Assembly: GCA_027067855.1 (NCBI GenBank)
Contig: JAMOUX010000007.1
Span: 1 to 57,755, forward strand
Direction: 5' to 3'
Source of the DNA: Candidatus Fermentibacteraceae bacterium
Lineage (GTDB): Bacteria; Fermentibacterota; Fermentibacteria; Fermentibacterales; JCC-6
Length of the DNA stretch: 57,755 bases
Below the pieces are notes generated by a model, which made no database searches, was not told where the DNA came from, and saw nothing but the letters and a program-made list of their open reading frames with translations. Every line of letters starts with the position of its first letter. Positions within the stretch are counted from its first letter, which is position 1. The translations under genes were made by a program, and so were the position numbers. This document shows, in pieces, positions 1 through 57,755 of the stretch.

Positions 1-1
1 C

Positions 2-889
2 CTGCGCAGACCGGTGGCCGGGTTGTTTGCCCTGGATATGAGTATGACCAGGGAGGACACCGCGGGGAGGCAGAGGCTCGTGCTGAAGCATGGAGAACTG
101 GAGGCGGGAGGAGCCGGTTGGAGGGGAGACGAAAACGGCTATGCCATATGGAACGCCTGGACTCCGGGTTCTTCCATGGTCAGGATGGCTTTCGCGCATT
201 TCCACCGGGGCGGAAGGTACTGGGAGGCTGCGGCGACGCACAATGCCGCTATCGGTGCTTCGCGGGTGACGGCGGCAGCTGCATTTTCCCTGGAGGATGA
301 TACGTCAGGGACGTTTCAGGGGCATTTGAAGGTGGAGATTCCGTTGCCGGGTATGATGCTGATTGCAAGGGGAGATGTGCTCCATGACGACGACCCGTGG
401 AAACCGGGTTATACCGCGGGATTGACGGCGCATCCGGGTTTCCTGAGAATGCAGGGAGGGATGGTCATGCCGCCGGGGGAAGATGCCGGTGTTTTCGCGA
501 CGGTGGGAGCCGGTCCCATCGACGCTTTTCTTTTTTCGGCGACGGATTCGACCTCCTGGGGGGTGGAGGCTTCCTCGTCAGGTAGACTGGGCAGGGCCGG
601 AGCCGGTGTGTTCCTGACCGGTGACACCCTTGATTTTACCGGGAACTTCCTCCCATCGGTTCCGTGGGGAGAAGAAGGACGTATTCATGGGGGAGTTTCG
701 TGTAACATGCGCCGCAGCGGAGATTACCTCTCGGGAACGCTGGATATCATATCGGTGTTTACACTTGAGAGCTTTGCTTTCATCTTTGCAATCGAAGATG
801 CGGTTGATGACTTGAGAAGTTATTCCTTCGGCGTGACCTGGGCCTTCGAGGACAATGTTCCCGTCCCGGAGGAAAGGGAGGAAAGGTGA
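2..889 (+). CDS. Beta-strand-rich, probable outer-membrane barrel protein (5' end outside window)
   Basis: The reading frame is open to the window edge, so the start is missing and no signal peptide can be judged; a GTG at 14 is the first canonical start inside the window but probably not the real one. The visible part is about 295 residues of short alternating polar/hydrophobic strands separated by Gly/Asp turns, as in outer-membrane barrels. A final amphipathic strand ending in Trp-Ala-Phe (SYSFGVTWAF) is followed by an unusual acidic 13-residue tail. It overlaps the next gene by 4 bases (GTGA), so it is co-transcribed with purN and the envelope genes behind it. I do not recognise a named family. 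The barrel assignment is inference from strand pattern only. Confidence 0.55.
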   Translation: MRRPVAGLFALDMSMTREDTAGRQRLVLKHGELEAGGAGWRGDENGYAIWNAWTPGSSMVRMAFAHFHRGGRYWEAAATHNAAIGASRVTAAAAFSLEDDTSGTFQGHLKVEIPLPGMMLIARGDVLHDDDPWKPGYTAGLTAHPGFLRMQGGMVMPPGEDAGVFATVGAGPIDAFLFSATDSTSWGVEASSSGRLGRAGAGVFLTGDTLDFTGNFLPSVPWGEEGRIHGGVSCNMRRSGDYLSGTLDIISVFTLESFAFIFAIEDAVDDLRSYSFGVTWAFEDNVPVPEEREER

Positions 890-1578
890 CGATGATTACC
901 GTACCCGGCGAAGGCGGGGATGAAAATGTAAAAGTGGCCGTGCTGGTATCGGGAAGAGGTTCGAATTTCGAAGCTCTCTGCAGGGAAGAGACCGGTAGGG
1001 GAGTCGTATCGCTGCTGATAACAGACAACCCGAATGCTCCGGCTCTTGAAAAGGCGGGGAAACTGGGCGTTGAGGGTATGTACCTTTTCCCGGGAGAGTA
1101 TAGGACCAGATTCGACCCGGTACACGAGGAACGCTGGGCGGCTGCGATGAAGGAGAGGGGAATCGGGCTGGTCTGCCTGGCGGGACTCATGAGAATTCTG
1201 AAGGGGCCCATACTCAGGGAATTCAGTGGATCCGTAATGAACATTCATCCCTCGCTGCTGCCGTCGTTTCCGGGGCTGGATGCGCAAGGTCAGGCCCTGG
1301 AATACGGAGTCAAGGTGACCGGTTGCACGGTTCATTACGTGGATGAAGGGGTAGACACGGGTCCCGTGATACTCCAGCGTACGGTTCCGGTATTCGACGA
1401 CGACGACAGGGAAAGCCTGTCGGCAAGGATACTGGAGCAGGAACACGTTGCTTATCCCATGGCGGTGAAATTGCATTGCGCGGGAAGACTTTCCGTAAAA
1501 GGACGGAAGGTCGTTACGAGTCCGGCGGAACGTAGCGCCGGCGGAATTCTGCTGGCATCGAATGAAGAGGAATTGTAG
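886..1578 (+). CDS. purN: Phosphoribosylglycinamide formyltransferase (GART)
   Basis: It transfers a formyl group from 10-formyl-THF to glycinamide ribonucleotide, the third step of purine synthesis, in the cytoplasm. The nucleotide-binding loop VSGRGSNFEAL lies near the N-terminus. The catalytic signature NIHPSLLPSFPGLDA carries the essential Asn and His, and VDEGVDTGPVILQ supplies the catalytic Asp. At 230 residues it is slightly longer than the roughly 200-residue family norm, from about 10 extra N-terminal and 15 C-terminal residues. Start: GTG 886 overlaps the upstream stop; ATG 892, two codons on, has better spacing (10 bases) from the GGAGG at 877-881 and may be the real start. No other pur gene is in the window. 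Confidence 0.93.
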   Translation: MTMITVPGEGGDENVKVAVLVSGRGSNFEALCREETGRGVVSLLITDNPNAPALEKAGKLGVEGMYLFPGEYRTRFDPVHEERWAAAMKERGIGLVCLAGLMRILKGPILREFSGSVMNIHPSLLPSFPGLDAQGQALEYGVKVTGCTVHYVDEGVDTGPVILQRTVPVFDDDDRESLSARILEQEHVAYPMAVKLHCAGRLSVKGRKVVTSPAERSAGGILLASNEEEL

Positions 1579-2508
1579 ATGCTCGGTCTCGTAATTTGGG
1601 CGATGATTTTTTCGACTGCCGAGGATCCCGCTGTCGAGGCCTTCCCGTTCAACCTGGAAATCGACGGCGATCCCTTGCCCGAGAATCGGATGGCCTTCGT
1701 GGTAATGCCCGGTGATTCGGTTTCCTTCTCTCTTGGAGGCCGCGAGTGCGAATGGGTTGTGGATGCCGGAAATCCCGAAAGAGGATGCGGTGATTCTTTC
1801 GACTGGAGAGCTCCACGGAGCCACGGAATCTTCCACATGGATGTCACGACGGGAGAAGACTGCATGAGTTATGCCGTCATTGTCCCCGTGGAGACATGCA
1901 GGTGGAGGACCACCTCGCTGAATTCTTTTCCCATAGGGTCGTATGGTGATGGTGACGGAATGGAGAAGAAACCGGATTATTTCGTGGAAATCCGCGCCGA
2001 GGACATGGGTACCAGGTTGACGACTCACCTGGCGGTATCGGATTTTCTATGTCACGTGGAAGGCGAGTTTCCCCAATACATGGCCCTGGACCTGAGACTG
2101 GCCGACAAAATGGAAGTGCTCCTCGATGCATTGAAGGAAGTCTACCCGAAAGCGACCGATGTGCATAGCATAAGCGGTTTCAGAACACCCGCATATAATG
2201 CGGCCATAGGCAACGAGACCAGGGAGAGCCTTCATCTTTACGGGCAGGCGGCTGATATATGGATAGAGGGATGGCCTCCCAACGATCTGATGGACGATAT
2301 AGACAGGAATAAAAGAGTAGACGTTTATGACGGAGAGTACCTGGTGGAAATCGTTCGTACCCTGGAAGCCGAAGGGAGGGTGGTTACCGGCGGGGCCTCC
2401 GCATACAGGTGGATTCCTTCGCACGGTCCTTTCGTACATGTGGATATCAGGGGCAGCAGCGCCGTTTGGCCCACGAGGCGGACGTTGGTGAGTGACCCCG
2501 TGATTTGA
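1579..2508 (+). CDS. Secreted M15-type / DUF882-like D-Ala-D-Ala carboxypeptidase-family protein
   Basis: This is a probable zinc peptidase of the peptidoglycan-linked M15 (DUF882/YcbK-like) group. A short hydrophobic N-terminus (residues 1-14) looks like a signal peptide. Residues 110-150 resemble the DUF882 entry segment (FPIGSYGDGD, then THLAVSDFLCH). The metal site is recognisable: SGFRTPAYN (199-207), SLHLYGQAAD with His219 and Asp226, and GPFVHVDIRG with His287. The N-terminal 100 residues form a separate Cys-containing domain that I cannot assign. ATG 1579 abuts the purN stop directly. An L,D-transpeptidase gene follows 10 bases later, which supports a cell-wall role. Confidence 0.75.
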   Translation: MLGLVIWAMIFSTAEDPAVEAFPFNLEIDGDPLPENRMAFVVMPGDSVSFSLGGRECEWVVDAGNPERGCGDSFDWRAPRSHGIFHMDVTTGEDCMSYAVIVPVETCRWRTTSLNSFPIGSYGDGDGMEKKPDYFVEIRAEDMGTRLTTHLAVSDFLCHVEGEFPQYMALDLRLADKMEVLLDALKEVYPKATDVHSISGFRTPAYNAAIGNETRESLHLYGQAADIWIEGWPPNDLMDDIDRNKRVDVYDGEYLVEIVRTLEAEGRVVTGGASAYRWIPSHGPFVHVDIRGSSAVWPTRRTLVSDPVI

Positions 2509-2518
2509 ACGGTATTTA

Positions 2519-3325
2519 ATGAAATATCACGGTTTCCCCTTCGCAGTGCTTGTGAGCGTACTGGTAACGGCTTTGGGGATCAGTCTTTTCACCGTGGATC
2601 GGCTTTCCCGGCAACTGCTCCTTATCGGAACCGAATGCCGGCACTTGCAGTTGCAACTGGAGCAGGTTAAATCCGAACGAGACACGCTGGTCGGTCTGGT
2701 GAGGGCATTTTCAGGGAGGTGCGATTCTCTCGAAGATTTGAAGTGGAAACTGGATTCCCTGGCGGCGTACGCATCCATGATGGAACTCAGGAGCAACTAC
2801 GTTGGATATTACCTGTTGATAGATACTTACCAGAACAGGTTCCACCTCAGGCGGAGACTATGGAACGGAACCGAACTGCTGGTAAGATCAGGGTATTGCG
2901 CTACCGGCAAGGGCTGGACCGCTAACGACAGTGGGCGGGTTTGGAATTTTTCCACTCCCAGGGGTTTGAGATATGTCGTCAAGAAGGATGAGAAGCCTTA
3001 CTGGTACAGGCCTGACTGGTTCTGGGAGGAGATGGACATGGTTCCTCCCGAGCCCGACGAATTCATCGCGATCCCTGATACCCTGACATGGGAAGAGCAG
3101 ATAGCGTTTTACAACGATTCGCTGGATGCCGCCCAGCGGTTGCTGGTCAAGAAGGTTCCGGGCGCGCTGGGTTCGTATAAACTGGACCTGGGAGGCGGAA
3201 TCCTGATACACTACGGCGTGGGCCTGGGCAGAAACGTGAGTCATGGTTGCATACGGATAGGGAAATCGGACCTGGAAGCTCTTTACAGGGTTCTTCCCGT
3301 GGGGGCCCCGGTGGTGATATACTGA
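2519..3325 (+). CDS. Membrane-anchored L,D-transpeptidase (YkuD family)
   Basis: This enzyme family cross-links peptidoglycan or attaches proteins to it. There is one N-terminal membrane segment (about residues 8-26), then a coiled-coil-like stretch (about 29-75) and a C-terminal YkuD catalytic domain. The active-site motif SHGCIRIGK at 241-249 contains the catalytic Cys244, with the upstream His in LIHYGVG. The conserved YkuD opening, YYLLIDTYQNRFHLRR, is also clear. The active site faces the periplasm if the N-terminus is an uncleaved anchor. It follows the M15-type gene by 10 bases, and the two probably form a wall-remodelling pair. Confidence 0.88.
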   Translation: MKYHGFPFAVLVSVLVTALGISLFTVDRLSRQLLLIGTECRHLQLQLEQVKSERDTLVGLVRAFSGRCDSLEDLKWKLDSLAAYASMMELRSNYVGYYLLIDTYQNRFHLRRRLWNGTELLVRSGYCATGKGWTANDSGRVWNFSTPRGLRYVVKKDEKPYWYRPDWFWEEMDMVPPEPDEFIAIPDTLTWEEQIAFYNDSLDAAQRLLVKKVPGALGSYKLDLGGGILIHYGVGLGRNVSHGCIRIGKSDLEALYRVLPVGAPVVIY

Positions 3326-3362
3326 ACGGGAGATCCGATCGGTGGAGAAAGGCGGTTCATAA

Positions 3363-4721
3363 GTGAACGAGGTCAAGGCCGGGGCTAAGGAAGATGCGGG
3401 CGTGACCCGTGGTGACGTTAGCGGCACCGGTGTCATCGCCGTGAATCTTGTGGCCGCCGTCGTGGCCCTTTTACTGGTGTCGGTGCTTTTTCGCTACGAT
3501 ACCGGAGTGGAAAGGGAACCTGAAATCATGCCGGCTGTGATCGATACGTCGGAATTGATGGAAACACGGGTTCTTCCGGAATCACTGCCGGAACCGGTAT
3601 CGACTGTTCCGGGGCAATGGCTGCAGGCGAGGGGAGGACCCTGCGGCGACGTCGGGTCGGGGGAAGACGTGGTCTCTCCCTTCGAAATCCTCTGGCACGT
3701 GGAGTCGGAGAATCACAGGGAGTTTTTTTCTTCGCCGGCCTTGGTGGACGGCGTGCTTTATTTCGGTGGGAACGACGGTTACATGAGGGCGGTGGATGCT
3801 TCCGACGGTTCCGTGTTATGGTCTTTCGGAACGTCGTGCGGTATATGCGGAGAACCGGCGGTTGATTCAAACATGGTATTCTTCGGCGGCCAGGACGGGT
3901 ACGTGTATGCCCTCGACCGGAACACCGGTATCCTTGCCTGGTCGGCCGGATTGGGATATCACGTTTTCGCTGATGTGGGGATAATGATCGACAGCCTGAT
4001 TCTCTCGGGGAATTCCAGGGGAAAGATTTGCGCCCTCGCTCGGGATGACGGAGAACCGGTATGGAGCGCGAGCCTGGACGGAATAGTGTTGGGTCCGGCC
4101 GTCGTCGGTTCTTTAGCGGTGTTTACGTCGGAATCCGGTGTGACGGCAGTTCTGGACGGAACCGGAAGCGTGCTCTGGAAGCTGAGGGGTCCCGGTCAGT
4201 CCTCACCGCCGTCGGCGGACGGTGAAGCCGTATACGTTGCGTATTCCGGAGGTGTGGTAAGGAAGTACGACCTCCTGGACGGAGCGGTGATCTGGGAGCG
4301 GGACGTAGTGGATACGCCGGGAAGGTGTGTACTGGCGAGGCCCGTGATCTCGGGAGGGAAGGTTTTCGTCGGAACCAACGATGCTACCATGGTTTGCCTC
4401 GACGCGGTCACGGGTGGAATCGCCTGGGTGCAGCGGTTCGAGAACTGGGTCCAGCTTCCGCCGGCTATCGGCGAACGTTTCCTGTACGTTGCCTGTGATG
4501 ACCGGGAATTGCACGTGCTGGACGGATATACCGGAGAAAAGGTGGATTCGCTGGATATGGGTGGTTACGCGGGAACGGCACCGCTCCTGGCGGGAGGAAC
4601 CCTGTATTTCGGGAACGCCTCCGGGGATTTCATGGCGGTTGCGGGAACTCCTCCCGTAGACAGCACGGCAGTCGCGGAAGACTCCACAATGATCGATAAG
4701 TCGGAAGGAGAGCGGATGTGA
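3363..4721 (+). CDS. Membrane-anchored PQQ-like beta-propeller repeat protein (BamB-like fold)
   Basis: The first 21 residues are followed by one membrane helix (about 22-43), a short linker, and then about seven repeats of the PQQ-propeller type, for example YFGGNDGYMRAVDASDGSVL and FFGGQDGYVYALDRNTGIL. Each repeat has the A-x-D-x-x-x-G-x-x-x-W pattern. The C-terminal 20 residues are low-complexity and acidic. No catalytic quinoprotein residues are apparent, so a scaffold or binding role in the periplasm, like that of BamB, is more likely than dehydrogenase activity. GTG 3363 is the start, 37 bases after the transpeptidase stop. The stop overlaps the era GTG start by 4 bases, which ties this gene to the era-scp operon. 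Confidence 0.72.
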   Translation: MNEVKAGAKEDAGVTRGDVSGTGVIAVNLVAAVVALLLVSVLFRYDTGVEREPEIMPAVIDTSELMETRVLPESLPEPVSTVPGQWLQARGGPCGDVGSGEDVVSPFEILWHVESENHREFFSSPALVDGVLYFGGNDGYMRAVDASDGSVLWSFGTSCGICGEPAVDSNMVFFGGQDGYVYALDRNTGILAWSAGLGYHVFADVGIMIDSLILSGNSRGKICALARDDGEPVWSASLDGIVLGPAVVGSLAVFTSESGVTAVLDGTGSVLWKLRGPGQSSPPSADGEAVYVAYSGGVVRKYDLLDGAVIWERDVVDTPGRCVLARPVISGGKVFVGTNDATMVCLDAVTGGIAWVQRFENWVQLPPAIGERFLYVACDDRELHVLDGYTGEKVDSLDMGGYAGTAPLLAGGTLYFGNASGDFMAVAGTPPVDSTAVAEDSTMIDKSEGERM

Positions 4722-5611
4722 GCGCCGGAGCGATGCATGATGGTGTGAACGTCATCAGGTCGGGATACCTGCTGGTCGCCGGTCCGGTGAATTCCGGCAA
4801 GTCCGCCTTGCTTAATGCGTTGGTGGGTGTGAACATTTCTCCCTCGCACCGGTATCCCGGGGTAACGATGACGACGATAGCCGGCATACTGGATGAGGGT
4901 GACGTGCAGATTTGCGTGGTGGATACGCCTCCGCTGGAAAACGGAATATCCTGGATGGACAAGTGGAAGCCCGACGCCTATTGTCTTACTCTGAATTCCA
5001 GGAAACTGTCGGAGCAGATGAGTTCGCTTTGCGTGTCGAGATTCATGAACGAGGCCGGTGCAGCCCCGGTGATAGTCGTCCCCACTTTCGTGGATCATTT
5101 TCCGGCTTCCCTGCACGGCGCACTGGTCAACCAGGTTTTCACCGGTATGAACTGTAGCGGCATAGTCCCGGTATGTCCACTTTCGAACCAGGGGATAGAC
5201 AAGCTTAAGAATGTGATCGCAGGCAGCCTGGAAGCCCGGTCCGGACCGATCTTTCCCAGGAAATGCCTGAGCCCGCATTCGGAGAGGTTCCTGGTGTCCG
5301 AGAGAATCAGGTATGGTCTGTTCCGTGTTCTGCCGGAGGAGATAGCGGCGACCACCGCGGTACAGGTGGAGGAGTTTTCGATCAGGGACGGGAAGAGGTA
5401 CGTCAGGGCCAACCTCTACGTATCCCGCCATTCCAATAAGGGAGTGGTGATAGGCAAGAAGGGTTCCATGTTGCAGCAGATATCGGAAATCGCCACGAAG
5501 AGCGCTTCGTCCTTGATGGAAAGGCCGTTGTACCTGGATCTCTGGGTCAAGGTAAGGGAATCGTGGCCCGACAGGCCGACGGATCTGGCCGAGTTCGGTT
5601 ACATCTCGTGA
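4718..5611 (+). CDS. era: Era-type GTPase with degenerate G3/G4 motifs
   Basis: Era binds 16S rRNA and helps 30S assembly. The layout is the family's usual one: an N-terminal G domain (about 1-180) and a C-terminal KH domain with GVVIGKKGSMLQQI and the conserved end LYLDLWVKVRESW. The P-loop GPVNSGKS (22-29) is intact. G3 reads DTPP (69-72) instead of DTPG. At the G4 position the sequence reads VPTFVD (121-126) where NKxD is expected, so guanine specificity may be lost. G5 is likewise unclear. Length (297) is normal and the frame is open, so this is not a broken gene. GTG 4718 overlaps the upstream stop. The order era-scpA-scpB supports the assignment. Confidence 0.85.
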   Translation: MSAGAMHDGVNVIRSGYLLVAGPVNSGKSALLNALVGVNISPSHRYPGVTMTTIAGILDEGDVQICVVDTPPLENGISWMDKWKPDAYCLTLNSRKLSEQMSSLCVSRFMNEAGAAPVIVVPTFVDHFPASLHGALVNQVFTGMNCSGIVPVCPLSNQGIDKLKNVIAGSLEARSGPIFPRKCLSPHSERFLVSERIRYGLFRVLPEEIAATTAVQVEEFSIRDGKRYVRANLYVSRHSNKGVVIGKKGSMLQQISEIATKSASSLMERPLYLDLWVKVRESWPDRPTDLAEFGYIS

Positions 5612-6360
5612 CAAGGAGCATGGAAAACCTGAGTTGCAGGATAGAACTGGAGTCATTCGAGGGACCGCTGGACCTCCTGCTTTACCTGATAAAGCGTGAC
5701 GAAATAGACATCTACGAGATACCTATGGCGCATGTGGCCGACCAGTATTGCCGATATATAAGGATGGCGGAGGAACTGGACCTGGATATCGCCGGCGAAT
5801 ACCTGGTTATGGCGGCGACGCTTACCAGGATGAAGAGCAGGGCACTGCTCCCGAGACACGGCTCCGCGGAGGAAGAAGCTGACCCCGGCGCCAGGCTCAG
5901 GCGTCAACTAATTCTTTACAGGACTTTCAGGGAAATAGCCGAGGAGTTCAGGAAAAACGAGGAGATATGGTCCGAGGTCTACATGTCCTGGGGGGAGCGG
6001 GAAAGGTGGTCGGAGGATGCCGGAGAGAGCATCCGGAAAGACCGGGGTTGCCTGATGGACCTATTGAAAGCGTTGAACGATTTGTCCCGCGAGGCTGACG
6101 AACCACCCTCCCAGGTCATACGTAGAACCACGATGACCACGGGCGAGTGCATATCCGTCCTTGCGAACAGGATACCTGAGGATTCGAAAGTCGATTTCTG
6201 GGAAGTCGTGGGGCCTGAGCCGGTTCCCGAGAAGGTGGTGTCCTATTTCGTCACGGTGTTGGAACTGGTTAAAAGAGGATGGATAAAGGTTCAACAGAGG
6301 TACCCGTTTTCGGACATAATACTGGAACGCACGGAAAGGTGGAGTGTTGATTCTCGATAG
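5608..6360 (+). CDS. scpA: Segregation and condensation protein A
   Basis: ScpA is the kleisin subunit that bridges the SMC dimer and recruits ScpB in chromosome condensation. The N-terminal signature is clear: the motif FEGPLDLLLYLIKRDEIDIYE, followed by the conserved DQYCRYI and EYLVMAATLTRMKSRALLP. A typical winged-helix C-terminus follows. Two starts are possible: GTG 5608, which overlaps the era stop, or ATG 5620, four codons later. The AAGGAG at 5613-5618 is too close to ATG 5620 to decide between them. The gene overlaps scpB by 17 bases. Confidence 0.92.
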   Translation: MTRSMENLSCRIELESFEGPLDLLLYLIKRDEIDIYEIPMAHVADQYCRYIRMAEELDLDIAGEYLVMAATLTRMKSRALLPRHGSAEEEADPGARLRRQLILYRTFREIAEEFRKNEEIWSEVYMSWGERERWSEDAGESIRKDRGCLMDLLKALNDLSREADEPPSQVIRRTTMTTGECISVLANRIPEDSKVDFWEVVGPEPVPEKVVSYFVTVLELVKRGWIKVQQRYPFSDIILERTERWSVDSR

Positions 6361-6934
6361 ATTGGCCAGGGAGATCGAGGCCCTGCTGTTCGCCGCGGAA
6401 TCGCCGCTGAGTATCGACAGGCTGTGCGGGTTGACCGGCAGTGGGGAAGATTCGATTCACCAGGCGCTGGACAGGGTGGACAGAGCCTTCAAGGAACAGC
6501 ATCACGCGATAGGGGTCATAGAAGTGGCGGGCGGTTTCAGGATAGCCACCCTCCGGGAACTGGGTGATGTGGTTTCCAGGCTTTTTGAAGGAAGGAGGCC
6601 GGGCAAACTCTCCAGGGCGGCTTTGGAAACCCTGGCGGTCGTAGCTTACAGCCAGCCCTGTACCAGGATGACCGTCGAATCCATTCGTGGCGTGAACTGC
6701 GACAGCGCCGTAGGAACCCTGCTCGAACGGGAACTCATCAGGATTTCAGGCAGAATGGAAACACCGGGACGTCCCCTTCTTTATTCCACCACGGATAAAT
6801 TCCTGGAGTATTTCGGTCTTTCCAGCCTGGATCACCTTCCAAGACACGAGGAAATAGCCGAACTGCTCTCGGCCGGTCCCTCCGAACTGGAAGAAAGAGA
6901 CCTGTTCGGGAACAAGGGGAAGACCGGACCTTGA
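6344..6934 (+). CDS. scpB: Segregation and condensation protein B
   Basis: ScpB dimerises through two winged-helix domains and binds the ScpA linker in the SMC-ScpAB condensin. The recognisable features are EIEALLFAAESPLSIDRLC at the N-terminus, the middle signature LSRAALETLAVVAYSQPCTR, and LLYSTTDKFLEYFGLSSLDH near the C-terminus. The length of 196 residues is normal. GTG 6344 is preceded by an AGGTGGAG-type ribosome binding site inside the end of scpA. The stop overlaps the TTG start of the pseudouridine synthase gene, so translation is likely coupled. Confidence 0.93.
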   Translation: MLILDRLAREIEALLFAAESPLSIDRLCGLTGSGEDSIHQALDRVDRAFKEQHHAIGVIEVAGGFRIATLRELGDVVSRLFEGRRPGKLSRAALETLAVVAYSQPCTRMTVESIRGVNCDSAVGTLLERELIRISGRMETPGRPLLYSTTDKFLEYFGLSSLDHLPRHEEIAELLSAGPSELEERDLFGNKGKTGP

Positions 6935-7650
6935 GACTGAACAGGTTTCTCGCACGGGCCGGAACGGCTTCCCGGAGAAAAAGCGACGACCTGATAAGAC
7001 GCGGTCTGGTCAGGGTGAACGGAATCCCCGTTACGGAACCCGGTTTCAGGGTGGGGATTAATGACAGGGTCACCTTCAGGAATAAGGTGATAAAACTCCC
7101 TCCCCAGGTAACTGCCGTTCTGAACAAGCCCGTGGGATACGAGACGACCTTTGCCGTCGGAGGCAAAATCAGGACCGTGGCGGAGTTAATGGTAGGTATG
7201 CCTCCGGGGGTGGTTCCGGTAGGCCGCCTGGACGTTAACACGGGAGGACTCCTGCTCCTGAGCAACGACGGGGAACTGGTGAACAGATTGACTCACCCGT
7301 CCTGGGGCGTGGAACGGAAATACGTGATCCGCCTCGCCTCTCCTCCGACCCGGGAGGAATTGCTCAGAATGAGAAAGGGGGCTGAAATAGCTCCCGGCGA
7401 GTTTTCCAAACCCATTTCGGTGCGCAGAACGGGAGACAGGACTATTGCCGTGGTGCTTAGCACCGGCAGGCACCGCGAGGTCAGACGGTTGTGCAGCGCG
7501 TGCGGAATCCGCGTATTCTCCCTGGAAAGAACACGGTACGGTCCGATAACCCTCTCAGGTGTAAAGAGGGGCGCCTATCGCATCCTGGACCGGTTGGAAT
7601 TGGCCGCCTTACGGAAGTCGGCCGGATTGGACGCCTCGAAGGTACCTTGA
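6931..7650 (+). CDS. rluB: 23S rRNA pseudouridine synthase, RluB/RsuA family
   Basis: This enzyme isomerises a uridine in rRNA. An N-terminal S4 RNA-binding domain (1-60: RLNRFLARAGTASRRKSDDL) is followed by the synthase domain with VLNKPVGYETT and the catalytic motif GRLDVNTGG, whose nucleophile is Asp101. The C-terminal RHREVRRLCSACGIRV block is typical of the RluB/RluE/RsuA/RluF group. The start is TTG 6931, overlapping the scpB TGA by three bases. The neighbourhood scpA-scpB-rluB-cmk is widely conserved and favours RluB over RsuA, but the target base cannot be proven from sequence alone. Confidence 0.88.
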   Translation: MRLNRFLARAGTASRRKSDDLIRRGLVRVNGIPVTEPGFRVGINDRVTFRNKVIKLPPQVTAVLNKPVGYETTFAVGGKIRTVAELMVGMPPGVVPVGRLDVNTGGLLLLSNDGELVNRLTHPSWGVERKYVIRLASPPTREELLRMRKGAEIAPGEFSKPISVRRTGDRTIAVVLSTGRHREVRRLCSACGIRVFSLERTRYGPITLSGVKRGAYRILDRLELAALRKSAGLDASKVP

Positions 7651-7709
7651 CTCGAACCACATACGGTGGAATATTCCCGACCAATTCCAACGAAAGGGTG
7701 TGACCTTGC

Positions 7710-8366
7710 CTGACTAGAATCATTGCCATAGACGGGCCCGCCGCTTCCGGCAAAAGTACGACGGCCAAGCTGGCGGCGGAAAGATTGGGCTTTTCATATC
7801 TCGACACGGGGGCCATGTACAGGGCCGCCGCCCTCCTGCTTTCCAGGGAGGGAATCCCATTCGAAGATCCGAATTTGGCGGCGTCCATCGTCAGGCGTCA
7901 TTCCATAGACATGGACGGAGTCCGCGTGTTCCTGGACGGGGAAGACGTATCCGGCCTGATAAGAACTCCGGAGATCGCCGAGGCGGCAAGCAGGATATCT
8001 TCCGGGGCACCGCTTCGCAGGGTAATGGTTTCATTGCAAAGATCCTTCGGCGAGAAGCACGATACGGTCGCGGAAGGCAGGGACATGGGCACGGTTGTGT
8101 TTCCCGATGCGGACCTTAAAGTCTACGTGGTGGCCGATGTAGCCATAAGGGTCGTGAGACGATGGCTCGAGTTGAAAAGAAAAGGCGATAAGCCTGATTT
8201 CGACGCGCTGCTCAGGTCCCAGTTGATAAGGGATCGCAGAGACAGGGACAGGAAAGACAGCCCGCTCAGAATGGCTCCCGGTGCCGTAATGCTGGATTCG
8301 ACCCTGATGACTATACGGGAACAGACCGACGAAGTGATCAGGCTTTTCAGGGAGCGTGTCGGATGA
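7710..8366 (+). CDS. cmk: Cytidylate kinase (start codon non-canonical or frame disturbed)
   Basis: It phosphorylates CMP and dCMP with ATP. The P-loop IAIDGPAASGKSTTAKLA, then GFSYLDTGAMYRAAA, and later VAEGRDMGTVVFPDADLKVY and RDRRDRDRKDSPL are all hallmarks. The P-loop lies upstream of every ATG, GTG or TTG in this frame, because an in-frame stop occurs at 7701-7703. The only near-start is CTG 7710, which gives the expected 218-residue protein. Alternatively TTG 7706, well spaced from the AAAGGG at 7693-7698, is the true start and one extra base sits near 7715. Starting at TTG 7785 would delete the P-loop and is not credible. The stop overlaps plsC by 4 bases. Confidence 0.85.
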   Translation: MTRIIAIDGPAASGKSTTAKLAAERLGFSYLDTGAMYRAAALLLSREGIPFEDPNLAASIVRRHSIDMDGVRVFLDGEDVSGLIRTPEIAEAASRISSGAPLRRVMVSLQRSFGEKHDTVAEGRDMGTVVFPDADLKVYVVADVAIRVVRRWLELKRKGDKPDFDALLRSQLIRDRRDRDRKDSPLRMAPGAVMLDSTLMTIREQTDEVIRLFRERVG

Positions 8367-8995
8367 TGCCCATGACGGCCGCGGTGAGAGCCAGGATTCA
8401 ATACTACGGCAGGAAAGTCTGGCATACCCTGTTCGGCCTCAGGGTGACTGGAGCGGAAAGGGTTCCCAGGAAGGGGGGGGTGATTATAGCCTGCAATCAC
8501 ATCTCCGAACTCGATCCTCCGGTATTGGGGTGTGCCGTGCCCAGGACGGTGGCCTTCATGGCGAAAATGGAACTCTTCGGGAAGAGATTTTCCGCTTATT
8601 TCCTGGAGAAACTCAATACCTTTCCCGTAAACAGGTCCGGAGTTGATACCGGAGCGATACGGCTTGCGCTGGATCTGCTGAACAGGGGGGAGGCGGTGGT
8701 GATCTTCCCCGAGGGCACCAGAAGCAGGGACGGCAGGCTTCTGCCCGTCAAGGCCGGGGTGGGTCTGGTCGCCGCTTCGGCGGGAGTACCGGTACTGCCG
8801 GCGTTCATCTGGGGCACCGACGAAGCGGGCCCGGCGTTTACTCGGAGGGGAAGAAATTTTTCGGTTACCTTCGGAAAAATCATGCCTTCCGAAACCATAT
8901 CCATGATAAAGGCTGAAAGAGGTGGAAGAGCGGTTGCGGAAGAAATCATGTCGGCAATAGAGAAGACGGGCCGTGAGGCCGGATTGTACGTATGA
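8363..8995 (+). CDS. plsC: 1-acyl-sn-glycerol-3-phosphate acyltransferase
   Basis: It acylates lysophosphatidate to phosphatidate at the inner membrane. The catalytic H-x4-D motif is NHISELD (His46, Asp51), and the substrate-binding motif FPEGTRSRDG is at 115-124. The short AAxAGVPVLP-type segment downstream is also present. At 210 residues it belongs to the compact PlsC group. ATG 8363 overlaps the cmk stop (ATGA). Placement between cmk and rpsA recalls the cmk-plsC-(ispH)-rpsA order of several phyla, here without ispH. Confidence 0.9.
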   Translation: MMPMTAAVRARIQYYGRKVWHTLFGLRVTGAERVPRKGGVIIACNHISELDPPVLGCAVPRTVAFMAKMELFGKRFSAYFLEKLNTFPVNRSGVDTGAIRLALDLLNRGEAVVIFPEGTRSRDGRLLPVKAGVGLVAASAGVPVLPAFIWGTDEAGPAFTRRGRNFSVTFGKIMPSETISMIKAERGGRAVAEEIMSAIEKTGREAGLYV

Positions 8996-9010
8996 ACGAA
9001 TGGAGGACAA

Positions 9011-10969
9011 GTGCCTGAGAAAGACGAACTCGTAGTCGGATTGACCCCCGAGGAGATAGAGGCCATAGAGGGGCAGGATTATTCAAAGAAGCAAAGAGAA
9101 GAACTGGAGAGCCGGTACCTGGAGAACATAGGTTCGGATAAGATAAGACCCGGGGCCATCGTGAGCGGAACGATACTCAGGAAAGTGGGTAACGAGGTCA
9201 TCGTAGATATCGGTTACAAAAGCGAGGGCATAATACCTATAAACGAGTTCGGGAAAGATGAGGAAATAGTTCCCGGACAGACGGTGGACGTCCTGATAGA
9301 AACTCTGGAAGACCAGGACGGAAGGGTTTCCGTATCCAAGGAAAAGGCGCATTTCCACAAGGTCTGGAAGGACATAAAGGAAGCCTACGATACCGGCTCG
9401 GAAATAAAGGGTACCATAGTCAGGAGAATAAAGGGTGGGCTTAAGGTAAGGATAATGGGAGTCGAAGCTTTCCTGCCCGGTTCCCAGGTGGACCTTCGCC
9501 AGGTTCCCAATCTGGAACAGTTCATAGGCAAGGAATTCGATTTCCGGGTGATAAAGCTCAACAAGAGGCGTCGCAACATTGTGGTCAGCAGGCGTCAGGT
9601 TCTCGAAGAGGCCAGGGCCGAACAGAAGGAAGCTCTTATCAAGGAACTGGAAGAGGAGCAGGTACGCAAGGGAGTGGTCAAGAATATAACGGACTTCGGA
9701 GTGTTCGTGGACCTCGGCGGCATAGACGGTCTTCTCCACATAACGGACATGAGTTGGGGCAGGGTCCGTCATCCTTCCAACATGTTTTCCATTGGAGACG
9801 AGATAGAGGTCAAGATACTGAAGTTCGACAAGGAACGCGAACGAATATCATTGGGATATAAGCAGTTACAGCCTTTCCCCTGGGACGGGGTATCGGAGAG
9901 GTATCCCGTAGGTTCCATTACGAAAGGTAAGGTCGCCAGCATCACGGACTACGGCGCCTTCGTGGAACTGGAACCCGGAGTGGAAGGGCTTGTCCACATA
10001 TCCGAAATGTCCTGGACAAAGCACATCAGGCATCCTTCCAAGGTACTCAGCGTAGGTGACGAGATAGAGGTCATGGTGCTTAACGTTGACGAAGAGGAAA
10101 AGAAGATATCCCTGGGCTTGAAGCAGACCCTGGACAATCCCTGGGATTCCATAGAGGAGAGGTATCCCGTCGGCACGGAAATAGAAGGCAAGATAAGGAA
10201 CCTTACCTCTTTCGGAGCATTCGTGGAGATAGAAGAAGGTATAGACGGTCTTGTGCATATCAGTGACATGAGTTGGACCAGGAGAATCAATCATCCTTCG
10301 GAGATCTTGAAAAAGGGTGAAGTTGTGAAAGTGGTGGTTCTCAACATAGACGTGGAGAACAATCGCATCTCCCTGGGACTTAAGCAAACGCAGGAAAATC
10401 CCTGGGACAACATGGAGGAGCGTTACCCCGTAGGAAAGGACGCGAAAGGCGAGGTGGTCCAACTCTTGGACAGGGGCGTCGTGGTGCGTATAGACAACGA
10501 ACTGGAAGGTTTCGTTCCCCAGAGCCAGTTGGGCTGGGAGGATCTGGAAGATCCTGCTAAAGTCATAAGAGTAGGTGATGAACTTCCCCTCAGGGTCATC
10601 GAACTGGAGACATCCAGCAGGCGCATAGTACTCAGCGTGAGAAGTTACTTCAACGGCAGGCCCATGGAAGAACTCCAGGCCTTCAGGGAGAGCCTGGAAA
10701 ATCGTCCGGATCTGCCACCTGAACCCGGAGAGCTTATCGAGGCCGGCGACACCGAGCCCGACGAAACCGCCGTGGATGATGCCGGGCGGACCGAGCCCGA
10801 CGAAACCGCCGGTTCCGCCGATGTCGAGGCGGAGGATGAGCCCCGGGAGCGGTGCTGTGACGAAGTGGATGACGAAGGATCCGGCGAAACCCGGGACGAC
10901 AGCGCCACCTCCGACGACGAGACCTCCGGAGACGGAAAAGAAACCGTGGAGGATGAAGAGAAAGAGTAA
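9011..10969 (+). CDS. rpsA: 30S ribosomal protein S1 with long acidic C-terminal tail
   Basis: S1 binds mRNA at the ribosome and helps initiation. Six S1 repeats are visible, at about residues 40-105, 129-198, 213-288, 300-375, 385-460 and 472-545. Repeats 3 to 5 carry the strong RNA-binding pattern (for example GVFVDLGGIDGLLHITDMSW) with the SLGLKQ ending. After about residue 565 there is an 80-residue acidic Asp/Glu/Thr/Ser tail containing a duplicated TEPDETA unit, which is absent from typical 550-residue S1 proteins. GTG 9011 has a strong GGAGG eight bases upstream. The next gene, mtaB, begins 22 bases after the stop. Confidence 0.95.
   Translation: MPEKDELVVGLTPEEIEAIEGQDYSKKQREELESRYLENIGSDKIRPGAIVSGTILRKVGNEVIVDIGYKSEGIIPINEFGKDEEIVPGQTVDVLIETLEDQDGRVSVSKEKAHFHKVWKDIKEAYDTGSEIKGTIVRRIKGGLKVRIMGVEAFLPGSQVDLRQVPNLEQFIGKEFDFRVIKLNKRRRNIVVSRRQVLEEARAEQKEALIKELEEEQVRKGVVKNITDFGVFVDLGGIDGLLHITDMSWGRVRHPSNMFSIGDEIEVKILKFDKERERISLGYKQLQPFPWDGVSERYPVGSITKGKVASITDYGAFVELEPGVEGLVHISEMSWTKHIRHPSKVLSVGDEIEVMVLNVDEEEKKISLGLKQTLDNPWDSIEERYPVGTEIEGKIRNLTSFGAFVEIEEGIDGLVHISDMSWTRRINHPSEILKKGEVVKVVVLNIDVENNRISLGLKQTQENPWDNMEERYPVGKDAKGEVVQLLDRGVVVRIDNELEGFVPQSQLGWEDLEDPAKVIRVGDELPLRVIELETSSRRIVLSVRSYFNGRPMEELQAFRESLENRPDLPPEPGELIEAGDTEPDETAVDDAGRTEPDETAGSADVEAEDEPRERCCDEVDDEGSGETRDDSATSDDETSGDGKETVEDEEKE
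10751..10810 (+). repeat. In-frame direct repeat in the rpsA acidic tail
   Basis: A 21-base unit encoding TEPDETA occurs exactly twice, at 10751-10771 and 10790-10810, with a 39-base period. The surrounding codons encode a 13-residue tandem unit. It keeps frame and lies in the disordered acidic extension of S1, so it is coding repeat expansion and not a mobile or regulatory element. Confidence 0.85.
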
Positions 10970-10991
10970 GCGCCGGGAGCGGGAGAAGAGC

Positions 10992-12320
10992 ATGGGCGGA
11001 AGGATTGAGCATCGCCTTCCGCCCGGTGCTTCCGAAAGCAATGCCGGGAGAATATGGGGGTACACTCTGGGATGCAGGTTGAACAGCTACGAGACGGAGG
11101 CCCTTCTGGAGGAGTTTTGTCGTAGGTGCGGCATGGAGAGGACTTCCGATCCCGGGAAAGCCGATATCGTGCTGGTTAACACCTGTGCCGTTACCGGTAG
11201 AAGTACCGCCAGGTCCAGAAAAACAGTGAGGGCCCTGCTAAAGAATACCGGGGCACTGGTGGTGGCTACGGGATGCGTTGTGCAGGTGATTCCCTCTGAA
11301 TTCGAAGGTTATGACGTGCTCCTGGTTCCCAACACCGCCAAGGCTTCATTGGTGGATATCGTCTGCGGCGAGATGGGTATCGAATCCCCTGAAGCGCCCC
11401 ATTCCGCGGAAGGATTGATATTTCCGGCGATCGCCCCGGAGAGGATGTCGCGCACCAGGGCTTCCCTGAAGATCCAGGACGGCTGTGACAACAGGTGTTC
11501 TTATTGCATAGTTCCCCTCGCCAGGGGAGATTCCAGGAGTCAGCCCCGTGAGGTGGTGATCGCCCAGGCGGAAACCTTGGCCGGTGCGGGGTTCAGGGAG
11601 ATACTTCTTACCGGAGTGGACCTGGTCGGATACGGAAAAGACCTGTATGGCGAAACATACGGCCTTCCGGAATTGGTAAGGGAACTGCTCGGGATAGGTG
11701 GGTTCAGGATTCGCCTGAGTTCCATGGAACCCATGGGATTAAGGCGTGAAATGCTTGCCAGTCTCGCGTATCCGGGTGTATGCAGACATCTGCACATTCC
11801 GGTGCAGAGCGGCTCGGACAGGATTCTTGAGGAAATGGGAAGGAAGTACACGGCTAAAGATATAAGCGGGCTTTTCGACGTAGCGATGGATCTGTTTCCG
11901 GGAATAGGTATAGGTTCCGACGTGATAGTCGGTTATCCCGGTGAAACGGAAGAAGATTTCACAATGACGATGGAATTGATTTCACATCCCGCAGTGACTT
12001 ATCTCCATGTATTTCCGTTTTCTCCACGGCCGGGAACTCCGGCGGCCGGATTCAGGGATTCGATGGTTCACCCGGAAACGGTGACCCGGAGAGCAAGGGT
12101 CCTGAGGGCGCTTTCCATGAAGAAGAGGCGCGTATTCAGGGAATCCCAGCTTGGCACGGAGGCCCTTGTGCTGGTCGAATCCCGTAAAGATGAAGATACC
12201 GGTCGATTGATAGGCATGACGGATAATTACATACCTGTTATCGCTCCGGAAGGTGCCGAGGAAGGTGATCTCCTGGAGATGACACTTGGTATGGAGAACG
12301 TATGCTGGGACAGGAGGTGA
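10992..12320 (+). CDS. mtaB: tRNA (N6-threonylcarbamoyladenosine-37) methylthiotransferase MtaB
   Basis: This radical SAM enzyme adds a methylthio group to t6A37 of tRNA. The N-terminal MTTase domain supplies cluster ligands Cys28 (YTLGCRLNSYET), Cys65 (NTCAVTGRSTARSR) and Cys95 (ATGCVVQV). The radical SAM triad is Cys165, Cys169 and Cys172 in DGCDNRCSYCIVP, and a TRAM-like C-terminus follows. NTCAVTGRS and the absence of other subfamily marks favour MtaB over MiaB or RimO. I chose ATG 10992 because it follows GGGAGAAGAG closely and places the first conserved motif about 20 residues in. The frame stays open further upstream into the rpsA tail, but that extension is spurious. The length of 442 is usual. 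Confidence 0.88.
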   Translation: MGGRIEHRLPPGASESNAGRIWGYTLGCRLNSYETEALLEEFCRRCGMERTSDPGKADIVLVNTCAVTGRSTARSRKTVRALLKNTGALVVATGCVVQVIPSEFEGYDVLLVPNTAKASLVDIVCGEMGIESPEAPHSAEGLIFPAIAPERMSRTRASLKIQDGCDNRCSYCIVPLARGDSRSQPREVVIAQAETLAGAGFREILLTGVDLVGYGKDLYGETYGLPELVRELLGIGGFRIRLSSMEPMGLRREMLASLAYPGVCRHLHIPVQSGSDRILEEMGRKYTAKDISGLFDVAMDLFPGIGIGSDVIVGYPGETEEDFTMTMELISHPAVTYLHVFPFSPRPGTPAAGFRDSMVHPETVTRRARVLRALSMKKRRVFRESQLGTEALVLVESRKDEDTGRLIGMTDNYIPVIAPEGAEEGDLLEMTLGMENVCWDRR

Positions 12321-12322
12321 GC

Positions 12323-12928
12323 TTGGGTTCGCTTCTTATAGGAATAACCGGAAACAGTGGTTGCGGCCAGACCACGGCGGCGGAATTCCTGGCGGACCAT
12401 GCCACCGTTTGTTTTCTTGATGAACTGGGACACAGGCTTCTCGGCAAGGAATACGTGAGGAAGGAACTGGCGAGCGCGTTCGGGAATCCGGAGATCGTAT
12501 CGATGTCCGGAGAGGAGGTCAGGAAGTACCTGTCGAACCTCGTTTTTGATAATCCGAAATTGATGGAGCGGTTGAACGTCGTGGTTCATCCCCGGATGGC
12601 GCGATGGGTAAGAAATGCCGCTGCAGCCTTGAGGAAACGGGAAGGGATATGGATTTTAGAAGGTGCCCTTCTGTTCGAACTGGCTCTGGGAGATGTTTTC
12701 GACGAGACTGTGTTGATAAGAGATTCTCTGGAAAGATGCGCCGAAAGATTGGTGTTGCGTGACGGAATAAATGAAGAAGATGCGAAGAAACGGTGGAACT
12801 TCCAGCTCGCCCTGGAAGAGAAGGCGTCCATGGCCGGAACGGTAGTGGATAACAATGGTGACCTGGAGTACTTGAAGCGCAAAATCGTTGGTATATTCCA
12901 GGAAATAAGCAAACGACACCTCGACTGA
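12323..12928 (+). CDS. coaE: Dephospho-CoA kinase-like protein with altered Walker A
   Basis: The family phosphorylates dephospho-CoA in the last step of CoA synthesis. The overall match to CoaE is clear: LLIGITGNSGCG at the start, VVHPRMARW in the middle, then ERLVLRDGINEEDAKKRW and TVVDNNGDLEYLKRKI at the end. The Walker A, however, reads GNSGCGQT (10-17), with Gln16 (codon CAG) where the catalytic Lys is expected, and the usual DAD motif is replaced by LDELGH. TTG 12323 is favoured because AGGAGG lies just upstream; ATG 12302 would add 7 residues and overlap mtaB by 19 bases. Activity is uncertain. The gene is intact and under normal coding constraint by eye. Confidence 0.8.
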   Translation: MGSLLIGITGNSGCGQTTAAEFLADHATVCFLDELGHRLLGKEYVRKELASAFGNPEIVSMSGEEVRKYLSNLVFDNPKLMERLNVVVHPRMARWVRNAAAALRKREGIWILEGALLFELALGDVFDETVLIRDSLERCAERLVLRDGINEEDAKKRWNFQLALEEKASMAGTVVDNNGDLEYLKRKIVGIFQEISKRHLD

Positions 12929-12947
12929 CAAGGAATCGGGAGACGGC

Positions 12948-13688
12948 ATGGCTCACAGAACCAGGAAAAGACTGACCAAGACCGAACTGAAGAAGGATCC
13001 CATAAACGAAGCGCTGCTGAAAGGAATGGCCTACCTGCAGGAACACTTGAAGCAGTTCGTGGTGGGTGGAGTGCTATTCATTATCGGTGTTCTTGTGGTG
13101 CAATCACTCATAGCCGACGCAAGGAAGCAGAATGATGAGTGTACCGCCAGGTATTTCCTCGCGTTCCAGCTTTACCAGGCTGGAATGGATGAACTGGTTC
13201 GATACGGTGACGTGCAGGGTTCCATGGGACACATGCAGATGGCGCGGAGCATCGCCGGTGAGAATTACAGGACGTTTCCCGGGAAGACCGCCGGCAGGAG
13301 ATCACTCATCCTGGCTTCCAAGATAGGAATCATGCTCAGGCTGGAGAATGAGGTCATACCTGAGTTGCAGTCACTGCTTGCCTCGGATCCCGGGGAAGAA
13401 CTCAAAAATTCAGCGATGCTGCACCTTGCCGTGGCCCTGGAGAATCGTGGCGGAGGCAACGACCTGCAGGCGGCCAGGGAGCTGTACTCAAGTATTCTCG
13501 AAAGAGTTCCCGAAAAATCCATACCGGCGTGGGAATCATACTCCGGGCTTTCGAGGATAGACTATGCCGAGGGTGATTACAATGGGGCCAGGGAGAACCT
13601 GGAATCAGCTCTTTCGATAATTTCCGATACTACCAGGTACGTAAGGTATCAACTCTCCAGGATAGACATGGCGTCGGGACCCAGGTAG
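12948..13688 (+). CDS. Single-pass membrane protein with TPR-like periplasmic domain
   Basis: The basic N-terminus (MAHRTRKRLTKTELKKD) is followed by one membrane helix at about 36-55 and then by helical repeats (for example NSAMLHLAVALENR...ARELYSSILERVP and AWESYSGLSRIDYAEGDYNGARENLESAL) of TPR type. The topology, with a cytoplasmic basic tail and external TPR, is like YfgM/BamD-like helpers, but there is no strong family signature. It is the last gene of the plus-strand run, 20 bases after coaE, and faces the symporter gene convergently. A role in envelope protein handling is inference. Confidence 0.65.
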   Translation: MAHRTRKRLTKTELKKDPINEALLKGMAYLQEHLKQFVVGGVLFIIGVLVVQSLIADARKQNDECTARYFLAFQLYQAGMDELVRYGDVQGSMGHMQMARSIAGENYRTFPGKTAGRRSLILASKIGIMLRLENEVIPELQSLLASDPGEELKNSAMLHLAVALENRGGGNDLQAARELYSSILERVPEKSIPAWESYSGLSRIDYAEGDYNGARENLESALSIISDTTRYVRYQLSRIDMASGPR

Positions 13689-13843
13689 GAAATTCAGCGG
13701 GAGACTCATCGGTGATGAGGTGGGTGGAGCAAGGGGTTTCTTGGTTGGAACTACGCGACTTTACATAATATCTCTTATCGGACATTATATACTTGCAAAA
13801 ATCTTAGCGTTGGTACACGCATCTTTTCTTCTTATGGCAACTT
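13689..13843. other. Convergent intergenic region, AT-rich, no gene supported
   Basis: Two opposing genes end on either side. A small perfect hairpin, CTCATC-GGT-GATGAG (13705-13719), lacks a T-run and would be a weak terminator at best. Around 13741-13769 there is a promoter-like pair on plus (TTGGTT, 17-base spacer, CATAAT) that would read into the 3' end of the symporter gene antisense. Base composition is visibly more AT-rich than its surroundings. I see no tRNA or recognisable RNA. Confidence 0.4.
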
Positions 13844-15289
13844 TTACCTATTACGTGATTTTCCGTAGAACGGCAAAAAGAACGCGGGAACTATCAGGGA
13901 AACCAGCATTCCAAGAGAAGCCGACTGGGGAATCATCTTGCTGCCCAGAATAGCGAAAAGGATGATGCAGGTGGCCAGCCCCATGATCGAGGCGGTCAGC
14001 GCCCCGCCTTTTCCCATCCGCTCGGTAAAGAGTCCCCATATAAAAGGACCGAGAAAAACGGAAGCTATGGCGCCCCAGGATATGGAGAGAATCGTTACGA
14101 TGACGTCGGGCTTGGTCCAGGCCAGGATCATGGACAGGAAGATGAAAAATGCGCTGCTGATCCTGCCGAGAATGGTGAGCGTTCGATCAGAGGCGTTTTT
14201 CCTGATGAATCCGTGGAAAAAATCCTTGGTGACGGTGGAACTGGAAACCAGAACGAGGGACGCCAGGGTGGACATGGAAGCGGACAGGACCAGAAGGAGA
14301 ACCACTGCGGTGAGGGTTGCCGGGACCACGTTGGTGAGAAGTTCGGGTATGAGGGCATCGAAAATCGGTCTCCCCGCCTGGTCGAAAGCGCCGGGGGTAG
14401 TTTCCGGAGAGAGAAATATCCTTGTGAGGGCGCCGGTGAAGTAGGCTATGGATGTTACGATCAAGGCGAAAACGGTGGATGCCACGGTGCCGATTCTCAC
14501 GGATCTTTTGTCCTTCACTGCGTAGAATTTCTGGAGAAGCTGGGGCATGGCGAAAGGAGCTACGCTGGTCAGGAACACGAGGGATATGAGCGGCAAGAGT
14601 CCCGGAGGTCCCACAGGAGCAACGAGGCGGGCGTCGACGGACCGGAGTGAATCGATAATTCCACGTAACCCCCCACCCTGCTTAAGATTGAACCAGAGCA
14701 GCAAGAGCACGCCTATGGTCATTATTATACCGAAAATGACGTCAATCAGGGCTATGGACCTGTATCCCCCCAAGATCAGGTAGACACCGGTAAAAACTCC
14801 CATGAAGAGTAATATCCAGGTGTAATCTATGCCGAATGTGGATTCGAAGAGGTAGCTGAGTCCCATGAAAACGGCGGCGGTGTAGGGAATGAAGAAAACA
14901 AAGATCGCAAGGGCCGAATATCCCTTGAAGAAAGGACTGGAATAACGTGCCTCGAGGAACTCGGGCATGGTTTGTACACCATATTTTTTAGTGGATTCCT
15001 TTATTCTTTCGCCCAGGAGTAGCCAGACCCCAAGAGTACCAATAAGGGTGTTACCCAGGGCGACCCAGAGGGCGGAAAGTCCGAATCCCCAGCCCAGCTT
15101 TCCCGCGAACCCGATGAGCAGGACGGCGGAAAAGTAGGCGGTGCCGTAAGAGAAAGCGGTCATCCATGGACCTATCGTTCCTCCACCGAGAAGAAAATCA
15201 TTGTAGGAAGAAGTCTTGCGGAATCCCTTGAGACCCACGAAGACGATAAGAACAGCGTAGAGCGTTACTGCTGCTATGTTTATGAGCAT
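13844..15289 (-). CDS. Sodium:solute symporter family protein (SSS/PutP-like)
   Basis: It is a secondary transporter with about 13 membrane helices across 481 residues, a normal size for the SSS family. Family marks include FLLGGGTIGPWMTAFSYGTAY near the first helices, the segment YLILGGYRSIALIDVIFGII, and LSASMSTLASLVLVSSSTVTKDF in the sodium-site region (Ser-Ser/Thr). The substrate cannot be read from sequence; amino acids, sugars or carboxylates are all possible. It stands alone between the TPR gene and the Bat operon, with an 87-base gap upstream that must hold its promoter. Confidence 0.88.
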   Translation of the reverse strand: MLINIAAVTLYAVLIVFVGLKGFRKTSSYNDFLLGGGTIGPWMTAFSYGTAYFSAVLLIGFAGKLGWGFGLSALWVALGNTLIGTLGVWLLLGERIKESTKKYGVQTMPEFLEARYSSPFFKGYSALAIFVFFIPYTAAVFMGLSYLFESTFGIDYTWILLFMGVFTGVYLILGGYRSIALIDVIFGIIMTIGVLLLLWFNLKQGGGLRGIIDSLRSVDARLVAPVGPPGLLPLISLVFLTSVAPFAMPQLLQKFYAVKDKRSVRIGTVASTVFALIVTSIAYFTGALTRIFLSPETTPGAFDQAGRPIFDALIPELLTNVVPATLTAVVLLLVLSASMSTLASLVLVSSSTVTKDFFHGFIRKNASDRTLTILGRISSAFFIFLSMILAWTKPDVIVTILSISWGAIASVFLGPFIWGLFTERMGKGGALTASIMGLATCIILFAILGSKMIPQSASLGMLVSLIVPAFFLPFYGKSRNR

Positions 15290-15376
15290 GAGGAAATACC
15301 CCTTACAATGAAAACATTACTGTTGCATGATGTATACGGGTGAATATAGGAATGAAACGACAACGTGCCAGTCCCG

Positions 15377-16960
15377 TCAGTCGCGGCGAAGTTCCCTTTC
15401 CAACTCCGTAAGAAGTTCGAGTGTCTTCTTTTTAAGTTTCTCTAAGTGTTTTTCGCTGGTATGTCCGCCCGAGAGTTCCAGTTCAAGGTCCTTCCAGAGT
15501 CTTAAAATCCTCCTCGACAGCAAAGGATCGACCTCCCTCCTGTCGAGTGCCTCGTCCAGGAGGTCCGGACCGAGGGGTGTCCTGGAACCCATGAGCATCG
15601 TTGAAAGACGTTCTTCGAAAGCAGTGAGAAGTTCTTCGATGTCAACCGCTTCCCATGGTTCAGGGGATTCATTCACCATATTTCGGTTTCGAGTCGTAAA
15701 CAGGATGAAAGCGGCTACGAGCAGAACGCCCGATATTATTAAGAGAATAAGATGGGTTGAATTGCCGTCGTTCTCGTCGCCGTAAATTTCCACGTGATCC
15801 GCGTTAGGCGGATACACCGAAAGAGTACAGGCCGGAATGACTGACTGGTGATACTCCAAAGTTACCGGATCGAACCACGCGATGCTGTCCGGGCCTACTA
15901 TCACGGTTCCGCTGTCCGTAGGTTCGACGAAGACGGTCCATGTCCTGCGTTCCCCTTCCTCTTTCGGTGGTAAATGCTGTAGGAGGTCGGCGGGCCCGGT
16001 GACGGTAAGGTCGGGAAGTTTCTCCAGGAAGGGATAGCCGGTGCCGGAAGCCGTAATGACAATGCATCGTTCGCCGGAGTGACTGTATCCTTTTTTGATT
16101 TCATTGATGGAGAATCTTACCTCTCCTATCACCCCGTCGAAGTTTGAAGGCTTGTCGTCTTCCGGGAAAGGATGGATGCAAACGCGAACGGTATCACAAT
16201 CGACGTAGAATTCTTTCGGGGATCCGAACGGGAAAAACGGGTCCGGAACGGCGGCCCATCCCTTCAGAAGTGGAACGGTGAGGGTGCAGGGGAAGGCCGG
16301 AGTTACTTCCAGGGTAAAAAGACGGTTTTTGTAGATGCCGTCCTTATTTCTATAGGCGAGTTGGTGGGTCTGTTCTTTTATATTGGAGTTTGCATAGCCG
16401 GACGGAATAATGTTAAAATCGCGTAATTCGACGTTGCGCAACGGAGAACACAAGTAATAGTCCACTTCGAACGTCATGCCGGGAAAGATGTTTTGCGAAG
16501 TGTCCGGTACTATCTCGAACCATGCTAAGGCTCTTTCCTCCCCATGCCTGTGCCTCCCCCCTGGGCGGTTCCCGGCATCAGGGGCGCTTCCCGGGGAACC
16601 CGTGGCGGTGACGGTGAATTCGGGAGAGGTGTATATGACATTCTCTCCGGCCATGAGACTGAGAGGCCCCACGGTAAAAGTTCCGGGAAATCCGGCGACG
16701 AAGGTGAGGGTAATGGATGTGGTTCCGGTCATCACCCTGCCTCCGGGAGTCATGACGGACCTGAAAGAAGTGGAGGAAATGGAACCGATGTAGTCGAGAC
16801 CCCTGGAGTAAGCGGGGACGCAGTGCAGATTGGAGAATTCGGTGCCGTCCACGGTGATATTGCATTGGAAGGACTCTCCGACGGCAACCGTATCCGGTAT
16901 TTCCACGGTCACTTCGGGAAGAGCAAGCCCCAGGATTATTCCCAGCAGAATCGTTACCAT
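15377..16960 (-). CDS. batD: BatD-family protein
   Basis: This is the last gene of the Bat (aerotolerance) operon. The signal peptide (MVTILLGIILGLALPEV) is followed by immunoglobulin-like beta domains of the BatD type (VTVEIPDTVAVGESFQCNIT, then GTFTVGPLSLMAGE). There is one membrane helix near residue 425 and a basic, helical cytoplasmic tail of about 90 residues. ATG 16960 was chosen because it starts the signal peptide directly; ATG 16990 lies ten codons upstream. Both overlap the end of batC. The length of 527 is typical. The cellular role of BatD is only partly known; periplasmic partner binding is assumed. Confidence 0.8.
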   Translation of the reverse strand: MVTILLGIILGLALPEVTVEIPDTVAVGESFQCNITVDGTEFSNLHCVPAYSRGLDYIGSISSTSFRSVMTPGGRVMTGTTSITLTFVAGFPGTFTVGPLSLMAGENVIYTSPEFTVTATGSPGSAPDAGNRPGGRHRHGEERALAWFEIVPDTSQNIFPGMTFEVDYYLCSPLRNVELRDFNIIPSGYANSNIKEQTHQLAYRNKDGIYKNRLFTLEVTPAFPCTLTVPLLKGWAAVPDPFFPFGSPKEFYVDCDTVRVCIHPFPEDDKPSNFDGVIGEVRFSINEIKKGYSHSGERCIVITASGTGYPFLEKLPDLTVTGPADLLQHLPPKEEGERRTWTVFVEPTDSGTVIVGPDSIAWFDPVTLEYHQSVIPACTLSVYPPNADHVEIYGDENDGNSTHLILLIISGVLLVAAFILFTTRNRNMVNESPEPWEAVDIEELLTAFEERLSTMLMGSRTPLGPDLLDEALDRREVDPLLSRRILRLWKDLELELSGGHTSEKHLEKLKKKTLELLTELERELRRD

Positions 16961-17733
16961 GGAGGCCCCGATTGGTAGCCGCCGCTCCACCCTTGGGTGG
17001 AATCGGACGGAAGTGGAGTTTCTTCGCCCACGAGATCCAGGATGGCTCTTGCCTGCTCCGGGGTCAGCTCACCCACCCGGGGCGGCGGTGGTGGTTGAGG
17101 AGATTGGGATTGCCGGGTTTCCTCGTCATCCTGACGGTTTCCGTTGTCCGCACCTGACTCATCACGAGATTCCTGGTCCTCTTGCTGCCCGCCGGCTTCA
17201 TTCTCGTTCTGCTGTTCTTCCCCGCTCTTATCCTCTTCCTTCTCTTCTTCGCCTTCTCCTCCTCCCCCCCCTTCTTCTTCATCCTGGTTGGATTCATCTT
17301 CCGGCGGCTCATGATTCTCAAGCCAATTGAGACCGGCTTCCAGGGCCGTTATTTCGCTCGGAAGGGATTTTCCCTTTCCGATTATATCTTCAAGTTCCTG
17401 CACCGTTTTTTCCACTCCGCCGTAATCCTCGTTCTCTATGGCCAGGGCGAGACGGTTCAGTATGGATGCCGCCCGCAGGGTGTCCGCATTCACATCTTCC
17501 TCTTTTATACCGGCGAGAAGGGAGTCCGCATCGTCGAATCGTCCGTCCGCGAAGAGGGTCGCGGCCAGATTGTACGTTATACCACCGTTATGCGGCATCC
17601 TGGTATGGAGTTCTTCCAGGATTTCGGATGCACCGGCATAATCGCCTTCCAGCATCAGGGATACGGCTTCACGGGCGAGCTCGGAAGGACTCGTTCCGTG
17701 AAGGACCAACAGGAGCAACGGGAGAAGGTTCAC
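16954..17733 (-). CDS. batC: BatC-like TPR protein with low-complexity acidic domain
   Basis: A leader-like hydrophobic start (MNLLPLLLLVLHG) is followed by TPR helices to about residue 130 (for example GDYAGASEILEELHTRMPHN and NLAATLFADGRFDDADSLL). A strikingly acidic Glu/Gln/Gly/Asn stretch then runs from about 140 to 210. The C-terminal VGELTPEQARAILDLVGEET motif is the short conserved helix seen at the end of BatC/BatE-like proteins. It overlaps batB by 4 bases and batD by several. It is probably exported or periplasmic, acting as a connector within the Bat complex. Confidence 0.75.
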   Translation of the reverse strand: MNLLPLLLLVLHGTSPSELAREAVSLMLEGDYAGASEILEELHTRMPHNGGITYNLAATLFADGRFDDADSLLAGIKEEDVNADTLRAASILNRLALAIENEDYGGVEKTVQELEDIIGKGKSLPSEITALEAGLNWLENHEPPEDESNQDEEEGGGGGEGEEEKEEDKSGEEQQNENEAGGQQEDQESRDESGADNGNRQDDEETRQSQSPQPPPPPRVGELTPEQARAILDLVGEETPLPSDSTQGWSGGYQSGPPW

Positions 17734-18719
17734 TTCCCTCTCCTCTCCAGGATCATCGCAGCCGCGGCCAGCAGCAATGCCGCCGCCAGAGGATACTGGA
17801 ACCTCCTGGCGGCCGTGGAACCTCCCGATGTCAGTTTCCTGTTGTGTGCCGAGATGTTTTCCAGTATCCTCCTCACCACGTCGGCCAGGTCTTCCGTTCC
17901 CGAGAGGTCCAGATAGACACCACCGGTTCCTGCGGCAAGAGTTTTCAGCGATTCTTTTTCCAGCTTGGTTTTCACAGTGTCGCCGTCGGCATTCAGCAGA
18001 ACCCCTCCCCCTTCCAGGGGTACCGGTACCTCGATGGGGCCGCCCACTCCCACGGTGATAAGTTTCATTCCTCTTCCGGATGCCGCATCGACGGCGCTTT
18101 CCACGGCGTAGTCATGAAAACCGCCATCACTGAAAATCAGGCCCAGGTTAGCCTCCAGGTCCATATCCGGCAGGACGTCCGCCATGAGTTCCACCATGTC
18201 GGCCAGCCTGGTTCCCGGAGGCAGGTCGGATACTTCATCCGGTGTCCATGGAAGTCGTTCCAGTAGGAAATCCCTGTCCAGCGTCAGGGGTACGGCCAGC
18301 CTGGAAGAACCGGAGAAGAGAATCAGGGCCATTCTCACATCCGGAAGTTCGGAGGCAAGGCGGCAGATCTCCCCGGAAGCTCTGGCCAGCCGCGACGGCG
18401 CTTCGTCCATGGATGCCATGGAGCGTGAAACGTCGAGGGCGATCACCAGGTTCTTCCCTCCCGTATCCACCAGGGCTTCCGTGGTTCCCCATAACGGAGA
18501 GCCCGCAGCCAGTATCATCATCGCAATGGAGAAAGCCCATATGATCCTGGAAATTTTCCTCTCGGGAGGAGGATTGATCTTGACCCTGTCCCACAGAACC
18601 GGCCTTACGAAGGTTCGCAGGGCTTTCATTTCCTTTTTGTACCATGCTACCCTGGACCAGAGGTATAGAGGCACCAGGATGAGCAGGAGGAGGATGAACG
18701 GGTGTTCGAAGCTCATCAT
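17730..18719 (-). CDS. batB: BatB-like membrane protein with VWA domain
   Basis: Two N-terminal membrane segments (about 7-22 and 60-80) precede a von Willebrand factor A domain with the MIDAS motif DVSRSMAS (DxSxS), a downstream Thr region and LIFSDGGFHD. One membrane segment lies at the extreme C-terminus. It pairs with the similar but distinct upstream BatA, as in Bat operons of Bacteroidetes and spirochaetes. Start and stop codons overlap both neighbours. The VWA domain likely binds a metal-dependent protein ligand under the control of the MoxR ATPase. Confidence 0.82.
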   Translation of the reverse strand: MMSFEHPFILLLLILVPLYLWSRVAWYKKEMKALRTFVRPVLWDRVKINPPPERKISRIIWAFSIAMMILAAGSPLWGTTEALVDTGGKNLVIALDVSRSMASMDEAPSRLARASGEICRLASELPDVRMALILFSGSSRLAVPLTLDRDFLLERLPWTPDEVSDLPPGTRLADMVELMADVLPDMDLEANLGLIFSDGGFHDYAVESAVDAASGRGMKLITVGVGGPIEVPVPLEGGGVLLNADGDTVKTKLEKESLKTLAAGTGGVYLDLSGTEDLADVVRRILENISAHNRKLTSGGSTAARRFQYPLAAALLLAAAAMILERRGK

Positions 18720-19654
18720 TCTCCCACCACCTTCAGCCGGCGGTAATAGAGTACCGAGGCTCCGAGTACGAGTATCATCCCCAGGACCAGGTAGGTCATG
18801 TATGAGTCCCTGTAAACGAAGAGTCCCTCTTCCGGCAGTGTGGATGCCTCCAGTGAATCGATGGAAGCGTAGACGCGTTGCAAGGCCTCAGGAGAGTCGG
18901 CGTCGAAGAGCATGCCCCCGTTAATCCTGGCTATGCTGTCCAGGGTGGCTCGGTCCACTCCGAGCCCCTCATCCCTGGATGGTGTTCCTATGGCCACCGT
19001 ATAGACTTTGAGGCTGTCTCCGTGGATAACATGCACCGCCTTGGCTACGGTTATCGGGTCCACCTTTCCGGAAGTGTCTTCTCCGTCGGATATCAAAACT
19101 ATCACCCTCCTGGAGGTCCTGGAGTAATCGAGTCCCCTGGCCGCGGCCGCCAGCCCGGCTCCTATGGCGGTTCCATCCGGTATACTTCCTCTTTTCGCTT
19201 TCGTAATGCAACGTTCCACCATGCCGTGATCGAACGTGGGAGGGCACAGGGTTCGTGGTTCCCCGGCGTAGATTACCAGGCCTAACCTGTCGTTGGGCCT
19301 TCCGCGTATGAATGCAAGGGCGGCATCCTTGGCGGCTTTCAGCCTGGTCGGATAGTAGTCATCCTGATCCATGCTTGAGGAAACATCCAGCGTGATGACT
19401 ATATCCAACCCCTCTCCCGCCCTGGGAAGCCTTTCGAAACCTTTCCTGGGCCTTGCCAGGGCCACGCAGAGGAGGGCTATTCCAAGCCACAGGAGAAGCT
19501 CCGGGAGTCTTCGCACCGCGCCGCTGGGTGAGGGACCCGTATCAAAGGGTCCCGTGTAGGTTTGATATGCTTTTCGGCGTTTACCGGACAGGAAACGGAC
19601 TGCCGCCATGATGACGGGGAAAAGGAGCAGGGCGATCGGAAACTGGAACTTCAT
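18716..19654 (-). CDS. batA: BatA-like membrane protein with VWA domain
   Basis: The start MKFQFPIALLLFPVIMAAV is a membrane segment, a second lies near residue 55-75, and the VWA domain follows with the MIDAS DVSSSMDQDDYYPTRLKAAK, GTAIGAGL and VIVLISDGEDTSG. A last membrane helix ends the protein. ATG 19654 was chosen because it gives an ATGA overlap with the upstream gene and begins at the membrane helix; the frame is open 25 codons further upstream, but that stretch is not plausible protein. At 312 residues it matches BatA. Confidence 0.85.
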   Translation of the reverse strand: MKFQFPIALLLFPVIMAAVRFLSGKRRKAYQTYTGPFDTGPSPSGAVRRLPELLLWLGIALLCVALARPRKGFERLPRAGEGLDIVITLDVSSSMDQDDYYPTRLKAAKDAALAFIRGRPNDRLGLVIYAGEPRTLCPPTFDHGMVERCITKAKRGSIPDGTAIGAGLAAAARGLDYSRTSRRVIVLISDGEDTSGKVDPITVAKAVHVIHGDSLKVYTVAIGTPSRDEGLGVDRATLDSIARINGGMLFDADSPEALQRVYASIDSLEASTLPEEGLFVYRDSYMTYLVLGMILVLGASVLYYRRLKVVGE

Positions 19655-20502
19655 TTTCCGTGCCAATCCTTCCTCAGGGAGATGAGTTTCTGGGTAAAGC
19701 GCCTGGCCCTTTCCCGTGAGCCCCCCCAATCGGCATACCTTTGGAGTATGATCTCCCGTACGAGTTCCTCGGCGTCATTCATGAACCTCATGCCGTCCTT
19801 ATTCCCTTTTAGCTGTCTGCGGATCTGTGCCCAGGTCAGTGCATCGTTGGAAATCCCGAAACGCTCTTCAATGGTTTTTCTAAGAAGTTTTTCCAGCTCG
19901 CGGTAATATTCCGGCCACCTGCCTTCAGCGAAAGCGCTGGATTTCAGCAGCGCCTCGACTTCGTCCAGCGGTGATTCGGCTGCCGAGGCCGCCATAGAGG
20001 TCGAAGCTTTCATACTCTTTCTCCGCCTCAAGAAGTAGATGAGGAACAGTGCGGCCAGCAATGCAGCTGCGGAGATCACCGGAATGAGATTCATGGCCGG
20101 AGGCCCACCCCATTGCTTCCAGAAACAATGGTTCTCAAGATAGTCTTCCGGCAGCCCGGGAGGTATATCCATCGAAACCGGAGCCGGAAACAAGGGTAAT
20201 GTCCAGGAGGTATCGGGCATGGTCCTCGGAACCACCAGGAGAGGAGCGGGAAAAACCGCCTGGGAATCCCCGGCCACGCCCGACATGGGAGGAAGGGATA
20301 TGGTATCGGTGCGCAGCGGAATGATCACAACAGTGTCCCCGTGTTGTTCAAGTACCCTGAAACCTTCACCTTCTTCAAGAGGAGCCGGGGAGAAGTCCGG
20401 CGGCAGGTCGTAATCCACGGTCACGGGAAGTCCAAGGGGTGCCTGAACCGCCTCCGGTGCGTCATGGAGCAAGGACAGAAGGATGCAGAACAGTACGATC
20501 AC
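19651..20502 (-). CDS. DUF4381-like membrane protein of the MoxR-Bat operon
   Basis: A short signal-like start (MIVLFCILLSLLHDAPEA) is followed by about 110 residues of beta-rich extracytoplasmic sequence, a membrane helix near 136-156 and a basic helical cytoplasmic domain. In that domain, EYYRELEKLLRKTIEERFGI followed by an Arg-rich helix resembles the DUF4381-type proteins that sit between DUF58 and VWA genes. It overlaps both neighbours by 4 bases. Function is unknown; it is assumed to assemble with BatA and BatB. Confidence 0.65.
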   Translation of the reverse strand: MIVLFCILLSLLHDAPEAVQAPLGLPVTVDYDLPPDFSPAPLEEGEGFRVLEQHGDTVVIIPLRTDTISLPPMSGVAGDSQAVFPAPLLVVPRTMPDTSWTLPLFPAPVSMDIPPGLPEDYLENHCFWKQWGGPPAMNLIPVISAAALLAALFLIYFLRRRKSMKASTSMAASAAESPLDEVEALLKSSAFAEGRWPEYYRELEKLLRKTIEERFGISNDALTWAQIRRQLKGNKDGMRFMNDAEELVREIILQRYADWGGSRERARRFTQKLISLRKDWHGK

Positions 20503-21383
20503 CTTCGCCGTCTCCTCTTCCTTAGTTCAAAGAATCGCCTGAGAGGTATTTCCAGGTCGTCGGAAGTGGAAATGCTCACCAAGTCCAACATATTGTCGCG
20601 ACAGAAGTCTTCTCTCTTCTTTTTAGACTCCACCACCTTGGCATGGAAATTTTTCCTCCACGATGAAGAGTTAGTATCCACGATTCTTTCCCTGCCGGTT
20701 TCCGGATCTCTGAACAGAACCTTACCCATCCTGGGCAGGTGCAGTTCACGAGGGTCGAAAACATGTATGCCAACCACGTCGTGCCTTCCGACTGCGGCAC
20801 TCAGCAGTCTCGACTCCATCGGGAAATCGAAATCGCTCATTATGAAAAGAAGCGCCCTTCTCTTCAGTACCCTTCCCAGGTATGAAAGAGCGACGTCCAG
20901 GTTGGCGGGAGCCTGTCTTTCCGGAAGCTGGATAACCTTGCGTACCAGGGCCAGAGCGTGTTTTCTGCCCTTGGCCGGAGGTACGTAATCGTGGACGATG
21001 TCGGAGAAAGTCAGCATTCCCACCCTGTCGTTGCTTTCCGCGGCCGACAGTGCCAGTACGGCGGTGACTTCAGCCAACCTGTCGGCCTTGGTCAGGTTCA
21101 GGGAACCGAAACGCAGGCTTCCGGAAAGATCCACGAGCATGATGACCAGGAGTTCCCTCTCCTCGGTGAAAATCTTTACGAAGGGAGAACGGGTCCTGGC
21201 GAAGACGTTCCAGTCGATGGTCTTGGGATCGTCACCCTCAATGTAGGGTCTCAAGTCGGTAAACTCCATGCCCCGCCCTTTGAATGTAGAGCTGTAATCG
21301 CCGGATACCAGTTGAGAGACCAGTTTCCGCGTGGAAAGCTCTATCTTTTTAACTCTCTTGAAAAGCGAGTGGACGTTTTCCAT
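20499..21383 (-). CDS. DUF58 domain protein (degenerate VWA fold)
   Basis: The DUF58 signature is clear: a KGRGMEFTDLRPYIEGDDP block, then TIDWNVFARTRSPFVKIF and a VWA-like strand LVIMLVDLSGSLRFG where the MIDAS is reduced. No membrane segment is evident, so it is cytoplasmic. It lies 12 bases downstream of the MoxR ATPase gene, the standard partner in this family. It likely links the ATPase to the membrane VWA proteins. At 294 residues the length is ordinary. Confidence 0.88.
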   Translation of the reverse strand: MENVHSLFKRVKKIELSTRKLVSQLVSGDYSSTFKGRGMEFTDLRPYIEGDDPKTIDWNVFARTRSPFVKIFTEERELLVIMLVDLSGSLRFGSLNLTKADRLAEVTAVLALSAAESNDRVGMLTFSDIVHDYVPPAKGRKHALALVRKVIQLPERQAPANLDVALSYLGRVLKRRALLFIMSDFDFPMESRLLSAAVGRHDVVGIHVFDPRELHLPRMGKVLFRDPETGRERIVDTNSSSWRKNFHAKVVESKKKREDFCRDNMLDLVSISTSDDLEIPLRRFFELRKRRRRR

Positions 21384-21395
21384 GATTACCCGGCG

Positions 21396-22403
21396 CTACT
21401 TTACGTGAACCCCGTCGAGTACCCTGTCTATTACCTGCTCCACGTCTATTTCTTCGGCCTCGGCTTCGAAGGAAAGTATTATCCTGTGCCTCAGGACATC
21501 ATGGGCTACTTCCTTGACGAGTTCCGGGTGGACGAAAGCCTGTCCGTCCATAAGCGCCCTGGCCCTGGAAGCCGAAAGAAGCGCAAGAGTTCCCCTGGGA
21601 CTGGCGCCAACGGAAATCAGATCGCCGAGATCCCTGAGCCCGGATTGCCGGGGATGCCGCGTCGCGCCGATGAGCCTGACCATGTAGTCCATGACAGCCT
21701 CTTCCACTACTATGGATGACGCGAGTCTCTGAAGTTCGATGATCTTTTCAGGGGTTGTCACAGGTTTAATTACGGGAATCGGTTTGCCCCCGATTCTTTC
21801 CAGGATTTCAATTTCCTCGGACGAGGTGGGGTAATCCACCTTCAGCTTCATCATGAAACGGTCTATCTGGGCCTCCGGGAGAGGGTAGGTTCCTTCCTGC
21901 TCGATGGGGTTTTGAGTGGCCATTACGAAGAAAGGTTTGGGAAGCCTGTAAGTTTTTCCTCCGAAGGTGACCTGGAGTTCCTGCATAGCTTCGAGTAACG
22001 CGCTTTGAACCTTGGCGGGGGCCCTGTTTATTTCATCCGCAAGAAGGAACTGAGTGAAAACCGGGCCCTTCCTGGCGGAAAAAGTGTTCTTTTCGGGATT
22101 GAATATCATTGTTCCGGTAAGATCCGTGGGCAGGAGGTCCGGCGTGAACTGTATTCTCGAGAAGGACGCGTCTACGCATTTGGCCAGCGTTTTCGCCGCA
22201 AGGGTCTTCGCAAGACCGGGTACTCCCTCTATTATCACGTGACCGTTGCAGAGAAGGGCCGTAAGAAGACCGGTTCGTAACTCTTCCTGTCCGACGACAA
22301 CGCGGGAAAAATTGGATTTTATCTGGTCGAGGGTTTCGATCGTCGCCGCTATCTTTCTTTCCAGATCTTCTATAAGTTCCCTAGGCATGGGAGATTCCTC
22401 CAT
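21396..22403 (-). CDS. moxR: MoxR-family AAA+ ATPase
   Basis: This is a chaperone-like ATPase of the MoxR/RavA group. Walker A is GVPGLAKT (60-67, Lys66). Walker B with the family motif LLADEINRAPAKVQSALLEAMQE follows, then sensor 1 in FFVMATQNPIEQEGTYPLPEAQ and the C-terminal lid. It opens the MoxR-DUF58-DUF4381-BatA-BatB-BatC-BatD series. Its start overlaps the 3' end of the phosphohexomutase gene by 23 bases, so the block seems to be expressed as part of the longer upstream transcript. Confidence 0.93.
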   Translation of the reverse strand: MEESPMPRELIEDLERKIAATIETLDQIKSNFSRVVVGQEELRTGLLTALLCNGHVIIEGVPGLAKTLAAKTLAKCVDASFSRIQFTPDLLPTDLTGTMIFNPEKNTFSARKGPVFTQFLLADEINRAPAKVQSALLEAMQELQVTFGGKTYRLPKPFFVMATQNPIEQEGTYPLPEAQIDRFMMKLKVDYPTSSEEIEILERIGGKPIPVIKPVTTPEKIIELQRLASSIVVEEAVMDYMVRLIGATRHPRQSGLRDLGDLISVGASPRGTLALLSASRARALMDGQAFVHPELVKEVAHDVLRHRIILSFEAEAEEIDVEQVIDRVLDGVHVK

Positions 22404-23775
22404 ATTTCCTCAATAGTTTCCTGGCTTTTTCGACATATTTCCTGATCAACTCTTCATACTCCGAAAGTGCCTCCCGGGTTCCAGCTTCGAACCTCATAAC
22501 CAGCATGGGTTGTGTATTCGATGCCCTTACCAATCCCCAACCGTCTTGGAAGTCTATCCTTGCGCCGTCGGTGGTATCCACCGGATAACCGTCCTTTCGC
22601 AGGAGCTCTGTTACCGTTTCCACCAGTCTGAACTTGATAGGATCGCTGCACTCCTCGCGTATTTCCGGAGTGTTGTACAGTCTCGGAAGATCTTCCAGGT
22701 ATTCATGGAGGGGTTTCTCTCCGTATGAAAGTATTTCCAGGAGGCGCAACGTGGCATAAAGTGCGTCATCGAACCCGTAGTACCTGTCTCTGAAGAATAT
22801 ATGTCCGCTCATCTCTCCGGCCAGGAGAGCGTTTTCCCTCCGCATGGTCTCTTTGATTATGGAATGGCCGGTGGGTGTCATGAGAGGCCTTCCCCCGGCT
22901 TTTTCCACTTCGCTGAAAAGAAGTTTAGATGCTTTGACCTCGGAGATCACGGTGGCGCCGGGATTGTCTTTCAGAAGCGCCCTTGCGAGGATGATGAGTA
23001 CCCTGTCTCCCCACACCACTTCCCCCCTGTCGTCGATTACGCCTAGTCTGTCGGCGTCTCCGTCGAATGCGATTCCAACGTCGGCCTTTTCCTCGAGAAC
23101 TTTTTTTCTCAGGGTATCCAGATTTTCCGGTACGGTGGGGTCCGGATGATGATTCGGGAAGTTACCATCCATTTCGCAGAAGACGGGAACGACCCTGCAA
23201 CCCAACTTTTTCAGGATTTCCACGCTGGGATCTCCCCCGGTTCCATTACCCGCGTCCACCACCACATTCAATGATCGTGAGAAGGAAAATTCCTCCAGGA
23301 GACGTTTTATGTAGCGATTCCTGACGGAGATCCTTTTCACGCGTCCGGAGTCGTGGTTTCCGGAAGGAGTCCATGTCATTTCGCCTGCAGTGTCGCCGAT
23401 TTCACGGATGGAGTCTCCATGCAGGGTATCCAATCCTTTCATGATCTTGAAACCGTTGTACTCCGACGGATTGTGGCTCCCGGTTATCATCACCGTGTAG
23501 GAGGGTTCGAGGGTGTGCGCCGCATAGTAGGTCATCGGGGTGGTCTGTATCCCCAGATCCAGCACCTCGGCACAACCGCCGGTCAGCAATCCTTCCGCCA
23601 GCCACTCGAAGAGTACGGTCCCCGATTTTCTGCAATCCCTGCCCACGGCCACGGTTTTACCATTGGCCGATTTGCCTATGACGAACCCGATTCCACGAAC
23701 GACATCGGCCTCGAGTTCATCCGGAAAAGTTCCCCTTATGTCGTATTTTCTGAAAATATTTCCTGCTTTTTTCAT
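22381..23775 (-). CDS. manB: Phosphomannomutase / phosphoglucomutase
   Basis: It interconverts hexose 1- and 6-phosphates for polysaccharide and glycoconjugate precursors. The phosphoserine loop TGSHNPSEYNG carries Ser100, the metal loop is DGDADR (238-243), and the sugar loop is GEMSGHIFF. The C-terminal phosphate-binding RASNTQPMLVMRFEA is present. The length of 464 is normal for the AlgC/ManB type. It overlaps both neighbours by 4 to 23 bases. Whether mannose or glucose phosphate is preferred cannot be told from sequence. Confidence 0.9.
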   Translation of the reverse strand: MKKAGNIFRKYDIRGTFPDELEADVVRGIGFVIGKSANGKTVAVGRDCRKSGTVLFEWLAEGLLTGGCAEVLDLGIQTTPMTYYAAHTLEPSYTVMITGSHNPSEYNGFKIMKGLDTLHGDSIREIGDTAGEMTWTPSGNHDSGRVKRISVRNRYIKRLLEEFSFSRSLNVVVDAGNGTGGDPSVEILKKLGCRVVPVFCEMDGNFPNHHPDPTVPENLDTLRKKVLEEKADVGIAFDGDADRLGVIDDRGEVVWGDRVLIILARALLKDNPGATVISEVKASKLLFSEVEKAGGRPLMTPTGHSIIKETMRRENALLAGEMSGHIFFRDRYYGFDDALYATLRLLEILSYGEKPLHEYLEDLPRLYNTPEIREECSDPIKFRLVETVTELLRKDGYPVDTTDGARIDFQDGWGLVRASNTQPMLVMRFEAGTREALSEYEELIRKYVEKARKLLRKYGGISHA

Positions 23776-24572
23776 TTCTCGTCACCCGTTTCGTCATTCC
23801 GCGCCAGCGGCAGCTCCATCGTATACGAATTGGATGAATCGTCGAAAGACAACCATCCTCCATATATACCTACGATTCTCCTTGCGAGTTCTATCCCCAG
23901 GGTCGACGGCTCGAATTCCGCATCGGTGGATCCCCTGCCCGTCATGGAAAGTCTTGCATTTCCTTCCTTGTTTACGAGCACCACATGAACCAGTGAATCG
24001 GATCTCATGGATCGCAGGAATTCGGAATAGACATTATCCAGAACCATCTTGAGATAATTTCCTCCTCCCCTGACCTTCACGTTTTCATTTACGGCCAGTG
24101 CGAGAGATATACCTTTTTCAAAAAATCTTTCATTCCATTCTTCCAGTGTTTGGAATAGCAACTCGTCGAGAAGTACGTACGGTTCCCCGTCACCGTTTTC
24201 TTTTCCCGTCTTTTCTTCACCGATTTCGTCCAGTTCGTCCATTACCTCAAGAAATTTCTCTATCTCGCCGATCATTGCGGTAAGTTTCGAGAGACGTTCC
24301 CTGGCGTCCTGAGGGGTACCTTCGCATCGGGATATCTCCAGCATCGTTTGTTTTACCGATTTCAGGATTTTTTTCATCGGACCCGAGATTCTGGACAGGG
24401 TTTCGGATTCCAGGGATTCGAGTTCGAGAAGCGCTCTTCTGAGCAGCGCTACGCTTTCGTTTCTTTCCCGTAGCTTTCTTTCCAGGCGGACCGTTTTTCT
24501 CCTGTAGGTTTCGAGGCCGACGAGCATGAGTGCCAGGGCGGCGTAGACCATGATTGCGGGCAGTTCAGTCAT
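23772..24572 (-). CDS. Membrane-anchored histidine-kinase-like protein lacking phosphoacceptor and ATP-lid motifs
   Basis: One N-terminal membrane helix (6-20) is followed by a long coiled coil and a helical hairpin where a DHp domain would be. The place of the H-box (normally SHELRTPL) reads ISGPMKKIL, without His. The GHKL-like half keeps an N-box remnant (MVLDNVYSEFL), and LGIELARRIVGIYGGWLSF matches the last conserved helix-strand of HATPase_c. The G1 position reads MTGRGS instead of DxGxG. It is therefore probably not a kinase but a sensor or scaffold derived from one. There is no response regulator gene nearby. Confidence 0.6.
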   Translation of the reverse strand: MTELPAIMVYAALALMLVGLETYRRKTVRLERKLRERNESVALLRRALLELESLESETLSRISGPMKKILKSVKQTMLEISRCEGTPQDARERLSKLTAMIGEIEKFLEVMDELDEIGEEKTGKENGDGEPYVLLDELLFQTLEEWNERFFEKGISLALAVNENVKVRGGGNYLKMVLDNVYSEFLRSMRSDSLVHVVLVNKEGNARLSMTGRGSTDAEFEPSTLGIELARRIVGIYGGWLSFDDSSNSYTMELPLARNDETGDEK

Positions 24573-24573
24573 C

Positions 24574-25785
24574 TCAGTCCAGTTCCTCCAGTTCGTCGAG
24601 AATCACTACGCGCATGCCCGTACCGGCCGCTATGTCGGCCGGAGTAAAATCATCGATTGTCAACATGTTTCCGTTGAACATGATCGAGGGTAGATAAAGG
24701 GTTTCCATTGAGCTTTCATGTTCCTGCAGTGTTTTCAACAGGTCGGCGCCGGCTATGAGTCCGGCGACCCCGACTTGTTCTCCCAGGAATGAATTTTCCA
24801 CGGGAACGACCCGGTAGCCGGTACCGGCCAGGGTATCGGCGATGAAAGGATGAGCCATTGTTCCCGTGCATACCAGACCCTCGCCGGCGAGATTGTCGCA
24901 GTTTACAGCCTGGAGTTCCGCGAGCATTCCGATACCGTTCTCACGAAGTGAACGGTTTCCGTAATAATCGATGGGTGGAATTTCCAGTCCGGCAAGGATG
25001 AATAACTCGTCGGAAGGATATACCCATCCTCCCTTTCCCGCATCCATGGCGATGCTTCTCCATTTTTCACACAGTTGGATCGCCAGTATGCTCTCCGCCT
25101 TCCCGGGACGCCTGATTTCGGCGAGTCCCTTTCTGTGTCTCGTCAAACCCACCGGCACCACTCCCACCGAGGTTACGCCTTCTATAGGAAAAAGTTCCGC
25201 CAGCGTTTCGTCCAGGTATTCTCCGTCATTGTAACCCGGTACCAGTACAATCTGGGTTTCGATTTCTATACAGGAATCGCTCAGGATTTCCAGAAACTCT
25301 ATGACCGGTTCCTCCCGATTGGTGCCAAGCAATTCCCCTCGCAAGGCCGGATCGGTAGCGTGGACTGAGACATGTATGGGTGAAAGTCGTCTTTTAACGG
25401 CGTATTCGACGTCTTCCCGGGAAAGGGTGACGTACATGCCATGGAGAAAGGAATACCTTATATCATCATCCTTTATTCTCAGCGAGTTTCTCACATCGGG
25501 AGGAAGCTGTTCGACGAAACAGAATATGCACTTTCGCCTGCATCGCCTCGGCTCCTGACCTTCAAAAACAAAACCCCAGTCGGTACCGGGGGTCCTCCGA
25601 AGAGTCACTTTACGCCTCAACGGCCCTCTTGCGTAGGTAAGCTCTATTCTCGTCGATCGGGAATGAAAGACGAAATCCAGCCAATCATCCAGGGGATGGT
25701 TGTTGCATGAAGCGAGCCTGTCGGTTTTCCTGAGACCGGCCGAGGAAGCCGGTGAAGGAAAATCGATGTACCGGATTCCAAGCAA
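24574..25785 (-). CDS. DUF512 / PDZ-radical SAM protein
   Basis: A PDZ-like N-terminus (SPASSAGLRKTDRLASCNNH) is followed by an unusual radical SAM-type cysteine cluster, CRRKCIFCF (Cys82, Cys86, Cys89), and then the family signature VEQLPPDVRNSLRIKDDDIR and YSFLHGMYVTL. The C-terminal DUF512 domain follows. Proteins of this family often sit near der or ribosome-related genes; their reaction is not established. Here the gene lies between the TPR protein and the kinase-like protein, with 1- to 3-base spacing. Confidence 0.85.
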   Translation of the reverse strand: MLGIRYIDFPSPASSAGLRKTDRLASCNNHPLDDWLDFVFHSRSTRIELTYARGPLRRKVTLRRTPGTDWGFVFEGQEPRRCRRKCIFCFVEQLPPDVRNSLRIKDDDIRYSFLHGMYVTLSREDVEYAVKRRLSPIHVSVHATDPALRGELLGTNREEPVIEFLEILSDSCIEIETQIVLVPGYNDGEYLDETLAELFPIEGVTSVGVVPVGLTRHRKGLAEIRRPGKAESILAIQLCEKWRSIAMDAGKGGWVYPSDELFILAGLEIPPIDYYGNRSLRENGIGMLAELQAVNCDNLAGEGLVCTGTMAHPFIADTLAGTGYRVVPVENSFLGEQVGVAGLIAGADLLKTLQEHESSMETLYLPSIMFNGNMLTIDDFTPADIAAGTGMRVVILDELEELD

Positions 25786-25788
25786 TCA

Positions 25789-28386
25789 CTACTCCAGTAA
25801 ATTCTGGACTTTGACCATGTCAGGGTCCAGCTTGGCCGCCGCGGCCAGTTCCCTTTCAGCCTGTGAAAGTCGTCCCGTAGCCTTGTAGACTTCCGCTATG
25901 GCCAGGTGGAAACCCACTGCGGACTTGAGATTACCGGCAGCGATAGACAAACCTTTTCTGAAATGATCTTCGGCTTCGTCGTATCTCTCCAGATGAAGAC
26001 AGCACCTTCCGAGCATTTCCCTGGCCTTCATACGGAAATCGGGACTATTCAGAACCTGCTCGAACTCGGTAAGAGCTTCTCTGTACAGTCCCATTTCCAG
26101 GTAGGCTATGCCGAGGTCGTAATGCGTATTGTAATCATCGATTGGAACTGCGTTTGCAATACCTTCTTTGAATTCCTTTATTATCAAGGCCAGGGCTTTA
26201 GCAGAGTTCTTATCGAATTTGCGATCGATATCGGCGAGTATCAAGGCGATATCGGTGTAATCCTCGCTGTCGGCCAGTCCGGGCCTTATACCTTCCATGA
26301 GGGTTCTTGCCATCTCGAAACTCGGGTCCACCGAAACCGCCTTTTCCAGGGCTGCTAGGGCCTCGTGCGGACTGTCGTTCAGAAGGTAGGCGACGGCGAG
26401 CCTGTAGAAAGCCCTGGCCTGGCCTTCCGTATCCATCGCCTTCCTGATTCGTACTATTTCTTTTGCCGCACTGAGTGACTCCGGACAGATATCGAGAACT
26501 CCCTCCAGAAGTTCGAACACCATGAACTCGCGCCCATTAGCCCGGTATATGGTGCATGCTCTCAGGTAGGCGTCTATGGCACCGTAGAAATCTCCCACCT
26601 CCAGCAAGAGATTTCCCAGTTCCACGTAACCCAGACCGTCGCCCCTGGATCGGTCCAGGTTACGTCTCATGTCCTCTACCTGCAAGGAGAGAGCTTCCTG
26701 GAGTTGGCGTTTGGAGACGAAATCCATGCTAACCAATATGTCGCCGAGTTTTCGGTGTGGTTCTTTCTCCTTCTGGATTTCCAGAGCCTTGAGGACGTCG
26801 GAAGCGTCCAGGAGGCCTTCCGCTATGAAGTATTCGCCGATTCTCTTGCGTTCCAGTGGACTGAATACGTCGTCGACATCTTCATAGGTATCACCCTTGT
26901 AAGGTTCGAGAAAATCTGATTCTTCGAATTCCAGTTCTTCAAGGGCGCTCGCCGGTATTTCCTCGGGTTCGGTTTCCATCTCTTTTGCCGGTTCCCGGGG
27001 AGGTTTGGTCTTTTCTTTCGCGGACTTCTTCTCTTTCTTTAAGGAGACTTCCCGGACTTCGATCTCCGGTTTTTCCGTTCTTCTCGGAAGTTTGGTCTTC
27101 TCTTGCCCGGCTTTCTCTTTAGCAGGCTTCTTTTCTTCCTTCAATGGAGCTTCTTTGGCTTCGGCCTTCGGTTCTTTCGTTTTTTTCGGGGGCTTGACCT
27201 TCTTTTTTGCGGATTTTTCTTCTTCCTTTAAGGGGGTTTCCGCAGTCTTGACCTCCGGTCTTTCCGTTTTTTTCGAAGGTTTGGATTTCTCTTCCCCGAC
27301 CTTCTTTCCGAACCAGGCCTTCTTCTTTGCGGGCTTTTTTTCTTCCTTTAAGGGGGTTTCCGCAGTCTTGACCTCCGGTCTTTCCGTTTTTTTCGGAGGC
27401 TTGGTTTTCTCTTCCCCGGCCTTCTTCTCCTCCGGGGCAGGTTTCTCTACCTTGGGTTTCGTTTCTTTTTTCGGTTTTTTCAGAGTCGGAGGTTCGGGTT
27501 TATCCTCCCCGGTTTTTTTCACCGCCACCGATTCTTCCTTGACTTCAATATCTTTATTTTCTTTTCCGATCTTCTTTCTTCCAAACCGGAACTTTCTTTT
27601 TCGATGTATTTTTTCTTCCCCGGACTCGGATTTTTCCGAGATCGCTACTTTTTCCTCTTCCTCTTTTTCGGGTATTTCCGGTGGTTCTCCCGGTTTATTA
27701 TCCTCCACCTTTTCCGATGCCGGTTCTTTCCTGGAATCAAACGTGCTTTCGGGCGCTTCCCCGGTGATTTTTTCAGCTTGCTTGTGCCCTGCTTTCGCCT
27801 TCTTCGAGTGAAGTTTGGCTTTCAGTTTCTTACTCATGCTTTCAAGCTGGTGCAGGGTGCCGAGACCTCTTTCTCTCGCCGTTTCGATAGCATTTTCCAG
27901 GGCCTCTTCGTTCTCCACAGCCACAGCTACCTTTGCGTAGCGGATCACCCACTTGGGCTCATCAGGCTCCAAACGCATCATTGCTTCGCAGGATTGGAGC
28001 ACCGGGGGCTCCTTCAGGGATGGTTTGGATTTCAGGTACATCAGGTATTCCTGCCTGGCATCCTGCAGCTTTTCCTGCATTTCGAAGCTTTTGGCCTTGA
28101 TGAAGTGAGCAAGAGCGTAAGTAGTATCGAACCGCAATGCTTTCCTGGCTACGGAAAGGGCGGCGGAATGAAGGCCTGCATTACAGTAATACATCCCGGC
28201 CTTGCCGAAGTGTTCCAGGGCCTTATCCTTGCGATCGAGTTTTATCAGGACGTCACCCATGGTGTTGTGCGTGGATGCTTCTTCGGGAGCGTCTTTGAGC
28301 ATTTTGTTCAGAATTTTCTCGGCGCTTCCGTACTTACCTTCCTGTATCAGCTCCTGGACTCTACGTCTTTGCGCTATGTCTATCAT
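25789..28386 (-). CDS. Large TPR protein with Lys/Pro/Glu-rich repeats and MshEN-like domain
   Basis: Residues 1-190 form TPR repeats (AEKILNKMLKDAPEEASTHN and so on). About 200-490 is highly charged, probably disordered sequence rich in KKTERPEVKTAETPLKEEKK-type units. About 500-570 resembles the MshEN/GspE N-terminal domain (KRIGEYFIAEGLLDASDVLK, then LGDILVSMDFVSKRQLQEAL), a fold known to bind cyclic-di-GMP or partners in type II/IV secretion ATPases. From about 580 a second TPR array runs to the end. No signal peptide or membrane helix is visible, so it is likely a cytoplasmic scaffold. ATG 28386 overlaps the hutI stop by 4 bases. Confidence 0.75.
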   Translation of the reverse strand: MIDIAQRRRVQELIQEGKYGSAEKILNKMLKDAPEEASTHNTMGDVLIKLDRKDKALEHFGKAGMYYCNAGLHSAALSVARKALRFDTTYALAHFIKAKSFEMQEKLQDARQEYLMYLKSKPSLKEPPVLQSCEAMMRLEPDEPKWVIRYAKVAVAVENEEALENAIETARERGLGTLHQLESMSKKLKAKLHSKKAKAGHKQAEKITGEAPESTFDSRKEPASEKVEDNKPGEPPEIPEKEEEEKVAISEKSESGEEKIHRKRKFRFGRKKIGKENKDIEVKEESVAVKKTGEDKPEPPTLKKPKKETKPKVEKPAPEEKKAGEEKTKPPKKTERPEVKTAETPLKEEKKPAKKKAWFGKKVGEEKSKPSKKTERPEVKTAETPLKEEEKSAKKKVKPPKKTKEPKAEAKEAPLKEEKKPAKEKAGQEKTKLPRRTEKPEIEVREVSLKKEKKSAKEKTKPPREPAKEMETEPEEIPASALEELEFEESDFLEPYKGDTYEDVDDVFSPLERKRIGEYFIAEGLLDASDVLKALEIQKEKEPHRKLGDILVSMDFVSKRQLQEALSLQVEDMRRNLDRSRGDGLGYVELGNLLLEVGDFYGAIDAYLRACTIYRANGREFMVFELLEGVLDICPESLSAAKEIVRIRKAMDTEGQARAFYRLAVAYLLNDSPHEALAALEKAVSVDPSFEMARTLMEGIRPGLADSEDYTDIALILADIDRKFDKNSAKALALIIKEFKEGIANAVPIDDYNTHYDLGIAYLEMGLYREALTEFEQVLNSPDFRMKAREMLGRCCLHLERYDEAEDHFRKGLSIAAGNLKSAVGFHLAIAEVYKATGRLSQAERELAAAAKLDPDMVKVQNLLE
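27221..27420 (-). repeat. 120-base tandem coding repeat in the Lys-rich region
   Basis: The blocks 27221-27300 and 27341-27420 are almost identical and lie exactly 120 bases (40 codons) apart. They encode the TERPEVKTAETPLKEE units. Weaker copies flank them on both sides. The period is a multiple of three, so the frame is kept and the repeat number could vary between strains. Confidence 0.85.
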
Positions 28387-29663
28387 CGATTTCCCTCAGG
28401 TTCCGTGAAAACCTCTCCCGAAACTATCAAGTGAGCAATATCTGGTATCGCCATGTGATATGCAATACCTCTGTAGTCATTCAGGTCCCATATGATCATG
28501 TCGGCGTCCATGCCCCGGGCGAGGGAACCTTTCCGGTGCTCGAGTCCAAGGGCTGCGGCGGAATTCAATGTGGCGGCGGTCAAGGCTTCCTCGACCGTGA
28601 AACCGCAGGCACACACGGCAAGGTTCACCATGAAGGGCATTGATTCGCAGTAGCAACTTCCCGGATTAAGATCCGTGGCTATTGCCACCGCCGCTCCCGC
28701 ATCCAATAATTTTCTTCCATCGGGAAAATCTTTTCCCAGGAACAGAGCGGTTCCGGGCAGTAACGTGGCCACGGTATCGCTTGCGGCTATCCTGGAAACG
28801 TTTTCATCCGATATGGATAAAAGATGATCCGCACTCATGGCATTTACTTCCACAGCAACGGCTGCTCCCCCGGTATCGTGGAATTCGTCCGCATGGATTC
28901 TGACTCCGAAACCCATCTCGGCAGCCTTCGAGAGGTAACGCGCGGCCTGGTCCGGATCGAATACCCCCTTCTCGCAGAAAATATCCACGAAATCGGCCAG
29001 GTTCCTCTTCTTTATTTCAGGGAGAACCTCGCTGATAAGGAATTCGATGAAGTCGTCACTCCTGCCCCGGAATTCCTCGGGAATCTCGTGAGCGCCCAGG
29101 AAGGTTCTCCTGATGGTTTGAGGCCAGTTTTCCGCAAAGTTGGTTACGACATCGAGACATCTTGATTCGGTTTCCAGATCCAGACCGTATCCACTCTTGA
29201 CTTCTACGGTGGTAGTACCGTAACGAAGCATGGTCAGCAGGTGTTTCCTCAGGGTTTCTTCCAGTTGTTCCCTGGAGGCCTTCCTGGTACGAGCCACGCT
29301 ATTGAGGATTCCTCCTCCGGCTGCGGCGATTTCCTCGTAGTCGGCACCGGCAGCCCTCATCGCGAATTCATCCGCCCTGTCACCGTAGTACAACGGATGG
29401 GTGTGACAATCCACAAATCCCGGGGTAACCAGTCGACCTTCCAGATCCATAACCACGGTGGAATCCGTAAGCTTGACTACGTCATCCATGCCCTCGGGTT
29501 TTCCCAGGTACAGGATTTTTCCTTTCCCGGCAGCCACGCAGACATTCCTGGAGACGAGAAGCCTCTTTGCGTCCCCACGCCTTGCCGGTTTGCCGGAAGC
29601 GGCCGGAGTCGCCAGTTCACCTATATTTTCGAGTACCAGGTCGGCCTTGAGTCTCACGCTCAT
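28383..29663 (-). CDS. hutI: Imidazolonepropionase
   Basis: It hydrolyses imidazolone-5-propionate to N-formimino-L-glutamate in histidine degradation. It is an amidohydrolase with metal ligands His87 and His89 in VDCHTHPLYYGDRADEF. Other marks are the YGTTTVEVKSGYGLDLETE block, HADEFHDTGGAAVAVE and TDLNPGSCYCESMPFMVNLA. At 426 residues the length is typical. No hutH, hutU or hutG is in the window, so the rest of the pathway must lie elsewhere if present. It sits between rpmA and the TPR protein, overlapping both, which is an unusual context. Confidence 0.93.
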   Translation of the reverse strand: MSVRLKADLVLENIGELATPAASGKPARRGDAKRLLVSRNVCVAAGKGKILYLGKPEGMDDVVKLTDSTVVMDLEGRLVTPGFVDCHTHPLYYGDRADEFAMRAAGADYEEIAAAGGGILNSVARTRKASREQLEETLRKHLLTMLRYGTTTVEVKSGYGLDLETESRCLDVVTNFAENWPQTIRRTFLGAHEIPEEFRGRSDDFIEFLISEVLPEIKKRNLADFVDIFCEKGVFDPDQAARYLSKAAEMGFGVRIHADEFHDTGGAAVAVEVNAMSADHLLSISDENVSRIAASDTVATLLPGTALFLGKDFPDGRKLLDAGAAVAIATDLNPGSCYCESMPFMVNLAVCACGFTVEEALTAATLNSAAALGLEHRKGSLARGMDADMIIWDLNDYRGIAYHMAIPDIAHLIVSGEVFTEPEGNR

Positions 29664-29920
29664 CAGGCCTGTTCGGGTATTACTGAAGCAACCTTTCTGC
29701 CGTGCAGGGTATGGAACTTAATGCGACCGTCCACCTTTGCGAAGAGGGTGTCGTCGCCGCCCTTGCCGACGTTTATACCCGGATGTATCCTGGTGCCGCG
29801 CTGGCGTAATATTATGGTTCCGGACGTGACCAGTTCGCCGGCGGCCGCCTTGAGCCCCAGTCTTCTGCCGGCGCTGTCCCGACCGTTTCTGGAGCTACTG
29901 GAAGATTTCTTATGTGCCAT
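29663..29920 (-). CDS. rpmA: 50S ribosomal protein L27
   Basis: The sequence begins [20 protein letters not shown] and contains the conserved [25 protein letters not shown]-type core, which is decisive for bL27. At 85 residues it is of normal size and lacks the cleaved N-terminal extension of Firmicutes. ATG 29920 is preceded by GAGG at good spacing. Its usual partner rplU (L21) and the obg GTPase gene are not adjacent; instead hutI overlaps its stop by one base and the M14 peptidase gene lies 29 bases upstream. Confidence 0.96.
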
Positions 29921-29949
29921 GCCAAAAACCTCTCAAGCCTGTAGCCTGT

Positions 29950-31623
29950 TTATCTCGTTACCGCGAGTCTTGTCGTCCATTCTGTTCCGGAACTCTTGAA
30001 CACCACCGTGTATATGCCGGGTGGCAGAGGAGTACCGGAAGCGTCGGATACGTTCCAGTCGAACCCTGCGGTGCCCGGATCGGTCTGCCGGATTAAAACG
30101 GAGCGGCCGGTAATATCGTAAATCATGAGGGTACCTGCAAATCCGGTTTCCGGGAAAGTAAAGCTGCAGAAACCGGCAGTGGGATTAGGGTGTATCGAGA
30201 GTTCCCCGAACCATTCGCCCGGGTCGGGTTGAGCCGTTCCGGTCTGGTCAAGTACAAAACTCACCTCTACGCTTTTTTCAGTGCCGACCTCGACGTTTTC
30301 CACGATCTTGGAAACGTATCCGTCCGCGGAAACCTTGACGTCGTAATGACCCGCCAGCAGAGCCTTGTGGTAGTCGCCCAAAGTGACGTCGGTCCGACAG
30401 AACCTGAGTGGTTCGGAGTCGGCATCGGAGTTGTTGTGAATCCCTATTTCTATCATGGCGTCCAAGGGGTCGCCCGATCCGTTCTTAACCGTTCCCCATA
30501 TTCCGTAGGTGCTGGCGGTCAGGATTTCCAGCATCGCCGCGAAATGGGCCTCCGCCACCCCGGGCCAATCGGAAGCGTGTTTCGTATCGTGTACTTCTAT
30601 GGTATGGTCCACGGTACCGCACTCACCATAACTCCAGTCATTCACGTCGCCGTGCGTCTCATACCAGCTGGCTCCGGGATACGCGACCCAGAATTTGCCA
30701 TTGAAGTAGCTGTCGATTTTAGAATCGGCCGCATAATCCAGAGCCTGGGTATGAATCAGTCCGGAATCTTGGGGAAGCGGGCTTTTGGTGTAGTTCCAGA
30801 CCGTGTTGATGCACTTTTCTCCACCGTGCAGGGAAAGACCGGCTACGAACGGATTGATGAAATTCTTTATATCCGGCCAGTCCTGCATCGTAAGATCACG
30901 CAAGGCCTTGGTCTCTGGCTCTGAGAAGGCAGTGGAACCCCCGCCTTGTCCGGGACCCTCGTACGAGCAGTTACGGTTGAGGTCGACATCGTTTGCATTG
31001 GTTCTCTGATCGGCCACGTAACCGTCCGGGTTGAGGACCGGTATCACCCATATCTCGGCGTTATCCACAAGGTACTTGCAGGCCGAATCGCTGGAATAGT
31101 TGTCGGTCAGGGTTTTGAGGAAGACCAGGGTCGTGGTGGCCGCCGTCCACTCGTCACCATGGATGGCGCCCTGAACACGCATCTCAGGTTCTATCTCTTC
31201 CGTGTTCACGTTGTCCGAGACCACGACACATTTTATGTCCCTGTCCTTGACGCTGGTTCCTATGGTCAACTTCTTGCATATATCCGGGTGTTCGGCAACC
31301 ACTGAATCGATGGATTCGTAGATCTCCGAGAGGGTCGGGTAGGCCACTACGGGTTCCGGTTCACGTACCGGAACCGGGTTGTAACCCATGTACCTGAGCA
31401 TGGATTCCCCTTGGGCGTCTACATAGACCATGGCCCTGTCACCGTGGGCCCATTCCACCAGGATATCGTGTTTTTTAAGGTATGCAACGTCGTTCTCTCC
31501 CGATATCGAAATCATCACAGAATACTTTGGGACGTCGTAGGAAGAATCCTCCGAGGAGAACATGGAGCCCCCTGCGAAAAGAAACGTCGGAAGGGCGAAC
31601 AGGAAAATCAACATTGCTTTCAT
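29950..31623 (-). CDS. Secreted M14 zinc carboxypeptidase with Por-type C-terminal sorting domain
   Basis: The signal peptide is MKAMLIFLFALPTFLFAGG. After a propeptide-like region, an M14 catalytic domain has the zinc ligands in AIHGDEW (His and Glu) and SLHGGEK (His), substrate contacts in NPDGY and DLNRNC, and the catalytic Glu in DHTIEVHDTK. A carboxypeptidase-regulatory-like beta domain follows, and the last 85 residues read like a Por secretion (type IX) sorting tail: IHPNPTAGFCSFTF, MIYDITGRSVL and PPGIYTVVFKS. ATG 31623 is preceded by AAAGGA. The frame stays open upstream only because it crosses a tRNA gene in antisense. It is expected outside the cell. Confidence 0.88.
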   Translation of the reverse strand: MKAMLIFLFALPTFLFAGGSMFSSEDSSYDVPKYSVMISISGENDVAYLKKHDILVEWAHGDRAMVYVDAQGESMLRYMGYNPVPVREPEPVVAYPTLSEIYESIDSVVAEHPDICKKLTIGTSVKDRDIKCVVVSDNVNTEEIEPEMRVQGAIHGDEWTAATTTLVFLKTLTDNYSSDSACKYLVDNAEIWVIPVLNPDGYVADQRTNANDVDLNRNCSYEGPGQGGGSTAFSEPETKALRDLTMQDWPDIKNFINPFVAGLSLHGGEKCINTVWNYTKSPLPQDSGLIHTQALDYAADSKIDSYFNGKFWVAYPGASWYETHGDVNDWSYGECGTVDHTIEVHDTKHASDWPGVAEAHFAAMLEILTASTYGIWGTVKNGSGDPLDAMIEIGIHNNSDADSEPLRFCRTDVTLGDYHKALLAGHYDVKVSADGYVSKIVENVEVGTEKSVEVSFVLDQTGTAQPDPGEWFGELSIHPNPTAGFCSFTFPETGFAGTLMIYDITGRSVLIRQTDPGTAGFDWNVSDASGTPLPPGIYTVVFKSSGTEWTTRLAVTR

Positions 31624-31651
31624 CTTGATCCTTTCAGTTTTGTACCTCGAA

Positions 31652-31679
31652 ATATTATTCATGTATCCGAACGGGTCAA
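31652..31679 (-). promoter_or_regulatory. Probable sigma-70-type promoter for the M14-rpmA-hutI series
   Basis: On the minus strand TTGACC (31679-31674) is separated by 16 bases from TAATAT (31657-31652), placing transcription start near 31645, about 20 bases upstream of ATG 31623. It is the best promoter match at the head of the long minus-strand series, which may run through to batD. Confidence 0.6.
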
Positions 31680-31749
31680 CGAAATCGCTCCTGTGCTGTA
31701 CTCCGGGAATTTCGTTTTGTAGAATAGTCCCCTGATCGAAGGTTAGTGT

Positions 31750-31826
31750 CGGGGCGTGGCGCAGTTCGGTAGCGCACCTGCTTTGGGAGCAGGGGGCCGC
31801 CGGTTCAAATCCGGCCGCCCCGACCA
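31750..31826 (+). tRNA. tRNA-Pro (anticodon TGG), CCA encoded
   Basis: The acceptor stem CGGGGCG (31750-31756) pairs perfectly with CGCCCCG (31816-31822), followed by discriminator A and an encoded CCA. The D stem is GCGC/GCGC. The anticodon stem CCTGC/GCAGG encloses the loop TTTGGGA, so the anticodon is TGG. A TTCAAAT T-loop is present. It reads CCA and, by wobble, other proline codons. The CCA end abuts the antisense stop codon of the PHP-glycosyltransferase gene. A TAGAAT at 31720-31725 may be its -10 box. Confidence 0.97.
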
Positions 31827-34220
31827 TCAGCCGTTATTTTGGCATTCCTTCAAATTCTCCACCGGCTCCACCGGTATGTTCCAAAGGTGATCGAAAGCCT
31901 TTTCCCATGTGCGTGACGATACCGAGATTCGTGCCGCCTTCCCCATCGATGCCCTTCTGTCCGGATTTTTAGCCAGTTCCAGTATTCTGTTCGCCAGTGA
32001 AACGTGGTCGTGGCTCTTGAAAAGCAGCCCGGTCTCTCCTACCGATATTATCTCCTGGGGTCCCCCGCTGTCGCTGACGATGGCCGGCAGCCCCGAAGCC
32101 TGTGCTTCGAGTACGGAATTTCCGAAAGTGTCCGTGGTGCTGGGAAAGACGAAAATGTCCCCCGACGCGTAAGCCATGGAGAGAGATTCTCCATGAAGTT
32201 CACCGCAGAAATGGCAGCCTTTCCCGCTGAGTCGGTTCACCAGTTCTCCCAGGTACGGACCGTCGCCCACCATGTATAACTCCAGGTGGGGCATCCTTTC
32301 CCCGGCATACAGGAATGCGTCGGCTAGAACGTCCAGATCTTTCTCCCTGGAAATCCTGCCCACGTACACGAGTTTCACGGCTTCGGGATCACCGCCGTAG
32401 CGCCGGAAAAATTCATCCGATCGCCACTTGGGCGAGAATATGTCGCAATCCGTTCCCCGCGGGAAAAGTTTCATCCGTTCCCTGGGTATGCCCATTCGGG
32501 TCAGGTCGTTCATGTAATACCTGCTGGGAACCAGCACAAGATCCACGTTACTGTAGAACCATGCCGCGGCTGTTCCGGCGAATTCCCCCATTTTTCCATC
32601 CTGTATAATGTGATTAACGTGCCTGGGGTAGTCCGTGTGGTATATGCCGGCGACCGGTATGCCCAGGATCCTGGAAACTCCCAGGGCTGCGAAGCCCACG
32701 GGTCCGGGAGTGGATATATAGATAATCCCGAAGTTCTCCTCCTCCACGAAACGAAGAAGTTCCAGAAACGGTGGTATCGAAAGGAGTTTTGAACGGTAAT
32801 TCGGAACGGGAAATTCTCTTATGGGCGGAAAATTCACCACCCACCCGGGAAACGAGAGTGGCCTGCTCTGGGAAGCTATGACGGCGAGTTTCCTGCCGGA
32901 GTCCAGGGCCAGCTTGCTGAATCGCTGTATGGTTCTGGATACGCCGTTCAAATCATCGATGGTATCCGTGAACCAAACTCTTTTTTCCCTGTCCGCAAGA
33001 GAGTCGCAAAGCTCGGGCATGATCTCCGAGGCGAGCCTGGATACGGCTTCCTTTCCTTTTTTTCTGTTGAAATAAGAGACGGGATAAGGTATGCTGAGAA
33101 GCACCACCGGGATAAGGGCCGTGAAAGCCTCCATGGCGTCAAGAAGTCTTCCGTCCGTCAGCCTTTTCACCAGCAGGGAGGAATAATGCTGAAACAACCT
33201 GTTGGAAAGCATGTTGAGTATTTCGAAAGATCTTTCGTCTATTCCTTCGGCTTCCAGTTCGGGGCTTCCCGCCCTGAGATTGAGATCTTTTCCTATTTCC
33301 ACCAGGAGATCGGCCAGGACCGTTTCAAAGTCTGATTCGCCGGATCTTTTCGCCTTCTTGAGAAGCTGGTGGAATATGAAATCGGCCTTGTGCCATACCG
33401 TCGGTTCATCCGGTTCCATGGAAGGTCTGAAGAAGCGGTCCGCCGCCATGGTGGCTATCGACGGAACTTTCTTGGCGGTAAGCCTGTCCCTGTAGAAAGA
33501 GTAGGCTATGGAATATACGGAGTAGGCGGAGCGGATGGCGCTTCCGTGCCTGCCCATGGGGATGCCGTGCCCACTCGTCACGCCTTCCAGATATTCCTCC
33601 AGGTTTCGTGCGCCTTCCACCGATGTGTAGGTGAATCCCATAAAGCGACCGCAGTGATCGTCGGAGCCTCCTATGAACCCATTGAACCCCGGGTCCTTTT
33701 TTATCCTGCGTACCAGTGGAGTAATCGATTCGTTTTCCAGCTTCGACCGCGTGCCGTTGAGTGATTCCACCAACCCCATCCGTTTCACCACGTCGATGAA
33801 ATCCCGGTTTCCCAAGTCCGTCCCGGGGAAATAGAACGGGTGTGCCAACGCATTTATTATCTCCTGTTCCTCCACGAATTCCATCAGTAGGAGGAACGAG
33901 TCGCGTATGCGGGATATCTCGTCGTGTTGTTCCGGGGTTATATCGAAGAGCAGAACATGTATGGATGCCCTGGAACCGGGAAGGAAGGTGCATACCTCCT
34001 CGCTCACGAAAGTGCCGGGCAGGTGCGCTATGCTCATGGCGCCTTCTATGGTGTTCAGATCGGTGATGGTTACGAAATCCATCCCCCGCTTCACGGCCAG
34101 TTCGTAGACGAGTTCCGGAGGAGTGAAACTTTCCGGTGACTTCAGAGACCTGAGTATCCACCTGCCGGATTCGCTGGAATATTTCGAGTGTACGTGCAGA
34201 TCGCACTTTAAAACGGCCAT
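31827..34220 (-). CDS. PHP-domain / GT4 glycosyltransferase fusion
   Basis: It encodes two enzymes in one 797-residue chain. Residues 1-270 are a PHP metallophosphoesterase-like domain: CDLHVHSKYS (His9, His11), TITDLNTIEGA, NALAHPFYFP and GGSDDH. About 270-430 is helical and unassigned. From about 430 a GT-B glycosyltransferase family 4 domain follows, with YHTDYPRHVN, VLVPSRYYMNDL, the donor-site segment LVYVGRISREKDLDVLADAF and STTDTFGNSVLEAQASGLP (E-x7-E region). No signal or membrane helix is seen. It probably builds a surface glycan or glycolipid. The acceptor and the PHP substrate are unknown. The stop codon touches the tRNA-Pro gene. Confidence 0.85.
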   Translation of the reverse strand: MAVLKCDLHVHSKYSSESGRWILRSLKSPESFTPPELVYELAVKRGMDFVTITDLNTIEGAMSIAHLPGTFVSEEVCTFLPGSRASIHVLLFDITPEQHDEISRIRDSFLLLMEFVEEQEIINALAHPFYFPGTDLGNRDFIDVVKRMGLVESLNGTRSKLENESITPLVRRIKKDPGFNGFIGGSDDHCGRFMGFTYTSVEGARNLEEYLEGVTSGHGIPMGRHGSAIRSAYSVYSIAYSFYRDRLTAKKVPSIATMAADRFFRPSMEPDEPTVWHKADFIFHQLLKKAKRSGESDFETVLADLLVEIGKDLNLRAGSPELEAEGIDERSFEILNMLSNRLFQHYSSLLVKRLTDGRLLDAMEAFTALIPVVLLSIPYPVSYFNRKKGKEAVSRLASEIMPELCDSLADREKRVWFTDTIDDLNGVSRTIQRFSKLALDSGRKLAVIASQSRPLSFPGWVVNFPPIREFPVPNYRSKLLSIPPFLELLRFVEEENFGIIYISTPGPVGFAALGVSRILGIPVAGIYHTDYPRHVNHIIQDGKMGEFAGTAAAWFYSNVDLVLVPSRYYMNDLTRMGIPRERMKLFPRGTDCDIFSPKWRSDEFFRRYGGDPEAVKLVYVGRISREKDLDVLADAFLYAGERMPHLELYMVGDGPYLGELVNRLSGKGCHFCGELHGESLSMAYASGDIFVFPSTTDTFGNSVLEAQASGLPAIVSDSGGPQEIISVGETGLLFKSHDHVSLANRILELAKNPDRRASMGKAARISVSSRTWEKAFDHLWNIPVEPVENLKECQNNG

Positions 34221-34296
34221 ACCACCTCCCGTTTGGGATCAGGGGGTAATATGCACGTTTGGGAGTTCCGCTACCATGTCGGCCGTGAGCCCGTTT

Positions 34297-35298
34297 TTAC
34301 CGGGGAACGACCGTTATGCCCTGAGGTCCCTTCGTTCCCGATTGCAGGGTATCCAGGATGATCATTTCCGGCAACAGGACCGTGAAAACCATGTTTCCCT
34401 TGAAATCCGTCACGAACAGAGTATCACCGATGGCCGCGAGGCCCGTGGCGGAAGCATGTCCGGAGTTCCAGGAAGAAACCTTGCCGGATTCATCATAGAA
34501 GAACAGCTTGCCTGAAGACCAGCCGTCCCCCGCGATGAAACCGGACCCGGTTTTGATCGGCGCTCCGGGCGAACCGCCGGTACGTACGGTGCCCACCGCA
34601 TTGAAAGAGTTGGGATCGATCACTGTCACGGCTCCGTCGTTTGAATAGGTGGTGGTCACGGCATGTATCTTTCCGGTGGCCGGGAAGTACTTCATGAAAC
34701 AGACGTTATCCGGAGTTTCTATCCACGCGATTTCCTCGCCGGTCTTGGAATTACGGACGGAAACTCCTCCCGACACGGTGGTATCCGGCCAGTTGCCGTG
34801 TCCCACGAAAATCAGGTTTCCGTCGGAAGCTATGGAGGTGGGATTGGGATCCACATCGAAAAGAGTGACGTCGCCTCCCTCGGTAAGTTCCGCCCTCGCC
34901 ACCTGGGAGGAGAGCAGGAGGGTGACCCATGCATGCCCGTCGTTGTCCAGGCACATCTGGTAGGGGTTGCCGCCGGATGGCAGGTTTACGTGAAAAGATT
35001 CGGAACCGGTGCGGTTGACGTCGAAAACCCGTATCCTGGAATCGAAAGATGAAAGGACGGCTACAAGGTTCTTTTCCGGAGAGAGTATGTCCGAGGGCAC
35101 CTCCCCCGTCAGGTAGGCATTACGTACCAGTGAATCGTGATCCATGAAGTAGAGATCCACGGTATACCCCAGCCCGTTGAACCAGGCGACGGTTCTTCCG
35201 CCCGGGGTGGAAGACTCCTCCGGTGCTGCAGGCGAGGAGCAGGACATCGAAAGCGGTATCAGGGAGAAACAGGCCAGGAACAGGATGAGATTTCTCAT
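34297..35298 (-). CDS. Beta-propeller lipoprotein, BtuG-like candidate
   Basis: The lipoprotein signal MRNLILFLACFSLIPLSMSC has its lipid Cys at position 20. The mature part consists of about seven YncE-like blades, for example ILSPEKNLVAVLSSFDSRI, SGGNPYQMCLDNDGHAWVTL, SIASDGNLIFVGHGNW and YFPATGKIHAVTTTY. It starts 4 bases after the stop of the TonB-dependent receptor gene, within the same cobalamin-riboswitch transcript. In Bacteroides, the surface propeller lipoprotein BtuG is encoded next to BtuB and hands B12 to it; the architecture, size and context here match. Direct sequence homology to BtuG cannot be confirmed by eye, so no symbol is given. Confidence 0.75.
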   Translation of the reverse strand: MRNLILFLACFSLIPLSMSCSSPAAPEESSTPGGRTVAWFNGLGYTVDLYFMDHDSLVRNAYLTGEVPSDILSPEKNLVAVLSSFDSRIRVFDVNRTGSESFHVNLPSGGNPYQMCLDNDGHAWVTLLLSSQVARAELTEGGDVTLFDVDPNPTSIASDGNLIFVGHGNWPDTTVSGGVSVRNSKTGEEIAWIETPDNVCFMKYFPATGKIHAVTTTYSNDGAVTVIDPNSFNAVGTVRTGGSPGAPIKTGSGFIAGDGWSSGKLFFYDESGKVSSWNSGHASATGLAAIGDTLFVTDFKGNMVFTVLLPEMIILDTLQSGTKGPQGITVVPR

Positions 35299-35302
35299 GT
35301 GA

Positions 35303-37255
35303 TTACCTCCCGCTCCATGTGGCGGAGATTCTCAGAACCCGGCCTTTCCCCTCGAAACCGCTGGTCTCGAGGTATTGCTCGTCCAGCAGATTGTCCACCG
35401 AGCATTCCAGCAGGGGATTCCGGAGAAGGGGGAGTTTGAATCCCACTCCTGCGGAAATGACGCTGTAGGCCGGAAGCCAGGAGGTCTGAGAGTAGTTCGT
35501 GAATCTTACTCCGGTACCCCTCATGCCCGTCCAGGATTGGAACCCGCCCCCGCTGCCGTACTCCGCCCGGGCGGACCACGTGAGTCCCGGTACGTAGGGA
35601 AGTGATTTTCCGTAATTCAGGGATTCCCGGTGATCGTCCAGTACCTCCATGAGGGTGAGGTTCGCGGATACGTCCAACACGTAAGTTTTCAGGACGCCTT
35701 CCATTTCCAGTCCCCGTTTGAATACTCGTGCTACGTTTTTCGGAGTCCATTTTCCCCCTTCTCCCGGTTCCCACCTTATAAGGTCGGACGTCCATCCGAC
35801 AAAACCTGATGTATAGAGGCGTGCCGTATCGAAAAGCCTTACAGATACTGTTGCTTCGTATTCCGATGAACTTTCCGGGCGCAGGTCCGGATTACCTGCG
35901 GCGAAAGCATCCTCAGGCCAGTACAGGTCGTTCATGGTAGGTCTCCTGAACCCCCTGGATACCCTGGTTCCGATAACGAGAATGGAATCAGAAAACGGAA
36001 TGCCGGCGGACAACCCGGCTCCCAGCATATTTTTCGTTCCGGGCACCGAGTTGGCGGACGCGGATGCAGCCAGTGAAAAAAAACCGGAGTATTCGGCTCC
36101 CGTGGAGAAATTCCCCTCCAGCCTGCTCCTGGAACCGATGGCCGTGCTCCTGATTCCATCGACGTCGATTGCGGTGCCGAACTCGAAATCGAGGACTCCC
36201 ACATCTTTCTTTCCCCGGACACCAAGATCGAAACCGACCTCGTCGTGAGTGTCGTCTACCGGGATGGGAACGGTGCATGCATATTGGTGCCTACCCGTTT
36301 TCAGACCGGAATGAATTACCAAACCGCCCATGATGGCACGGTACCAGGCATCCAGGGACAAGCGCTTGCGGTAACCGTCGGATGGAACGCTCCATGAGGG
36401 ACCCTGGGTTTCCCCCCCGGCCGCCGAGCAGAGCAGGCCGTAGGATGCGAGGCTTCCGGAACCGTTGATGAGCAGGGTCGCCGAATACCCCCCGGTCTCT
36501 CCGGTCCCCCTGTTCCTCCTCAGGCTTGCAGCCAGTCTGCCGTTTTCCAGGGAGATGCCTGCGAAGAGCCATCCCGAACCGTCGTCCGCCGCGGAAGCGG
36601 AAAATTCGGGCGGATCGGATGGATGCCCCGGAATGAAATCGACAGTTCCGGTCAGTCCCCTTACCCCGTCGGGTGATCCGCAACCGCGGGAAATCCGCAT
36701 TCCCGAGAATACAAGTGGATCCATGTTGACGCCCGGAGTTCCGTCCATGGCGCTGGTGATATCGTGGCCCTGGACCGTGTAGCCGGTGTGAGCGGGATCT
36801 CCTCCCCTTAGTGAAAGGGACACCACCGGCATCGCTCCCCCGTATTCCCGTACGAATACCCCGGGGGAAAATTCCTGGAGTGCACCGAGCCCCGATACCC
36901 CGAGTCGTCGCATATTTTTGCGTCTCAAGATTGTTTTGGAGATGAAACCGCTTTCCTGAGCGTTCCTGTTCCCGAAGACCGTTATCACGATGTCGGCGAG
37001 AGGAGTGGAGGGTTTCAGAACCACCGTTCCTTCAGGCTTCACCATGCCATTCCAGGTGAAGTAACCCCGGAGTTCCAGGGTTACTTCCCGGGTTCCTGGC
37101 GGGAATTCCAATTTTCCGTTTTCGTCGGATACGCAGAGAATAACGTCGTCATGGGAGGCGATCACCCCCCCGAGAGGACTACCCGACGGATCCACCACCG
37201 TCATGCTTGTAGCAATCAGGAAGATGTCAAGGAACAAAGCGATTCCCACCTGCAT
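35303..37255 (-). CDS. btuB: TonB-dependent outer-membrane receptor, probable B12 transporter (BtuB-like)
   Basis: After a short leader, residues 18-90 form a carboxypeptidase-like carrier domain (DPSGSPLGGVIASHDD, then VTLELRGYF). A TonB-box/plug region follows (ILRRKNMRRLGVSGLGALQE, SLSLRGGDPAHTGYTVQGHD, RGLTGTVDF), and then a barrel containing the conserved RVSRGFRRPTMNDLYWPED and NPDLRPESSSEYEATV blocks. VDNLLDEQYLETSGFEGKGR marks the end. At 650 residues it is of BtuB size. The cobalamin riboswitch directly upstream gives the substrate. ATG 37255 lies 7 bases after a GGAGG that is part of a hairpin. No BtuCDF or TonB-ExbBD genes are in the window. Confidence 0.88.
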   Translation of the reverse strand: MQVGIALFLDIFLIATSMTVVDPSGSPLGGVIASHDDVILCVSDENGKLEFPPGTREVTLELRGYFTWNGMVKPEGTVVLKPSTPLADIVITVFGNRNAQESGFISKTILRRKNMRRLGVSGLGALQEFSPGVFVREYGGAMPVVSLSLRGGDPAHTGYTVQGHDITSAMDGTPGVNMDPLVFSGMRISRGCGSPDGVRGLTGTVDFIPGHPSDPPEFSASAADDGSGWLFAGISLENGRLAASLRRNRGTGETGGYSATLLINGSGSLASYGLLCSAAGGETQGPSWSVPSDGYRKRLSLDAWYRAIMGGLVIHSGLKTGRHQYACTVPIPVDDTHDEVGFDLGVRGKKDVGVLDFEFGTAIDVDGIRSTAIGSRSRLEGNFSTGAEYSGFFSLAASASANSVPGTKNMLGAGLSAGIPFSDSILVIGTRVSRGFRRPTMNDLYWPEDAFAAGNPDLRPESSSEYEATVSVRLFDTARLYTSGFVGWTSDLIRWEPGEGGKWTPKNVARVFKRGLEMEGVLKTYVLDVSANLTLMEVLDDHRESLNYGKSLPYVPGLTWSARAEYGSGGGFQSWTGMRGTGVRFTNYSQTSWLPAYSVISAGVGFKLPLLRNPLLECSVDNLLDEQYLETSGFEGKGRVLRISATWSGR

Positions 37256-37285
37256 GAAAAAACCTCCGAATTGAGCCGCGGAGGT
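37256..37285 (-). promoter_or_regulatory. Riboswitch expression platform: hairpin overlapping the ribosome binding site, followed by a T6 run
   Basis: On the minus strand ACCTCCG (37285-37279) pairs with CGGAGGT (37268-37262) across a 10-base loop, followed at once by TTTTTT and then C-ATG. The 3' arm of the stem is the GGAGG ribosome binding site for ATG 37255 at 7-base spacing. The same hairpin could therefore terminate transcription and hide the ribosome binding site. Confidence 0.75.
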
Positions 37286-37480
37286 CCGGTCCGGGCTTTC
37301 ATCCCTGTAGCGGGGACTAGTCCCAGGCCGCGGTGCAGTATCCTGACTTACGGATCAACCCCGGTTTCCCGCCTTCCCGCTCGACGCAGTGGCACAATGG
37401 GACCGGGTCCCGATTACAGTGGCGCTACCGTGGCGGATTCCAACCGCCTTCCTGCACTTTCCGCGACCGCTGCTTGTCCC
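37263..37480 (-). ncRNA. Cobalamin riboswitch (AdoCbl/B12 leader)
   Basis: Read on the minus strand, the leader has the B12-riboswitch landmarks in order: GGAAAGTGCAGGAAGG near 37460, an AATCCGCCACGG block, GCGCCACTGTAATCGGGA (37425-37408), GTGCCACTG (about 37395-37387), GCGGGAAGGCGGGAAACC, and the 3' core TAAGTCAGGATACTGC (37350-37335). An expression platform follows before ATG 37255. It fills nearly the whole gap between the flavoprotein gene and the receptor gene. High B12 should shut off the receptor and lipoprotein. Boundaries are approximate and the promoter must lie near or inside the end of the upstream gene. Confidence 0.93.
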
Positions 37481-37516
37481 GAACATAATGAGCGTGATGC
37501 GGGATGCAAAAAAGAA

Positions 37517-38827
37517 TCAGCTCTTCTTCCAGAAATCCCTGCTGAAATCCCTTCCCGCCGAGATTGCCAGCGCCTGACCTATGGAATGATCCATGTTGTT
37601 GTACCAGAAGGAACCGCATCGTCCGATGAGACGAAAACCCTGGGGCGGCTTCAATCCTGCGAGACGTCGCCGGTAATCCAGGTCGTATATCGGGTAGGTT
37701 TCCGGTACAACCATCCAATCCATGAAGAGTATCTTGGAGGGGTCCACCGCGCCGACCTTTTCCAGATCGGCCAGGAGCCTGCTCTCGAGTTTCCCGGGAT
37801 TCTTCCTGAGATCGTCGTCGCGTATGGTTATCTCGGCGGTGATGCTGTCATGATCCGTAGGGACCATGTCGGCCCTGAAATGCCTGGGAACGGTCAACCT
37901 GCTGAAAATGATGTCCTCCTGCCCGAAGTAACACCACTGGTAATCGTTGTCACGAACGGACGGGAGGGCGATATTGCAGAGCAGGGTATCCATGAACCGG
38001 AACCCCGTCCTGGGCCACAGTATGGTAAGAGGCGCGGACCAGTACACCATGTCCGAATCGAAAGTACCCATTCCTGCGGTCTTGACCCCGGTGACCCTGC
38101 CCAGGTGGGTTTCGAGCCCCGTGGCCTCGCAACCGTAAACTATCGTTCCTCCCCGCTCCAGCACCAGTCTCGCCTGTTTTTCGCAAAAGGTCTGTATTCC
38201 GCCGGATGACGGGTAGTAGAAAATGGTGGAAACGGGTTTGGGCGCCAGTATTCCCTTTACGAGGGAGAGCAGGTTGTCGGCTTTCACGTTTTTATCTATC
38301 ACCGCCCTGTTGACCCCCGCCTCGGCCCAGTCCGCGTGGAGTTCTTCCGGATCCAGCCCGGTGAATTTCTTCGTATACGCCCTGAAGAAGTAATCGTATA
38401 ATCCTCTGCCGTACCTGGATATCACGTGATCGGCAAAGGTTTCTATCTTCTCCACTTCATTCTTCCGGAAGAGATCGAACAGGCACCTGACAAGTACCGA
38501 TGATGGAAGATCCAATACCGCGTCCAACGTCAGCGGCCAGTTCCTGCGCCTGCCCCCCATGTATACGTTGCTGCGCCTTTTGATGGTGACGTGTTCATCT
38601 CCCATTATCTCCAGGAGATAGTTCTTGACTGCGTTGTCCGAAGTGTGGAACCTGTGGGGTCCTATGTCGAAGGAGAACCCGTCCCTGGTGAAGGTTCTGG
38701 CCAGACCTCCGGGGGTCCTGTACCGCTCCAGTACCGTCACATCCAGGTTTTCATCTTTTCGTGTCAGTCGTTCCGCGAGGGTGAGACCGGCTATTCCCCC
38801 TCCGACGATGACTATTCTCCTAGCCAA
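37517..38827 (-). CDS. FAD-dependent UDP-galactopyranose-mutase-like oxidoreductase
   Basis: The FAD-binding Rossmann motif IVIVGGGIAGLTLAERL is at the N-terminus. VTVLERYRTPGGLARTFTRDG and FSFDIGPHRFHT follow, as in UDP-galactopyranose mutase/protoporphyrinogen-oxidase-like flavoproteins. The C-terminal LIGRCGSFWYNNMDHSIGQAL is the second FAD contact. At 436 residues it is of usual size. The substrate is uncertain: UGM-like sugar mutases and carotenoid or porphyrin oxidases share these motifs. It overlaps the flippase-like gene upstream by 8 bases, which favours a role in envelope glycan or lipid modification. Confidence 0.75.
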   Translation of the reverse strand: MARRIVIVGGGIAGLTLAERLTRKDENLDVTVLERYRTPGGLARTFTRDGFSFDIGPHRFHTSDNAVKNYLLEIMGDEHVTIKRRSNVYMGGRRRNWPLTLDAVLDLPSSVLVRCLFDLFRKNEVEKIETFADHVISRYGRGLYDYFFRAYTKKFTGLDPEELHADWAEAGVNRAVIDKNVKADNLLSLVKGILAPKPVSTIFYYPSSGGIQTFCEKQARLVLERGGTIVYGCEATGLETHLGRVTGVKTAGMGTFDSDMVYWSAPLTILWPRTGFRFMDTLLCNIALPSVRDNDYQWCYFGQEDIIFSRLTVPRHFRADMVPTDHDSITAEITIRDDDLRKNPGKLESRLLADLEKVGAVDPSKILFMDWMVVPETYPIYDLDYRRRLAGLKPPQGFRLIGRCGSFWYNNMDHSIGQALAISAGRDFSRDFWKKS

Positions 38828-39833
38828 GGACTCCCCTTTCTTTCTTTTTTTTGAGAAAAATACCGGTGAGCATGGCCGTACCGAACAGGAGTAACAGGAC
38901 CGCCATGCATATCCATACTATATGCACGGCGAAGCCGACCTGCACTACGTCGAAAGCGGCGTTCCCTCCGGTGATTCCGACCATTGCGAATGCCGCGGTC
39001 CAGCCCGCTTCCGTGGTTCCCAGATTCAGGAGGCCGTGTATCGGCAGAGCCATCACCAGGTTCATGACACCACCGGCCATGAAGATTTTCCAGGTGGGAA
39101 TCTCCTTTACGCCGACCGCCTTGAGAATCAGGGAGAACATGTACAGTTTCGCCAGCCACACCAGCACGGAGATCGCGATCGCGGCGGCTATCTTTTTTTT
39201 CCTGCCTTCCAGTGAAGATGCTTTCAGCAGGTCGTCCATCCAGAATGTCCTGTCTCCCGGCATGAGTTTCGACAAGATCCATTTCATCGGCCTTTTCAGG
39301 AAGCCGATGACAGAGGCCAGGGAAAGTATGCCGGCTATTCCCAGGAAAACGGCGGCCGGAGCTGAAAGCGCGGATTCCATCGGAGCGAAGATCATGCAGG
39401 CGCTCATGACCATTCCAAGGGCAATCAGATCCACGAATTTGGAAAATACCATGCCGGCCGTTCCGTATCCCACCGGCACGTCGCCGAAACGACGAAACAT
39501 GGCGACGAAGGCCAGATCTCCGAGTCGGAAGGGCAACAGGTGGGCGAGGCCCACGTGCACCGAGGTGACCGCCATGGAAACACCGAAACCGCTGTTTCCG
39601 CTGACATCGAGAAAAAGCCATCTCATGGCCTTCAGAACGACGTTTGCAGTGAACAGCAGGAATGCCGCAAACAGCAGTCCCGGATCCGCATGTATAGTCA
39701 TGGCCACGATACGCCGTACCGCGGCTCCCGGCCCTCCTTCCCCCGATGTGCTTTCGAGTAGAGCCCAGGCGATGATCAGGCCCGCGATGGTTCCCAGGGT
39801 TCCGGCCAGCAACTTTTTCTTATATTCTTTCAT
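38820..39833 (-). CDS. Lysylphosphatidylglycerol-synthase-TM-like (UPF0104/AglD-type) membrane protein
   Basis: About eight membrane helices occur in 337 residues, with the family landmarks LKAMRWLFLDVSG after helix 2, VGLAHLLPFRLGDLAFVAMF, and late GLLNLGTTEAGWTAAFAMVG. Relatives include the membrane half of MprF and AglD-type proteins, linked to lipid flipping or polyprenyl-sugar handling. I chose ATG 39833 (MKEYKKKLLAGTLGTIAG), since it has AGAGGA just upstream; the open frame extends further but with non-protein-like sequence. The gene is probably co-transcribed with the flavoprotein gene. Confidence 0.8.
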   Translation of the reverse strand: MKEYKKKLLAGTLGTIAGLIIAWALLESTSGEGGPGAAVRRIVAMTIHADPGLLFAAFLLFTANVVLKAMRWLFLDVSGNSGFGVSMAVTSVHVGLAHLLPFRLGDLAFVAMFRRFGDVPVGYGTAGMVFSKFVDLIALGMVMSACMIFAPMESALSAPAAVFLGIAGILSLASVIGFLKRPMKWILSKLMPGDRTFWMDDLLKASSLEGRKKKIAAAIAISVLVWLAKLYMFSLILKAVGVKEIPTWKIFMAGGVMNLVMALPIHGLLNLGTTEAGWTAAFAMVGITGGNAAFDVVQVGFAVHIVWICMAVLLLLFGTAMLTGIFLKKKKERGVLG

Positions 39834-39858
39834 TCCTCTTTTCCTCGCAGTGGAAACG

Positions 39859-39887
39859 ATTATACCGATGGAACCGGGGGACCGGAA
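39859..39887 (-). promoter_or_regulatory. Candidate promoter for the flippase-like / flavoprotein pair
   Basis: A perfect TATAAT on the minus strand (39864-39859) lies 26 bases upstream of ATG 39833, with a weak -35 (TTCCGG, 39887-39882) 17 bases further up. It overlaps the start region of the divergent ABC ATPase gene. Confidence 0.45.
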
Positions 39888-40805
39888 ATAGACGTTCTCA
39901 TCGATGCGAGAAACGTAACGAAACGTTACCGTGCCGTGAAAGCCCTTCAGGACTTTTCTCTTACGGTGAGCCGCGGTGCCACTCTTGCGCTTCTGGGCCC
40001 CAACGGAGCGGGAAAAACGACCTTTCTCAAGGTGGTACTGGGTCTCGTAAGACATGATTCCGGCTATGTTACGCTGAAAGGCCTTTCCGTCATGTCTCCG
40101 AAAGCCCGACGTGGAGTTCGCTATCTCCAGGAGAACGTGACCTTTCCCTCCTGGATCACTCCCCTCCTCCTATTCAGGCAGGTGGAAAGAGTCAGGCGCG
40201 AATCCACGGCGGAGGATTTTACCAGGCGATGCGGCGAGCTTGGATGTGGCGACCTGTTGCGGAGAAATTTCGGCAAGATGTCCCGGGGACAGAGGCAGAG
40301 GATAGCCCTCGCCCTGACGACCTGCGGAGTTCCTGACCTGGTTCTTCTGGACGAGCCTTCCGCGGGTCTCGATCCTGCCGGAAGGATTCTCGTCAGAAAA
40401 CTCATAAGTCGCCTGGCGGCTTCGGGAACCACCGTATTGCTCAACTCGCACCTTTTGGGTGAAGTCGAAAGAGTTTGCCGCAATGCCGCGTTTATAAAAA
40501 ACGGGCGCTTGATCGATGCCGGTGACCTGGATTCTCTCTCGAAGCATACGGGATCGGTATGGGTCGAAACCGGAGTTCCCCGTAAAATGGCCGATGTCCT
40601 CTCCAGACTGGGTTACGACTGCCGGAAAGATGACGGAGGTGTAATCGTAAAGTCTTCGACCGTGCCGGATTTCAGGAAAATGGTCAGGGATGTTCTGGAT
40701 ACCGGAATACCGTTCGACGGCGTGCGGAAGAAGCGTGAAAGCCTGGAGGAAATCTTCATGAGGATCATGAAAGAAGACGGTGGGGATGTTTCTCAACGCA
40801 ATTGA
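39888..40805 (+). CDS. ABC transporter ATP-binding protein (5' end ambiguous)
   Basis: This is the ATPase of an ABC-2-type exporter. Walker A is LLGPNGAGKTTFLK, the signature is KMSRGQRQRIALAL, and Walker B is LVLLDEPSAGLDPAG, followed by a switch His in LLNSHLLGEVERVC. The conserved first strands (IDARNVTKRYRAVKALQDF) lie upstream of the only canonical start in this frame, GTG 39936, so that start would give a truncated domain. From 39888 the frame reads ATA GAC GTT. If the GGGGG run at 39876-39880 were one base longer, ATG 39868 would read straight into it as MEPGGPEIDVLIDARN. The stop overlaps the permease start. Confidence 0.82.
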   Translation: MDVLIDARNVTKRYRAVKALQDFSLTVSRGATLALLGPNGAGKTTFLKVVLGLVRHDSGYVTLKGLSVMSPKARRGVRYLQENVTFPSWITPLLLFRQVERVRRESTAEDFTRRCGELGCGDLLRRNFGKMSRGQRQRIALALTTCGVPDLVLLDEPSAGLDPAGRILVRKLISRLAASGTTVLLNSHLLGEVERVCRNAAFIKNGRLIDAGDLDSLSKHTGSVWVETGVPRKMADVLSRLGYDCRKDDGGVIVKSSTVPDFRKMVRDVLDTGIPFDGVRKKRESLEEIFMRIMKEDGGDVSQRN

Positions 40806-41634
40806 ACAACTCATAAGGCGCAGGATCGTCATGGCCGCAGCGCTGGCCCTGGCAGTATTCCTGGGTTTTTTCTACCGGGGTGTGTCCGAAGCCGCGAAAA
40901 ACGTGGATGAACCAGGGCTTACCACCGGTGGCGATGCTCTCTTTACTCCCGGAACGGCGGATGCGGCGCTGATAGCCATCCTTACCGCCGCTCCTCTCGC
41001 TGCAACACTGGTAACGGCTCTGATGATCGTGACCGGTTCCTCCATGCTTCCCGAAGAGATCGAGGATGGCAGGATGAGCATGTGGCTGTCCCTGCCCCAG
41101 GGCAGGCTGAGGACCTACCTCCTGACGGGATTGGCTCCTTTCGTCCTGACCTACGTCCTGGGCTTGTTTCTGTTTGGAGGCATACTGCTGATAACGAGAT
41201 TCTTTTTCGCTTTCACTCCCCGTTCCATCCTGCAGTTTCCCCTGTATCTCTTTTTCTGGCTTTGCGTAGTGTGGGCCGCGGTAACCACCCTTTCCATCCT
41301 GACCAGGAAGACCGTATCCATGGTGATAACCTTCTTCATGGTCGCGCTAGCTACGCTTTTCGGCGGGGTCTACGAGATGATGAGAATGTTCCCGGGGAAA
41401 GCGCCGGATACCCTGATCACGATAACGAGGACGATTCTTTTCGCATTTCCCGCCGATCGGAGTTACAGGGGCCTGCTTCACAGTATCATTCCCTCGGACG
41501 GTATCGTATCGGAAGACCTGGCATTCTTCGGAGTCGTCTCCGGAGTCCCGGTTTGGCACGTGTTCTACGCGCTGGCGTGGACCGTAGTCGTTACGATACT
41601 GGGATACCTGGCGTTCCGTAATCGGGATTTCTAG
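40786..41634 (+). CDS. ABC-2 type transporter permease
   Basis: It has about six membrane helices: a first near residue 15-30, a pair around 65-85 and 105-130, and three towards the C-terminus ending ALAWTVVVTILGYLAFRNRDF. The segment MLPEEIEDGRMSMWLSLPQGR after helix 2 is typical of ABC-2 permeases (the PLSR/LPxxR cytoplasmic loop). ATG 40786 was chosen; GTG 40780 is two codons upstream. It overlaps the ATPase gene by 20 bases. The cargo is unknown. Confidence 0.82.
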   Translation: MFLNAIEQLIRRRIVMAAALALAVFLGFFYRGVSEAAKNVDEPGLTTGGDALFTPGTADAALIAILTAAPLAATLVTALMIVTGSSMLPEEIEDGRMSMWLSLPQGRLRTYLLTGLAPFVLTYVLGLFLFGGILLITRFFFAFTPRSILQFPLYLFFWLCVVWAAVTTLSILTRKTVSMVITFFMVALATLFGGVYEMMRMFPGKAPDTLITITRTILFAFPADRSYRGLLHSIIPSDGIVSEDLAFFGVVSGVPVWHVFYALAWTVVVTILGYLAFRNRDF

Positions 41635-41653
41635 TACCGGCCGGTTACGGGGT

Positions 41654-41681
41654 TTGCGCCTTTCATATAGATTACTATAAT
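41654..41681 (+). promoter_or_regulatory. Probable promoter for the VOC protein gene
   Basis: TATAAT at 41676-41681 lies 16 bases downstream of TTGCGC (41654-41659), inside an AT-rich island that contrasts with its surroundings. Transcription would begin around 41688, about 20 bases upstream of ATG 41709, which has a GGAG ribosome binding site. Confidence 0.55.
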
Positions 41682-41708
41682 TAATAAAATATCTGGATTG
41701 GAGTCAGC

Positions 41709-42065
41709 ATGGACAGGATAATCCACGTAAAAATCACATCCGATTCACCGGAAAAGGTGACCGAATTCTACCGACGATCTTTTGGCTGGAAGGTCATGAA
41801 ATTTCCGAATCCCCCCGACGCCTGGCGCCTGGATTCCGGCAAGGGTCCCGGAATTAATTGCTCGGTGTGCAGAAGTAGTGATTCGCCCCTGGATAAACAA
41901 CACATCTCCATGGCCATCTCCGTGGAATCCATAGAAGAAACCGCGAAACTCGTGGAGGAATCCGGCGGCAAAATTCTCCATGACGTCATCTACGCTTTCG
42001 GCAACACCTACTTGTATTGCCAGGATCCTGACGGTAACGTTCTCTGCCTTGTTCAATTCGACTGA
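41709..42065 (+). CDS. Glyoxalase/bleomycin-resistance (VOC) family protein
   Basis: This is a 118-residue single-module pair of beta-alpha-beta units: IIHVKITSDSPEKVTEFYRR at the start, GWKVMKFPNP next, and the second unit HISMAISVESIEETAKLVEE followed by the classic end YLYCQDPDGNVLCLVQFD. The likely metal ligands are His6, His in QHISMAI and the region before DPDGN. It is cytoplasmic. VOC proteins do many reactions and the substrate cannot be inferred. It is monocistronic, with its own promoter and a hairpin downstream. Confidence 0.85.
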   Translation: MDRIIHVKITSDSPEKVTEFYRRSFGWKVMKFPNPPDAWRLDSGKGPGINCSVCRSSDSPLDKQHISMAISVESIEETAKLVEESGGKILHDVIYAFGNTYLYCQDPDGNVLCLVQFD

Positions 42066-42143
42066 GGAGAAAACGGACCATTCCTTCTTCTCCGGATGCG
42101 GGATCGTTGCTATGTATTGGTTCCCGGGCAGGTCGAAGGTATG

Positions 42144-42163
42144 GAAAACCTCAGCAGGTTTTC
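42144..42163. terminator. Hairpin between convergent genes, likely bidirectional terminator
   Basis: A perfect 8-base stem GAAAACCT-CAGC-AGGTTTTC lies between the VOC gene (plus, ends 42065) and the activase gene (minus, ends 42201). The stem ends in A4/T4, so each strand presents a short T-run at its exit, but no long T-tract follows. The rest of the 135-base gap holds no gene I can support. Confidence 0.5.
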
Positions 42164-42200
42164 GTTTCCCGGGCATTGATCATATGTTTTTTCCAACTCT

Positions 42201-45200
42201 TCAAATTCCTTGTTCCAGCCGCTTTTCGAAATTTTCCCGGACCTGGTATGCGAAGGCCTGAATCCTTGCCTCGTTGTCCGTGTCCTCCTGGCCGTCGAAA
42301 GCGAGGTTGAGCCAGGGCAAATCCCCGTTTTCCCTGCGGATTTTTTTGCTTATCGCCGTAACCACCGTGCCGGGGAGGCAGGTGAAGGGAAATATATTGA
42401 CCACTCCGTCTATCTTCGATTTTCCCGCCAACGCCACCGGTACACCGATACAGAGTATGGCTTCGCCCCCTATGTTTTCCTTCATGTAAGGTGTCGCGGC
42501 ATGCAGTATCTCTCCGGGTTCCACGGAGGGCCTGTCGGCCAGGATACTTTCGAATGGAGCCCGGATGCGTTTCTTGAGGTTGTTCATGAGCTTCATCTTG
42601 AAAAGTCCCTTTAAGATACCCCCGAGGTTGCGCCTGTCTTTCGATTTGGCGACGAAAGAGTGATTAACGAACTCGAACCATTCGATCAGAGGCGTGTGGA
42701 GTATTTCGCATCCCATGTCTTCCAGTCTTTCATCGGTCGCCGAGTGTGCGAACGGGTCGTTTCTGACGTATATCTCTCCAATGAACAATACCAGCGGCCT
42801 CGGGACTTCTTCGATTTCTATGGCCGCGAATTCTTTCGCCGCCTCCTTCATGACCGGGATCAGCGATTTCCCCCCCTCCATGGTATCCGAAAGCCTGTAG
42901 AGGTATTTTTTCAGAACTTTCTCAGTTGCGCCGGGGACCTTTTCGTAGGGCCTGATACGGTAAAGAGCCGCTCTGAGTACGCCTCCGGCTATTGCCGCCC
43001 TGAGCATGTCCACCTGGAAACCCGGCGAGGAGAGTTCTTTTATGGTGGTGTACGAATCGCTGGATGTTGCGGTTATTATGGGAACATCATGATAGCCGAG
43101 TCTGTCCAGAATTATTCTGTGGTAACTGCAATATTGTCCGAATCTGCACGGCCCCGAGGCGGTTCCCATGAAAAAAGCGACTTTCTCCCGCTCCTGTTTC
43201 TCCAGCACCGTGAGCATGTTTCCGGCGGTTATTATAGCGGGATAACATTCCTTGCCGGTGGTAACGGATCTTCCCAGGGAGACCGATTCCTTCGTGGTGG
43301 GCGGGATGATTTTTGCATCCACGCCGTACTTCCTGGCCGCCGCAGCCGCCAGGTGCGTGGAATCGCCCAGCCAGGGTATCCATACGGTTCTGCCTGTTAT
43401 ACTCATCTCCCTGTTTCCGAGAGCGGAATTGAAACGGGATGTGCCGTGGTCTCTCCTGCCCTTGATGGCGTCCATGAAAGCTTCGCACCTGGTTATCACT
43501 CCAGCGTCCGCGGCATGCTCATCTATTTCGATGGTGAGCATGGGTTTATCTCCCATTATCCTTGCCACTTCATGTTGTATGAATGAATCCGGGCCACATC
43601 CGAAGTTGGTAATGTACACGCCGTTGAGCCTGGGATCTTCTTTTATGAGAAGCGCCGCCGCCAGGATCCTCTGGCCGTACTGCCAGTACATATTCCCGTG
43701 CAGCCGCGCTACACGATCCATGGGCAGGTCCGGCAGGTCCGCGGGAATCACCGTCGCTCCGAGTCCGGACAGTTTCTCGGGCAATTCCGCGTTTACAGCA
43801 GGGTCGGAACCGTTATAGGGCCGGCTTATGAGCACAAGGGCGGGATGTTCCGGGTCAAGGGATTCCAGCGCCTCCCTGCCCATAGTCTTCAGGGTTTCCA
43901 TGAAGGATTCGTAGGCCTTCCTGGCTTCGCGAGCCGCGCTTCCGGCGGTTTTCGAATCCACTCCGAGTTCTGCGGCGGTTTCCAGAAGACCCCTGGACCA
44001 TTCCCTGCCGGGAAGAGAGAAATCCAGCACCGGAGTGAGTACGGCGACGTCGTTCGTGGACGAGAGACCGAGCCCCGCGTCTATGAGATAGGGCGAAGCT
44101 TCGATGTATGGACAATTGTAGGATTCTGAAAAATCACCCTGGGGAAAGGAACGTAGTATGGAAGGGAGAAAGAGATAATCCACCCCGCTTTCCAGGAGGT
44201 CCATCACGTGTCCGTGAGCCAGTTTTACGGGGAAGCAGGTTTCCGCCGCCACGTTTTCCACCCCGGAGTGGATCAGCTTGCCGGTGGACGTCCCGGAAAT
44301 CCTGACCTGGAAACCGCACATGGTGAAGAAAGTCCTGAACATGGGAAAGAATTCCCAGAACCAGAGCGCCCGTGGGATACCGATAACCGGCGCCTTGCCG
44401 GGAACCGGAGGATCATAATCCCGGAGCAGGGCCTCCTCCCTGCGGAGGAACCAGTTTTCGCCTTTTTCAACGGAGTTTCCGTGAACGGTTTCTTTTTCGT
44501 ACTTTTCGCACCTTCCACCATAATAGAGAGTGGCGCCGCCCTGCAGGATCACCCTGTGAATTTCGCAGTGATTGGGGCATGCCTTGCAGGTGAAGTTATC
44601 CTGCTCGTAGGTTTCCTCCGCCAGTTTGAAACCCTTGAACCCGGAAGGTCCGGGGGCCTTTTCCTCCTTCGCCAGGATAGCCGCACCTATCGCTCCCGTC
44701 ACATGATGGTTGGGCGGAATGGTTATTTTTTCTTTTCCCAATACCGCGTTGAAAGCCGCGGCCACCCCCTGGTTGAAAGCGGTCCCTCCCTGGAAGAAAA
44801 TCCTTCTTCCTATCTTCCGCTCGCCCACCACCCTGTGAAGGTAATTCTTTACTATGGAGTACGAAAGACCGGCCACTATGTTATCGACGGAGTCACCTTC
44901 GGCCTGGTGTGCCACGACGTCACTTTCCATGAAAACGGTGCATCGTTCCCCGAGACTTGAAGGCCCCGTTGCCGACAGGGCCATGGGGCCGAATTCACGT
45001 ATGTTCAGACCGAGTTTCTCCGCCTGTTCTTCCAGGAAAGATCCCGTTCCGGCCGCACATACCTTGTTCATTTCGAAATCGACTACCCTACCGTCCCGGA
45101 TGGAAATGTACTTCGAGTCCTGTCCGCCGATCTCGAATATGGTATCGACCTCGGGATCCACTTTGACGGCGGCTCTGGCCTGAGCCGTTATCTCGTTCCT

Positions 45201-46352
45201 TACGACGTCCGAGCCTATGAAATCCCCTATCATGTACCTGCCCGAGCCGGTGGTTCCGACGCCCAGTATCTTCCTTTCGGGACCCAGCTTTTCGGCGAGC
45301 CGGGCAAGGCCCTTTTTTACCGCTTCCAGGGGTCTTCCGGCGGTCATGAGATACTCCGAAGCATGCAGAACCCCCGATTTATCGCCGATAGCTACGAGAT
45401 TGGTGCTTATGGAACCCACATCCACCCCTATGTAGACCGGCTCATCGGAATCTCCGGCAATAACGGCGGTTTCCGGATGTGGCACCCGGAACCCGGCAAG
45501 AGGTTCGAGACCCGGGGATTGAACACCGCCGGATGTATGCTTCGATAATCTTTCCGGAAATGATGGATCGAGTGAAGGCGCCTGTCCCATTACGGGGGCC
45601 AGGGCTGCACCTATTGCGGGCAGGAACCGAAAATAACGGGGGATTATCAGCTCGCTCTCAAGCACTTCCGTGAAGGCCCTGACCATGCCCCGGTTGGCGG
45701 CTACACCTCCCACGAAAGCCACCGGGTACCTGAAATCCTTTCCAGATGCTATCGAACTCTTGAAATTTCGTGCCACCGCGAAACACAGTCCCGCCACGAT
45801 GTCGGAGACCGGTGAGCCCACCTGCTGCAGGTGAATCATGTCCGATTTGGCGAATACGCTGCATCTTCCGGCTATTCTGGGAGGATTTTCGCACTGCAGC
45901 GCCAGTTCACCGAATTCCTCCACTTCAAGCCCCAGTCTCGTGGCCTGCTGATCTAAAAAGGATCCGGTTCCGGCTGCGCAAACCGTATTCATCGAGAAAT
46001 CATCGAAGACCGGGTTGTCGCCGTCATTCCTGAACAGGAGCAGCTTCGAATCCTGCCCCCCCATCTCGATGACCGATCCTATCCCGGGACAGAACAGAGG
46101 TACGGCTCCCGCTAGGGCAACAACCTCGTTCACCACTTCGCTGCCCACCATTGCGGCCGCACGCTTCGAAGCACTGCCGGTGAAGGAGACCGGAACACCT
46201 TGCCAGCCATCCAGTTCCGTCAATATGGCGGCAAGGGTTTCGAGTGGTTTTCCGTGATGTCGCCTGTAAACGGCGGTTTCAGGCTTTTCTCCATTCAGAA
46301 GGACGATTTTCACACTCACGGAGCCCATGTCTACGCCCAGTATCTTGTTCAT
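42201..46352 (-). CDS. Giant acyl-CoA dehydratase activase-like protein (two ASKHA domains plus HgdB/DUF2229-like region)
   Basis: This is a 1383-residue member of the CoA-substrate-specific enzyme activase family. The first ASKHA ATPase domain has GVDMGSVSVKIVLLNG and VCAAGTGSFLDQQATRLGLE, and a second has GVDVGSISTNLVAIGD and VCAAGTGSFLEEQAEKLGL. The Cys in each AAGTGSF motif is expected to bind a shared [4Fe-4S] cluster. A four-Cys/His segment CKACPNHCEIHR (about residue 590) leads to DUF2229 and a 2-hydroxyacyl-CoA-dehydratase-like half (EVARIMGDKPMLTIEIDEHA, FMGTASGPCRFGQYCSYHR). ATG 46352 was chosen because GGAG lies 7 bases upstream. No separate dehydratase subunits are nearby. The substrate is unknown. 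Confidence 0.88.
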   Translation of the reverse strand: MNKILGVDMGSVSVKIVLLNGEKPETAVYRRHHGKPLETLAAILTELDGWQGVPVSFTGSASKRAAAMVGSEVVNEVVALAGAVPLFCPGIGSVIEMGGQDSKLLLFRNDGDNPVFDDFSMNTVCAAGTGSFLDQQATRLGLEVEEFGELALQCENPPRIAGRCSVFAKSDMIHLQQVGSPVSDIVAGLCFAVARNFKSSIASGKDFRYPVAFVGGVAANRGMVRAFTEVLESELIIPRYFRFLPAIGAALAPVMGQAPSLDPSFPERLSKHTSGGVQSPGLEPLAGFRVPHPETAVIAGDSDEPVYIGVDVGSISTNLVAIGDKSGVLHASEYLMTAGRPLEAVKKGLARLAEKLGPERKILGVGTTGSGRYMIGDFIGSDVVRNEITAQARAAVKVDPEVDTIFEIGGQDSKYISIRDGRVVDFEMNKVCAAGTGSFLEEQAEKLGLNIREFGPMALSATGPSSLGERCTVFMESDVVAHQAEGDSVDNIVAGLSYSIVKNYLHRVVGERKIGRRIFFQGGTAFNQGVAAAFNAVLGKEKITIPPNHHVTGAIGAAILAKEEKAPGPSGFKGFKLAEETYEQDNFTCKACPNHCEIHRVILQGGATLYYGGRCEKYEKETVHGNSVEKGENWFLRREEALLRDYDPPVPGKAPVIGIPRALWFWEFFPMFRTFFTMCGFQVRISGTSTGKLIHSGVENVAAETCFPVKLAHGHVMDLLESGVDYLFLPSILRSFPQGDFSESYNCPYIEASPYLIDAGLGLSSTNDVAVLTPVLDFSLPGREWSRGLLETAAELGVDSKTAGSAAREARKAYESFMETLKTMGREALESLDPEHPALVLISRPYNGSDPAVNAELPEKLSGLGATVIPADLPDLPMDRVARLHGNMYWQYGQRILAAALLIKEDPRLNGVYITNFGCGPDSFIQHEVARIMGDKPMLTIEIDEHAADAGVITRCEAFMDAIKGRRDHGTSRFNSALGNREMSITGRTVWIPWLGDSTHLAAAAARKYGVDAKIIPPTTKESVSLGRSVTTGKECYPAIITAGNMLTVLEKQEREKVAFFMGTASGPCRFGQYCSYHRIILDRLGYHDVPIITATSSDSYTTIKELSSPGFQVDMLRAAIAGGVLRAALYRIRPYEKVPGATEKVLKKYLYRLSDTMEGGKSLIPVMKEAAKEFAAIEIEEVPRPLVLFIGEIYVRNDPFAHSATDERLEDMGCEILHTPLIEWFEFVNHSFVAKSKDRRNLGGILKGLFKMKLMNNLKKRIRAPFESILADRPSVEPGEILHAATPYMKENIGGEAILCIGVPVALAGKSKIDGVVNIFPFTCLPGTVVTAISKKIRRENGDLPWLNLAFDGQEDTDNEARIQAFAYQVRENFEKRLEQGI

Positions 46353-46462
46353 AAGCATTCTCCATTCTTCCGCCGTCCGTCTCGCTTTTCCGTACGTAGA
46401 CAAGGAACGAAAGATAAGTGAATTTGTTATGTTACGAAAGAACCGAACCGTCTAACCTTGTT

Positions 46463-46479
46463 GTCCGGTACCGCCGGAC
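46463..46479 (+). promoter_or_regulatory. Leader hairpin just upstream of the phosphodiesterase ribosome binding site
   Basis: GTCCGG-TACCG-CCGGAC forms a perfect 6-base stem with a 5-base loop, ending three bases before the GGGAGG ribosome binding site of TTG 46496. It does not include the binding site itself. A regulatory role is possible but unproven. The rest of the 143-base divergent gap (46353-46495) must hold promoters for both strands, but I see no strong -35/-10 pair. Confidence 0.35.
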
Positions 46480-46495
46480 CCGGGAGGATTTTCGT

Positions 46496-48544
46496 TTGAA
46501 GAGGATGTACTCCGGAGCACCGCTGTTTATTCTGTTCCTGCCGGTTTTCGTTTCCGTTCTGCATGCTTACGTGGGACCCGGGGCCGGTTTCGGAATAGTA
46601 ACGTCTTTCATGGTCATTCTCAATGCCGTTCTGGTATCGCTCCTCTCTCTTTTGCTGTGGCCGCTGAACCTGGCTGTCAGGGTCTTAAAGAGGAGACGGA
46701 GAAAACGCAAGGCGGTGGCGGACAGGGTAGTTGTCCTGGGATTGGACGGTTTCTCTCCGGAAATAGCCGCGGAACTCATGGAAGCCGGGGAACTTCCTAA
46801 TCTTTCATATCTTTCGGAATCGGGCGTCCTCATGGAACTGGGCACAACCTGTCCGGGTATATCTCCGGTAGCCTGGTCCACCTTTCAAACCGGCGTCAAT
46901 CCGGGTAAGCACGGCATATTCGATTTCCTGGCCCCGGACCGTAAAAGGTACATGGCCCTTCTTTCCTCGGTGCGCACGGCCAGGGTGGAAAAGCGCAGAA
47001 GATTCTTGCCTTTCGCCCGTTCCCGAACGGTAACCGAAGTGAAACTCCTGCGACGCAGCACGCCTTTTTGGAACTTGTTGGGGAAATATGGTCTGCGATC
47101 CATCGTTTTGCGGGTTCCGATAACCTATCCCCCCGAGCCCCTGGACGGTCATATCCTCAGCGGGATGTGCGTACCGGACCTGAGGGGCACCCAGGGCAGT
47201 TACACCCTTTTCACGGAAAATCCGCCCGGCGCTCCCATTACCGGCGGATTATGGAGCCCCCTGACAAGAAGTGACGACGATACATGGACTTCGGTTTTGC
47301 CGGGACCAGTGGACGGGAACGGTGTGGAAACCACCGTAAACCTGAAGTTGAGCCGTTCCGGCGGGAATTTCGTCTTATCCGTGGGCGAAGCTGTTTTGAC
47401 CCTTGTTCCGGGTATCCTCAGCCATTGGGTCGAATTGTCTTTCGGGAACCGCGGCAAGATGAAATGTATCACCAAGTTCAACCTGGATCCAGGAGAAGAC
47501 GGTTCCCCCAGGCTTTACGCGACCGCCCTGAACATCGATCCCTATTCGCCTTCCCTGCCCATTTCCCACCCGGTTTATTTCTCCAAATACATTGCCGGGT
47601 TGCAGGGGCCATTCGCAACCCTTGGTCTTGCTGAAGACACATGGGCGCTGAACAACGGGGTGATTCCGGAAGAAATCTTTCTGCAACAGGCATGGTCCAT
47701 ATTCGACGAGCGTAGAAAAATGTTCTTCGACGCCCTGAAAAGAAACGGTAAGGGGCTCGTTACCTGTGTATTCGATACTTCGGACAGAATACAGCACATG
47801 TTCTGGTCCCGGGGTTTCGGCGAAGGCACCCCCATAAGGGAAATGTACAGGAAAATGGACATCCTGGTGGGAGATACATTGAAAAGAATTAAACGTAATG
47901 ATATGCTCATAGTGATGTCCGACCACGGGTTCACGTCCTTTCATGGTTGCGTCGACCTGAACAGGTGGCTGGTCGAGAAGGGATACATGGTTCTGGAAGA
48001 GGGAATCTCCACCGTGGAAACGGCGTTCAAGGGTGTTGATTGGTCCAGGACCAGGGCGTGGTCCATGGGACTTGCCGGCATCATGCTCAACCTCAAAGGC
48101 AGGGAAGCGCGGGGGATAGTCGATCCCGGCCCTGAAGCCGAGGAAATCCTCGCCGAGATAACCGCCGGTTTACTTGAGATCAGGGATGAATCCGGAAAAC
48201 GGGTAGTTTCTTCCGTCTACAGGTCCGAAGAAGTCTACTCCGGTCCGTACGCAGAAGAGGCTCCGGATCTCATCGTAGGTACCTCGAGGGGTTACAGAGT
48301 CGGTTGGAACTGTGTAACCGGGGGGGTCGGAGACAGGGTAACATATCCCAACAACAAACATTGGAACGGTGATCATTGCCATGACCACCTGCTGGTTCCG
48401 GGGATCCTGGCATGCAACATGAAACTCGCTGACGACCCGCCGGATATCGTAGACATTGCCCCCACGATACTGGATGCCCTGGGTATGGTCCCCCCATCCT
48501 ACATGGATGGAAAGTCTCTGCTGGCGAAGGCTGGAGTTCGATGA
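46496..48544 (+). CDS. Membrane-anchored alkaline-phosphatase-superfamily protein (type I phosphodiesterase/nucleotide pyrophosphatase)
   Basis: N-terminal hydrophobic segments (about 8-22 and 30-60) are followed by a basic RRRRKRK stop and an extracytoplasmic or cytoplasmic-face phosphodiesterase domain. Metal-site motifs are VVVLGLDGFSPE (Asp), SPVAWSTFQTGVNPGKHGIF with the Ser/Thr nucleophile region, LIVMSDHGFTSFHG (Asp, His) and KHWNGDHCHDH (His). It matches bacterial AP-superfamily phosphodiesterases, whose substrates are mostly unknown. TTG 46496 has GGGAGG eight bases upstream; ATG 46505 is a fallback. The downstream paralogue overlaps it by 4 bases. Confidence 0.8.
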   Translation: MKRMYSGAPLFILFLPVFVSVLHAYVGPGAGFGIVTSFMVILNAVLVSLLSLLLWPLNLAVRVLKRRRRKRKAVADRVVVLGLDGFSPEIAAELMEAGELPNLSYLSESGVLMELGTTCPGISPVAWSTFQTGVNPGKHGIFDFLAPDRKRYMALLSSVRTARVEKRRRFLPFARSRTVTEVKLLRRSTPFWNLLGKYGLRSIVLRVPITYPPEPLDGHILSGMCVPDLRGTQGSYTLFTENPPGAPITGGLWSPLTRSDDDTWTSVLPGPVDGNGVETTVNLKLSRSGGNFVLSVGEAVLTLVPGILSHWVELSFGNRGKMKCITKFNLDPGEDGSPRLYATALNIDPYSPSLPISHPVYFSKYIAGLQGPFATLGLAEDTWALNNGVIPEEIFLQQAWSIFDERRKMFFDALKRNGKGLVTCVFDTSDRIQHMFWSRGFGEGTPIREMYRKMDILVGDTLKRIKRNDMLIVMSDHGFTSFHGCVDLNRWLVEKGYMVLEEGISTVETAFKGVDWSRTRAWSMGLAGIMLNLKGREARGIVDPGPEAEEILAEITAGLLEIRDESGKRVVSSVYRSEEVYSGPYAEEAPDLIVGTSRGYRVGWNCVTGGVGDRVTYPNNKHWNGDHCHDHLLVPGILACNMKLADDPPDIVDIAPTILDALGMVPPSYMDGKSLLAKAGVR

Positions 48545-50517
48545 AAAGACGGGATTTCCTGAAAACCGCGGCGACCCTTCCGCTTGTCCTGGCTACCCTG
48601 GGAACAGGCTGTTCGGCGAGACGGAGAACGGCGCGAAGGGTTCTGGTCCTTGGAATAGACGGTATGGATCACTTTCTCCTCAACAGCTTCATACACGAGG
48701 GGATCATGCCAAATGCGGCGCGGCTCGCAACCATGGGGGGGCTTAATCTCATGTCAACGAGCAACCCTCCCCAGAGTCCCGTAGCATGGTCTGGTTTCAT
48801 CACCGGCAAGGGACCGCAGGTGCACGGAATATTCGATTTCATCCACAGGAACCCGATGACCAGGACCCCCTATCTTTCGACGTCCAGGGTGATGGACCCG
48901 GGCAAGGTTCTGAAACTGGGCGAATGGCGTCTTCCTCTCTCGGGCGCGAAGGTGGAACTGCTGAGACATGGCGAACCTTTCTGGAACAGCCTTACGGAGC
49001 AGGGTATTCCCGTTACCATGGTCAAGCTTCCCGTTGAATTTCCGCCTGGGAACGGCAAGGCCAGGATCCTTTCGGGTCTCGGGACTCCGGATCTTCGCGG
49101 GAGCCAGGGCAGCTTCACTTTCTTTACCGACGACGCCCGTTCGATAACGGATGACACCGCCGGTGGAATAGTCGTACCGGTGAGGGATTACGGTGACGGT
49201 TGCTATCGCTGTCCCGTGAGAGGGCCGGAAAACAGCATGCGTGCCGGTAATCCGAAGATGGAAATAATGGCCGATGTATGGGTGGACCGGGATGCGGATG
49301 CTCTGAGAATAGATGTGGGCGGCAGGTCCACGGTACTCGGCAGGGGTCAGTGGAGCGACTGGATCGAACTGGAATTTCAGGCGATTCCCCACGTTTCTTC
49401 GGTGAAGGGAATCGTGAGATTTTACGCCAAGGAGATATCCCCCAGGCTCAAACTGTACATGTCCCCCATCAACATACATCCCATGGATCCTGCCCTTCCC
49501 ATATCGAATCCCCACGGGCTCAGCGGCGATTTGGCCAGGGAGGTTGGACTCTACTATACCCAGGGATTTCCCGAAGATACGAAAGCACTTTCCAGGGGTA
49601 TCCTGAACGACGAGGAATACCTTCATCAAGCATGGATCGTCTTCAAAGAGAGGCTATCCCTGTTTCATCACGAGCTTAACAGGTTCAAGGCGGGACTGCT
49701 GTTTTTCTATTTCAGTTCCCTGGACCTGAACATTCACATGTTTTACAGGACTATCGATCCGTTCTCCCCTCTTCATGAATCCACGGATCCCAGATTCAAG
49801 GCGGCGGTTCGGGAGCTTTACGCCGGAATCGACGGAGTGATTGGTGACGCCATGGATATTCTGGAGGGAGATGACCGTCTTCTCGTGATATCGGACCACG
49901 GTTTCGCCCCCTTCAACAGGTCGTTCAACCTGAACAGCTGGCTCGCCGGGAACGGCTACGTATCCGTGTCCCTTTCCAATGCCGGAAACAGGGACATGTT
50001 CGAAGGAGTGGACTGGAGTGGGACGGCCGCCTACGGCCTGGGCCTCAATTCCCTGTACCTGAATCTGGCGGGCAGGGAAAACGGAGGCATCGTGAAGAGA
50101 GAGGAAACCCCGGAACTGCTTACCAGGCTAAAGAGGGAGCTGGAATCTATTACGGATCCGGTCAACGGCAAAAAGGTTATATCCAACGCCTTCATCACTT
50201 CGGAAATATTTCCGGGCCCCCTTCCCCCTCATGCCCCGGACATGATAATCGGTTACTCCAGGGGATACAGGGCTTCGTGGAAAACGACCCTGGGCGGCTT
50301 TCCAAAGGATGTCCTGACGGACAACACGGATCCATGGAGCGGTACCCACTGCATAGATCCGGCAATAGTCCCCTGCGTGCTTCTTTCCAATATGAGACCG
50401 GAGGTGGATGATCCGGATTTGACCGACATGGGCAGAAGCATTGCCGGCATGTTCGATATTTCCAGGCTCCCGGAGGGTGGGAGAGATATTTTCCGCCGGA
50501 AGGAAAATAGCGGATGA
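48541..50517 (+). CDS. Tat-exported alkaline-phosphatase-superfamily protein, paralogue of the preceding gene
   Basis: A twin-arginine leader MKRRDFLKTAATLPLVLATLGTGC suggests folded export, and Cys24 may be lipidated, although the lipobox is poor. The catalytic core mirrors its neighbour: VLVLGIDGMDHFLL, SPVAWSGFITGKGPQVHGIFDF, LLVISDHGFAPFNRSFNLNS and GTHCIDPAIVPCVLL. The nucleophile position reads SGF instead of STF. The final metal His is kept in GTHC but not in the CHDH form. Both proteins share the odd LSGLGTPDLRGSQGSFTFFT-type segment, so they arose by tandem duplication. Substrate unknown. Confidence 0.8.
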   Translation: MKRRDFLKTAATLPLVLATLGTGCSARRRTARRVLVLGIDGMDHFLLNSFIHEGIMPNAARLATMGGLNLMSTSNPPQSPVAWSGFITGKGPQVHGIFDFIHRNPMTRTPYLSTSRVMDPGKVLKLGEWRLPLSGAKVELLRHGEPFWNSLTEQGIPVTMVKLPVEFPPGNGKARILSGLGTPDLRGSQGSFTFFTDDARSITDDTAGGIVVPVRDYGDGCYRCPVRGPENSMRAGNPKMEIMADVWVDRDADALRIDVGGRSTVLGRGQWSDWIELEFQAIPHVSSVKGIVRFYAKEISPRLKLYMSPINIHPMDPALPISNPHGLSGDLAREVGLYYTQGFPEDTKALSRGILNDEEYLHQAWIVFKERLSLFHHELNRFKAGLLFFYFSSLDLNIHMFYRTIDPFSPLHESTDPRFKAAVRELYAGIDGVIGDAMDILEGDDRLLVISDHGFAPFNRSFNLNSWLAGNGYVSVSLSNAGNRDMFEGVDWSGTAAYGLGLNSLYLNLAGRENGGIVKREETPELLTRLKRELESITDPVNGKKVISNAFITSEIFPGPLPPHAPDMIIGYSRGYRASWKTTLGGFPKDVLTDNTDPWSGTHCIDPAIVPCVLLSNMRPEVDDPDLTDMGRSIAGMFDISRLPEGGRDIFRRKENSG

Positions 50518-51329
50518 AGTACGTTAACCTCGTCTTGAACACGCTGTTCGACGTCTTCCTTTATCCCCTGGGATGGTTGCCGCCGCTTTGGGGGCTGATC
50601 TTCGTTTCCGCCGTTTCGGGAATACTGATGGTGATGATATTCGGGAAAATCTCCGACCAGGAGGGAATCGCCGTACTCAGAAAGAGAATGACCGGTGAGG
50701 TGTTGGGTATACTTCTCAATGCGGGAACCCCGGCCACGGTGATTTCTTTCGCAGCCAGGCTGATTGCCGACAATACGAGATACCTCGTCATGATACTGAA
50801 GCCGATGGTTGTGATGGCCGTCCCGTTCATGCTTTTATGGGGACAGCTGGACGCCAGGTACGGTTCCGCCGGCCTTCCCGGAAACCAACCGGTCACGATC
50901 ACCTTTCAGTATGCGGAAGAACCGCCTCCGACGGAAGAAAACGACTTTTCCGTCCGGAATGGCGGACTGATTCCGCCGGTGATGACCGTGGATACCCTGA
51001 AACAGGTTTCTTTCAGAATTTTTTCACACGGGAGCAGAGGTGTTGAGATTCTGGCGAACGACCTGCGAATACCGGTCGGTTCCATCCACGAATGGAACGG
51101 AAGCCTTGTTTCCAGGGGATTCGATACCTCTCCTTCCCTCCTTTCTCCGTTCCATCCGACCGTTACGGTACTCGACGCAGGGACTGAAACCCCGGATTCG
51201 GGATGGTATTCATTCCCGGACGTCGATTACCGTGTGATGGGATGGCGGTGGTCATGGGCGGCGGTTTTCCTGGTATTTTCCATGGCAGCTGCGGTTGTTG
51301 CGACCGGAGTCTTGAAAATCAAGGTATAA
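50514..51329 (+). CDS. Four-helix membrane protein with C-terminal beta domain, EMC3/DUF106-like N-terminus
   Basis: Membrane helices lie near residues 18-43, 60-80 and 93-110, with one at the C-terminus (about 245-265). The cytoplasmic loop FGKISDQEGIAVLRKRMTGEV after the first helix recalls the YidC/EMC3/DUF106 insertase superfamily, as does ILKPMVVMAVPFMLLWGQLDARYG. A beta-rich extracytoplasmic segment (about 120-235) sits before the last helix. It overlaps the preceding phosphodiesterase gene by 4 bases. Proteins of this look occur next to AP-superfamily genes in other bacteria as far as I recall; the insertase link is inference. Confidence 0.6.
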   Translation: MKYVNLVLNTLFDVFLYPLGWLPPLWGLIFVSAVSGILMVMIFGKISDQEGIAVLRKRMTGEVLGILLNAGTPATVISFAARLIADNTRYLVMILKPMVVMAVPFMLLWGQLDARYGSAGLPGNQPVTITFQYAEEPPPTEENDFSVRNGGLIPPVMTVDTLKQVSFRIFSHGSRGVEILANDLRIPVGSIHEWNGSLVSRGFDTSPSLLSPFHPTVTVLDAGTETPDSGWYSFPDVDYRVMGWRWSWAAVFLVFSMAAAVVATGVLKIKV

Positions 51330-51352
51330 AAATACATCCTGAAAGGTAACAG

Positions 51353-51550
51353 ATGCCGAAACTCAAATTGAAATTGGACGATTCGACCATGGAGCGGCTT
51401 GAAAAGGTCGTTGAAGCGGGAGGCTATTCCTCTTGCGAAGAATTCATTCTCCATGTACTGGAGCGGGAACTCGACAGTCTCGTGCCAATGGAAGGCGAGT
51501 CGGAAGAGGAAATAATGAGGAAACTGGAAGGCCTGGGTTACCTGGAATAA
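51353..51550 (+). CDS. Small ribbon-helix-helix-like protein with LGYLE tail
   Basis: It has 65 residues. The N-terminal strand MPKLKLKLDDSTMERLEKVV, the turn region EAGGYSSCEEFILHVLEREL and the helix order fit a CopG/Arc-type ribbon-helix-helix fold. The C-terminal EEEIMRKLEGLGYLE is a separate helix-plus-tail, nearly the same as the end of the APS-kinase-like protein encoded convergently 4 bases away. It lies 23 bases after the membrane protein gene, with an AAAGGTAACAG ribosome binding site. A DNA-binding regulator or a small adaptor are both possible. Confidence 0.7.
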   Translation: MPKLKLKLDDSTMERLEKVVEAGGYSSCEEFILHVLERELDSLVPMEGESEEEIMRKLEGLGYLE

Positions 51551-51572
51551 AACCCTATTCCTCCAGGTACCC
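51535..51572. terminator. Imperfect inverted repeat spanning the convergent gene ends
   Basis: GGGTTACCTGGAATA (51535-51549) faces TATTCCTCCAGGTACCC (51556-51572). Fourteen bases pair, with one 3-base and one 1-base bulge and a 6-base loop. The repeat exists because both convergent genes end in codons for Gly-Tyr-Leu-Glu. It could serve as a terminator for both strands, but no clear T-run follows on either side. Confidence 0.4.
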
Positions 51573-51974
51573 GAGTTCTTTCAGTCGCGCCAGTATTTTC
51601 TTCTCCTCGTCCGGGTGAACGTCGTGCCTGGGTGGCGGTACCAATCCCCCCAGCTCCAGGTTCCTCATGAAAGACGCCCTGCGGACTTCGTCACGAAGAT
51701 CATCCATGGAAACTTCCCTGACGGCGAGTTCAGGACCCGATGGTATGCCGGAAGACTTATTTCCGGATGCTATCACCACCACGCCGTGGCTCGCCACCAT
51801 GGCGCACGCCGCGACTTTTGCCTCGTGATTGTCCGTCATGCCGAGGTTCTTCAGGGTGCCGGAATGAAATACTTCCACCCTTCCGCCCCTGTCACCTATT
51901 TCCTTTCCCAACTCGTCCAGTACGGATTCGTCGGATTCGCTTCCGCGTAGAATCCATATTACGAGTCCCTTCAT
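51555..51974 (-). CDS. APS-kinase-like protein without P-loop (pseudo-CysC)
   Basis: The 139-residue sequence follows the adenylylsulfate kinase scaffold: GLVIWILRGS (for GxxIWFTGLSG), DELGKEIGDRGGRVEVFHSG (for the DGD strand), NHEAKVAACAMVASHGVVVIAS (for RIGxVAxLLxxxGxIVI), then a shortened C-terminus. The Walker A GLSGAGKS is replaced by LRGSESDES (9-17), and the Asp/Arg substrate residues are absent. It cannot be an ordinary kinase. It ends EEKKILARLKELGYLEE, like the RHH-like protein. It overlaps the ATP sulfurylase gene by 4 bases (ATGA). Likely a regulator or adaptor of sulfurylase; this is inference. Confidence 0.72.
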   Translation of the reverse strand: MKGLVIWILRGSESDESVLDELGKEIGDRGGRVEVFHSGTLKNLGMTDNHEAKVAACAMVASHGVVVIASGNKSSGIPSGPELAVREVSMDDLRDEVRRASFMRNLELGGLVPPPRHDVHPDEEKKILARLKELGYLEE

Positions 51975-53131
51975 CTGTCATCTCCTTTCCCGGCGGCTCT
52001 CATGAGTACTTCGGCCACCTCGGGACGAGTGAACTCCGGGGGAGGTGTTTTCCCTTCCGCCAGCATGCTCCTTACCTTCCTTCCCGCCAGGAAAACGTGC
52101 TTGTCCGAATCGTGGGGACACGTCTTGCTGGTGGCCATTCCACCGCATTTCAAACAGTAGAACGCATGTTCGAACTTCATGGGGACTATTCCGAGTTCGT
52201 CCCGGTCGAACCGGTCGAATATCATCTGAGCGTCATAGGTTCCGTAGAAATTACCCACTCCGGCATGGTCCCTTCCTACTATGAAATGGCTGCACCCGTA
52301 GTTCTTGCGGAGCAAGGCGTGAAACACCGCTTCCCTGGGACCGGCATACCGCATGGCGGCCGGAAACACGCTGACGGCCACCCTGTCGGGAGGATAGTAA
52401 TGTTCCAGTATGATCTCGTAACATCTCATTCTTACATCGGCGGGTATGTCGTCGTTCTTCGTATCACCCACCAAAGGGTGCAACAGAAGGCCGTCAACGG
52501 TTTCCATGGCGCATTTCTGGATGTACTCATGGGCACGATGTATCGGGTTCCTGGTCTGAAAGGCGACCACGGTGTTCCATCCCTTCGCCCTGAAAAGGAC
52601 CCGGGTTTCCCTGGGGTCCAGACGGTAATCGGGAAAAGTCTCGGTGTCCCTCCACCTTATCGATCGTATTTTTCCGCCCAGGTACCTGCCGGAGAGAAAA
52701 TTCAGGTATGCCGCCCCGGGGTGCGACGTATCCATGGTTCCAAGGGTTTCAAGGGCTTCATGTCTCAGATCGGCTTCGAAGATTTCCTCCACCACCATCT
52801 CTCCCCGTATGGTTCCCGATTCATCCTTCAGCGCCACGCTCTCACCGGGCTGCACCCGAGGATCGTCATTCTTGACGGAGAACACCACCGGAAGAGGCCA
52901 GATGGGTCCGGAAGAAAGGCGCATCGCCTCCACCACCGACTCGTAGTCCTCACGGCACATGAATCCCTCCAGGGGGCTCATGGCGCCGTTCCCTATCATT
53001 TCGAGATCGCTTCTTTCCCTGGAATTCAAAGTAAGTGCCTTGGAATCCTCCAGGCGGGAGAGCAGTTCGGCGGCTTCTTCCGCCATTGCCTGTCTGTGTG
53101 TCAGGCGACCGCCGTGGGGAGGTACGAGCAT
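51971..53131 (-). CDS. sat: ATP sulfurylase (sulfate adenylyltransferase)
   Basis: It makes APS from ATP and sulfate, or runs the reverse reaction in sulfur oxidation. The PUA-like N-terminal part is followed by the catalytic motifs FQTRNPIHRAHEY (191-203) and VGRDHAGVGNFYG (285-297). A C-terminal zinc-type site CLKCGGMATSKTCPH is present (Cys326, Cys329, Cys338, His340), typical of the single-chain Sat found in sulfate reducers and many others. At 386 residues it is of normal size. No cysH, aprAB or sat-linked reductase is in the window. The start is ATG 53131; the promoter should lie in the 137-base gap. Confidence 0.93.
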   Translation of the reverse strand: MLVPPHGGRLTHRQAMAEEAAELLSRLEDSKALTLNSRERSDLEMIGNGAMSPLEGFMCREDYESVVEAMRLSSGPIWPLPVVFSVKNDDPRVQPGESVALKDESGTIRGEMVVEEIFEADLRHEALETLGTMDTSHPGAAYLNFLSGRYLGGKIRSIRWRDTETFPDYRLDPRETRVLFRAKGWNTVVAFQTRNPIHRAHEYIQKCAMETVDGLLLHPLVGDTKNDDIPADVRMRCYEIILEHYYPPDRVAVSVFPAAMRYAGPREAVFHALLRKNYGCSHFIVGRDHAGVGNFYGTYDAQMIFDRFDRDELGIVPMKFEHAFYCLKCGGMATSKTCPHDSDKHVFLAGRKVRSMLAEGKTPPPEFTRPEVAEVLMRAAGKGDDR

Positions 53132-53169
53132 GTCAACTGCCTTTCTGTTCGGGAACCGGTATAGTTCCT

Positions 53170-53199
53170 TTGCGTGTTACCTGTGGCGGAGAATATAAT
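53170..53199 (+). promoter_or_regulatory. Probable promoter for the ABC / His-rich lipoprotein operon
   Basis: TTGCGT (53170-53175) and a perfect TATAAT (53194-53199) are 18 bases apart, giving a start near 53207 and a leader of about 60 bases before ATG 53269. The -35 resembles the one in front of the VOC gene (TTGCGC). The minus-strand promoter for sat must also lie in this gap but is not clear. Confidence 0.55.
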
Positions 53200-53268
53200 T
53201 CCATGGTACCCCGGGGACAGTAACATGCCGTGAAGGTATTCTTTTCATGTGCTAAGTGAGGGTGTGAT

Positions 53269-54159
53269 ATGGATTCTCTTCCGATAGAAGTAAGGAACCT
53301 GGAGAAATCGTACAGGAGAAAGCTGGGACTATCCAGCTTCAAGGCAGTGGATTCCCTGAGTTTCGAACTGCATACCGGAGAGATCTTGGGGTTCCTGGGA
53401 CCCAACGGGGCCGGTAAGACCACCACGATAAAATGTATCCTGGGTCTTCTCCGGCCTTCGAAAGGATACGTGCGTCTCTGGGGGGACGTTCCGGGTTCCG
53501 GAAAGGTACGAAGAAGAATAGGCTACGTTCCGGAGAACCCGGACTACGAAGATATTTTCACTCCCCTGGAATTGCTGGACATGTTCGCGTCCATGCGGAG
53601 GTTGGAGACCGGGCGAAAGGAACATCTGGAACTACTGGAGAGGGTGAACCTATCGGGATGGGAATCGGTGAGATTGAGAAATTTCTCGAAAGGTATGAGG
53701 CAAAGGGTGAGCCTGGCCCTCGCCCTGCAGTCCAGGCCCGATCTCCTGGTGATGGACGAACCTACCGGCGGCCTGGACCCGGTGGCCATGAAGGAATTCA
53801 GAGACGTGATACTCGAGGAAAACCGCCGTGGCGCCTCCATCTTCCTCTCCTCTCATCTTCTTTCGGAGGTGGAAGCGGTCTGTCACAGGGCCATCATCCT
53901 CTCCAAGGGCCGTAAGGTCGCCGAGGGTACAATGGAAGATCTGTTGAGAACCGAAGACAGGTTCGTGATCACTTACAGACCCCCCGGAGGGGATGCATCC
54001 TCCGAACCCCTGGAAAAGGAAGTTCCCGAGGCCGTTTTGCAGGAAACGATAGACGAACTGAGAAGGGAGGGCTGTTTCATAGAAAGAGTCAACCCGCTAT
54101 ACAGAAGCCTCGAAGAGGTATTCCTCAGTGCCACCGAGAGTGCCGGAGGCGGAAAATGA
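53269..54159 (+). CDS. ABC transporter ATP-binding protein (ABC-2 exporter type)
   Basis: Walker A is GFLGPNGAGKTTTIK (41-55). The signature is NFSKGMRQRVSLAL, of the SKGMxQ form common in ABC-2 exporters, followed by Walker B LLVMDEPTGGLDPVA and the switch His in FLSSHLLSEVEAVC. A C-terminal accessory domain ends YRSLEEVFLSATES, as in NosF/CcmA-like ATPases. ATG 53269 has GAGGGTG upstream. The permease gene overlaps by 4 bases. The operon partners (His-rich lipoprotein, TPR-like protein) hint at metal or copper-enzyme work similar to NosDFY, but this is speculative. Confidence 0.9.
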   Translation: MDSLPIEVRNLEKSYRRKLGLSSFKAVDSLSFELHTGEILGFLGPNGAGKTTTIKCILGLLRPSKGYVRLWGDVPGSGKVRRRIGYVPENPDYEDIFTPLELLDMFASMRRLETGRKEHLELLERVNLSGWESVRLRNFSKGMRQRVSLALALQSRPDLLVMDEPTGGLDPVAMKEFRDVILEENRRGASIFLSSHLLSEVEAVCHRAIILSKGRKVAEGTMEDLLRTEDRFVITYRPPGGDASSEPLEKEVPEAVLQETIDELRREGCFIERVNPLYRSLEEVFLSATESAGGGK

Positions 54160-54911
54160 AACCAGTGATGACTTTCGCTTTGATGACCATGAGAAGCCTT
54201 GTGAGGCGCAGGACCATCTGGGGGATAAGCATCGTGATACTCCTAGCCCTGATAGGCATAGGGCAGGTTCCGGGTTACGGTACCACCAACCAGGGAAGGT
54301 TCATAATCGATTTCGGTCTTTTCGGCCTCGAAGTGGGCGCCTTTCTGCTGGCGGTGGGCCTTGCATCCAATATCTACCCCAGGGATAGGGAAAGAAGAAC
54401 CATAATGCCTATAATAGCGGTCCCCCTTTCCAGGGGAGAATATCTCATGGGAAGGTTTCTCGGAGCGGCCATAGTCCAGGCCGCTGCCATACTGGTAGGT
54501 TGCATCGGACTCATGATCGTCCTGATAATGAAGAATCATGCGGTCCCTCCCGATCTTTTTCCCGCATCGCTCCTGTTGGTTGTTGAGGGCTGGTTCCTCC
54601 TGGCCGTGGTGTTCTTTTTCAGTTTCTGGACCTCGCCTCCCCTTAACGCTCCGCTGACCCTCTTCCTGTTCATAGTCTCCCAGATGTCCGTCCTGGATTT
54701 CGTGAAACTCGTCCCGGGGGTTCCCGGCCTCATGAGAGTTATCAGGCTTCTCCTGCCCCACATGGACGTATTCCATATCAAGGATCCAATCACCCACGGG
54801 ATGGATATCCCCGGCCTCTACTTCCTGTTGGCGGTGCTCTATGGTCTTTCCTACATGGCATTCATGCTATCTGTGGCCCTCGCGGTGTTCAGAAAGAGGG
54901 ACCTGAAGTGA
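54156..54911 (+). CDS. ABC-2 type permease (NosY-like topology)
   Basis: It has six membrane helices in 251 residues: about 22-40, 55-75, 103-128, 145-165, 170-190 and 225-245. After helix 2 the loop NIYPRDRERRTIMPIIAVPLSRGEYLMGRFLG is diagnostic for ABC-2 permeases; the shorter core IIAVPLSRGEYLMGRFLG is the best conserved part. It begins at an ATGA overlap with the ATPase gene and ends with a GTGA overlap with the His-rich lipoprotein gene. The cargo is unknown. Confidence 0.85.
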   Translation: MKPVMTFALMTMRSLVRRRTIWGISIVILLALIGIGQVPGYGTTNQGRFIIDFGLFGLEVGAFLLAVGLASNIYPRDRERRTIMPIIAVPLSRGEYLMGRFLGAAIVQAAAILVGCIGLMIVLIMKNHAVPPDLFPASLLLVVEGWFLLAVVFFFSFWTSPPLNAPLTLFLFIVSQMSVLDFVKLVPGVPGLMRVIRLLLPHMDVFHIKDPITHGMDIPGLYFLLAVLYGLSYMAFMLSVALAVFRKRDLK

Positions 54912-55318
54912 TCTTGAAACTCCTGGCGATATCGGTGCTTCTGCTGGTCCTGTCATGCAGGGCCGACTATGACATAGAAGAAGTGGCCGACGAGGAGTAC
55001 CTGGGAGAAGGTCACCATTCCCATGACCTGCCCGATTCGCTGCAACACGAAGAATCCCTCCACGATCATTCCGGAGACCCGGAGCACGATGCCGGGGAGG
55101 AACACGCAGGAGAACATAAGGAGCGTCTCGAGGACGAAGCGGTGAGCGGGCACCAGATGCACGTTCACCAGCCCGGTGAACGGAACCATGGTACCGAGTG
55201 GTTCTTCAACCAGCCATGGGCCGCGAAGTTCATCTGGGGGAAAATGCTCAGGGATTCTGTGGTTCTCATCCTGCTTGCGGGGCTCATTACGTTCTTCTCC
55301 GGGAGGAACCGGAAATGA
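54908..55318 (+). CDS. Histidine-rich lipoprotein with C-terminal membrane helix
   Basis: The leader ILKLLAISVLLLVLSC has a good lipobox with lipid Cys17. Residues 35-97 hold 13 His together with many Asp and Glu, including GHHSHD, LHDHSGD and HQMHVHQ, a strong divalent-metal-binding composition. A final membrane helix (about 113-131) follows an aromatic segment, TEWFFNQPWAAKFIWGK. Lipid anchor plus C-terminal helix is an unusual combination. I know no named family. It overlaps both neighbouring genes by 4 bases, so it is an integral part of this ABC operon. Confidence 0.75.
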   Translation: MILKLLAISVLLLVLSCRADYDIEEVADEEYLGEGHHSHDLPDSLQHEESLHDHSGDPEHDAGEEHAGEHKERLEDEAVSGHQMHVHQPGERNHGTEWFFNQPWAAKFIWGKMLRDSVVLILLAGLITFFSGRNRK

Positions 55319-55977
55319 TGGATCATGTCAGGCCCTACGTGTATGCGGTTATTTTCTTGGCGGTGGCCATAATAACGGGGCGCCTGGCGTCGGAGGATTC
55401 ACCCGGGGGCAACGAAGTCGCAAAGGCAACGGTTTCCGCCGGAACGGGACAACTGGGAGTCATGCTCGCCGACCTCCTCTGGATAAAGATAGACAACTAT
55501 CACCACATAATGATGTATCAAGGTTACGAGTGGACCACCATTACGGAGTACATGCCACAGTTGTGGCTCGTTATCAAACTCAATCCTTCTTTCCCGGATG
55601 CTTACATAGACGGCGGCCATCACCTCGCGGTGAACCTGGGGTTTCCCAAGGAGGGGCTTGAACTTCTGGATCGCGGAATCATAAACTGCCCGGATGATGA
55701 AAGAGTTTTCTGGGAACGACTGATGGTATTGTGGAGAACCGGATACAGGGGAGTCAGGGCTACCCGGTCGGCTGCATGGGATTACCTTAAAATAGTACGC
55801 AGAAAACGGGGTAGGATAAGAGAAGCGTGGAACGAGGCCAACGCCGTGATGATAATAGGTTTCACTTTCCGGGATGACGAATCCAGGATAAACGCCGGCA
55901 GGCTGGCCGCGAGGTACGAAGAAAGAGCACGGAACATCAGGAGATTGAGACAGCTGCAGGAGGAAGATCAGTCGTAA
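55315..55977 (+). CDS. Membrane-anchored protein with TPR-like helices
   Basis: One N-terminal membrane helix (about 8-22) is followed by LMLADLLWIKIDNYHHIMMY-type sequence and helical repeats (PQLWLVIKLNPSFPDAYIDG, then HHLAVNLGFPKEGLELLDRG), as in TPR-type proteins found behind exporter operons. ATG 55315 overlaps the previous stop and has GGGAGG upstream; the open frame extends earlier but only as a shadow of the His-rich gene. It is the last gene of the operon, 2 bases before the uvrC stop on the other strand. Function unknown. Confidence 0.68.
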   Translation: MMDHVRPYVYAVIFLAVAIITGRLASEDSPGGNEVAKATVSAGTGQLGVMLADLLWIKIDNYHHIMMYQGYEWTTITEYMPQLWLVIKLNPSFPDAYIDGGHHLAVNLGFPKEGLELLDRGIINCPDDERVFWERLMVLWRTGYRGVRATRSAAWDYLKIVRRKRGRIREAWNEANAVMIIGFTFRDDESRINAGRLAARYEERARNIRRLRQLQEEDQS

Positions 55978-55979
55978 AC

Positions 55980-57755
55980 CTACTCCTTCCCTTTCCTGAA
56001 ATACTTCACCACCATTTCCGCTTTCACCCTGCCGACCCCGGGCACCTCCATTATCTCTTCCAGATCGGCCGCCGCTACTTTTTCGGCGCTCCCGAAGTGC
56101 AGGAGCAGCCTGGTCCTGGTGGCCGGTCCGATTCCCGGAATATCGTCCAGAACCGAACCGAACGTTTCCCTGGAACGCTTCGACTGGTGGTAATGGAGTA
56201 CGAACCTGTGGGCCTCGTCCCTGACCATCCTCAGGAATGAGAGCGGTGTGGAATCCAAGGGAAGCCTCGTTTCCCGCCACGTCATGGCGTCGATGAGGAT
56301 TTCCTCTTTCTTGGCGATGGAGATGAACCTGGTATTCGATGCGAATTCTCCTGCGGCTGATACCGCCGCTTTCAACTGGGTTATCCCTCCGTCCACCAGG
56401 AATACGTCGGGATACTCCTCTTCCGGTGTTTCGAAATATCTTCGCACCGCTTCGTGGATCATTGCGGGATCGTTTTTCCCCAGTTCATCGGGCATTGAGA
56501 ACCTTCTGTAGCCGTTCCTGTCGGGATAGCCGTCACGGAAACTCACTACTGCGGCCACCGGCCATGACCCATGTATGTTGGAAGCATCCAGGCAGACTAT
56601 CCATCGTGGAATCCGGGGAAGAGCGAAGATGTCGGCGAGGGCATCCAGGGCGCCTTCCATTCTCTTTCCTCCTCTTTTGGGACGTTTCCACTCCAATCTC
56701 AGGAGAAATTCCCTGAGGTTGCGCATGGCCAGTTCCAGCAATTCCGACTTATTCCCCCTGGAAGGGATCGAAATGGAAACCCGTCCGTCTCGCTTCGAGG
56801 AAAGCCAGGCTTCGAGGTAATCGGCATCGGGAATGGCTGCGGGAACCAGTATTTCTCCGGGTACGTCGTCGGTGCCTCCGTAGTAAGCCTTCAGCAAGAC
56901 CGATAAACGTTCCCCTTCATCCGCCAGCCTCCACCTGCCGTCGAAAGGAATCCTCAGGGTACACGTGAACCGGCCGCCCCTTATTCTCATCAGTATACCC
57001 CAGTTTTCCAGGACCGCCGCTACGTCGCGGTTAACGGCGTTTCCGAGGTTCCCGGGGGAAGGCCATCCGAAACTGTCCAATCTGGACAGAAGATCCCGTA
57101 TTCCGGCGGCTTCCTCGAAATCCAGGGAATCCGCCGCTTTTTTCATCGCCGATTCCAGTCGTTTTCTTGCGCCGTCCCAGTCTCCTTTGAGAATTCCCAG
57201 AAGTTCATCGATCCTTTTCAGGTATTTATCCCGGGTCGTCGAACCGGTACAGGGGCTTATGCATTTGCCCATCTGGCCCATGAGACACGGCCTCTCCCTG
57301 GAAGAAACCTCTCTCCCCCCGCAGCGCCTCAGGCGAGTGATGTCCAGGAGGAATTCCACCAGCTTTCTGAGGTTCCTGGCATCCGGATACGGACCGAACC
57401 TCGGACGATGGCGGGGATTGCTCCTCTCCCTGGTCATGATCAACCTGGGCCATTTTTCGTCGGTGGTCACTTCCAGGTAGGGATACCTGGAAGAAGTATG
57501 CAGGCGGACGTTCAATGGCGGCTTCCTGAGACGTATGAGTTCGGCCTCCAGCAGCAGGGCCTCCACTTCGTTTGCCGTGATGGTCCATTCCACGGTTACG
57601 GCCTTTCGAAGAAGCAGGCGGTGCCGCGTGTCGCCTTCGTCACGCAAGTGATTCTTCAACCTTTTTCTGAGACTCTTGGCTTTTCCTATGTAGAGGATTC
57701 TTCCCGAGGAATCAATGAAAGAATAGATCCCGGGGGCATCGGGCGCTCCGTCGAC
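55980..57755 (-). CDS. uvrC: Excinuclease ABC subunit C (5' end outside window)
   Basis: UvrC makes both incisions in nucleotide excision repair. The frame is open to the edge, and its first residues are already the GIY-YIG nuclease domain (GIYSFIDSSGRILYIGKAKS). The four-Cys iron-sulfur region RRCGG...RPCLMGQMGKCISPC follows, then the UVR helix (LESAMKKAADSLDFEEAAGI), the RNase-H-like nuclease (CLDASNIHGSWPVAAVV, FLVDGGITQLKAA, VRDEAHRFVLHYH) and two helix-hairpin-helix motifs at the end. About 591 residues are visible; only roughly ten N-terminal residues are missing. It converges on the TPR-like gene with a 2-base gap. Confidence 0.95.
   Translation of the reverse strand, partial: VDGAPDAPGIYSFIDSSGRILYIGKAKSLRKRLKNHLRDEGDTRHRLLLRKAVTVEWTITANEVEALLLEAELIRLRKPPLNVRLHTSSRYPYLEVTTDEKWPRLIMTRERSNPRHRPRFGPYPDARNLRKLVEFLLDITRLRRCGGREVSSRERPCLMGQMGKCISPCTGSTTRDKYLKRIDELLGILKGDWDGARKRLESAMKKAADSLDFEEAAGIRDLLSRLDSFGWPSPGNLGNAVNRDVAAVLENWGILMRIRGGRFTCTLRIPFDGRWRLADEGERLSVLLKAYYGGTDDVPGEILVPAAIPDADYLEAWLSSKRDGRVSISIPSRGNKSELLELAMRNLREFLLRLEWKRPKRGGKRMEGALDALADIFALPRIPRWIVCLDASNIHGSWPVAAVVSFRDGYPDRNGYRRFSMPDELGKNDPAMIHEAVRRYFETPEEEYPDVFLVDGGITQLKAAVSAAGEFASNTRFISIAKKEEILIDAMTWRETRLPLDSTPLSFLRMVRDEAHRFVLHYHQSKRSRETFGSVLDDIPGIGPATRTRLLLHFGSAEKVAAADLEEIMEVPGVGRVKAEMVVKYFRKGKE

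Follow-up and report, generated by a model that had tools for sequence, protein, structure and literature searches.

A probable BtuB-BtuG-like cobamide uptake pair under cobalamin riboswitch control in Candidatus Fermentibacterota

Introduction

The propeller protein BtuG has femtomolar affinity for B12 and was described in the setting of gut competition. The gene for the E. coli receptor BtuB has a cobalamin riboswitch upstream of it. BtuG2 binds B12 on a face that carries negative charge, among Trp and Tyr side chains (PMC10404256); its corrinoid contacts are Trp194, Tyr239, Trp272 and Tyr316. A survey of 313 gut strains with BlastP at 1e-10 led to the statement that BtuG is exclusive to Bacteroidetes (PMC6143338). 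Among the open-access papers listed, no title or abstract opening reports BtuG outside Bacteroidota. A different kind of B12-binding protein, DUF4465/BtuJ, extends beyond Bacteroidota to several bacterial clades (PMC13398666), so that wide spread of B12-capture proteins has precedent.

The DNA considered here, termed the window, is the stretch of 57,755 nts at positions 1 to 57,755 of contig JAMOUX010000007.1, from the genome (1.86 Mb, 98.9% complete) of a Candidatus Fermentibacteraceae bacterium (GCA_027067855.1). Candidatus Fermentibacterota is an uncultured phylum of the FCB group and is not part of Bacteroidota.

Locus layout and cobalamin riboswitch

The order of transcription, on the minus strand, is cobalamin riboswitch, TonB-dependent receptor and lipoprotein. 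The aptamer (RF00174; 37315-37486, minus strand) scores 73.9 bits against a gathering threshold of 31.5 (E 2e-16), covers the full length of the model (1-189) and was also recovered in a whole-genome search. The first-pass annotation, which had claimed a clear cobalamin riboswitch here, is thereby borne out, and its bounds for the whole unit, 34297-37480, hold for the two genes; the aptamer runs slightly beyond them, to 37486. Between aptamer and receptor gene is a terminator-like hairpin (ACCTCCG...CGGAGGT followed by T6; 37257-37285, minus strand; −14.6 kcal/mol), the putative expression platform, and the ATG of the receptor gene is one base past the T6. Judged from the sequence, GGAGG in the 3′ arm of the hairpin (37263-37267) doubles as the likely Shine-Dalgarno of the receptor gene. 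A similar hairpin and T-run are present 5′ of the receptor gene in most of 22 relatives examined, a retention that fits a platform acting as terminator or sequestering the Shine-Dalgarno. The idea that the platform is unusually stable was discarded, as the z-score of the 100-base region against shuffles (−0.76) is not significant.

The receptor, BtuB-like and of 650 aa, is encoded at 35303-37255 (minus strand), and the 333-aa BtuG-like propeller lipoprotein at 34297-35298 (minus strand). The gap of 4 bases between the receptor stop and the lipoprotein gene, at 35299-35302, is as first described. Upstream of the pair are FAD oxidoreductase and flippase-like genes, and the neighbours on both strands of 28383-40055 include a PHP-glycosyltransferase, tRNA-Pro (opposite strand), an M14 carboxypeptidase with a sorting tail and an imidazolonepropionase-like gene. 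Gene order around the pair is mostly retained in the sister family (loci L117 and L119), which points to an old, stable neighbourhood.

The receptor

The receptor comprises a signal peptide, an N-domain labelled by eye as CarboxypepD-reg-like, a plug and a barrel, the last two with Pfam matches above cut-off (Plug 1.6e-5; PF00593 8e-22). By analogy, and from the receptor alignment, VITVFGNR (36965-36994, minus strand; family consensus VIxVTASR) is presumed to be the TonB box region. When a profile built from 22 orthologues was compared with PDB, the best 10 sequences were all B12 transporters, led by Bacteroides BtuB (8bmx, 3e-30, then 8p97, 8p98 and 8blw), and 8bmx, 8p97 and 8p98 are also the best PDB matches of the single sequence. 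Though TIGR01779, the NCBI BtuB equivalog, is its best family, the receptor scores 47.5 bits against a cut-off of 599.7 and is therefore termed BtuB-like, not canonical. Neither the receptor nor the lipoprotein has a Pfam match to DUF4465.

The propeller lipoprotein

An AlphaFold2 model of the lipoprotein, made with 28 orthologues, has pLDDT 92.5 and pTM 0.87, and its propeller spans about residues 36-333. In our assignment the predicted strands make up seven blades, with the C-terminal strand closing the propeller, in keeping with the earlier estimate of about seven blades. Blade 6 has three strands in the model; that of BtuG2 is reportedly reduced to two. The best Foldseek match in PDB is 8ptf, BtuG with cyanocobalamin (E 2.5e-13), and BtuG accounts for 11 of the 14 best matches (ranks 1, 3–6, 8–11, 13 and 14), rank 2 being the archaeal S-layer propeller 1l0q. 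The comparison with BtuG that had been proposed as a check of the BtuG-like reading thus leads to BtuG-cobalamin structures and not to an unrelated propeller family, with TM-scores that are moderate (0.66–0.75; rmsd 5–7 Å).

At the level of sequence the link to BtuG appears with profiles. With the single sequence, phmmer finds no BtuG match, and so the propeller falls outside the definition of Wexler 2018 (BlastP 1e-10), while the profile of the window family matches BtuG1 at 1.7e-10. In sequence profiles 1l0q outscores BtuG, and part of the signal is therefore that of the general YVTN/YncE repeat. Conserved polar positions (N41, S84 and N111-P112) were considered as proof of a corrin pocket and set aside, several of them being general positions of the YVTN repeat.

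The lipid cysteine, Cys20, is invariant in the 28 orthologues, in a relaxed lipobox (LSMSC). The Bacteroidota LES is absent after it, the sequence being C-S-S-P-A-A-P-E-E here and C-N-S-P or C-R-D in relatives. Mature propellers carry much negative charge (net −26 on average for the orthologues, −15 for the window protein), and aromatics are conserved across orthologues at the BC-loop face: W170, Y218, W260 and F299. In acidity and loop-face aromatics the family resembles BtuG2.

Conservation within Fermentibacterota

Scanning named genomes with the alignment of the propeller gave 23 loci, all of them in Candidatus Fermentibacterota (Aegiribacteria, Sabulitectum and other Fermentibacteria). 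Together with the source of the window, this agrees with the surmise of the first-pass annotation that the DNA came from a phylum apparently different from that of Bacteroides. Propeller matches occur in nearly every genome, 34 of 36 in the family and 39 of 42 in the phylum, a few of them to paralogues only. Wherever upstream DNA is present (31 loci including the window) a homologous receptor is encoded 5′ of the propeller, at a distance of −4 to about 119 bases. In 26 loci the DNA extends beyond the receptor start, and all but one of these (L061) have a riboswitch of the cobalamin clan directly upstream, RF00174 or, in one genus, RF01482. This retention of gene order and riboswitch across the phylum puts the trio of riboswitch, receptor and propeller beyond chance.

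In one Sabulitectum genome (L058, 7447-9346, minus strand) the receptor gene is broken by a frame change, due either to assembly error or to its being a pseudogene. Receptor-propeller fusions were considered for the sister family, which has open frames of about 1030 aa, and rejected: the receptor is in another frame, and these are overlapping frames in GC-rich DNA.

Relatives outside the phylum

Searched at the protein level alone, 385 genomes gave matches to the propeller profile (E ≤ 1e-12) in 32 from outside the phylum. From these, 20 high-scoring loci were picked by protein score alone. A cobalamin riboswitch is present at 16 of them and a homologous TonB receptor at 17; 15 have both and 18 at least one. 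By a rough estimate that assumes a few riboswitches per 3-Mb genome, about 1% of random 7-kb stretches would contain one. The linkage of homologues to btuB-like receptors and cobalamin riboswitches, for which the first-pass annotation had looked to related genomes, accordingly holds both within the phylum (25/26) and outside it (15/20 with both).

Most of the outside genomes are likely, though not proven, to be other than Bacteroidota. SusD, a Bacteroidota marker found among control genomes only in Bacteroides, is missing from 30 of the 32, and 16S identity among ten of them is 71–84%, which is compatible with several phylum-level lineages. Comparison of their 16S with plasmid-borne rRNA was not decisive, the best matches being merely 74–79% and to distant phyla, and no named plasmid relatives of the propeller were found.

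In hhalign (100%, E 1e-43, 321 columns) the profile of the outside lipoproteins aligns over its full length with that of the window family, and it matches BtuG1 at 5e-20 and other BtuG entries at 1e-15 to 1e-12. At the level of profiles, the outside lipoproteins connect the window family with BtuG. Some outside homologues in the same slot beside riboswitch and receptor have T9SS-type tails (FlgD_ig/Por_Secre_tail) and no lipobox, and these tails argue for a position at the cell surface.

The outside loci vary in arrangement. In L145 (470-1912, minus strand), near an RNase P RNA, the riboswitch is directly 5′ of the propeller gene with no receptor; in L144 two tandem TonB receptors are 5′ of the propeller; and in L149 propellers flank the receptor on both sides. 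Several homologues are longer than a bare propeller (L138 and L141, with frames of 562 aa; L140, L147 and L148, about 640 aa), the extra residues being some 200 before the propeller or 250–300 after it, which recalls the BtuH-extended BtuG1.

B12 pathway and a second riboswitch operon

The genome has only two TonB receptors, TonB itself with ExbB/ExbD-like genes, and one candidate for the periplasmic binding protein BtuF, in one complete BtuF-BtuD-BtuC-like cluster. It encodes ten B12-binding domains, and CbiC, the sole biosynthesis gene looked for, was not found. This combination fits a scavenger that requires B12.

There are just two cobalamin riboswitches in the genome and each drives a propeller gene. 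The second operon (L033:9394-11656; G000:C15, minus strand) encodes a DUF5074/YncE propeller with a T9SS-type tail and then a secreted protein of 275 aa. For the profile of this second propeller, BtuG makes up all of the nine best PDB sequences. Its partner, which starts DPWADASPAV...NVLGPPDP, ends in a T9SS-type tail and has no significant Pfam match apart from that tail, may be a further B12-binding protein. An AlphaFold2 model of it from four sequences (pLDDT 42) was not used. The operon is retained in no fewer than four further genomes (L063, L064, L066 and L120).

Proposed mechanism and alternatives

Quite probably, the locus encodes a riboswitch-controlled pair for outer-membrane cobamide uptake that works like BtuB-BtuG of Bacteroides. 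The BtuG-like capture pair read from the sequence at the outset is supported by the Foldseek matches to BtuG and by the linkage to receptor and riboswitch in and beyond the phylum. At low intracellular B12 the aptamer would be empty and the terminator/Shine-Dalgarno hairpin would open, with co-expression of receptor and propeller; the direction of the switch, off with B12, is taken from known riboswitches. The acidic propeller, anchored by lipid and, we infer, at the cell surface, would sit on the BtuB-like barrel as the lid of a complex, capture cobamides in a putative pocket of conserved aromatics at the loop face and pass them to the barrel. Import by the barrel would draw on TonB energy, and the single BtuF-BtuCD importer would then move the cobamides into the cell for B12-dependent enzymes.

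The main alternative to a surface lid is a propeller that faces the periplasm as an outer-membrane lipoprotein, takes B12 below the barrel and hands it to BtuF. The lipobox lacks the surface-export signal of Bacteroidota, as such a location would have it, and Fermentibacterota are not known to flip lipoproteins to their surface. However, the closest folds are those of BtuG, a surface protein, and T9SS-type tails replace the lipobox both in several same-slot outside homologues and in the paralogue of the second operon, so a periplasmic propeller is considered unlikely.

A surface lid that binds B12 also has to be weighed against a generic YncE/YVTN scaffold that merely stabilises the receptor. 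The linkage to riboswitch and receptor across lineages makes this highly improbable, as do the family aromatics of the loop face and the strong acidity, both as in BtuG, even though YVTN propellers are common, the repeat signal extends to an archaeal S-layer protein and the most conserved polar positions given above are partly those of the YVTN repeat. It is scarcely credible that the pair imports some other ligand, such as a metal chelate or haem, and is simply repressed by B12. Pairs of surface lipoprotein and TonB-dependent transporter do serve other ligands in Bacteroides, as reported for iron piracy (PMC13142918), and the receptor is under the BtuB equivalog cut-off. Against this, all ten of the top PDB sequences found by the receptor profile are B12 transporters, cobalamin itself is the ligand of the linked aptamer, and the genome combines ten B12-binding domains with the absence of CbiC.

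Significance

If it works as a B12-capturing surface pair, a riboswitch-BtuB-propeller unit that is fixed in one uncultured phylum and recurs in other lineages would be a general solution to B12 scarcity. Propeller-type B12 scavenging is probably not a speciality of Bacteroidetes, and the published exclusivity of BtuG to them looks too narrow. The present comparisons name dozens of testable proteins and would explain why a 'YncE-like' gene without known function keeps turning up next to B12 riboswitches. An evenly balanced proposition is that diderm bacteria of the FCB group and neighbouring phyla have an old, general module for propeller-assisted B12 capture, with lipid-anchored and T9SS-secreted forms and with Bacteroides BtuG as one branch; the second operon would add to it a secreted propeller and a small secreted partner (DPWAD...GPPDP), perhaps an undescribed B12-binding protein.

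Comparison with known systems

E. coli BtuB belongs to the same family as the receptor (1nqe, 6e-15 by profile), but E. coli has no propeller partner for it. The YncE/YVTN propellers, among them E. coli YncE (3vgz) and the archaeal S-layer protein (1l0q), are of the same repeat superfamily as the window propeller. To that propeller YncE matches less well than BtuG, and it is absent from the 50 Foldseek matches listed. We know of no riboswitch or BtuB context for these propellers. The B12-binding jelly-roll proteins DUF4465/BtuJ and BtuH (PMC13398666, PMC8941943, PMC12751083) are also accessory proteins of riboswitch loci, though of another fold.

The closest system is BtuB-BtuG of Bacteroides thetaiotaomicron (Wexler 2018, PMC6143338; Nat Commun 2023, PMC10404256). 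The Fermentibacterota locus differs from it in being of another phylum, in lacking the LES and similarity detectable with single sequences, and in being an operon of two genes without BtuFCD or BtuH. As the LES and the direct similarity are missing, we regard it as a variant of BtuBG and not as proven BtuG. It shares with the Bacteroides system the riboswitch, the adjacency of receptor and lipoprotein genes and an acidic seven-bladed propeller; BtuG is the best structural match of the propeller, and Bacteroides BtuB is the closest to the receptor.
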